Shown here in pieces: positions 1 to 29,358 of a stretch of 29,358 nt of DNA. The stretch comes from a virus. The notes beneath the pieces were generated by a model that saw nothing but the letters and a program-made list of their open reading frames with translations, searched no databases and was not told the DNA's origin. Position numbers and translations under genes: made by a program. The DNA lies in IMG/VR virus record IMGVR_UViG_3300044960_000724, positions 1 to 29,358 of that record. One strand, written 5' to 3'. Numbering within the stretch: the stretch's first letter is position 1; each line of letters begins with the position of its first letter.

Positions 1-56
1 CCGGCCCTGGGCTAGACGAAGACCATGCCCCTGCGCGAGGTGCTATCCCAGACAGG
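1..56. other. Left flank, probably host DNA outside the phage end
   Basis: GC-rich sequence preceding the putative left terminus, which starts TGTCACG at about 57. It carries no recognisable complete gene. An ATG at 25 opens a short reading frame that runs into the phage end. Mu-type virions carry variable host DNA at their ends, so this could be host DNA from a virion or from an integrated copy. The exact boundary is inferred from the position of the end repeats. Confidence 0.4.
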
Positions 57-137
57 TGTCACGTGTCACGCTTTAAGCAAGTTTTTCCGTCATTTTCCAG
101 GTCAGTTTGACTGAGTTCAGTCATTTTCTGCGTCAGT
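57..137 (+). repeat. Left phage end with three transposase-binding-type repeats
   Basis: Two strong copies of an 18-bp motif lie here in the same orientation: GTCATTTTCCAGGTCAGT at 89-106 and GTCATTTTCTGCGTCAGT at 120-137. A weaker copy, starting GTCACGC, is at 65-82. The right end of the phage carries three copies in the opposite orientation. Transposase sites inverted at the two ends are the hallmark of Mu-like elements (L1-L3 and R1-R3), so the MuA-like protein of this window is the expected ligand. The tract to about 180 is AT-rich compared with the genes. Bases 138-267 hold no gene that I can support. Confidence 0.72.
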
Positions 138-267
138 AACTTGAGCGTTTATGCGAAGAGGACTTTAGCGCAAAGCTAGCAGGCTAGGTTAGTCGCATCC
201 CCGCCCCCCGCCCCGACCCCCTCGGCTACCTGGGCCGGGACGGGCGCAGGAAAAGGGGCAGGGTGGT

Positions 268-531
268 CTAGGGAGCCTGGGGAGGAGTGGGCCAGGGGAC
301 CTCACCCCGGCCCTCATACCAGGCCAGCACCTGCTCGTCCGTGAGCGTGTCCGGAAGGTCGCGCAGAGCCTGCCGATAGGCTGCCCACGCTTCAGGGACA
401 GGCTCGCCCTGCTCGTAGGCCCTAGCCACTACCCAATCGCTCTCAGCGAGCCGCCTGTCCCGCTCGGCGCGTAGGGCCGCCCACGCCTCGGCGAGGCGGT
501 CGGCTTGGGTTTTGATGCGAAGCTTAGCCAT
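268..531 (-). CDS. Tail-fibre-associated protein, phage tail assembly chaperone (APC-like)
   Basis: An 87-residue protein, last gene of the leftward tail operon. Its Trp-rich core (ESDWVVARAY, then WAAYRQALRDLP) resembles the small tail assembly chaperone family found after tail fibre genes (Phage_tail_APC type), where the aYRqALRDlp segment is characteristic. I chose the start at 531 because GGAGG lies just upstream and it gives an 8-nt overlap with the preceding gene. A longer reading frame to 609 lacks such a site. The position right after the fibre suggests a role in fibre folding or attachment. The family call rests on motif resemblance only. Confidence 0.6.
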   Translation of the reverse strand: MAKLRIKTQADRLAEAWAALRAERDRRLAESDWVVARAYEQGEPVPEAWAAYRQALRDLPDTLTDEQVLAWYEGRGEVPWPTPPQAP

Positions 532-814
532 CGAGTACCTCCTCGAGTTCCGTAGGCTCCTCCCCCTCGTACCAGCGAAGAAGGGCCACGTGCAGGTCGC
601 CGTCTTCATCCACTCGCGCGGAGATGAGCGGGGAGAAGGGCAGGGTTTCGGGTTCTACTCCAGTCACCTCGTCGCCAGGCTGGAGGGTAGAGAGGTCAAA
701 GACCTCCTCCAGGCCCTGGGGCTCCAGCCGGGCTGTGAGAATGCGCCCCGTCCAAGTGTAGGCCAGAGATTGCCCTGGAAGAGCGGCTTGGGGGCTGTAG
801 CGGATGTGGATCAT
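524..814 (-). CDS. Hypothetical protein between tail fibre and tail chaperone
   Basis: A 96-residue acidic protein that I do not recognise. The ATG at 814 overlaps the stop of the tail fibre gene (TGATG), and GGAGG lies about 8 nt upstream, so translation is probably coupled to the fibre. A GTG-initiated version three codons longer is less likely. The sequence has a beta-rich look (MIHIRYSP, then LAYTWTGRILTARLEP) and an acidic tail. It may be a fibre accessory or assembly protein by position. Nothing else supports a function. Confidence 0.55.
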   Translation of the reverse strand: MIHIRYSPQAALPGQSLAYTWTGRILTARLEPQGLEEVFDLSTLQPGDEVTGVEPETLPFSPLISARVDEDGDLHVALLRWYEGEEPTELEEVLDG

Positions 815-1731
815 CACACCCACCTCCCGATGGCGATGGTAAATGATGCTGCTATCTGTGGGTTAGATGCGCTCCCCACCTGACCAGCTTCTAGCTGGCA
901 TTGGGATGTGTTCACGTTGTACACGCCGAACGTTTCCGGAAAGCCCGTAGTTTCGCTCACGTCGCCGTTGTGCAGCACTGTTGGGGCCGATGTAAAAGCC
1001 GCTGGAAACGTCCATGTTTTTGTTCTGAACTTGTAAACCACGTAGGTGTTGATGGTATTCGTAATGGTAGACCCATAGGAAGCGTCTGAATGCGATGCCC
1101 AGCAAATCTGCGTCCCATCCGGCAACCGGACGTAGCTCCCGTTGGAGTTGGAGCCGTAAAGTACCCCGGCTCTTTTCCACGGAGCCCAACCGGTCTCATA
1201 CCAGACCCGGTAGTAAATGAACGGGTCATTACTATGAGGGAAATAGAGCTGCACGATGTAATCGTTGCCGGTGCGCTGGGTCACCAGCAAAACCCCCCAT
1301 TTGTAGCTGGCTGGGGGCTGGTTGGAACCCCCGCTGCCAGCGTTCACTATGCTGTAAATGCCGGTAGCCGTTAGGGTATTCCAGTTTACGCTATCAAAGT
1401 TGATAGAACCCCGGTCTAGATAGGCATTGCTGGCAGCAAATGCGCCACTTCCATCCAAATATGGAATGCCGTTGGGCTGGCCTAGGATGCTCGAAGCTAG
1501 CTTGGCCATGTTTATTGCCCCATTGGCTAGCTTCGCCGTGGTCACCGAACCATCCGGGTGATCCAAGGTGGCAGCGGTGCGGTGGGCGGAGAAGTTGCTG
1601 TTGAGCCACTGAGTGCGGTTCAGCAGGCGCTGGAAGAGCGTCTTAAGCGGCCCGATGTTTCGGGGTTCACCCGGCAAGGGTACCTCGAATTGAGTTTCCC
1701 ATTGGTTCTGTGGTGTCAGGTTCTCAGGCAT
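814..1731 (-). CDS. Tail fibre protein
   Basis: A 305-residue fibre that should bind the host surface. The N-terminal part (residues about 25-65: NIGPLKTLFQRLLNRTQWLN, then HRTAATLDHPDGSVTTAKLA) is typical of tail fibres of Mu-like and P2-like phages that plug into the baseplate. The C-terminal two thirds are rich in Gly, Ser, Asn, Thr and aromatic residues, with an NGSYVRLPDGTQICW segment of the kind seen in fibre tips. Base composition is much lower in GC than in the baseplate genes, which suggests a horizontally exchanged receptor-binding module. The ATG at 1731 is preceded by GAGGT. An IS605-like element lies immediately upstream and separates the fibre from the baseplate genes. Confidence 0.87.
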   Translation of the reverse strand: MPENLTPQNQWETQFEVPLPGEPRNIGPLKTLFQRLLNRTQWLNSNFSAHRTAATLDHPDGSVTTAKLANGAINMAKLASSILGQPNGIPYLDGSGAFAASNAYLDRGSINFDSVNWNTLTATGIYSIVNAGSGGSNQPPASYKWGVLLVTQRTGNDYIVQLYFPHSNDPFIYYRVWYETGWAPWKRAGVLYGSNSNGSYVRLPDGTQICWASHSDASYGSTITNTINTYVVYKFRTKTWTFPAAFTSAPTVLHNGDVSETTGFPETFGVYNVNTSQCQLEAGQVGSASNPQIAASFTIAIGRWV

Positions 1732-1756
1732 GGTTTACCTCGCTTCCAGCAAGGGG

Positions 1757-2063
1757 GTGTGGGGGTTTCAAGGCCCACCGCCTTTAGGGGTGGGATGTAG
1801 AAACCCCCACGTGGCCCGGTTTGTGCTAGAATTGCACCTGGAAACTGAAGTTTCCGGGGTCCTTGAGAGTACGGGTAAGGGGTTCCGCCCACGAAGCGCT
1901 GGGCGGGTAAAACCTGTAGCGTAGACCTCGGACGTGCATAAACGTCCAAACTACCGTGGGGCACACGGGAAGTCACGCTTGGGGAGAGGGTGTAAGACCT
2001 GCACATCGTAGGCAGTCCTCGTTGAACCAAGAATCTCACGGATTTATCCGTGGGAGTGTCAAC
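1757..2063 (+). mobile_element. Non-autonomous IS200/IS605-type element with omega-RNA-like right end
   Basis: About 300 bp between the fibre and gp48-like genes, oriented opposite to them. The left end has an imperfect hairpin at 1774-1794 (CCACC...GGTGG) and the right end a hairpin at 2037-2052 (CACGGA-TTTA-TCCGTG). Both have a TTTA loop, and the element closes with GAATCTCAC...GGGAGTGTCAAC, the style of 3' end seen in IS605-group tnpB elements and their omega RNAs. Nearby bases translate to a tail resembling TnpB C-termini (RPAHRRQSSLNQESHG). There is no tnpA or tnpB, so it looks internally deleted and would need factors in trans. A TAGAAT box at 1827-1832 could be an internal promoter. 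Outer limits are approximate. Confidence 0.62.
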
Positions 2064-2065
2064 TC

Positions 2066-2716
2066 CTATGCAATCGCTACCGGCTCAGGGTTCCAAACAG
2101 CACCGTCATCCCACGTGTCCCCGGCATCCCAGACGTCCTTAGGCCCGGGGATGTAGTAGATGGACCTTGCCTTGGCGTGGGCGGGCTTTGCTTCCCTTAA
2201 GATGGCCAGGATGCGGCTCAGCTCAGCGGCCGAGAGCTGATAGTCCCACGGGGTTCCGTCGTCCCACGCCCCTAGCCCGTCGTCCCAACGGTCCGTGATG
2301 TAGGCGGCCACCTTGGGCCAAAGCCACACAGAGAACTCGGCCCAGATGGCGGGGTCGTCCCGGTAGTGCTCGTAGATGTAGGCGTCGTACCCGGCGGCTT
2401 CCAGCCAGGCCAAAACACCGGATACTGTCCCGGCCATCTGCCATAGCGGGATCGCCCGCGTGAGCCGGGCCGCATAGGCGGCGGCGGTCTCGTTGTACCG
2501 CCCCAGGCTCCGGGCCTTCCCGTGCTGAGCGAGCCCCTCCTCGGAGGCCCGGTGGGGGAAGGCCTCGGCCAGGAGGGCGAAGAACTCCTGGAGGAGCTTT
2601 GCCTCCAGCCCCCCGAGGGCCCACAGCACCCCCCAGGCGGCCCCGCCCTCCCGGGGGCGGCGGCCCGGGGGGAGGAGGGAGAGGAGGTGCTGGAAGGCGG
2701 CCTCCCGCAGGTCCAT
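2066..2716 (-). CDS. Baseplate/tail protein, Mu gp48-like (YmfQ / P2 gpI type)
   Basis: A 216-residue protein joining baseplate wedge and tail fibre. The N-terminal MDLREAAFQHLLSLLPPGR segment, the central LTRAIPLWQMAGTVSGVLAWLEAAGYD segment and the C-terminal Trp/Asp repeats (WDDG, WDAGDTWDDGAVWN) fit the YmfQ/DUF2313 group. The order J-like then gp48-like then fibre is the same as in Mu. The ATG follows the stop of the J-like gene directly, with GGAGG overlapping that gene's end. The 3' half has lower GC than the 5' half, which may mark a recombination joint on the fibre side. The stop codon lies three bases from the IS605-like right end. Confidence 0.83.
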   Translation of the reverse strand: MDLREAAFQHLLSLLPPGRRPREGGAAWGVLWALGGLEAKLLQEFFALLAEAFPHRASEEGLAQHGKARSLGRYNETAAAYAARLTRAIPLWQMAGTVSGVLAWLEAAGYDAYIYEHYRDDPAIWAEFSVWLWPKVAAYITDRWDDGLGAWDDGTPWDYQLSAAELSRILAILREAKPAHAKARSIYYIPGPKDVWDAGDTWDDGAVWNPEPVAIA

Positions 2717-3748
2717 CTAGGCCACCTCCACGGAGATTTCGCCGGGCACGATCAGCTCGTCCCGGTCCACGGCCACGGGCCCCGGGGAGAGGACCTCCAC
2801 CGCCAGGAGGCCGCCCTCGTCGTGCAGGGCGTCCATGAGGCGGGAGGGCCAGAAGGCCTCGCCGATGTCCAGGCGGTGGAGGAAGAGCCGGGCCCGCTCC
2901 GCCCAGACCTCCGGGGGCGGGGCGCTGGGGAGGAGGTGGAGCCGGAGGGTGAGGTCCAGGACCCGGGGCCTCGGGGGGCGGGCGAGGACGCTCACCGTGA
3001 GGGGGCGGCGCTCCTCCAAAAGGGCCTGGACCCGGGCGAGGAGCTCCGCCGAGGGGAGGCCCCGGTCGGGGGCCACGATCACGTCCACCGTCCCCTGGCC
3101 CCTGGGATGGTCGTCCAGGACGGCCGCCTTCCGCACCTCCGGGTCCTCCAGGGCCCAGCTCAGGTAGGCGTGGTAGGTGGACCCCCGGGAGAGGGCGGGC
3201 CAGGCGAGGATGCACCGCCTGCGGAGCTCCTCGTCCGTCTCCCGGTCCAGGCCCGGCTCCAGCACCGCCCTGACCTCCAGCCCCTCCAGCCCCGGCACCA
3301 CGGTGACCGGGAAAAGGCGGGTCCCGGGCGGGAGGGTGTACCGGGCCCCGGTCCCCTCGGAGACCACCTCCACTTCCGCCCCTGGGGCGAAGGGGCCCTC
3401 CGCGCGGAAGCGGAGCTCCCCCAGGCCCAAAAGGGCCCCCGGGGGAAAGGTCCCCTCCTGGGAGGCGGCCACCCGGGCCCGGAGCCGGGCCGGGCGGGCC
3501 TCCTTGCGGACGAGGCCCAGGCCCCGGGCGTGCTCGTCCAGCCACTCCCCGGTGGCCGTGGTCACGAAGAGCTGGGGGAGGAGGGCGCGCAGGGTGGCGC
3601 GCACGTCCAGCCCCACCTGGGCCGCGAGGCGCAGGTAGGTGCCGAAGACGCTGTAGGCGTCCGGGTCGCGGACCGGGAAGCCCTCGGGGAGGAGGGAGAG
3701 GAACTCCTCCACGGCCTCTTCCAAGGTGGGAACGGGCATGTCGGGCAT
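2717..3748 (-). CDS. Baseplate assembly protein J-like (Mu gp47)
   Basis: A 343-residue wedge protein of contractile-tail baseplates. Family features are the N-terminal helical segment, a GTFPPGALL element near residue 100 (family: xVPAGt), YTLPPGT near 138, the DRETDEELRRR motif near 170, and a G-YHAYLSWALEDPEVRKAAVL segment followed by GQGTVDVIVA. These match the baseplate J superfamily. GGAGG lies 6 nt before the ATG at 3748. It sits between the gp46-like (upstream) and gp48-like (downstream) genes, as in Mu. Confidence 0.92.
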   Translation of the reverse strand: MPDMPVPTLEEAVEEFLSLLPEGFPVRDPDAYSVFGTYLRLAAQVGLDVRATLRALLPQLFVTTATGEWLDEHARGLGLVRKEARPARLRARVAASQEGTFPPGALLGLGELRFRAEGPFAPGAEVEVVSEGTGARYTLPPGTRLFPVTVVPGLEGLEVRAVLEPGLDRETDEELRRRCILAWPALSRGSTYHAYLSWALEDPEVRKAAVLDDHPRGQGTVDVIVAPDRGLPSAELLARVQALLEERRPLTVSVLARPPRPRVLDLTLRLHLLPSAPPPEVWAERARLFLHRLDIGEAFWPSRLMDALHDEGGLLAVEVLSPGPVAVDRDELIVPGEISVEVA

Positions 3749-4096
3749 CTAGGACCTCCAGGGGAGGAGGAGCTCCACCGCCCCCTCGCCCAGGCGGAGG
3801 GAGAGGTGGAGGGCGTCCCCCCTCCAGGCGCACGCGGCCTCCCGGACCCGGGCGTCCTGGAGGCAAATCCTTTCCGCCTCCAGCTCCACCTCGGCCCGGG
3901 TGAGGTCGTCCAGGGGGGCCTGGATGTAGTCCAAAAGGCCGGAGCCCTCGGCGGGGAAGGCCCAGTGGCTGCCCCGGGGGCTCACCAGGCGGGCGAGGAG
4001 GTCCTGCTTGACCACCTCCAACCCCTCCGCCAGGGCCACCTCCCCCCGGGGGGAGAAGAGGATGTCGCCGTCCTGCCACTTCCAGTCGCGGTACAT
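3749..4096 (-). CDS. Baseplate wedge protein W-like (Mu gp46 / gp25 family)
   Basis: A 115-residue protein of the gp25/GPW-like baseplate group, which links the hub to the sheath and J protein. Visible features are a Trp-rich start (MYRDWKWQDGDILFSP), a central VSPRGSHWAFPAEGSGLLDYI stretch like the conserved core of that group, and a C-terminal strand. The length matches the family. The stop is followed at once by the J-like gene. The ribosome site before the ATG is weak, suggesting coupling to the spike gene, which ends 3 nt upstream. Confidence 0.82.
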   Translation of the reverse strand: MYRDWKWQDGDILFSPRGEVALAEGLEVVKQDLLARLVSPRGSHWAFPAEGSGLLDYIQAPLDDLTRAEVELEAERICLQDARVREAACAWRGDALHLSLRLGEGAVELLLPWRS

Positions 4097-4099
4097 GGC

Positions 4100-4768
4100 T
4101 CAGCCTGAGTAGGTCCGGGAGGAGCCGGAGACGATCTCCCCCGTGGCCGTGCCCGTGCCCGGGGCCACCCCAAAGACCCGGATTTGGTCCCCCACGCGGG
4201 CCACCGCGGGCCCCCCTCCCGCGAGCTCCACCCGGGGGGCCTCCACCCGCACCCGCTGGGTGGAGCGGATTTCCACCGTCCCGTCCGGGTCCAGGCGGAG
4301 CAGGACCTCGGGGGCGGCCTGGGCCAGGATCTCCCCGTCCGGGCGGAGGCGGACCCAGGTCTCGGGGCTCCGCTGGATCAGGTACTCGCCGGGCTCCACC
4401 TGGGCCACCTCCTTCCCCTCGGAAAGGACCCCGTCCACGTAGGGGTAGGCGGGGTCCCCCTCGTAGTAGGCCACCCGGACGACCGCCCCCACCTCGGGGA
4501 GGGCGTAGACCCCGCGCCGGGTTCCGATCCAGGGGACGTCCAGGGGCACGTCCTTGAGGACGGGGCGGCGGGGGTCGGGGCGGCCGTCCGGGGTGAGGGG
4601 CTCCAGGTCCAGGCTGTAGCGCACCTCCCCGGGGGGGCCGGCCGCGCCGCCGCTGGAGCGCACGGCGAGGACCCGGGCCTTGTGGGGGAGGTGCGTGCGG
4701 TGGCCGAGCTCCGGCCAGAGGGCCTCTATGACCTTTCGGAGGGCGCTTTTCAGGGAGTCGGCGTTCAT
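4100..4768 (-). CDS. Baseplate spike / assembly protein V-like (Mu gp45)
   Basis: A 222-residue spike protein at the tip of the tail tube. An OB-fold segment lies around residues 80-115 (VPWIGTRRGVYALPEVGAVV then YPYVDGVL). A repetitive beta-helix follows (ETWVRLRPDGEI, VLLRLDPDGTVEI, RVRVEAPRVELAG), typical of gp5/V-type spikes. I chose the ATG at 4768 because it makes an ATGA overlap with the hub gene. The frame is open to 5488, but that upstream part is the complement of the hub gene in another frame. The C-terminus (VARVGDQIRVFG...SSRTYSG) may form the membrane-piercing tip. Confidence 0.86.
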   Translation of the reverse strand: MNADSLKSALRKVIEALWPELGHRTHLPHKARVLAVRSSGGAAGPPGEVRYSLDLEPLTPDGRPDPRRPVLKDVPLDVPWIGTRRGVYALPEVGAVVRVAYYEGDPAYPYVDGVLSEGKEVAQVEPGEYLIQRSPETWVRLRPDGEILAQAAPEVLLRLDPDGTVEIRSTQRVRVEAPRVELAGGGPAVARVGDQIRVFGVAPGTGTATGEIVSGSSRTYSG

Positions 4769-5481
4769 CTCACCCAGACCTCGTGGTAGGCGGCCTCGGG
4801 GCGGAGGACCAGGCGGTGGGCCACCACCATTCCCTCCCCCTCCGGGGCCTCGTAAAGCCTTTCCCCCTCCCGGAAGACGGGCCGGGAGGGGTAGCGGACC
4901 CGCTGGTAGAGGCGGAGGCCGGGCAGGGGGGCGGTCCGCAGGTAGGTGGTCCCGCCCAGGGGCCGGACCCGGGCCACCTCCTCCCGCAGGCGGTGGAGGC
5001 GGGAGCGGTGGGGGCTTCCCTCCAGGGGGCCCACGTAGAGGACCCCGCCGTCCAGCTCGTGGGCCACCGCCTCCGGGGCGAAGGAGGAGAGGACCATGCG
5101 GAGGGCGTGGAAGGCGGGGGCGCGGGGGAGGGCGTAGTGGCGGCGTTGGGTCTGGGGGAGCTGGACCTGCACCCTCCCCCCCACCTGGGCGGCGATCCAG
5201 CGCACCAGGGTGGGGGCGTCTGCGTCCTGGAAGCCCTGCGGGCCCACGGGCCTTCGCCACTCCGGGAGGCCCCAGGCCAGGAAGCGGGCCGCCTCCAAGG
5301 TCCCCCGGATTTCCCCCTGGAAGAGGGGGCCCCCCAGGTCCACCTCCACCCGCTCCCCGGGGGCGAGAGGGAGCCCCCCGAGCTCCGCCGACCGCCACAT
5401 GACGTGGGCCTCCTCGTAGACCTCGAGGTGGGTCGGGACCCCCTTGGGGGTCTGAGGCTTTGGCAGGTGGACCAGGCTCAC
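4765..5481 (-). CDS. Probable baseplate hub protein (Mu gp44 / gpP position)
   Basis: A 238-residue protein between a gp43-like and the V-like spike gene, the place of the tail hub (P2 gpD, Mu gp44) that caps the tube and holds the spike. The sequence is beta-rich with an RGTLEAARFLAWGLPEW stretch and a PTLVRWIAAQVGGRV stretch that suits the hub fold, but I see no decisive motif. It is shorter than typical hubs (about 350 residues). The start is GTG, overlapping the previous stop as GTGA. The assignment rests mostly on gene order. Confidence 0.6.
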   Translation of the reverse strand: MSLVHLPKPQTPKGVPTHLEVYEEAHVMWRSAELGGLPLAPGERVEVDLGGPLFQGEIRGTLEAARFLAWGLPEWRRPVGPQGFQDADAPTLVRWIAAQVGGRVQVQLPQTQRRHYALPRAPAFHALRMVLSSFAPEAVAHELDGGVLYVGPLEGSPHRSRLHRLREEVARVRPLGGTTYLRTAPLPGLRLYQRVRYPSRPVFREGERLYEAPEGEGMVVAHRLVLRPEAAYHEVWVR

Positions 5482-6059
5482 CGGCCACCTCCCGAAAGGG
5501 CGAGGCCCGCCTTCTGGCCCTCCACGAAGGCCTGGACGTACCGGGGAGGCTCTGGGGGCTTGGGCGGGTTCCGCCCGGACTGGGCGCTCCCCGAGGGCGG
5601 GCCGGCCGCGGGGCCCTGGGCCGCGTTCATCCGGGCCTCCTCCCGGGCGTTGGCCTCGGCCACGGCCTCGCGGGGCTCCACCTGGGTGAGCTCCAGGACC
5701 GCCTCGAGGCCCTCCTCCCCTCCGGTCTCCCGGGTGGTGAGGCGGGCGAAGAGGGCCCGGTCCACCCCCCGGGCCTTGAGGTGGGGATGGACCACGGCGA
5801 TGGGCTCGGTCCGGCTCTTGGCGAACTTGGCCTGGAGCACCCTCGCCTCCTGCCAGGGGTCGGCTCCGGCCAGGCGGAGGTAGACCCGCACCCGGAAGTC
5901 GCGGTAGCCCCGCAGGACCTTCACGTCCCCCGCCATCCCTTCCCGGGGGAGGCTCTCCACCGAGTTCTCCCCCTCCACCTCCACCGCCGTCACCACCCCG
6001 GGCATCTCCGCCCCGTCCAGGCGGAGCCGGTCGCCGGTGGCGAAGCGCAGGTAGGGCAT
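5478..6059 (-). CDS. Tail/baseplate protein following tape measure (Mu gp43 position)
   Basis: A 193-residue protein directly after the tape measure. Residues 1-130 have a beta-rich pattern (GDVKVLRGYRDFRVRVYLRL, later GVDRALFARLTTRETGGEEGLEAVLELTQ) like small tail proteins that bind the tube end in this genomic position. Residues 130-193 are a low-complexity Ala/Pro/Gly/Glu linker ending in a short basic tail, unlikely to be globular. GGAGG precedes the ATG at 6059. Mu gp43 is named a DNA circularisation protein, but a structural role at the tube-baseplate junction is more likely here. The family is not certain. Confidence 0.6.
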   Translation of the reverse strand: MPYLRFATGDRLRLDGAEMPGVVTAVEVEGENSVESLPREGMAGDVKVLRGYRDFRVRVYLRLAGADPWQEARVLQAKFAKSRTEPIAVVHPHLKARGVDRALFARLTTRETGGEEGLEAVLELTQVEPREAVAEANAREEARMNAAQGPAAGPPSGSAQSGRNPPKPPEPPRYVQAFVEGQKAGLALSGGGR

Positions 6060-6060
6060 C

Positions 6061-8571
6061 TCAGACCTCCGCGTAGGGGAGGAGGAGGCGCTTCAGGGCC
6101 TCCAAAAACTCCTCCGCGTCCCGCACCTGGGGGAGCTCCAGCCGCTCTATGCGCACCACCTGGACCACCCTCCCCTCCCCCCGGGCCGGGGCCGGGCCGG
6201 GGGCCGCGGAGGGCGCGGGCGAGGGAACCTCGGGAAGCCGGGGGGCCTCCGCCACCACGGGAACCCTGAGGGGCTCCAAGCCCACCCGCATCAGCCCCTC
6301 CGCCGCCTCCTGCACCTTGGGGGCCATCCCCTGGAGGCCCACGGCCATCCCCAGGGCGGTCATCGCCCCCAGGCGCGCGAAGACCGCAGAAGGAGAGCGG
6401 ATGCCCAAAACGGCCTTCAGGCGGGCCACCGCGTCCGCCCCGATCTGGCGCACCGCGTTCACGGGGGCCAGGGCGAGCTCCGCGATACCACGAGCCAAGC
6501 CCTGGACCAGGGCCCGCCCCGCCTCCACGAACGCCCCGGCCAGGCCCCGCAGCCAGGCCAGGGCGCCCTGCAGGCCCCCCTTCAGGGCGTCCCACACCAC
6601 TCCCCCAAGCCGGATGGGCACGGAGAGAATCGCACGGAGCCCCTCCCAAACCCGCAGGGCCCCCGCCACCGCCCGGGAGAGGTCCAGGGTGAAGAGGCCC
6701 ACCACCACGTCCACCACGCCCCGGACCACCTGCGCCACCCCCCGGAGCCCGTCCCCGATCACGGGGGCCAGGCGGCCCAGAAGGCCCTGCAGGAGGCCGA
6801 AGGCGAAGCCCAGGCCGTAGAAGACCCCGTAGAGGACCCGGTCTAGAACCGCGGGAACCGCCCCCAAGGACGCCTCCACCGCTCCGGCCACCGGCCGGAA
6901 AAGGCCGGCCAGGGTCTGGCCCAGGGCCCTGAACTCGGCCAGGGCGGGGGCGAAGGCGGCCCGGAGGGCGCCCAGGGTCTCCAAGACCGATTGGCGGAAG
7001 GCCTCCGAATGCCGCCAGGCCGCGGTCAGGGCGTAGCCCACCCCCCCGAGGAGGCCGAGGAGGAGGCCGAGCGGGTTCATGAGCACCGCCCGCCCCAGGA
7101 AGAGGACCCCCCGGCCCGCGAGGAGGCTCGCCTGCTGGAGGCCCAAAAGCCCCGCCCTCAGGAGGCCCAAAGGCCCCAGGAGGGCGAGCTGCCCCCGAAG
7201 GAGGCCCAGGCCCAGGGAGAGGAGGCGCAGCTGGCGGAGTAGGGAAGCCGCCCCGCCCTGCAGGGCCAAAAGCCCCAGCCGGGCCTGGGCGGAGGCGAAG
7301 CCGAGTGTAGCGAGGGCGGCCACCGCCGCGCCCCCCACCACCAGGAGACCGCCCAGGGCGGCCGCCGCCCCCACCACCGCCACCCTGAGGGCCGGGTAGC
7401 GGTCCAGGAGGTCCCCCACCCGGTTCAGCATCTCGGTGAGCCCCTTCACCACCGGGGTCACCACCGGGAGGAGGGTGTTGCCCAGGGCGATCCAGAGGCG
7501 CTCCACCGCGTTTCGCAGGAGGACGAGCCCGTTGGCGAGGGTGCGGCTTCGGTTCTGGAACTCCTCCAGCGCGCTCCCCGCGTAGGAGGCGGGGCTTCGC
7601 ACCAGACCCAGGGCTTTATCCAGGGTGGCCAGGGAGCCCACCAGCCGGGCGATGTCGTCCGCGTACTCCTGGCCGAAGAGGCCGGAGAGGAGCCTCAGGC
7701 GCTCCATCCGGTCGGGCACCGCTTGCAGGCGGCGGAGGAAGTCGGTGATCGCCCCGGCCGCGTCCCGCCTGAGGGCGCTTTGGAGGCCGGAGGCGGTGAG
7801 GCCCAAGGCCCCCAGGGCCCGCTGGAACTCCTTGGGCTGGGCCGAGGCCGTGGCCAGACGGGAGAAGAGGGCGTTCAGGCCCGTGGCCGCCACCTCGGGC
7901 GCGGTGCCCACCGCCAGGAGGGCGGAGCCGAAGGCGGCCACCTGCTGGCCGCTGAGCCCCAAGAGCTTCCCGGTGGCCCCCACCCGGCGGAGCACGTCCA
8001 GGATCTCCGGGGCGGTGGCGGCCAGGTTGTTGGAAAGCGTGTTCACCGCGTCCGCCAGGAGCCGCACCTGGGGCTGGGAGAGCTCCAGCGCGGTCCGGAG
8101 CTTGGCGAGCGCGTCCCCCGCGGCGGCGGCGGAGATGCCGAAGGCGGTCCCCACTCGGGCCGCGTCCCGCACGAACTCCGTCAGTTCCACCACGGGGATG
8201 CCCGCCTGCCCGGCGGCGGCGGCGATCTCGGTGAGGTTCCGGGCGGTCATGGGGACGTAGCGGGTCAGGTTCAGGAGCTCCCGCTGGAGGGCGGCGAGGG
8301 CCGGGGCCGGGGCGTCCACCACCTTGCGCACGTCCGCGAAGGCCTCCTCAAACCCCATCGCCGCCCGGGTGGCCAGCACCAAGGGGGCGGCCAGGGCGGC
8401 CCCCGCCCCCATCAGGGCGGCCCCGGTCCCCAGGCGGTCCAGGCTCGTCCTCGCCCGCTCGGAGGCCAGCTCCACCTGGCGCAGCCTGTCCTGCACGCGG
8501 CCCAGGGGGCTGCTCAAGCGGTCTATGAGGTCCAGATAGACCCCGAGCCGGAAGATCGCTCCGTTGATCAC
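6061..8571 (-). CDS. Tape measure protein (TP901 family)
   Basis: An 836-residue protein that sets tail length and is ejected with the DNA. The N-terminus is helical. Residues about 90-260 match the phage tail tape-measure core (LTEIAAAAGQAGI, then LGLSGQQVAAFGSALLAVG). Several long hydrophobic Leu/Gly/Ala helices follow around 380-520, able to enter the inner membrane. A late LGIRSPSAVFARLGAMTALGMAVGL motif, common in this family, lies near residue 720. At the usual 1.5 angstrom per residue the tail would be roughly 125 nm. It starts with GTG, overlapping the peptidase stop as GTGA. The tail chaperone gene that normally precedes it lies about 20 kb away on the other strand. Confidence 0.95.
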   Translation of the reverse strand: MINGAIFRLGVYLDLIDRLSSPLGRVQDRLRQVELASERARTSLDRLGTGAALMGAGAALAAPLVLATRAAMGFEEAFADVRKVVDAPAPALAALQRELLNLTRYVPMTARNLTEIAAAAGQAGIPVVELTEFVRDAARVGTAFGISAAAAGDALAKLRTALELSQPQVRLLADAVNTLSNNLAATAPEILDVLRRVGATGKLLGLSGQQVAAFGSALLAVGTAPEVAATGLNALFSRLATASAQPKEFQRALGALGLTASGLQSALRRDAAGAITDFLRRLQAVPDRMERLRLLSGLFGQEYADDIARLVGSLATLDKALGLVRSPASYAGSALEEFQNRSRTLANGLVLLRNAVERLWIALGNTLLPVVTPVVKGLTEMLNRVGDLLDRYPALRVAVVGAAAALGGLLVVGGAAVAALATLGFASAQARLGLLALQGGAASLLRQLRLLSLGLGLLRGQLALLGPLGLLRAGLLGLQQASLLAGRGVLFLGRAVLMNPLGLLLGLLGGVGYALTAAWRHSEAFRQSVLETLGALRAAFAPALAEFRALGQTLAGLFRPVAGAVEASLGAVPAVLDRVLYGVFYGLGFAFGLLQGLLGRLAPVIGDGLRGVAQVVRGVVDVVVGLFTLDLSRAVAGALRVWEGLRAILSVPIRLGGVVWDALKGGLQGALAWLRGLAGAFVEAGRALVQGLARGIAELALAPVNAVRQIGADAVARLKAVLGIRSPSAVFARLGAMTALGMAVGLQGMAPKVQEAAEGLMRVGLEPLRVPVVAEAPRLPEVPSPAPSAAPGPAPARGEGRVVQVVRIERLELPQVRDAEEFLEALKRLLLPYAEV

Positions 8572-9197
8572 GGTTTACGCAGGCCGATCTGCGCCAGGTC
8601 GGGGCGCTCCAGGTTCACCACCCCGGGCCCCAGCTCCCGGCGGGTGGGGGCGAAGAGGACCACGGAAGGCCGGTAGTAGCGTCGGGCGGGGGCGTGGTTC
8701 TGCGTGATGAACCGGACCGGGTCAAGGTAGTTCTCTTGAATATAGGCCCGGTTCGTCCCCGGCCAGGCGTCCGCCGGGATGGGGGAGCGCCGCACCTCAA
8801 AGTGGAGGTGGGCGGCGAAGGGCCGGGCCGGGTCCCCCTTGCCGATGCTCCCCACCGGCTCCCCGGCCAGGACCCAGTCCCCCTCCCGGACGGTCATCCA
8901 GAGCAGGTGGGCGTACTGGGTCCAGAACCGGCCCAGGCCGGGAAGCTCGTGCTCCAGGAGGACCACGTTCCCCCAGACCCGGTGGAAGCGGGCGTGGACC
9001 ACCCGGCCCTCGCACGCGGCCACCACCGGGTAGCCCAAATCCTGGTCCCCCGAGGTGGAGCGGAGGTTGAAATCCACGCCGGGGTGCTCGGCGGGCGGGA
9101 GCCCGGCCTTCCTGCGCCACTCGGGATAGGCGGGGTCCAAGAAGCCCGCGTCCACCCGCATCACGTCGGGGGGCTGAAGCGGCCAGATGATCCGCAC
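8568..9197 (-). CDS. M23 family metallopeptidase (LytM-type peptidoglycan hydrolase)
   Basis: A 209-residue zinc endopeptidase that would cut peptide cross-links in the cell wall. Metal-binding motifs are HPGVD (H38, D42), YAHL (H97) and HLHFE (H130, H132), with WGNVVLLEH between them. This is a full LytM/M23 catalytic set. No signal peptide is visible. I chose the GTG at 9197 because GGAGG lies 7 nt upstream. A frame extending to 9245 would translate through the leader hairpin. It is the first gene of the tail operon, just upstream of the tape measure, so it may be a virion-associated wall-opening enzyme or the endolysin. No other lysozyme is visible. Confidence 0.85.
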   Translation of the reverse strand: MRIIWPLQPPDVMRVDAGFLDPAYPEWRRKAGLPPAEHPGVDFNLRSTSGDQDLGYPVVAACEGRVVHARFHRVWGNVVLLEHELPGLGRFWTQYAHLLWMTVREGDWVLAGEPVGSIGKGDPARPFAAHLHFEVRRSPIPADAWPGTNRAYIQENYLDPVRFITQNHAPARRYYRPSVVLFAPTRRELGPGVVNLERPDLAQIGLRKP

Positions 9198-9219
9198 GGT
9201 CGGTCCCTCCAAAAGGCCA

Positions 9220-9291
9220 GCCCCCCGGGCTTCCCCGGGGGGCACTTTGGCACCTTAGCTCTAGCTTAGCGGAAGACCTTGGGGCTGTCTA
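9220..9291 (-). promoter_or_regulatory. Late promoter-leader cassette A (tail operon)
   Basis: On the minus strand: -35 TAGACA (9291-9286), 17 bp, -10 TAAGCT (9268-9263), then GCTAAGGTGCCAAAGT and a 10-bp hairpin GCCCCCCGGG-GAAG-CCCGGGGGGC (9243-9220). The leader is followed by GGCCTTTTGGAGGG, which holds the ribosome site of the M23 peptidase. Two further copies head the packaging operon and the rightward structural operon. The stem is one base pair longer on both sides than in the other copies, a compensated change. The -35/-10 assignment is by eye. Confidence 0.7.
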
Positions 9292-9468
9292 GACCGCCGG
9301 CGTGCTTCAAATTCCTGGTCAGAAACCCAGGAGAACGCCCTCCCGGAGCGGGTTTTTTCTGCGACATGGGGCGGCGAGTTTCGGGCTGAGAGCCTTTTTG
9401 GGGCGGGGGGAGAGGCAGGGGGATAGAGAGGGTAGGGGGCAGGCCAAAGGCGGCCTTTTCCGGGCCTC

Positions 9469-9807
9469 TCAGCCGGTCGTAGGGGGGTTTTCCGAGGGGG
9501 GTTCGGACTCAGCGGGGAACTTCAGCCGGTTCCGGACAAAGGACTCCCAATCGCCCAGGTCAATGTACTCACGCGCCAGGAGGTCCCGGTGGGCGTAGAT
9601 CTCCCGGGCCAAAGCCCAAGCCCGCTCGGGGTCCTCGGCGTAGCCCCGGGAAAGGTGGTTAAGGATGAGGGAGAACTCTTCGATCTCCGCGAGAACCTCG
9701 TCGGGGTCGTACTCCTCGGGATGCATGAGCATCTCTGGGAAACCGGACCACCGCGCGTAGGCCATTTTCAGGGGGGTCAGGCGACCCAGGAAGGTTTCCT
9801 CAGCCAT
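9469..9807 (-). CDS. Small acidic protein downstream of MuF (possible immunity protein)
   Basis: A 112-residue, Glu/Asp-rich, mostly helical protein that I do not recognise (EEYDPDEVLAEIEEFSLILN, then EYIDLGDWESFVRNRL). The ATG at 9807 has GGAGGAGGG upstream and lies inside the last codons of the MuF gene (31-nt overlap), so expression is coupled to MuF. Its GC is lower than that of MuF and the portal gene. Since the MuF protein has a C-terminal extension of the kind that can be a toxin domain, this acidic partner could be its immunity protein. That is inference from order and charge only. Bases 9292-9468 downstream hold no gene that I can support. Confidence 0.55.
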   Translation of the reverse strand: MAEETFLGRLTPLKMAYARWSGFPEMLMHPEEYDPDEVLAEIEEFSLILNHLSRGYAEDPERAWALAREIYAHRDLLAREYIDLGDWESFVRNRLKFPAESEPPSENPPTTG

Positions 9808-10955
9808 ACAACCCTCCTCCACGGCACGTCCAGCTCAGACAAGGCGCTCGCCGCGTAGCCCGTGGCCAGGGTGCCGCTGTGGAAGGAGTATACCACGAGA
9901 AAGTAGGGGTGGGAGGACAACTCGGGGCCGCGGAGCCTCTCCGGCACGACCCAATCCGACCGGACCAGGGCGGCGAGAACGGGACCCTGGGCCCGGCTGT
10001 AGGCCAGAAGGGCCGCCTCCCGGTTCAGGGCCGCCTCCTGGCAGATGCGCTCGTAGTCCTCCGGGGAGATACCGGGGGCCAGCTGCCCATCTGCGAGACG
10101 GCGTAGGAGGTGGAGCTCCAAAGAAGGCCGCTTTTCGTCGCCGAAAGCTTCCCTTTCCTCCGGTTTGGGCCGGACGGCCTTCCGGCTAAAGGGCGCCCGG
10201 CTCATCACCCCCGCCGCGAACAGGGCGTCCCGGGGGTCGGGCCCAAGCCGCCCCTCCGCCAGGCCCCGCAGCCGGTCCACCGCCCCCGCGTAGGCTCCCA
10301 GGGCCTGCACGTAGGCCCTCCAGAGCTCCGGGTGGTAGTCGGTGGGGTTGGGGCTCCACTCGTCCTCCGTGGGCGGCCTTCCGAAGCCGGGCTGGGGCGC
10401 GTGGGGCGGGGGCTCCCTCACGAGGCGCTCCCCCTCCTCCCGGGTGTAGGTGACCAGGGCGGTGCGGCACCCGAAGTGGAGGGGCGGGATGTGGTTGCGC
10501 CAAAAGGGGTGGTCGGCGGGGAGGACGACGCCCGCCAGGGGGGCGCAGATGTGGGAGGTGCGGCCGTCCAGGACCACCTGCAGGCCCCAGTAGGGCCGCA
10601 GGTCCCGGACCTCCTGGGCGGCCTTCCACCGGCCCGCCCCGTAGGCGAGCTGGAGGTTGGTCCGGAAGACCGTTTGGAGTCGCCACCGGCTTCCCTCCCC
10701 CCAGGCTTCGCGCACCTGCGCGGAGAGGTGGGCCTGGAACTCCGGGAAAGGCTCCCCCTGGGCCAGGGCCTCCTCCAGGGCGTCCATCACCTCCTGGACC
10801 AGGTCCAGCGCGGCGAGGCCCGCCACCCAGAAGGCCCGCCGCCGGGCCTCCTCCCGCAGGGCGCGGAACTCGGGGTCCGGGAGGGGGAGCCTCCGCCGGA
10901 ACCAGGCGAGGGCCTCCTCCGGGTGGAGGGGGTCGGGCTCAACGGTCCAGGCCAC
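9777..10955 (-). CDS. F: Head morphogenesis protein F (MuF domain) with C-terminal extension
   Basis: A 392-residue minor head protein. The MuF domain spans about residues 75-170 and shows its signature: D130-GRT, C137, the FW and IPPLHFGCR cluster with H160 and C163. MuF proteins sit at the portal and may enter the cell with the DNA. Residues about 275-392 form an extra domain (DWVVPERL, then PYFLVVYSFHSGTLATGYAAS) resembling the small nuclease-like domains appended to some MuF proteins. No catalytic residues can be named with confidence. It starts with GTG and overlaps the portal gene by 17 nt. The protease/scaffold gene, normally soon after F, is absent here and lies at 22.5 kb on the other strand. 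Confidence 0.9.
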   Translation of the reverse strand: MAWTVEPDPLHPEEALAWFRRRLPLPDPEFRALREEARRRAFWVAGLAALDLVQEVMDALEEALAQGEPFPEFQAHLSAQVREAWGEGSRWRLQTVFRTNLQLAYGAGRWKAAQEVRDLRPYWGLQVVLDGRTSHICAPLAGVVLPADHPFWRNHIPPLHFGCRTALVTYTREEGERLVREPPPHAPQPGFGRPPTEDEWSPNPTDYHPELWRAYVQALGAYAGAVDRLRGLAEGRLGPDPRDALFAAGVMSRAPFSRKAVRPKPEEREAFGDEKRPSLELHLLRRLADGQLAPGISPEDYERICQEAALNREAALLAYSRAQGPVLAALVRSDWVVPERLRGPELSSHPYFLVVYSFHSGTLATGYAASALSELDVPWRRVVWLRKPSWVA

Positions 10956-12435
10956 TGTCCTGGCGCAGGGCGAGGCGGCCCGCGAGCTCGGAGAGGACGA
11001 GGGCCGCGTCCAAAAGCTCGGCGAGCTCGGCGAAGGGGATCCCGGGGAAGGCGGCGAGGAGGCGGCGGCGTAGGTCCTCGTAGTCCGCCGCCCCCTCTAT
11101 GGCCCGGAGGATTTCGGAAAGCCCGGGAGCGGGGGCGGACTCCGCGAGCCGGTCGGCCAGGCCGTCCACGAAGGCCTGGCCCGCCACCAGGCCCCGCGTC
11201 CTCCGCTCCTGGGGGGCCAGGAGGGGGCGCCCCTCCGGGGACGGCACCCCGAACTCCTCCCGCAGCCAGTCCTCGGGGAGGGCCAGGCCCATCGCCTGCA
11301 GGGTCTGGAGGACCCGGGCCCGGCTTTCCAAATCCTTCTCCTCCTCCACCTCGGGCACCACGTAGGGGGCGAGGGGGAGGTACTCCGGCCCCAGGTTGAA
11401 GGCCACGATGGGCTTGATGAGCCCCTCCCTTAGGGTCCGGGCCAGGGCGCGGGCGTCGGCGCGGAGGAGGTCTATGCGCACCCGCTCGTGCACCTTGGCC
11501 AGGGCGTAGCTCCCCCCCTCCCCCTCGGAGGAGCTCAGGGTCTGGCCAAGGACGGCCTGGGCCATCTCCCGGTTGCACAGGCGGATCAGGTTCTCGTAGA
11601 CCTGGGGGCCCTGGCCCTTCGCGGCCTCCAGGATTTCAATCTCGGTGTCCTTGGAGATGACCCCGGCCGCGTCCGCCCCCAGGGAGCGCACCGCCTCCTC
11701 CAGGCGCCGCCGCTCCTCCTCCCCGGCGGCGGGGTCGTACTTGCCGATCCGGTAGGGCTGGCCGTAGACCTCGGCGAAGACCACCCAGTCCTTGAGGGCG
11801 TAGTGCTTGAACAGGTAAAGCCAGGCCAGGCTCCGCATCAGCCCCGCCCGGGTGGGCAGGCCGGAGCGGGCCCGGTAGCGGTGCTCCACCGCCCCCCCGT
11901 AGGGCCAGGGGGCGGCCTCCCCTTCGGGCGTGAGCAGGGGGAAGCGGTCCTCCTCCTCGTCGTAGGCCAAGGAGGCGGGGTGGACCCAGCGGAAGCGGTG
12001 GGGCCGCCACAGGGCGCCGTCCCAGGCCCAGGCCACGGCCACCACCGAGACCCCCTGGGGGATGGCGCTCAAGAGGTCGGTCATCAAATCCTCCAGGGGC
12101 AAATCCCAGAAGACCTCCTCCACCACCTTCAGGGCCCGCTTTCCGTCCCGGCCCGTTTCGGCGGGCTCTAGCCTCCAGTCCAGCCCCACCACGGCCAGCT
12201 TCCGGGTCTGGAGGAGGCTCATGAGGAGGGCGTCCCGCTCCTCCATCTCCTGGAAAAGGCTGGCCTGCAGGGAGAGGTCGCCCTCGTCCGCCAGGCGCAG
12301 GATGCGGGCGAGGCGCTCGGGGGTGAGCCCCCGGCCCGGGTAGGCCCGGAAGGGGGCTTCCAGGGGCAGCCGCCCCCGCACGGAGGCGGGAGGCTCCTTG
12401 GGGATGGGCCGGCCGTAGGCGTCCAGGATGGGCAT
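10939..12435 (-). CDS. Portal protein (DUF935, Mu gp29-like)
   Basis: A 498-residue portal forming the dodecameric DNA channel at the head vertex. Typical DUF935 features are RGLTPERLARILRLADEGDL near the N-terminus, LQTRKLAVVGLDWRLEPA around residue 80, VSVVAVAWAW and RFRWVHPASL around 130-160, and the YLFKHYALKDWVVFAEVYGQP segment near 210. I chose the ATG at 12435 because it overlaps the terminase stop as TGATG and has AAAGGAG 7 nt upstream. A start 18 nt further upstream lacks this arrangement. Order terminase-portal-F is as in Mu. Confidence 0.93.
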   Translation of the reverse strand: MPILDAYGRPIPKEPPASVRGRLPLEAPFRAYPGRGLTPERLARILRLADEGDLSLQASLFQEMEERDALLMSLLQTRKLAVVGLDWRLEPAETGRDGKRALKVVEEVFWDLPLEDLMTDLLSAIPQGVSVVAVAWAWDGALWRPHRFRWVHPASLAYDEEEDRFPLLTPEGEAAPWPYGGAVEHRYRARSGLPTRAGLMRSLAWLYLFKHYALKDWVVFAEVYGQPYRIGKYDPAAGEEERRRLEEAVRSLGADAAGVISKDTEIEILEAAKGQGPQVYENLIRLCNREMAQAVLGQTLSSSEGEGGSYALAKVHERVRIDLLRADARALARTLREGLIKPIVAFNLGPEYLPLAPYVVPEVEEEKDLESRARVLQTLQAMGLALPEDWLREEFGVPSPEGRPLLAPQERRTRGLVAGQAFVDGLADRLAESAPAPGLSEILRAIEGAADYEDLRRRLLAAFPGIPFAELAELLDAALVLSELAGRLALRQDSGLDR

Positions 12436-13715
12436 CAGAAGGCTCCTTTCCAAAGGGCGAAGGCCCGGCGGACCACGCTCCGGTACTCCACCGGCCCCCG
12501 CCGGTCCTCGGCCGCGTGGAGGGCCAGGGCCAGGGCCCAGAACCGGTCGCTGTGCCCCCGCTCGGAGCGCTCCGCGTCGTAGCGGACGTTCCCGCTGGGG
12601 GTGACGATCCTGCGCACGGCGTGCAGGTCCTCCCGCAAGGCCGCGTCCTGGGGAGGCAGCCGGAAGCGCCGGTCCTCAAAGGCGAGGCGCAGGCGCTGGG
12701 CCAGCTCGGCCTTCGTCAGGGGGGTGAACTTCACCGGCTCCACCCGGAAACCGAAGGCGCGCCGGGCGTTCTCGGCCAGCATCTCCCCCAAGCCCGTGGC
12801 GTCCACGCAGGCCCGCCGCACCCGGGGAAGGAGGGCGTGGAGCCGGGCCTCCTGGAGCTGGAAGGGGGCCTGGCGCAGGGCTTCCAAGAGGCGCACGTGG
12901 TACACGTCCCCCACCCGCTCCAAAACGGCGAAGACGGTGAGGTCCCGGTGGCGGCCCACGTCCACCCCCAAGAAGGCCCGCTCCGGGTCCCAGTCCCCCC
13001 GGGGGTCCTCCCGGGCCTCGTTCTCCAGGATCAGGCTCCAGGGCAGGAAGGCCTCCTCCTCGGAGACGAACTCGCACAGGTACTCCTGCTGCCAGACCCA
13101 GTCGTCCGCCAGGCCCCGCCGCAGCTCCTCGGGGTCTATGGGAAGCCCCTCGGCCACCGCGTCGTAGAGGGTGACCCGGTGGCGGCTCCAGGCCTCGCCC
13201 CCCTTCTCCCAGAGCTCGTAGAACTTCCCCCGGGGGCCCGCCGGCGTGCTCATCACGCGGATCTTCAGGTCGGGCCGCCTGGTGATGACGGGGAACATGG
13301 CCGCCCAGATGGCCTCGGAGTCCTGGTGGAAGGCGAACTCGTCCAGGACCACGTTCCCGGTGTAGCCCCGGACGGTGCGGGGATTGGCGGGCAGGAAGAT
13401 GAGGCGGCTTCCGTTCAGGAGGCGCACCTGGAGCTGCGTCACGTCCCGGTCGTCGTAGAAACGCTCCTCCACCGCCTCAAAAGCCATGCGGAGGGCCTCC
13501 AGGTGCAGCCGGGCCTTCTCGGCGAGCTCCCGCGACTGCCGCTCGCCGGCGGAGAGCATCACCCAGGTGGACCCGGGCCGCTCCGCCGCGTCCAGGACCG
13601 CTTCCAGGGTGAGGGCGAAAGATTTCCCTGTCTGACGAGCCCAGAGACCGATTTTAAATCGGCTCCGGTCTTCAAGCCAGCGCTTCTGGTAGGGAAGGAG
13701 CACGCTAGAGGCCAT
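12435..13715 (-). CDS. terL: Terminase large subunit (Mu gp28-like)
   Basis: A 426-residue packaging ATPase and headful nuclease. Walker A is ARQTGKS (26-32), Walker B VVLDE (122-126), and the coupling motif STPAG is at 156-160. The C-terminal RNase H-like nuclease shows LGVDVG (D252, D at 258) and CVDATGLG (D305), with a late GHSDRFWALALALHA motif. In Mu this enzyme cuts integrated DNA at a set distance outside the left end and packages headfuls into host DNA. It overlaps the gp27-like gene by 11 nt. Confidence 0.94.
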   Translation of the reverse strand: MASSVLLPYQKRWLEDRSRFKIGLWARQTGKSFALTLEAVLDAAERPGSTWVMLSAGERQSRELAEKARLHLEALRMAFEAVEERFYDDRDVTQLQVRLLNGSRLIFLPANPRTVRGYTGNVVLDEFAFHQDSEAIWAAMFPVITRRPDLKIRVMSTPAGPRGKFYELWEKGGEAWSRHRVTLYDAVAEGLPIDPEELRRGLADDWVWQQEYLCEFVSEEEAFLPWSLILENEAREDPRGDWDPERAFLGVDVGRHRDLTVFAVLERVGDVYHVRLLEALRQAPFQLQEARLHALLPRVRRACVDATGLGEMLAENARRAFGFRVEPVKFTPLTKAELAQRLRLAFEDRRFRLPPQDAALREDLHAVRRIVTPSGNVRYDAERSERGHSDRFWALALALHAAEDRRGPVEYRSVVRRAFALWKGAF

Positions 13716-14241
13716 AGATCTCCCGCTTCACCGCCTCCAGGATTTCGGGGGGCACGCTCCCCTGGAGGCGCTCCTCCACCTTCCGGGCCGCCTCCTCCCG
13801 CACCGAGCGGTCTGTCCGCTCCACCGCCAACGCCACCTCCGCGGCCCGGAGGCCCAGGCGGAGCATCTTCTCCAGGTCCACGCTCTCCGGGGTGAGCTCC
13901 GCCTCCTCCAGAAGATGGAGCGTCTTGTGCACCACGATGTTGGCGAGGGCGGCCGCGTAGGAGAGACGCTTGCCCGTGGCCCGCTCCACCGCCTCCACCA
14001 TCCGCTCCATGCGCAGGACCTGCTCCAGGGCGGGGGCCAGGTGCCGGGCGTGGCGGCGGACGCTGGACTCCGAGACCTCATAGCCCTGCTCCTTGAGCCA
14101 CAGGGCGATGCCCGCGTGGCTGTAGGGCCTCCCGTCCGCCTCGGTCTCCTCCCCCAGGAGCATGTCGTCCACCCGGTCCCGGAGGTCGTCCGGGAGGGAG
14201 CAGACCTTGCAGAGCCGGTTCCGGGGGTAGTGCCACTTCAC
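13705..14241 (-). CDS. Probable terminase small subunit (DUF3486, Mu gp27-like)
   Basis: A 178-residue helical protein just upstream of the large terminase. Residues 25-75 (PDDLRDRVDDMLL, then SHAGIALWLKEQGYEVSESS) match the DUF3486 pattern of a DNA-binding helix-turn-helix in which a short motif selects the tip of a small helix. The rest is amphipathic helices (LAPALEQVLRMERMVEAVE). It should recognise packaging DNA and deliver it to the large subunit. A CKVC pair near the N-terminus may bind metal. I chose the GTG at 14241 for its GTGA overlap with the preceding gene. A start at 14253 is also possible. Confidence 0.75.
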   Translation of the reverse strand: MKWHYPRNRLCKVCSLPDDLRDRVDDMLLGEETEADGRPYSHAGIALWLKEQGYEVSESSVRRHARHLAPALEQVLRMERMVEAVERATGKRLSYAAALANIVVHKTLHLLEEAELTPESVDLEKMLRLGLRAAEVALAVERTDRSVREEAARKVEERLQGSVPPEILEAVKREIYGL

Positions 14242-14420
14242 GGCCGCCACCACCCCACGAGCCCCACCAGGAGGGCCAGGAAGAGGAGGGTCCGCTCCAG
14301 GAGGCGGCCCCGCTCCCTCCGCATTTGCTCCTCCCTAAGGCCGCGGATTTCGGCGAGGAGCTCCTCGTGGAGGCGACGCACGGCCACCTCCAGGGCCCGG
14401 AGCTCGTCCCTCAGCTCCAT
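14238..14420 (-). CDS. Small coiled-coil membrane protein
   Basis: A 60-residue protein with a charged coiled coil (residues 1-42, heptad-like LRALEVAVRRLHEELLAEIRGL) followed by one transmembrane segment (TLLFLALLVGLVGWW) at the C-terminus. It overlaps the preceding gene as TGATG and the small terminase as GTGA. Mu-like phages carry DUF2730-type coil-plus-membrane proteins near this spot (gp25 region), and lysis accessory proteins of the XhlA type look similar. I cannot choose between them. Confidence 0.6.
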   Translation of the reverse strand: MELRDELRALEVAVRRLHEELLAEIRGLREEQMRRERGRLLERTLLFLALLVGLVGWWRP

Positions 14421-14755
14421 CAGCCCCTCGGGAGGAGGACCCCGTCGTCCCGGAGGGTGCCCTCCACCAGGTCAATGCCCCGGGTGGTGAGCCGCACCCG
14501 GATGAACTCCCCCTCGTCGTCCCAGGCGGCCTCCAGATAGCCTTTCTCCGCCAGGTAGCGGACCACGGCGTTCAGCTCGCTTCTGGCGGGAAGGAGGCCC
14601 TGGAGCTCCAGGACCCGGGCCAGGACCCCCCGGGGCAGGGTCATGGGGTCCTCCGCGTGGATGGGGCTCTCCGAGGCCATCACGGCCACGTAGAGGGCCC
14701 GCATCACCGCGCCCCGGAGGAGCTTCTGCTTCACAGGATCGCCGCGCCTGAACAT
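14420..14755 (-). CDS. Mu gp26-like winged-helix protein (VpaChn25_0724 type)
   Basis: A 111-residue protein with an N-terminal helix set (LLRGAVMRALYVAVMASES), a winged-helix-like core (ARSELNAVVRYLAEKGYLEAAWDDE, then RVRLTTRGIDLVEGTLRDDGV) and a Pro-Arg end. The TTRGiDLveG tail matches the short phage proteins that precede the small terminase in Mu-like genomes. The role is unknown, perhaps DNA binding linked to packaging. The ATG at 14755 has AGGGGG upstream. It lies 7 nt after the first gene of this operon. Confidence 0.68.
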   Translation of the reverse strand: MFRRGDPVKQKLLRGAVMRALYVAVMASESPIHAEDPMTLPRGVLARVLELQGLLPARSELNAVVRYLAEKGYLEAAWDDEGEFIRVRLTTRGIDLVEGTLRDDGVLLPRG

Positions 14756-14762
14756 ACACCCC

Positions 14763-15044
14763 CTAGGGGAAGAGCTTGTGGACGGGGAGGCCCATCAGAG
14801 CCCCGAAGAGGGCCAAGAGGAGGGCCAGGGCCGTCCAAAAGACCGGCCTGGTGTAGACGGGGGCTTCCCGCCTCTCCCGCATCAGGGCCACCACCCTCAG
14901 GGCCAAAAGCCGCTCCCGCAGGGGGCGGAGGCGCTCCTCGGGCGCGCCCAGGTGGGCGAGCTCGTCCAGCACCCCCTCCAGGATTTCGCGGAGGACCTTC
15001 TCGTCCACATCCAAACCGAAGCCCCCGGGTCTCCCCGGGGGCAC
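14763..15044 (-). CDS. Small tail-anchored protein, first gene of packaging operon
   Basis: Up to 93 residues: a helical, charged N-terminal part (EKVLREILEGVLDELAHL, then EERLRPLRERLLALR), then one transmembrane segment (FWTALALLLALFGALMGL) near the C-terminus. Candidates are a holin or spanin-like lysis factor or a gp25-type protein. There is no decisive motif. The start is unclear: GTG at 15044 would translate through the leader hairpin, while TTG at 15014 or GTG at 15008 lie just after it but have poor ribosome sites. Confidence 0.55.
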   Translation of the reverse strand: MPPGRPGGFGLDVDEKVLREILEGVLDELAHLGAPEERLRPLRERLLALRVVALMRERREAPVYTRPVFWTALALLLALFGALMGLPVHKLFP

Positions 15045-15090
15045 TCCCGCACCTTAGCCCAATTCTAAGGGTTTTCCTGGGTCCTGGCAA
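15021..15090 (-). promoter_or_regulatory. Late promoter-leader cassette B (packaging operon)
   Basis: On the minus strand: -35 TTGCCA (15090-15085), 17 bp, -10 TAGAAT (15067-15062), then GGGCTAAGGTGCGGGAGT and a 9-bp hairpin with a GAGA loop, GCCCCCGGG-GAGA-CCCGGGGGC (15042-15021). The -35 lies inside the 3' end of the last early gene. This copy lacks the T-rich stretch that follows the hairpin in the other two. It should let the packaging genes be transcribed independently of the early operon. Confidence 0.7.
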
Positions 15091-15496
15091 GGGACTCGGC
15101 CAGGGCGGCCAGCCGCACGAAGACCCCCACCACGTCCTCGGGGAAGTTGAGGCGGAACTGGCCCGAAGGGGCGTGCCAGTACGCGAGCCGGGAGGCCCGG
15201 CCCCGGCCCAGGTAAGCCTCCAGGGCCATCCGCTCCCCGAGGGAACACCCCCGGATGAAGGTCCGGTACTGGTCGCGCCAGAGCCGGAGGTCGTGGGCCG
15301 CTATCCCGGCCCCGGGGAGGTCCGGCACCCGGACCGGGAGGAAGGCGGGGCAGTCGGTCCGGCCCTGGCTCCGGACCCCCCACCCCCCCCGGCCCTCCCC
15401 GGTGTGGACCGGCACCCAGTTCGCCTCCCCTTGGGCCACCCGCCACAGGGCCAGGGCCACCCAGTTGGCCCGCCACACCAGGAGGGGTTCAGGCAC
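15065..15496 (-). CDS. Hypothetical protein, last gene of early operon
   Basis: A 143-residue protein with many Trp and Arg residues (LVWRANWVALALWRVAQGE, then HDLRLWRDQYRTFIRG, then ERMALEAYLGRGRASRLAYWH). I do not recognise it. It has two Cys and no membrane segment. The GTG start overlaps the preceding gene by 8 nt. In Mu the last gene of the pre-late region encodes an activator of late transcription, so this is a positional candidate, but no helix-turn-helix is evident. Confidence 0.5.
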   Translation of the reverse strand: MPEPLLVWRANWVALALWRVAQGEANWVPVHTGEGRGGWGVRSQGRTDCPAFLPVRVPDLPGAGIAAHDLRLWRDQYRTFIRGCSLGERMALEAYLGRGRASRLAYWHAPSGQFRLNFPEDVVGVFVRLAALAESLARTQENP

Positions 15497-16127
15497 CCCG
15501 GACCACCTCCCACCCGTCCCCGGTCCGCCGGACCAGGCCCTGGGCCTCCAAACGCTTCAGCCACCGGTAGGTCGAGGTCTTGGGCCAGCCTAGCTCCCGG
15601 GTCAGGGCGTTCAGACCCACCGGCCCCCGGAGGTTCAGGACGTGGACCAGCTCTCCTCCCCGGCACCCCACCTTTAGATCCAGGACCCGCTCAGGGGCGG
15701 GGAGATCCACCCCGTGTACCACCCGGTCTGGCTCGTGTACCACCCGCTCCTCCCGGGGCGCCCGCAGGAGCTCCCCCACCACCTTACCCGCCACATAGGT
15801 CCCTACCGGGACGAAGAGGCTCCCCGCCAGGACCTCCCACAGGGGCAGGCCGGGGGCGGCCCGCTGCATGGAGAGGGCGTTGCCCAGCCACACCAGCCCC
15901 AGGGCCCCCACCGCCCCGCCCGCGGCCCAGGCCGACCCCCGGAGGAGGCTGTTGGAGAGGAGGGAGAGGAGAAAGGCGGTGAACTCCAGGCTCCCCGCCA
16001 GTCCCCAGGCGAGCCACGGGGGGAGGTCCCCCAGGGAGAGGGCGTACCACCGGGCCAGGTGCCCGGCGCTCACCGCCAGGGTGCTGAGATAGGCCATAAG
16101 GAGAAGCGCTACCATCGTCGCCCGCAT
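15489..16127 (-). CDS. Membrane protein with C-terminal winged-helix domain
   Basis: A 212-residue protein. Four hydrophobic segments (about 5-22, 38-58, 66-86, 97-118) are followed by a charged linker and a winged-helix DNA-binding domain at about 158-212 (LVHVLNLRGPVGLNALTREL, then STYRWLKRLEAQGLVRRT), like MarR/IclR-type modules. The layout recalls actinobacterial DUF2637/Spd-like proteins that join membrane helices to a helix-turn-helix. It could be a membrane-tethered regulator sensing the envelope during lysis or superinfection. The start at 16127 has GGGGGG 7 nt upstream, and a second ATG lies three codons in. Confidence 0.65.
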   Translation of the reverse strand: MRATMVALLLMAYLSTLAVSAGHLARWYALSLGDLPPWLAWGLAGSLEFTAFLLSLLSNSLLRGSAWAAGGAVGALGLVWLGNALSMQRAAPGLPLWEVLAGSLFVPVGTYVAGKVVGELLRAPREERVVHEPDRVVHGVDLPAPERVLDLKVGCRGGELVHVLNLRGPVGLNALTRELGWPKTSTYRWLKRLEAQGLVRRTGDGWEVVRGA

Positions 16128-16142
16128 ACTTCTACCCCCCGG

Positions 16143-16340
16143 CTACCACACCCAACCCAAGGCGGCCAGGAGGACCCCCAAGAGGAGGACCCCCAGGACG
16201 AGGACCCCCAGGATGAGGACCCCCACCGAGCTTCCCTCAGGCAGGGGCTCCCGGCGAAAGAGGCCCAGGTAGAGGACCAGGCAGAGGACCCCCACCTGGG
16301 CCGAGAGAACGTAGATCAGGAAGAGCTTAAGAACGTCCAT
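16143..16340 (-). CDS. Small two-helix membrane protein
   Basis: A 65-residue protein with two hydrophobic segments (LKLFLIYVLSAQVGVLCLVLYLGLF and a second from residue 39 to 62) joined by a short polar turn (RREPLPEG). The second helix is built of LGVLx pentapeptides encoded by a 15-bp tandem repeat. Size and topology fit a class II holin, but position among early genes does not prove it. GGAGG lies upstream of the ATG, and the gene overlaps the previous one by 25 nt. Confidence 0.5.
   Translation of the reverse strand: MDVLKLFLIYVLSAQVGVLCLVLYLGLFRREPLPEGSSVGVLILGVLVLGVLLLGVLLAALGWVW
16170..16229 (+). repeat. Four tandem 15-bp units inside the small membrane protein gene
   Basis: Four units begin GAGGACCCCCA, at 16170, 16185, 16200 and 16215, differing only in the last four bases. 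On the minus strand they encode repeated Leu-Gly-Val-Leu blocks of a transmembrane helix. Slippage would change helix length by five residues per unit without breaking the frame. Confidence 0.85.
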
Positions 16341-16528
16341 ACCCGCGCCTCTACCTCCCCCAGGTCGTACCCCCAGTCCAGGTGGAGGAGAACCTCCCCC
16401 CGGAGGAGGGCCAGCGTCCAGCGGCCGTTTTCGTCCAGAAAAGCCCGGAGCTCCAGCTCCCCCACCCTCTTGGGGTAGGGGAAGAACCGCTCCAGGAGGG
16501 CCAGGAACTCATGGTCTTCCTCCCTCAT
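16316..16528 (-). CDS. Hypothetical early protein
   Basis: A 70-residue acidic protein (MREEDHEFLALLERFFPYPK, then ELELRAFLDENGRWTLALLR). It has a short alpha/beta look and no known motif. GGGAGG precedes the ATG, which lies within the end of the upstream gene (20-nt overlap). Function unknown. It belongs to the leftward early operon. Confidence 0.5.
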   Translation of the reverse strand: MREEDHEFLALLERFFPYPKRVGELELRAFLDENGRWTLALLRGEVLLHLDWGYDLGEVEARVWTFLSSS

Positions 16529-16898
16529 GCCTCGCCTCCCAAAGGAGCTCCTGGGCGAAGCGGGGGGTCTTGTGGCGGCTCCAGTGGGCCCAGGCCCGCT
16601 CCAGGCCCTGTACGGCCTCCTGGAGCTCGCGGATGCGGGAGAGGAGGCTCTGGCGAAACCCCTGGAGCTCCTCTTCCTCCCCCGCGATCCGGTACACCTC
16701 GTCTCCGGCGGGGGACTCGGCCACCACCACCGGGAGGATCCCCCGCTTCCTCAGCTCGGCCATGACCGCCCGCCCCCGCCGGTCGCCGCCGAAGTGACGG
16801 TGGAACTCCTCCCGGCCCACCCCCCAGGACCCCCGGCGGAGGAGCAGATCGGCCGCCAGGCGGAGCTCGGCCTCGGCGATGGGGATCGGCCTAGACAT
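16509..16898 (-). CDS. Hypothetical early protein with helix-turn-helix-like N-terminus
   Basis: A 129-residue protein. Residues 5-60 (EAELRLAADLLLRRGSWGVGREEFHRHF, then RRGRAVMAELRKRGILPVVV) look like a winged-helix fold of the kind used to choose between replication or transcription partners. Residues 75-115 form a coiled coil (FRQSLLSRIRELQEAVQGLERAW). I do not recognise the family. GGAGGTGG lies 5 nt before the ATG. It overlaps the preceding gene by 8 nt. Confidence 0.55.
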   Translation of the reverse strand: MSRPIPIAEAELRLAADLLLRRGSWGVGREEFHRHFGGDRRGRAVMAELRKRGILPVVVAESPAGDEVYRIAGEEEELQGFRQSLLSRIRELQEAVQGLERAWAHWSRHKTPRFAQELLWEARHEGGRP

Positions 16899-17133
16899 TC
16901 TCCACCTCCTCCACCCTCGCCCCGAGGAGCCGCCACAGCTCCATCACCTCCAGGGCCTGGGGCTCGCTCATGGGGCGCTCCCAGTGTCGCCAGGCGGGGA
17001 TGTAGAACCGCACCCCACCCTCCTCCCAACGGAGGCGTACCCGGTGCCGCATCCCCCGGCTGTCCAGGATGTCCAGAAGGACGCTCCTCCCCGGGTTGGC
17101 CCGGGTCATGCGGATGGCGTCCTCAGGCCGCAT
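16891..17133 (-). CDS. Hypothetical early protein
   Basis: An 80-residue protein with a basic beta-rich first half (RSVLLDILDSRGMRHRVRLRWEEGGVRFYIP) and an acidic helical C-terminus (ALEVMELWRLLGARVEEVENV). The first half could be a small beta-barrel, but no family is recognised. It overlaps both neighbours by 8-11 nt within the early operon. Confidence 0.5.
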   Translation of the reverse strand: MRPEDAIRMTRANPGRSVLLDILDSRGMRHRVRLRWEEGGVRFYIPAWRHWERPMSEPQALEVMELWRLLGARVEEVENV

Positions 17134-17359
17134 GCATGCCCCCTGGATGGCAGTACGGGCAAGCGATGTCGTCCAAGCAGGACCGCCCCCCGCAGAAGCC
17201 GCACGGGACGCGGGCCGCCACCTCCTGGGCCTCGGCCTCCTCCCGGTAGAGGAGGGCCAGGAAGGGGTGGCCGAGCCCCTCCGCCACCAGGGCCCGCCGC
17301 CGGAGCTCCCCCGGGGAGAGGCGCAGGGCCCGGATGCGGTCCAGGAGGCTCACGGGCAC
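17123..17359 (-). CDS. Small zinc-binding protein
   Basis: A 78-residue protein. An N-terminal helical part (LLDRIRALRLSPGELRRRALVAEG) is followed by a Cys cluster near the C-terminus: C53-x2-C56, C61, C67-x2-C70 and H71. Two CxxC pairs separated by about ten residues make a zinc ribbon or knuckle likely. Such small phage proteins often bind nucleic acids or host polymerase. The partner here is unknown. It overlaps the neighbouring genes by 10-11 nt. Confidence 0.6.
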   Translation of the reverse strand: MPVSLLDRIRALRLSPGELRRRALVAEGLGHPFLALLYREEAEAQEVAARVPCGFCGGRSCLDDIACPYCHPGGMHAA

Positions 17360-17658
17360 ACCTCCCCCTTGAGCCGGTGGGGGTTGGCCAGGATCTCCCG
17401 CGCCCCCGCCTCCGTCTCCGCGTGGACCGCCATGTAGGCGGCCAGGGCCCGCCGCACCAGCCGGGCCAGTTCCAAGGCCTCCACCTCGCGGAGCTCCATC
17501 ACCTCGTTGGCGAAGCGCGTCACATCCCGGGCGAGGTCGTACAGGTAGTACGCCACCCGGGAGCTCCGGGGAAGCTCCGCCTCCAGCTCCTCCACCACCT
17601 TCTCCAGGTCCATGTCCGGCTTGATTTCCTTCTTACGCATACCTACCTCCTTACGCAT
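17350..17658 (-). CDS. Hypothetical helical early protein with duplicated start site
   Basis: A 102-residue protein, mainly helical (DLEKVVEELEAELPRSSRVAYYLYDLARDVTRFANEVMELREVEALELARLVRRAL). I do not recognise it. The gene has two in-frame start codons, at 17658 and 17640, each with its own perfect GGAGGTAGGT ribosome site because an 18-bp unit is duplicated. Both would be used well, giving proteins that differ by six residues. Confidence 0.55.
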   Translation of the reverse strand: MRKEVGMRKKEIKPDMDLEKVVEELEAELPRSSRVAYYLYDLARDVTRFANEVMELREVEALELARLVRRALAAYMAVHAETEAGAREILANPHRLKGEVCP

Positions 17659-17668
17659 ACCTACCTCC
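17633..17668 (-). repeat. Perfect 18-bp tandem duplication of ribosome site and start codon
   Basis: The unit GGAGGTAGGTATGCGTAA occurs twice, head to tail, with no mismatch (minus strand, 17668-17651 and 17650-17633). Each copy has a full ribosome site and an ATG in the same frame. Confidence 0.95.
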
Positions 17669-17669
17669 C

Positions 17670-18104
17670 TCAGTTGCCCTTCTTCTCGCGCGGCAGCCCG
17701 TGAGGGGTGACCAGCCGCGCGGCCAAGGCCGCCTCCAACGCCTCCGTGTGCCGGGCCACGATGGCCCCATAGGTTGCCTTCCGCTCGTGCTCAAGCGCCT
17801 CCTTCTCCGCCTGCAGGCGGTCTACGGCGGCGGAGACCTGATCCAAGCGCACCTGGATCTGGCGGTACTCCTCCTCCTGGGCCAGGGCGAGGAGGGCCTG
17901 CGCCTCCCGCTCGGCGGCGGTGCCCTTGCCCTGGGCCCCCAGGAGGGCCCGGGCCTTGGCCTCCCGCTCCCGCCGCTCCAGGGCCCGCCGCTCGGCCCTG
18001 AGGGCCACGAGCTGCCGGGAGACCTCCCCGATGCGGCCGGGGAGCTCCAGCAGGCGGCTCACCAGCCGGGCGGTGTCCAAACGCCACTCAAGTTCCTTCT
18101 CCAT
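17670..18104 (-). CDS. Coiled-coil early protein
   Basis: A 144-residue protein that is almost entirely coiled coil (RLLELPGRIGEVSRQLVALRAERRALERREREAKARALL, then QIQVRLDQVSAAVDRLQAEKEAL), ending in a basic tail. I chose the ATG at 18104, preceded by AAGGAGG. The frame to 18131 lacks this. Size and style recall Gp157-like phage proteins and the DNA-end-binding Gam group, but no signature allows assignment. It overlaps the preceding gene by 17 nt. Confidence 0.55.
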   Translation of the reverse strand: MEKELEWRLDTARLVSRLLELPGRIGEVSRQLVALRAERRALERREREAKARALLGAQGKGTAAEREAQALLALAQEEEYRQIQVRLDQVSAAVDRLQAEKEALEHERKATYGAIVARHTEALEAALAARLVTPHGLPREKKGN

Positions 18105-18432
18105 GCCTTTCCTCCTTGAACTGCCGCTCAACCTCCTCCCAGTCGGGCACCCGGGTGACGAGCACCCGGCGGCGGAGCTGGGCGTAGAGGGCCCGGGGCT
18201 GGTGCATCTCCAGCTCGTACTCCACCTGGACCACCCGGTAGGCGATCCGGCGCCCGAGGCGGTTCAGGCAGAACTCCCGCCCCTCCACCGCCCACGAGCC
18301 GTCGCCCAGGAGCATGGCCACGGGCCGGGGGCTTACCAGATTCCCTTCGGCGTCCACCTCGTAGAACTCGGTGGCCTCCTCGCGGCGTATGGGGATCTTG
18401 GCCCCCTCGTACTGGAAGAAGTGGCGCTTCAC
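18088..18432 (-). CDS. Hypothetical protein following MuB
   Basis: A 114-residue protein with alternating strands (FFQYEGAKIPIRREEATEFYEVDAEGN, then RPVAMLLGDGSWAVEGREFCLNRLGRRIAYRVVQVEYELEMHQ) and a charged C-terminal helix. No family is recognised. The ATG overlaps the MuB-like stop by 4 nt (ATGA), so it is co-translated with the transposition genes and may act in replication or target choice. That is positional inference. Confidence 0.5.
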   Translation of the reverse strand: MKRHFFQYEGAKIPIRREEATEFYEVDAEGNLVSPRPVAMLLGDGSWAVEGREFCLNRLGRRIAYRVVQVEYELEMHQPRALYAQLRRRVLVTRVPDWEEVERQFKEERHGEGT

Positions 18433-19202
18433 CGCGCTCCTCCCGCCAGGTTCAGGCGCGCCGCCACCCGGCGCACGTGCCCCGTTTTGAATTCGCTCTT
18501 GGAGATGCCGTTTTGCTCCGCGACCCCGTCCATGATGCGCAGCAAGCGGACCACGTCCCGCAGGATCCCCCCGGTGAGGGCGTGCACCTCCTGGAGGACC
18601 TCCTTGGAGTAGCCGGTGCTGGAGTAGAGCTGGAGCGTCTCCTCCTGCGAGATGGGCCCCGCCTGCGCCACGGTCCCGATCCGGCTCTCAATGTCCCGGT
18701 GGGCCCGGATCAGGGGGGCGAACTCCTCGCTGGTGATGAGGACGAAGCTGCTCCCCGTCTCGTCCGCCAGGAACTTCAGGACCTCCAGCACGCCCCGGTG
18801 GCACAGCTGCGCCTCGTCCACGAAGACGACCCGAGGGGCCATCAGGAGGGCGTCACGGACCATGTTCAGGAGGGGCATGTAGGTCTTGAGCTGCGTGAGG
18901 CGCAGGCGCTGGGCCAGCTCCTCCAAGAGGGCCTTCGGCGACCAGTCCGGCTTGGCCCGGAGCCAGGGGGCCCCGTTCTGCCGCGCCCAGTACTGGCAGA
19001 CGAAGGTCTTGCCCACCCCGGCCGGCCCCACCACCAGGGCGAAGGGGAACTGGTTGCGGGCGGCGAACTGGATGTGGCCGATCAGGGCCCTGGCCCCCTC
19101 CGTGGGGGCGAAGTCCGCCTGCTCGGCCTCCACCAGCCCGGGGCCGAGGGCCTCGTCGATGAGCCGGTTGAGGTCTACGTCCTTGCTCTTCCGTTCACTC
19201 AC
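18429..19202 (-). CDS. B: MuB-like AAA+ transposition target-selection ATPase
   Basis: A 257-residue AAA+ ATPase. Walker A is GPAGVGKT (59-66), Walker B VVFVDEAQ (125-132), and the sensor-1 region is VLITSEE (154-160). A helical lid domain follows (LQEVHALTGGILRDVVRLLRIMDG). In Mu, MuB forms filaments on target DNA, stimulates the transposase and gives target immunity. It lies 12 bp after the transposase stop, as expected for an A-B pair. A short N-terminal region replaces the helix-turn-helix of Mu B, so targeting may differ. Confidence 0.92.
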   Translation of the reverse strand: MSERKSKDVDLNRLIDEALGPGLVEAEQADFAPTEGARALIGHIQFAARNQFPFALVVGPAGVGKTFVCQYWARQNGAPWLRAKPDWSPKALLEELAQRLRLTQLKTYMPLLNMVRDALLMAPRVVFVDEAQLCHRGVLEVLKFLADETGSSFVLITSEEFAPLIRAHRDIESRIGTVAQAGPISQEETLQLYSSTGYSKEVLQEVHALTGGILRDVVRLLRIMDGVAEQNGISKSEFKTGHVRRVAARLNLAGGAR

Positions 19203-19214
19203 GGTTCCACCTCC

Positions 19215-21020
19215 TCAATCGCCCAGGAGGCCCTGCGCACGCAGGAACTCGTCCCCCAAGGCGATGGGGTCCAGAATCAGCTCCTCCTCGGAGTCCAGCT
19301 CGGCCACCGCCCGCCGGATTTCCTCCTCGGAGGGCTTGGGAACGGGAACCGAAACGGCCCGCTCCCTCCTGAGGGGGCTGAGGCCGGAGAGTCGCTCCAG
19401 TACGGCCTCCAGGCGCATGGCGGGCACCTCCAGCTCCGCCCGCAGGGCCTCGGCCTCCTCCCGCACGCGCTGCAGGGCCTCCCGGTCCAGGGCCCGCTGG
19501 GCCTGGGCCTCCAGGCTGGCGGCGGAGGCGGGCTCGGGCACCAGGTTGCCGAGCACCTCCAGCGTCCCGTCCGGCCGTTCCAGGGCCGCCCGCAGAGGCT
19601 GCCCGGGCAGGACGGTGACCTCCAGGACCCACACCGGCCTCCCCTGCCAGGGGATGAGGGAGCCCCCCTCCAGGACGTAAGCCCGGCCCTTGTAGTGGAC
19701 CGCCCCGTTCGCCCGCACCTGGCGGCGCGACCGGACGGCGGTGAGGAGGTACAGGTCCCCCAGGTCGTAGCGCACCTGAGTCGCGGGGGGCACGAAGGCT
19801 TTGAACAGGCCCAAGCGGCTCATACCGTCTAGGGGCTTCTCGTGCCAGTCCCGCACGAACCAGGCGAGGGCGAGCTTCTTGTACTCCTCCTCAAGCAAAA
19901 GGCGTTTCGGGTAGGGGTCCCGCTCAGGGGGTGCCCCGGCCTGGAGCCAGCGGCGGGTGTTCTCCATGAGGCGGCGGAGCTCGGCGGAGTCCCGCTCGGT
20001 GGCGTCCTGCCCGGCGTACCCCGGCAGGAGGCGTTCAAACTCCTGGTGGAAGAGGCCGAAAAGCCGCTCCACCTTGCCCCGCGTGTGGGAGACCCGGGGC
20101 CGGGAGTAGACCAGCTCAATCCCCAGCCGGGCCGCGATCTCCTCGGTCAGCTCGCTCCGGTACACCTTGCCGTTGTCCCAGTAGATGCGCTCGGGTCGGC
20201 CCCAAACCTCCCACCCCGGCACGAGGGCCTCCTTCGGCTGCAGGGCGAGGATGAGGAGCTGGCTGGTGGGGGTCTGCCCCTCCTCCCGGGAGAAGACCAC
20301 CCCGGGGGCCGCCCCCGAGAACACGTCCACGGCCACGTGGATGCGCAACCGGACTGCCCGGTCCTCCTCGGGCACGTAGACGAAGGTGTCGCACCGGGTC
20401 ATGTCCACCATCCAGATCTGGTTGGGGTACTCCGCCAGGACGTGGCCGTGCCACGTGCGCTGGAACTCCTTCCGGCCCTCCTCGGTGAGGAGGGCGTAGC
20501 GGAAGGCGGGCATCTCCTCCGCCCACCGCAGGACCCGGCGGGCGGTGGCCTCGCTGATCTGCCGCCCACGCCACGTGAGGAGCCCGGGGTCGTTGAACTC
20601 TATGATGCGGAGGAGCCTCTGAACCGAGGCCCGGGGATGCTCCAGCCGGAGGCCCAGGAGAACCCGCCGAAACTCGGCGGGGACGCGGAAGAGGCCCTTG
20701 TCCCGGCGGGGGCGTGAGGGCAGGCCCCGCTTAAGGAGGCGGAGGACATAGCTCTCCGAGATCCCGTGTTCCTGCGCGGCGGAGCGGACCAAATCCCAGC
20801 GCGCACCCCTGGGGAGGGAGTCCCACTCCTGCCTGAGGGCCAGAACCCCCTCCAGGCGGTGAGAACGAGGGGTCTCGTCCTCGACGACGACGTAGGTCCG
20901 CCATCCCCGCCCCTCTCTGCGGCGCTCGGCCCGGAGGAGACCGTCCCGGATGCGGAGCTCCAGCGTTCGCCGGGAAACGCCCATTCGGGACGCGGCTTCG
21001 TCAATGGGAAGCCACGGCAT
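19215..21020 (-). CDS. A: MuA-like DDE transposase
   Basis: A 601-residue transposase that joins phage ends to target DNA for integration and replicative transposition. An N-terminal helix-turn-helix (residues 3-30, PIDEAASRMGVSRRTLELRI) and a second DNA-binding region (80-160) precede an RNase H-like core with D206 (WMVDMTR), D282 (IYWDNGK) and E318 (GKVERLFG). The D-E spacing of 35 is canonical. A Mu-type beta-barrel domain follows (about 410-470, ANGAVHYKGRAYVLEGG), then a coiled C-terminal part that should contact the B protein. It overlaps the Cro/Ner-like gene by 20 nt. Its sites are the repeats at both phage ends. Confidence 0.96.
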   Translation of the reverse strand: MPWLPIDEAASRMGVSRRTLELRIRDGLLRAERRREGRGWRTYVVVEDETPRSHRLEGVLALRQEWDSLPRGARWDLVRSAAQEHGISESYVLRLLKRGLPSRPRRDKGLFRVPAEFRRVLLGLRLEHPRASVQRLLRIIEFNDPGLLTWRGRQISEATARRVLRWAEEMPAFRYALLTEEGRKEFQRTWHGHVLAEYPNQIWMVDMTRCDTFVYVPEEDRAVRLRIHVAVDVFSGAAPGVVFSREEGQTPTSQLLILALQPKEALVPGWEVWGRPERIYWDNGKVYRSELTEEIAARLGIELVYSRPRVSHTRGKVERLFGLFHQEFERLLPGYAGQDATERDSAELRRLMENTRRWLQAGAPPERDPYPKRLLLEEEYKKLALAWFVRDWHEKPLDGMSRLGLFKAFVPPATQVRYDLGDLYLLTAVRSRRQVRANGAVHYKGRAYVLEGGSLIPWQGRPVWVLEVTVLPGQPLRAALERPDGTLEVLGNLVPEPASAASLEAQAQRALDREALQRVREEAEALRAELEVPAMRLEAVLERLSGLSPLRRERAVSVPVPKPSEEEIRRAVAELDSEEELILDPIALGDEFLRAQGLLGD

Positions 21021-21231
21021 CGTCGTCCCCCTCTTCCACTACAGACAGTAGCTGCTCAACGGGCACCTCGAGGGCTTTAGCCAGGCAAACTAGCGTGTGG
21101 ATTCTTGGCATTCTCCAGCCTCGCTCCACTAAATGGACGAATCCCTGGCTTACGCCAGCGCGCCTGGCGAGCTCGTACTGGGAAATCCCAAGCTTAGTTC
21201 TGAGCTCTCTCACTCGTGCGCCTATGCTCAT
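21001..21231 (-). CDS. Cro/Ner-like HTH regulator, first gene of early operon
   Basis: A 76-residue HTH_XRE protein. The helix-turn-helix lies at residues 5-58 (RELRTKLGISQYELARRAGVSQ, then LVERGWRMPRIHTLVCLAKALEV), with a short acidic tail. It precedes A and B as Ner does in Mu, so it probably damps early and repressor promoters. The ATG at 21231 has no ribosome site, and the inferred -10 box ends 9 nt upstream, so the mRNA would be essentially leaderless, common in Thermus. Confidence 0.85.
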   Translation of the reverse strand: MSIGARVRELRTKLGISQYELARRAGVSQGFVHLVERGWRMPRIHTLVCLAKALEVPVEQLLSVVEEGDDDAVASH

Positions 21232-21236
21232 CAACT

Positions 21237-21269
21237 ACTACTAGTAGTGTATAACTCTCGGAAAGTCAA
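21237..21269 (-). promoter_or_regulatory. Early leftward promoter with palindrome
   Basis: Minus strand: -35 TTGACT (21269-21264), 17 bp, -10 TACTAG (21246-21241). The -10 lies in a perfect 12-bp palindrome, ACTACTAGTAGT (21237-21248), which may be a second regulator-binding site. The expected start is 3-4 nt before the ATG of the Cro/Ner-like gene. The -35 match is good. The -10 match is weak (3 of 6). Confidence 0.5.
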
Positions 21270-21315
21270 TACCTCCGGTAGTTATTAGACTGAGAAGGTG
21301 AATACCGGAGGTATT
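21268..21315. promoter_or_regulatory. Inverted operator pair between the two regulators
   Basis: AATACCTCCGGTAGT at 21268-21282 and, inverted, AATACCGGAGGTATT at 21301-21315 match at 14 of 15 positions. The first overlaps the -35 of the early promoter. The second contains GGAGGT, the ribosome site of the repressor gene starting at 21317. Binding would therefore block the early promoter and could also limit repressor synthesis. Which protein binds is not shown by the sequence. Confidence 0.65.
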
Positions 21316-21316
21316 T

Positions 21317-22048
21317 ATGACGGGCAACCCAGCACAGGCCATTCGGAAACGGTTGAGACAGTTGGGGATAAGCCAGGCGAGGTTTTCTCAGCTCGTAGGG
21401 AAGAGCCCGGGGTGGGCAGCAGCACGCTTTCTACCAGATGTTGAAAGGAGTGTACGTTATTTCCTCTACAAGGAGCCTAGTACGTTTGACCGCATCCTTA
21501 GAGCCTTGAAATGGACCCCGGCAGACTTCGCCCGCGAGACCGGAATAGAGCTCCCCGGTGCTCAACCTACCCCTCTGGAGCGCATGGGGGCGGAGCCCGT
21601 GAGCATGGCCCAGGTCCCCCTGGTGGGGGTGGTCTCCGCCGGACGGGGGGACAGCGAAGCAGGGTTTATGGGGTTCGTGGAGGTCCCCACCGATCTGGTG
21701 AGGCGCTTCCAGGAGCACCTGTACGCCCTTCGGGTGGACGGGGACTCCATGTTCTGCGAGGGCCTCCCATATTCCATCCCCCCGGGGGCCTACGTGGTGG
21801 TCTCTCCCGGCCTGGAAGCTCAGCCCGGAGACCTGGTGGTCGCGTGGGACGAAGAGAACGGGGTCGGTTATCTGAAGGAGTTCAAGCCAAAAACTGACGG
21901 CTACCAGGTCCTCCGAAGCTGGAACCCCGAGGTCCCGCCCATCGTGATCAGGAGTGGAAATCGGGTCCGGATACAGGGCGTGGTGGTGTACGTGAGCTAT
22001 GCTCCCAGGGAGGCCCAGCTCTGGAGCCGCGCAAGGAACTACAATTGA
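21317..22048 (+). CDS. LexA/CI-type phage repressor with S24 peptidase domain
   Basis: A 243-residue repressor. The N-terminal helix-turn-helix (about 5-75, RKRLRQLGISQARFSQLVGKSPGWAAARFL) is joined by a linker to an S24 self-cleavage domain. The predicted cleavage bond is A108-G109 (VVSAGRG), the nucleophile S144 (VDGDSMF) and the general base K187 (GYLKEF). It should keep the prophage silent and be inactivated after DNA damage through RecA. This differs from Mu's own c repressor, which is not a LexA-type protein. No terminator of its own separates it from late cassette C just downstream. Confidence 0.92.
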   Translation: MTGNPAQAIRKRLRQLGISQARFSQLVGKSPGWAAARFLPDVERSVRYFLYKEPSTFDRILRALKWTPADFARETGIELPGAQPTPLERMGAEPVSMAQVPLVGVVSAGRGDSEAGFMGFVEVPTDLVRRFQEHLYALRVDGDSMFCEGLPYSIPPGAYVVVSPGLEAQPGDLVVAWDEENGVGYLKEFKPKTDGYQVLRSWNPEVPPIVIRSGNRVRIQGVVVYVSYAPREAQLWSRARNYN

Positions 22049-22114
22049 CAAGGCCCAAAGGCGGCCCTAAACTAGGGCTAAGGTGCCAGAGTGCCCCCGG
22101 GGAAACCCGGGGGC
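22045..22114 (+). promoter_or_regulatory. Late promoter-leader cassette C (rightward head/tail operon)
   Basis: Plus strand: -35 TTGACA (22045-22050, a perfect consensus), 17 bp, -10 TAAACT (22068-22073), expected start near 22080, then GCTAAGGTGCCAGAGT and a 9-bp hairpin with a GAAA tetraloop, GCCCCCGGG-GAAA-CCCGGGGGC (22093-22114). AAGGCCTTTTTGGGAGG follows, giving a short U-run and then the ribosome site. The -35 overlaps the repressor stop codon. The hairpin plus U-run may also stop read-through from the repressor. Confidence 0.75.
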
Positions 22115-22139
22115 AAGGCCTTTTTGGGAGGCAGGCAGG

Positions 22140-22418
22140 ATGCTGAAACTCATCCGGGTGGTGTACTCCGCCACCGCCCTGGCCGTTCTCGTGGTGGAAG
22201 ACCTGATGGACGGCCAGCCGGGCATTCAGAAGAAGGAGGAGGCGGTGCGAAAGGTTCGGGACCTGGTGGTCTCCTTCCTGGGCTTCTGGCCGAGCTTCAT
22301 CCCCGACGGGGTGGTGGGCTGGGCCATTGACATGGTTGTGGCCGTCTTCAACCGGGACGGGACCTTTCGCAAAGGCGAAGGCGCTCAAGGAGCCGCCGTC
22401 TCCGGGGCGGGAGCCTAG
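22140..22418 (+). CDS. Small membrane-associated protein, first gene of rightward operon
   Basis: A 92-residue protein with a hydrophobic N-terminal segment (LIRVVYSATALAVLVVEDL) and further amphipathic or hydrophobic stretches (VVSFLGFWPSFI and VVGWAIDMVVAVFN), then a polar Gly/Ala tail. It could be a holin or a head-associated small protein. No family is recognised. I chose the ATG at 22140, preceded by GGGAGG. A longer frame from GTG at 22083 would translate the leader hairpin. Confidence 0.6.
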   Translation: MLKLIRVVYSATALAVLVVEDLMDGQPGIQKKEEAVRKVRDLVVSFLGFWPSFIPDGVVGWAIDMVVAVFNRDGTFRKGEGAQGAAVSGAGA

Positions 22419-22581
22419 CTGGCCCCTCTCCCCGGAGACGGCCCGGCTGGAGAACCGCGCCTACTGGGGGATAGCGCTACGGAGGCCCTATGCCGAGTTT
22501 GACCGGCTCGCCCCGGAGTACCAGTACCTCCACCCCGACCTTTTCCGGCGTGCTGCGCGTGGCCTTGCAGGACGCGCCTAG
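22327..22581 (+). CDS. Possible small overlapping ORF before the protease gene
   Basis: The frame from about 22381 to 22581 has strongly Thermus-like codon use (GCC, CTC, GAG, TAC and CAC dominate) and encodes ARLENRAYWGIALRRPYAEF followed by more of the same style. That suggests real coding, but no good start is visible: TTG at 22327 or 22336 lies inside the previous gene. It overlaps the protease start by about 90 nt. Function unknown. Confidence 0.35.
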   Translation: MTWLWPSSTGTGPFAKAKALKEPPSPGREPSWPLSPETARLENRAYWGIALRRPYAEFDRLAPEYQYLHPDLFRRAARGLAGRA

Positions 22582-23503
22582 CCGCATCCCCCTTCACCCC
22601 TACGGGGAGTTCGTGGGAAACGGCATCCTCTTCGTCTTTGACGAGGAGAGCCTGCGCCTGGCCCGCGAGGACCTGCAGCGGCGGGGCGTGCCCTGGGTCC
22701 TGGATTTTCATCATCAGACCCTGCAGGTCCAGGAGGGGACGGCCCAGGAGGCCCCGGCGGCGGGCTTCGTGGTGGACGTGGAGGTGGGGGACGACGGCTT
22801 CGTCTACGGGGTGGTGGAGTGGTCGGAGACGGGGCGGGAGCGGGTGGCCAGGGGAGAGTACGCCTACGTCTCCCCGGTCTTCTACTACGAGCCCACCCCG
22901 GACGAGCAGGGACGCCACCGGGTCCTGGGGTACCACAGCTTCGCCCTCACGAACACCCCGGGGATCCGGTTCCAGAAACGGATTGAAGCGGAGGCGGACA
23001 TGCTGGAAAGACTCAGGCGGACGCTGGGCCTGGGGGAGACGGCCACCGAGGAGGAGGTCTTCCAGGCCCTGGAGGACCTGAAGACGAAGGCCGAGGTGGG
23101 GCGGGTGGCCCTGGAGGTCGGGATGCCCGCCCAGCCGCTGGAGCTCAAGGCGACCCTCCTCCGGCTCCTCGCGGCTCAAGACGCCCTGGAGGAGCTGGAG
23201 AAGGCCCGGCAGGAGCTCGCCCGGCTCCGGACCGAGGCCCTGGAGGAGAAGGCGCAGGCCCTGGTCCGGGCCGCCTTAGAGGAGGGCCGGGTCCTGCCCC
23301 ATCAGAGGGAGTTCTGGCTCATGCAGGCCCGGGCCGACCTGGAGGCGACCCGGAAGGCCCTGGAGGGCCTGCCTCGCCTGGTGCCCACCGAGCTCCCGCA
23401 GCTGGGGGCCGAGCGGCGGGCCCTGGAGCGGGACCCCGCGGAGGAGATCCGCCGTCGGCTCGGGGTCTCCGACGAGGCGTGGAGAAAATACGGAGGTGAC
23501 TGA
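22490..23503 (+). CDS. I: Prohead protease with scaffold domain (Mu gpI-like)
   Basis: A 337-residue protein. The N-terminal half (to about 165) is the Mu I-like peptidase (IPLHPYGEFVGNGILFVFDEE, then WVLDFHHQTLQ, then GFVVDVEVGDDGFVYGVVEWSETG, then YAYVSPVF). The Glu/Leu-rich C-terminal half is the helical scaffold. The protease should mature the prohead after scaffold-assisted assembly. The ATG at 22490 has GGAGG 4 nt upstream, but its first 20 residues (Ser/Thr-rich) look atypical. GTG at 22550 is an alternative. In Mu this gene is close downstream of F. Confidence 0.83.
   Translation: MPSLTGSPRSTSTSTPTFSGVLRVALQDAPSRIPLHPYGEFVGNGILFVFDEESLRLAREDLQRRGVPWVLDFHHQTLQVQEGTAQEAPAAGFVVDVEVGDDGFVYGVVEWSETGRERVARGEYAYVSPVFYYEPTPDEQGRHRVLGYHSFALTNTPGIRFQKRIEAEADMLERLRRTLGLGETATEEEVFQALEDLKTKAEVGRVALEVGMPAQPLELKATLLRLLAAQDALEELEKARQELARLRTEALEEKAQALVRAALEEGRVLPHQREFWLMQARADLEATRKALEGLPRLVPTELPQLGAERRALERDPAEEIRRRLGVSDEAWRKYGGD
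23000..23503 (+). CDS. Z: Scaffold protein from internal start (Mu gpZ-like)
   Basis: An in-frame ATG at 23000 has GGAGG (22990-22994) exactly 5 nt upstream, within the protease gene. Translation from it gives a 167-residue, highly helical, charged protein (MLERLRRTLGLGE, then EELEKARQELARLRTEALEE). In Mu, the scaffold Z is made the same way from the 3' part of gene I, and lambda C/Nu3 is analogous. The internal site is seen. Its use is inferred. Confidence 0.7.
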   Translation: MLERLRRTLGLGETATEEEVFQALEDLKTKAEVGRVALEVGMPAQPLELKATLLRLLAAQDALEELEKARQELARLRTEALEEKAQALVRAALEEGRVLPHQREFWLMQARADLEATRKALEGLPRLVPTELPQLGAERRALERDPAEEIRRRLGVSDEAWRKYGGD

Positions 23504-23898
23504 TGGGGTTTGACACCGAGCGCTGGTACGGAGCGGACGTCCTGGTCCTGCCTGTGGCGGCGGGGCAGACTATCCGCCAGGGGGCCATCGTGGTGGTCCA
23601 CGGCGGCTACGCGAAGGAGGCCCCCGCGGGGGGCTCGTCCGCCATCGCCGCCGGGCGGGCCGAGCACGACGTGGACAACACGGGCGGGGCCAACGGCGAC
23701 AAGACGGTGGAGGTCCGGCGGGGAGTCTTCCGCCTGGAGGCGGACCCGGCCGACGCCCCGGGACAGACCGAACTCCTCAAGGACGTCTACCTCTCCGGCC
23801 CCAACACCGTGGCCAAGACCAGCGCGTCCAACAGCCGGCCTAAGGCGGGCAAGCTCCTCCGGCTGGAAGGGGGCTACGCCTGGGTGGAGGTGTACTGA
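23503..23898 (+). CDS. Head decoration-like protein
   Basis: A 131-residue protein between scaffold and major capsid, the usual place of a decoration protein. It is beta-rich with Gly/Ala/Thr loops (DVLVLPVAAGQTIRQGAIVVVHGGYAKEA, then VEVRRGVFRLEADPAD), matching the small beta-barrel of head decoration proteins (DUF2190/gpD style). Capsid stabilisation would suit a thermophilic virion. The ATG overlaps the protease stop as TGATG. Confidence 0.72.
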   Translation: MGFDTERWYGADVLVLPVAAGQTIRQGAIVVVHGGYAKEAPAGGSSAIAAGRAEHDVDNTGGANGDKTVEVRRGVFRLEADPADAPGQTELLKDVYLSGPNTVAKTSASNSRPKAGKLLRLEGGYAWVEVY

Positions 23899-24797
23899 TG
23901 GTCCTGAACCGCGAGAACCTGAACGCCTTGAGCCGCTCCTTCCGGGCCCTCACCTTTGAGGCCCGCGAGGGCTACCAGCCCCTCTGGTCTCGGATCGCCG
24001 CCGAGGTGCCCTCCGAGGGGCGGGCCAACTACTACGCCTGGCTGGAGAGCCTGCCCCAGGTGCGCGCCTGGGTGGGAGAGCGCCAGGTGCAGAACCTGAC
24101 CGCCCAGGTCTACGCCCTGGAGAACGAGAAGTTTGAGATGACCGTGGCCGTGAAGCGGGACGACGTGGAGGACGACCAGGTCGGCCTCTACGCCCCCCTC
24201 TTCCGCCAGCTGGGCCTGAAGGCGGCGGAGCACGACGACCAGCTCATCTTCACCCTTCTCAAAGAGGGCTTCACCCGGAAGGCCTACGACGGCCTCGCCT
24301 TCTTCGCCACCAACCACAAGATCGGGAAGCAGACGGTCTCCAATCGGGGGGCCGTCCCCCTCACCCGGGAGAACTTCCGGGCCGCCCTGGCCCAGATGCG
24401 CTCCCTCACGGACGAGAAGGGCTCCCCCCTCGGCTTCTTCTACCGCAAGCCCATTTACCTGGTGGTGGGGCCCGCCCTGGAGAGCACCGCCCTGGAGATC
24501 GTGGGAGTCCAGACCCTCCCCGCGGGCGGGGCCAACCCCGATTACCAGGCGGCGGAGATCCTCCTCTCCCCCTGGCTGGTGGGCGGGGCCGAGCCCTACT
24601 GGTTCCTCTTGGACGGGGCCCAAGCCCTGCGCCCCTTCGTCCTCCAGAGGCGGAGTCGTCCCGAGTGGGTCCAGAAGGAAGACCCCGAGACCTCCGACGA
24701 GGTCTTCGCCCGGGACGTGATCGTCTACGGCCTCCGGGAGCGGAAGGCGGCGGGCTACCTCTTCTGGCAGCTCGCCTACGGCTCCACCGGCTCGTGA
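23898..24797 (+). CDS. T: Major capsid protein (Mu gpT-like)
   Basis: A 299-residue HK97-fold head protein. It shows the Mu gpT family pattern: an N-terminal NALSRSFRALTFEAREGYQPLWSRIA, then LPQVRAWVGERQVQNL, EKFEMTVAVKRDDVEDDQVGLY, AYDGLAFFATNHKIG and late KPIYLVVGPALESTALEI. The gene follows the decoration protein as TGATG. Full length for the family (about 300). Confidence 0.93.
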   Translation: MVLNRENLNALSRSFRALTFEAREGYQPLWSRIAAEVPSEGRANYYAWLESLPQVRAWVGERQVQNLTAQVYALENEKFEMTVAVKRDDVEDDQVGLYAPLFRQLGLKAAEHDDQLIFTLLKEGFTRKAYDGLAFFATNHKIGKQTVSNRGAVPLTRENFRAALAQMRSLTDEKGSPLGFFYRKPIYLVVGPALESTALEIVGVQTLPAGGANPDYQAAEILLSPWLVGGAEPYWFLLDGAQALRPFVLQRRSRPEWVQKEDPETSDEVFARDVIVYGLRERKAAGYLFWQLAYGSTGS

Positions 24798-25231
24798 TCA
24801 CCCTGGACGACCTGAAAAACGCCCTGCCCCAGGACGTCCTCCTCTACCTGGTGGACGAAGAGGGGGCGGGGACCCTCTCCCCGGATGGGGAGGCCCGAGC
24901 CCAAGCCGCCCTCCGGGAGGCCTGGGGGGAGGTGGAGAGCTACCTGGCCCAGCGCTACGCCCTCCCCCTCCCCACCCTCCCCGAGGTCCTGAGGGCGAAA
25001 GCGGTGGACATCGCCGTCTACCGCCTGATGATGCGCCGGGGCATCCGCCCGGGAAGCCCGGACGAGGCGGTGGTGGAGCGCTACCGGGCCGCCGTCAGCT
25101 TCCTGCGGGACGTGGCCACGGGCAAAGCCAGCCTGCCCCTCCCCCCTACGAGCCAGCCCGCCCAACCTAAGGGCGGGGCGAAAATCCGCGGGGAGAGGAC
25201 TTTCAGCCGAAAGAGCCTGGAGGACTTCTGA
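24794..25231 (+). CDS. Head completion protein (DUF1320, Mu gp36-like)
   Basis: A 145-residue helical protein of the head-tail connector. The first part has the DUF1320 pattern (AALREAWGEVESYLAQRYALPLPTLPEVLRAKAVDIAVYRLMMRRG, then VERYRAAVSFLRDVATGKASL). I chose the GTG at 24794, giving a GTGA overlap with the capsid stop. The C-terminus ends with a Pro/Gln linker and basic FSRKSLEDF. Confidence 0.85.
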   Translation: MITLDDLKNALPQDVLLYLVDEEGAGTLSPDGEARAQAALREAWGEVESYLAQRYALPLPTLPEVLRAKAVDIAVYRLMMRRGIRPGSPDEAVVERYRAAVSFLRDVATGKASLPLPPTSQPAQPKGGAKIRGERTFSRKSLEDF

Positions 25232-25723
25232 ATGGGCGTCCGGCTCACAGGAGACTGGGAATCGCTAGGGGCGCACCTCCGCACCCTGGCGAACGGCGTC
25301 CCCGAACGGGTCACGCGGGCCGTCGCCGAAGGGGCGGCCTCCCGCACCATCCGCCGCTTTGACGAGCAGAAGGGGCCCGACGGCCGCCCCTGGCCCCCCC
25401 TGAGCCCGGCCACGCTGATGGGCGAGGTGGGGCCGAAAGACCGGCTCAAGGGCGGAGGCTTCTCGGCCCGGGCCCGGAGGCGGATGGCCCTCCGCAAGGC
25501 CCTCATCCGCACCGGGCGGCTCAGGAACTCCATCGCCTGGAAGGTGATGGGGTCCAGGGTCTATGTGGGCACCAACGTGGCCTACGCCCGCATCCACCAG
25601 TTCGGGGGCCGCGCGGGTCGGGGGCGGAAGGTGCGCATCCCCGCCCGCCCCTTTCTGGGCTTCTCCGAGGAGGATTTGGAGGAAGTAGAGGCCCTCCTCC
25701 GGGAGTGGCTGAGGAGGCCGTGA
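25232..25723 (+). CDS. G: Virion morphogenesis protein (Mu gpG-like)
   Basis: A 163-residue protein of the phage virion morphogenesis family (P2 gpS/Mu G type). The N-terminal half holds the segment DEQKGPDGRPWPPLSPATL. The C-terminal VGTNVAYARIHQFGGRAGRG, then RIPARPFLGFSEEDLEEVEALL is the family signature. It helps complete the tail or head-tail joint. The ATG follows the previous stop at once. Confidence 0.88.
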   Translation: MGVRLTGDWESLGAHLRTLANGVPERVTRAVAEGAASRTIRRFDEQKGPDGRPWPPLSPATLMGEVGPKDRLKGGGFSARARRRMALRKALIRTGRLRNSIAWKVMGSRVYVGTNVAYARIHQFGGRAGRGRKVRIPARPFLGFSEEDLEEVEALLREWLRRP

Positions 25724-26211
25724 TCCGCGAGGCGTTCGACTACATCAGAAACGCCTGCCTTACGGCGGGCCTACCCCCGGCCCGGGTCCTCACGGGGAAG
25801 ACGCGGGAGGACGTCTACCGGGTGGCCCCGGCCGCCCTCCTCCTCCCCCTGGGGGGGAGCCTGCGCAGGGACGGGAGCCGGGTGGGAGGGGCGGCCCACA
25901 CCACCCACCGCCGCCTCTACGGGGGGAGCCTCCGGGTCCGCCTGGAGCTCTACGCCCGCGGCCCAGAGGAGCTGGACCGGCTCCTGGTGGGGGTCCTCCG
26001 CTACCTGTGGGAGACCCCCTTCCGGGTGGGGGACGACCCCCACGCCCGGCTGAACGAGATCGCCCTCTCCTACCTGGACGAGGAGGGGGCCCTCATGACC
26101 GAGCACGCCCTCGCCCTGGAGGTGCCGCTGGAGGTGGCCCTCTACGAGGACACCCCCTGGGTACCCGTGGAGGTGGTGGTGGAGGAGGGCGGCCTAGAAA
26201 AGGAGGTTTAG
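25720..26211 (+). CDS. Tail terminator-like protein (Mu gp37 position, DUF1834-like)
   Basis: A 163-residue protein with an alpha/beta mix typical of tail terminators (LRVRLELYARGPEELDRLLVGVLRYLWET, then ARLNEIALSYLDEEGALMTEHALALEVPLEVALYE). It should cap the tube and link it to the head. The GTG at 25720 overlaps the G stop (GTGA), but its ribosome site is very close. GTG at 25705 is an alternative giving five more residues. Confidence 0.65.
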   Translation: MIREAFDYIRNACLTAGLPPARVLTGKTREDVYRVAPAALLLPLGGSLRRDGSRVGGAAHTTHRRLYGGSLRVRLELYARGPEELDRLLVGVLRYLWETPFRVGDDPHARLNEIALSYLDEEGALMTEHALALEVPLEVALYEDTPWVPVEVVVEEGGLEKEV

Positions 26212-26412
26212 ATGGGCAAGGAGCAGGAAGTGAAGCAGGACGCGCCCACCGCCACCGTGGAGGAGCACGCCGAGGCCCTGGGCGTGCCCGCCTGGGCCCT
26301 GGCGGGCCTCCGGGTGCGCATGGGCTGGGCCGTGGGGGCGCAGGTCTCGCGCGCCCAGTTTGAGCGGGCCCTCCGGGAGTTCCTCCGGGGGCCCACCGTG
26401 AAGGAGGAGTAG
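26212..26412 (+). CDS. Small protein before the tail sheath gene
   Basis: A 66-residue protein with one central helix pair (EEHAEALGVPAWALAGLRVRMGW, then RAQFERALREFLRGPTVKEE). Mu-like phages often have a short gene here (gp38 region). Function unknown. A strong AAGGAGG lies 6 nt before the ATG. A single base separates its stop from the sheath ATG. Confidence 0.7.
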   Translation: MGKEQEVKQDAPTATVEEHAEALGVPAWALAGLRVRMGWAVGAQVSRAQFERALREFLRGPTVKEE

Positions 26413-26413
26413 C

Positions 26414-27826
26414 ATGGCGAGGCTTCCCGGCGTATACCCGGAAATCCAAGACGGTGGCCTGGGCCTCGTCCCCCCCGCCGGGGACGGGCAGCGGGTGGTC
26501 GTGGGGGTTTCCTCCCAGGGGCCCGTGAACCAGGTCATGGGCTTCAGTGACCTGGCCCAGGTGCCCGCCGCCCTGGGCACCGGCCCCCTGGCCCGGGCCG
26601 TGGCCGACCAGCTGGCCTACGGGGGCGGGCAGGTCTACGCGGTGCGGGCCCAGGGGGACATCGCGGGAACGGTCTCCGCGGCGGCGGAAAACCCCGCCTC
26701 CCCCGCCGTCACCCTGACCGGCTCCCCCCTGGACGCCTACGAGGTGGAGATCCAGATCGTCCGAGGAGGGGCGGTGGGCACGGCCACCTTCACCTACAGC
26801 CTGGACGGTGGGGACACGGTCAGCCCGGAGACCACCACCGCCAGCACCGTTCCCCTCCCGGGCACGGGGCTCACCCTCAACTTCGCCGCCGGAACCTACA
26901 CGGCCGGGGTGGTCTACCGCTTCACCGCCACCGCCCCCAGGGCGAGCGTCTCCTCCGTCCAGGCGGCCATCCGCGAGGCCCTGAGCTCCAACCTTCTCTA
27001 CGAGTACATCCAGGTGGCCCAGCCCACGGACGCGGCCATGTGGGCCGCCCTGGACGCCCTGGCCCTGGAGGCGGAGAACAACTTCCGCTACATCTTCTTC
27101 CTCACCGAAACCACGCCCCCGGGGCAGGACGTGGACGCGTGGGTGAACGCCCGCCTGGCGGAGAAGACAAGCTTCAGCTCCAAGCGGGTGATGATCGTGG
27201 CTGCCTGGGCCGAGGTGGTGGACACCCTCACGGGCAGGCTCACCGTGCAGAGCCTGGCCGCCCGCATCGGCGCCCGCATCAGCCGGAACCCCGTCCACGT
27301 CTCCCCGGCTTGGGTGCAGCAGGGCCCCCTGTCCGGCGTGATCCAGGTGGCCCCCTTCATCGTCACCCCCTACGGGAAGCAAAGCCGCTTCAACAACGCC
27401 CACGCCCTGGCTCTGGACCAGGCGGGCTTCACCACCGTCTACCGGCTCATCGGACGGGACGGCTGGTTTGTGGTGGACGGCCGCACGGCCGCACCCCCCA
27501 CCAGCGACTACCTCATCGTCCAAAACCGCCGGGTCATGGACAAGGCCGTCACTCAGGTGCGCCAGAGCCTCCTGGACTTCGTCCAGTGGCACGTGGACCC
27601 CACCGCCCTGGAGGCCTCCCTGGCCAGCCTGGTGGCCCGGGCCAACACCCCCCTCCGGGTCATGCAGACGAACGGGGAGATCGCCCGGGGCCGGGTGGTG
27701 GTCCCCCCGGGCCAAGACATCCTGGCCTCCCGCACCCTGCGACTGCAGGTGCGCGTGGTGCCCCTGGGGTACCTGCGGGAGATCGTCCTGGACATCGGCT
27801 TTGAAAACCCCTTCCTGGCGGGCTGA
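26414..27826 (+). CDS. Tail sheath protein (Mu gpL-like)
   Basis: A 470-residue contractile sheath subunit, proof that this is a myovirus. The N-terminal MARLPGVYPEIQDGGLG, then RVVVGVSSQGPVNQVMGFSDL belongs to the usual sheath start. A Gly/Thr-rich beta insert (residues about 95-180) is the variable outer domain. The C-terminal NGEIARGRVVVPPGQDILAS then VRVVPLGYLREIVLDIGFENPF is the conserved core that interlocks neighbouring subunits. Confidence 0.93.
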   Translation: MARLPGVYPEIQDGGLGLVPPAGDGQRVVVGVSSQGPVNQVMGFSDLAQVPAALGTGPLARAVADQLAYGGGQVYAVRAQGDIAGTVSAAAENPASPAVTLTGSPLDAYEVEIQIVRGGAVGTATFTYSLDGGDTVSPETTTASTVPLPGTGLTLNFAAGTYTAGVVYRFTATAPRASVSSVQAAIREALSSNLLYEYIQVAQPTDAAMWAALDALALEAENNFRYIFFLTETTPPGQDVDAWVNARLAEKTSFSSKRVMIVAAWAEVVDTLTGRLTVQSLAARIGARISRNPVHVSPAWVQQGPLSGVIQVAPFIVTPYGKQSRFNNAHALALDQAGFTTVYRLIGRDGWFVVDGRTAAPPTSDYLIVQNRRVMDKAVTQVRQSLLDFVQWHVDPTALEASLASLVARANTPLRVMQTNGEIARGRVVVPPGQDILASRTLRLQVRVVPLGYLREIVLDIGFENPFLAG

Positions 27827-27837
27827 GGAGGTAACGC

Positions 27838-28251
27838 ATGCCCATCAACGGCCGCTACTACGACTGGGAGCACATCACCATCCAGGTGAACGGCCAGACC
27901 CTGGCGGACGTCCTGTCCATTGACTACGAGGACTCCGAGAAGGTGAACCCCATCTTCGGCAAGGGGCGCACCCCTCGGGGCTACACCAAGGGTAACTACG
28001 AGGGCTCCGGGAAGCTCACCCTCCTGCGGGAGGAGTACGACCGCCTCCGGGCCGCGGCACCGGAGGGGAACGTGCTGAAGCTGAAGCCCTTTGACGTGGT
28101 GGTCTCCTACGAGAAGGAGGAGGCCACCGTCACCGACACCCTCAAGGAGTGCCTCTTCACCAAGCGGAGCTTCGGCGGCATGGAGCAAGACACCGAGAAG
28201 ATCACCGTGGAGCTGGAGTTCAGCATCCTGGGCGGAGTGGAGCACGGCTAG
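27838..28251 (+). CDS. Tail tube protein (Mu gpM-like)
   Basis: A 137-residue tube subunit. The pattern NGRYYDWEHITIQVNGQTLADVLSIDYEDSEKV, then GKGRTPRGYTKGNYEGSGKLTLLREEY and KRSFGGMEQDTEKITVELEFSILGG is that of Mu-type tubes, a single small beta-barrel that stacks in hexamers. Strong GAGGAGGTAA precedes the ATG. Confidence 0.92.
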   Translation: MPINGRYYDWEHITIQVNGQTLADVLSIDYEDSEKVNPIFGKGRTPRGYTKGNYEGSGKLTLLREEYDRLRAAAPEGNVLKLKPFDVVVSYEKEEATVTDTLKECLFTKRSFGGMEQDTEKITVELEFSILGGVEHG

Positions 28252-28260
28252 GAGGCATAG

Positions 28261-28509
28261 ATGGCGGAAAAGCCCTTCTACACCTTCACGATTGAGGCAA
28301 AGACCTTCGGCTTCAAGCGGCCGGACATCCACCAGGTGGACCGGTACACGACCAAGGCCCGAACCGCCCCCGCCAGTTCCTCTCTGGAGTTCACCCGGGA
28401 GCTCGCCCTGGAGCCCGAGGCCTGGCGCGCCGCCACCGAGGAGAAGCCCCTCGCCGCCCTGGCCGTCGCGAACGGCATCCTGGAGGCCCTGGGTTTGCCC
28501 AATGTCTGA
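28261..28509 (+). CDS. Tail assembly chaperone, short form (gpE-like)
   Basis: An 82-residue chaperone that coats the tape measure during tail assembly. It begins EKPFYTFTIEAKTFGFKRPDIHQVDRYTTKA, then LALEPEAWRAATEEKPLAALAVANGILEALG, a pattern of small E proteins. The gene ends in TGA at 28507-28509 shortly after a GGGTTTG slippery site at 28491-28497, where a fraction of ribosomes probably shifts to give a longer form. RBS AGGAGG lies 5 nt upstream of the ATG. Confidence 0.8.
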   Translation: MAEKPFYTFTIEAKTFGFKRPDIHQVDRYTTKARTAPASSSLEFTRELALEPEAWRAATEEKPLAALAVANGILEALGLPNV

Positions 28510-28664
28510 GGGAGCTGGAGCGTGAGCCCCCGCCCCTCGGACAGCTCTCCGCCCTCATCCGGCACTGGCTGCACCGGGAGCCACCGGAGAACCCGGAGGA
28601 CTTCTTTGAGCTAGCCCGCCAGGCCCTCTGGCTGGAGAGGCGGTACCGCTCCCCCCGCTCCTGA
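28261..28664 (+). CDS. Tail assembly chaperone, long form by -1 frameshift (gpE+-like)
   Basis: At GGGTTTG (28491-28497, read G-GGT-TTG in the zero frame), a -1 slip would join the E frame to an open frame continuing from base 28497 to 28664. The extra 55 residues (CLRELEREPPPLGQLSALIR, then PPENPEDFFELARQALWLER) have normal phage codon use and a helical, charged look. Total length would be 134 residues. Many caudoviruses make a long chaperone form this way to contact the tape measure. The slip site is seen. Its use is inferred. Confidence 0.78.
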
Positions 28665-28682
28665 GGCGGGGGGAGATTTTTT
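28649..28682 (+). terminator. Intrinsic terminator ending the rightward operon
   Basis: A 10-bp perfect stem (CTCCCCCCGC / GCGGGGGGAG) with a 7-nt loop is followed by A and six T. The stem overlaps the end of the long chaperone form. Position and strength fit the end of the rightward head/tail operon. Confidence 0.92.
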
Positions 28683-29046
28683 GAGCGTTGGAGCAAACAT
28701 TCTGCTATAAACCGGTTAGCTTCGGATTAAAAGCAGATGAAAGAGGATTAGAAACGGAGCCCCGCGCGGGCGATGCTGCGAAACGACGACCGTTATACAA
28801 AAAATGGTGAATATTGCCTTTGCCAAGGCAAAATACGATACCCGTATGGGGTATAAGGGGGGTGCTTTCGCAGTGCGAAATGCCCCCCTCTATATTTGGA
28901 AAAATCGTGTTGAAAGTTTCGCAGTTTCAAAAATGCCTTACTCAACGTATGCTTCACTCTCATCAAAGTGTATGCACTTTTGTGTGAAGTAAGGAACAAA
29001 ACCCGTCCTGAAGAGCTTTTCTTGCCTCCCAAGGAATTTGATGAAA
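28683..29046. other. Low-GC intergenic tract with hairpins and short repeats
   Basis: About 360 bp with far lower GC than the genes. I see no convincing gene: two frames (28804-28992 and, further right, 29060-29296) are open, but their codon use and low complexity do not support coding. Hairpins: TTGCCTT-TGCC-AAGGCAA (28814-28831), a long one with GGGGGG...CCCCCC ends (28857-28888), and a two-part hairpin (28952-28989). TTTCGCAGT occurs at 28866, 28917 and again at 29119. It may hold a structured RNA or be an accessory region once bearing a cargo gene. Confidence 0.55.
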
Positions 29047-29320
29047 ACTGACGGATAATTTGATTGAACCGAGTCAACAAAACGCACGTTTGGCCGATAA
29101 GGAAGGACGGTGCCAAAATTTCGCAGTTAAAAAAGCGCCTTTCCATCGGCGTTCCCGCCACTTACTGACGTACAATTTGACGGACGCTTTATACCGCCTT
29201 CCTCCAAATTCCGCCGCCTGCCATGCGCCTTCCGCCGCGTTTAGGAGCGGGTTCCTTCGCCTTCCTTCGCGTTCCGCCGCGGCACCCTTTTACTGACCAC
29301 GTAATTTGACGCATTACACA
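29047..29320 (-). repeat. Right phage end with three transposase-binding-type repeats
   Basis: On the minus strand: ATCAAATTATCCGTCAGT (29064-29047), GTCAAATTGTACGTCAGT (29181-29164) and GTCAAATTACGTGGTCAGT (29310-29292; spacer 9 instead of 8). They match the left-end motif in opposite orientation. The terminus is placed at about 29320, where the reverse complement begins TGTGTAATGC, compared with TGTCACG at the left. Confidence 0.72.
29195..29282 (+). repeat. Pyrimidine-rich short repeats near the right terminus
   Basis: Copies of GCCTTCC and TTCCGCCGC alternate (for example CCGCCTTCCTCC, TTCCGCCGCC, GCGCCTTCCGCCGCG, CGCCTTCCTTCGCG, TTCCGCCGCGG). They lie between the second and the outermost transposase site. 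No coding sense is apparent. Confidence 0.6.
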
Positions 29321-29358
29321 GAACGAGGGCAGCGCGATGCCCAGCAGGGCCCCGGTGG
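29321..29358. other. Right flank, probably host DNA
   Basis: GC-rich sequence after the putative right terminus. On the minus strand it reads TGALLGIALPSF in one frame, like a hydrophobic helix, but it is too short to assign. No 5-bp duplication matching the left flank is visible. Confidence 0.35.

What the first reader, a model, noticed from the sequence alone, without database searches (positions are those of the whole stretch)
1757..2063. tnpB-less IS605-type element with omega-RNA-like end inside the tail operon
The region has left and right hairpins with TTTA loops and the GAATC...GGGAGTGTCAAC end of IS200/IS605 elements, but no tnpA or tnpB. It lies opposite to the tail operon, just before the fibre gene. 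If transcribed on the plus strand, an RNA with an omega-RNA-like 3' scaffold would use the adjacent phage bases (TCCTATGCAATCGC...) as guide. It may be a passive hitch-hiking MITE, or an RNA that engages a host TnpB to affect competing phages or fibre expression.
Basis: partly seen in the sequence, partly recalled or inferred. Interest (0 to 1): 0.72.

Follow-up and report, generated by a model that had tools for sequence, protein, structure and literature searches.

The report
Phage-borne transposon remnant with guide RNA
A 324-base jumping element with no genes of its own sits between two tail genes of a virus of heat-loving bacteria; it keeps the ends a transposase needs and an intact-looking guide RNA for the cutting enzyme TnpB, and a near-identical copy sits in an unrelated virus, so it moves between viruses using enzymes supplied from elsewhere.

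Summary
Window 1739-2062 is a 324-bp non-autonomous IS200/IS605 element (PATE type) in a Mu-like phage, probably of Thermales. It is inserted 3' of TTAC and ends in TCAA, in the stop/ribosome-site/start junction between a tail gene and the fibre gene. Related phages have 8-9 bp there. A second copy (99-100% identical over the 256 bp covered) lies in an unrelated phage contig at another TTAC site, also antisense at a stop/SD/start junction. A full-length tnpA+tnpB relative (1737 bp) shares the right 113 bp at 87%; its TnpB is ISDra2-like with RuvC residues present. The last ~121 nt are an omega-RNA scaffold: a covariance model built without the window finds it at E=5e-26, and stems 1-4 plus the pseudoknot known from ISDra2 cryo-EM covary (16 of 33 pairs changed on both sides). 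No tnpA or tnpB was found in either phage. The left tip rebuilds a Shine-Dalgarno site for the downstream gene at both insertions. Transposition in trans is strongly implied. Loading of a host TnpB and cutting of element-free phages is inferred and untested. Known kind (PATE), but a variant: phage-borne, tnpB-less, with a conserved omega-RNA.

The parts
1739..2062 (+). whole non-autonomous IS200/IS605 element (PATE), 324 bp
   Evidence: ends fixed by two independent insertions TTAC|CTCGC...GTGTCAA|; related phages Riverbug and MMP7 have 9 and 8 bp between the same two genes
1735..1738 (+). TTAC target site retained on the left flank (IS608-type CL; predicted TnpB TAM)
   Evidence: sequence; same tetranucleotide at the second insertion; IS608 CL TTAC / CR TCAA / GR GAAT / GL AAAG in PMC5934647
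1739..1749 (-). left tip CTCGCTTCCAG; read on the minus strand with the flanking GTAA it gives GGAAGCGAGGTAA, a replacement Shine-Dalgarno site
   Evidence: pairing with the 16S tail -12.6 kcal/mol at both insertions versus -11.5 and -5.9 for the joined empty sites; other elements' left tips +0.9; 14 of 2000 shuffled tips as strong
1759..1810 (+). left-end hairpin: outer stem 11 bp, inner stem CCCACC/GGTGGG with TTTA loop (TnpA recognition hairpin)
   Evidence: same architecture after GTTAC upstream of tnpB in D. taeanensis L017
1822..1832 (+). extended -10 promoter-like TGTGCTAGAAT, possible start of the guide-RNA transcript
   Evidence: 0.01 expected in window; pattern chosen after seeing the relative; similar TGTGCTATACT precedes tnpA in the full-length relative; the sigma-70 scan found no -10/-35 pair
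1813..1941 (+). middle part of unknown origin
   Evidence: no similarity to the full-length IS or to phages; GC 57% versus 70% for the window; fold z -3.2 for 1836-1941, -1.0 for 1813-1941
1942..2062 (+). omega-RNA scaffold (stems 1-4 and pseudoknot)
   Evidence: leave-one-out covariance model E=5.1e-26; 87% identical to tnpB 3' end plus right end of G002; covariation
1960..1962 (+). pseudoknot 5' strand GGC
   Evidence: aligns with ISDra2 -105..-103; pair 22-122 is C-G in three Thermales-type rows and A-U in three Deinococcus rows
2058..2060 (+). pseudoknot 3' strand GTC (ISDra2 -5..-3)
1978..1981 (+). stem 2, 5' strand (pairs with 2028-2031)
   Evidence: two compensatory pairs; matches ISDra2 stem 2
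2028..2031 (+). stem 2, 3' strand
1986..1991 (+). stem 3a, 5' strand (pairs with 2015-2020)
   Evidence: all cells paired, 5 of 6 pairs with changes on both sides
2015..2020 (+). stem 3a, 3' strand
2031..2034 (+). GAAT, right-end guide tetranucleotide (GR)
   Evidence: identical to IS608 GR
2034..2055 (+). right-end hairpin (TnpA recognition; omega-RNA stem 4)
1956..2061 (+). in-frame fossil of the TnpB C-terminus (VGHTGSHAWGEGVRPAHRRQSSLNQESHG)
2063..2082 (+). predicted guide CTCCTATGCAATCGCTACCG (phage DNA: 3' end of the tail gene)
   Evidence: position inferred from known TnpB omega-RNA anatomy
814..1731 (-). tail fibre gene downstream of the insertion
   Evidence: PHROG tail fibre E 6.9e-17; Riverbug tail fibre
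2066..2716 (-). tail/baseplate gene upstream of the insertion; its stop codon is 3 bp from the element
   Evidence: Riverbug tail protein 64% identical; PHROG tail protein

Best explanation
This is a non-autonomous IS200/IS605 (IS608/ISDra2-type) element, a PATE. It lost tnpA and nearly all of tnpB but kept both transposase-recognition ends and a functional-looking omega-RNA scaffold. A Y1 transposase supplied by a host IS moves it through single-stranded DNA to sites 3' of TTAC. Here it landed on the strand opposite the tail operon, in the TAG-GAGG-TAAACC-ATG junction before the fibre gene. Its left tip (minus strand GGAAGCGAG next to GTAA) rebuilds a Shine-Dalgarno site, so the insertion is probably tolerated. 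Its plus strand is probably transcribed from an internal extended -10 site into an omega-RNA whose guide is the adjacent tail-gene sequence. When a matching host TnpB is present, that RNA can direct cutting of TTAC plus CTCCTATGCAATCGC, that is, genomes that lost or lack the element, favouring its retention and spread. Shown here: element identity, ends, target, recent movement between unrelated phages, covarying omega-RNA fold (about 0.95 as a package). Inferred: transposase in trans (about 0.9), RNA made and selected (about 0.6), TnpB loading and cutting (about 0.45). The score is for the element being a mobile PATE whose omega-RNA is still a working guide RNA.
For: Related phages have 8-9 bp at the site and no insert. 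Joining the flanks gives TAGGAGGTAAACCATG, a normal stop/SD/start. Second copy in unrelated contig G003: left 136 bp at 99% and right 120 bp at 100%, flanks GTTAC| and |TCCAC; the two phages share only a 40% identical M23 peptidase plus the element. Full-length relative in G002: right end 87% over 113 bp, E 1.4e-33, left end E 1e-3, Y1 transposase E 1.4e-36 and a TnpB matching ISDra2 TnpB at 5e-93 with GIDLG / IEDLN / HDRD present. Omega-RNA: 97.5% of pair cells standard versus 34-41% when slid, 16 pairs changed on both sides; RNAalifold finds nearly the same fold unaided; leave-one-out model E 5e-26. Positions of stem 2, stem 3a and pseudoknot match the published ISDra2 structure. SD rebuilding.
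Against: No transcript evidence. No consensus -35. The host genome and its TnpB/TnpA are not identified. No element-free phage with TTAC plus the guide was found in IMG/VR, and Riverbug's site has no TTAC, so a real in-trans target is not shown. The immediate parent, with this exact left end and middle part, was not found. Conservation of stems 1-3 could partly be inherited from the time the ancestor still had tnpB.
Confidence: 0.6

Rival explanations
1. A purely passive PATE: only the ends matter, and the omega-RNA part is a recent leftover with no activity.
For: Terminal-only PATEs move in Haloquadratum, and one (HqIRS71) keeps a C-terminal tnpB segment (PMC3119063). No transcription evidence. 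Movement needs only the ends.
Against: Stems 1-3 and the 5' pseudoknot strand lie 30-100 nt from the end and are not needed by TnpA, yet they are intact here and carry differences from G002 that keep pairing (stem 3b G-U for A-U; stem 1 ACT/AGT for CGTC/GACG). The M. taiwanensis tnpB remnant also keeps the full scaffold after its reading frame decayed.
Confidence: 0.3
2. The RNA acts as a decoy: it loads host TnpB with a harmless guide (its own target is destroyed by the insertion) and so spares phage DNA from host TnpB, or lowers transposition of host IS elements.
For: The same anatomy would do this; the guide has no TTAC-flanked match in its own genome because the element separates the two (inference from sequence).
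Against: No evidence that host TnpBs target phages; nothing in the sequence favours this over the drive model.
Confidence: 0.06
3. A regulator of the fibre operon (antisense RNA, terminator or TldR-like repression), kept for the phage's benefit.
For: Position just before the fibre gene and antisense orientation; at the second site it also follows a tail-type gene. Phage TldR systems regulate host flagellin (PMC13418256).
Against: Absent from related phages; the second insertion is before a different small gene in an unrelated phage; no terminator-like site; TTAC is rare in the phage (16 and 17 sites per strand), so few harmless sites exist; the SD site is rebuilt, which points to tolerance.
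Confidence: 0.04
4. An ancestral leader of the fibre operon or chance hairpins, not a transposon.
For: None remaining.
Confidence: 0.01

Closest known systems
PATEs (palindrome-associated transposable elements) of Haloquadratum, e.g. HqIRS71
   Same: Short, no transposase gene, sub-terminal palindromes of IS605 type, no target duplication; HqIRS71 keeps part of the tnpB C-terminal region (PMC3119063)
   Different: This one is in phages (probably of Thermales), has a demonstrated covarying omega-RNA fold, and rebuilds a Shine-Dalgarno site at its insertion sites
IS605-type element of G002 (IMGVR_UViG_646564546_000003, 8621-10357), tnpA+tnpB
   Same: Right end and omega-RNA 87% identical; similar left end with GGGGGTGTGGGG and hairpin; TCAA right tip
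   Different: 1737 bp, has both genes, left flank TTAT instead of TTAC, no related middle part
ISDra2 of Deinococcus radiodurans (TnpB 8h1j/8bf8; omega-RNA structure PMC10097598)
   Same: Same omega-RNA layout: stems 2, 3a, 4 and pseudoknot at matching positions; the relative's TnpB matches ISDra2 TnpB at 5e-93
   Different: ISDra2 is autonomous, uses TTGAT and ends TTCAA; pseudoknot is GAA/UUC there, GGC/GUC here
IS608 of Helicobacter pylori
   Same: TTAC left, TCAA right, GAAT right guide (PMC5934647)
   Different: Full-length; left guide AAAG there, CAAG here
TnpB gene drive of IS200/605 elements in plasmids (PMC11870625)
   Same: Proposed logic: the guide records the insertion site and directs cutting of element-free replicons
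   Different: There tnpB is carried in cis; here it would have to come from the host, and the replicon is a phage

Membership tests
IS200/IS605 non-autonomous element (PATE) | sub-terminal imperfect palindromes at both ends | tested here: met
IS200/IS605 non-autonomous element (PATE) | insertion 3' of a fixed short target, no target duplication | tested here: met
   TTAC at two insertions; joined flanks give a clean stop/SD/start
IS200/IS605 non-autonomous element (PATE) | right tip TCAA with GAAT guide 5' of the hairpin | tested here: met
IS200/IS605 non-autonomous element (PATE) | left guide tetranucleotide matching the target (AAAG for TTAC) | tested here: inconclusive
   CAAG before the left hairpin, 3 of 4
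IS200/IS605 non-autonomous element (PATE) | no transposase gene | tested here: met
IS200/IS605 non-autonomous element (PATE) | autonomous relative sharing the ends | tested here: met
   G002, and D. taeanensis, D. wulumuqiensis, A. silvanus right ends; the left-end match is weaker
IS200/IS605 non-autonomous element (PATE) | mobilised in trans by a Y1 transposase | not testable with these tools
   implied by two near-identical copies at different sites
TnpB omega-RNA (ISDra2 type) | scaffold at the right end with stems 1-4 | tested here: met
   window stem 1 needs a one-base shift on its 3' side
TnpB omega-RNA (ISDra2 type) | pseudoknot between the 3' tip and a loop about 100 nt upstream | tested here: met
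   three pairs, 100% of cells, one compensatory
TnpB omega-RNA (ISDra2 type) | bound by TnpB, guide from the right flank | not testable with these tools
   needs RIP-seq or a cleavage assay
TldR (TnpB-like repressor) system | adjacent nuclease-dead TnpB gene | tested here: not met
   no TnpB-domain match in the window
Rfam-curated RNA family | match at gathering threshold | tested here: not met
   the full-length relative also has none

The most novel reading that the evidence does not exclude
A tnpB-less element that spreads through phages by carrying only the guide RNA and borrowing the host's TnpB in trans: the RNA directs the host nuclease to cut co-infecting phages that lack the element, a gene drive split between phage (guide) and host (nuclease).
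Probability: 0.3. Interest if true: 0.8.

Novelty: new variant of a known kind. Interest (0 to 1): 0.5.

Why it matters
TnpB and its omega-RNA are normally studied as one locus. Here the RNA is separated from the nuclease, kept in an element that moves between unrelated phages, and aimed at the element-free site. If it is loaded in trans, host TnpBs would be a shared resource that phage-borne elements exploit, which resembles the two-part layout of CRISPR-Cas12. The element gives a compact natural test. The rebuilt Shine-Dalgarno site is a simple, checkable way in which an insertion can be harmless.

Tried and rejected
Rfam found no family. The tail-protein scan of viral contigs found no relative. 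L021, L022 and L023 matched the GTAAGACC pattern by chance. Predicted empty-site patterns gave only chance hits: L052 is an unrelated gene ending QPAIA* before GGAGGTAAAC, and L053-L057 are unrelated. A sigma-70 -10/-35 pair and an intrinsic terminator were not found. The middle part 1813-1941 matches nothing compared. Considered and rejected: fibre-operon leader, TldR-type regulator, chance hairpins.

Full report
What is there. The window is a 29,358-bp virus record. Its genes are those of a Mu-like contractile-tail phage: a transposase matching phage transposase families (19215-21020), a DNA transposition protein (18429-19202), a repressor, head protease, tail sheath, tape measure, baseplate J and a fibre. 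Its nearest named relatives for the tail genes are Thermus phage Riverbug and Meiothermus phages MMP7/MMP17, so the host is most likely in the Thermales (inference).

The insert. In Riverbug and MMP7 the tail-protein gene and the fibre gene are separated by 9 and 8 bp. In the window they are 334 bp apart. Joining 1738 to 2063 gives, on the operon strand, GCATAGGAGGTAAACCATG: stop codon, Shine-Dalgarno site, start codon, just as Riverbug has TAGGAGGAGGATATG. The insert is therefore 1739-2062, 324 bp, with TTAC on its left and TCAA as its right tip.

A second copy. A pattern scan of IMG/VR found contig IMGVR_UViG_3300044960_000467 (G003, 33,699 bp). Its first 120 bp equal element positions 205-324 (100%) and its last 136 bp equal positions 1-136 (99%), so the contig is broken inside the element. 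The flanks differ: GTTAC| on the left, |TCCACTAGCC on the right. Joined, the operon strand reads CTAGTGGAGTAACAACATG, again stop/SD/start, between a tail-type gene and a small coiled-coil/membrane-type gene that looks holin-like (the holin label is by eye). Apart from the element the two phages share only an M23 peptidase at 40% identity. This fixes both ends, shows TTAC at both sites, and shows recent movement between unrelated phages. Two events are few; the left target rests on two cases.

The full-length relative. G002 (IMGVR_UViG_646564546_000003) holds a 1737-bp element with a Y1 transposase (Pfam Y1_Tnp, E 1.4e-36) and a 399-aa TnpB. Its last 113 bp are 87% identical to the window's (E 1.4e-33) and its left end shares GGGGGTGTGGGG and the hairpin layout (E 1e-3). 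The TnpB matches ISDra2 TnpB (8h1j, 8bf8) at 5e-93 and has GIDLG, IEDLN and HDRD where the RuvC residues lie. The window still carries an in-frame fossil of that TnpB's C-terminus. Deinococcus and Allomeiothermus plasmids have tnpB directly before near-identical right ends, and D. taeanensis also has the same left-end layout after GTTAC. Neither phage has a Y1 transposase or TnpB domain.

The omega-RNA. Six right ends (window, G002, a decayed tnpB remnant on a M. taiwanensis plasmid, three Deinococcus ISDra2-like elements) were aligned. With 33 pairs placed by hand from the published ISDra2 structure (PMC10097598) and the alignment, 97.5% of cells pair, against 34-41% when the partners are slid; 16 pairs change on both sides; no shuffle reaches the pairing, score or both-sides counts. 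RNAalifold, which predicts its own structure and has no pseudoknots, gives essentially the same stems. The pseudoknot pair 22-122 is C-G in the three Thermales-type rows and A-U in the three Deinococcus rows. A covariance model built without the window finds it at E 5.1e-26. Caveats: the structure was partly fitted to these sequences, six sequences fall in two clades, and the folding energy of the scaffold alone is unremarkable (z -1.3). Homology and covariation carry the claim, not the energy.

Why the RNA may matter. TnpA needs only the ends (established for IS608, PMC5934647), but stems 1-3 and the 5' pseudoknot strand are up to 100 nt inside. Their retention suggests use as RNA. TGTGCTAGAAT at 1822-1832 (0.01 expected) resembles TGTGCTATACT before tnpA in G002 and could start the RNA; no -35 was found. 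The guide would be CTCCTATGCAATCGC, and the insertion itself separates it from TTAC, so the phage's own genome is not a target (inference). In plasmids, TnpB of IS200/605 elements cuts element-free copies and drives spread (PMC11870625). The same could occur here only with a TnpB from the host. That step is untested.

The ribosome site. Inserting 3' of TTAC on the strand opposite an operon separates the purine-rich SD core from GTAA. The element's left tip reads GGAAGCGAG on the operon strand, giving GGAAGCGAGGTAA. Predicted pairing with the 16S tail (Thermus anti-SD ACCUCCUUUCU, from general knowledge) is -12.6 kcal/mol at both insertions, against -11.5 and -5.9 for the joined sites; tips of two other elements give +0.9, and 14 of 2000 shuffled tips do as well. 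TTAC is rare in the phage (16 and 17 sites per strand), so target scarcity plus selection against gene disruption explains the position without any regulatory role.

Known kinds. PATEs, including one with a C-terminal tnpB segment, were described in Haloquadratum (PMC3119063), so the class is known. The searches of open papers found none on a phage-borne tnpB-less element with a demonstrated omega-RNA fold; subscription papers are not held, so this is not proof of absence. Verdict: new variant of a known kind.

Noticed in passing
window 18429-21020, 21317-22048: The phage is Mu-like: transposase (PHROG 310), DNA transposition protein (PHROG 296) and a repressor, while its tail genes resemble those of Riverbug, whose annotation has an integrase.
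   Followed up: partly
L002:2876-3092 (Meiothermus taiwanensis plasmid pMtWR-220): A decayed tnpB 3' remnant with a conserved omega-RNA scaffold and no tnpB gene adjacent: another tnpB-less omega-RNA, not annotated.
   Followed up: partly
window 1813-1941: Middle part of the element matches nothing compared, and part of it coincides with the 68 bp missing where the second phage's contig is broken.
   Followed up: partly
window 1739-1746 and the left tip of the G002 element: The first 8 bases CTCGCTTC are the exact reverse complement of GAAGCGAG at the left tip of the full-length relative; chance or an inverted tip was not resolved.
   Followed up: no
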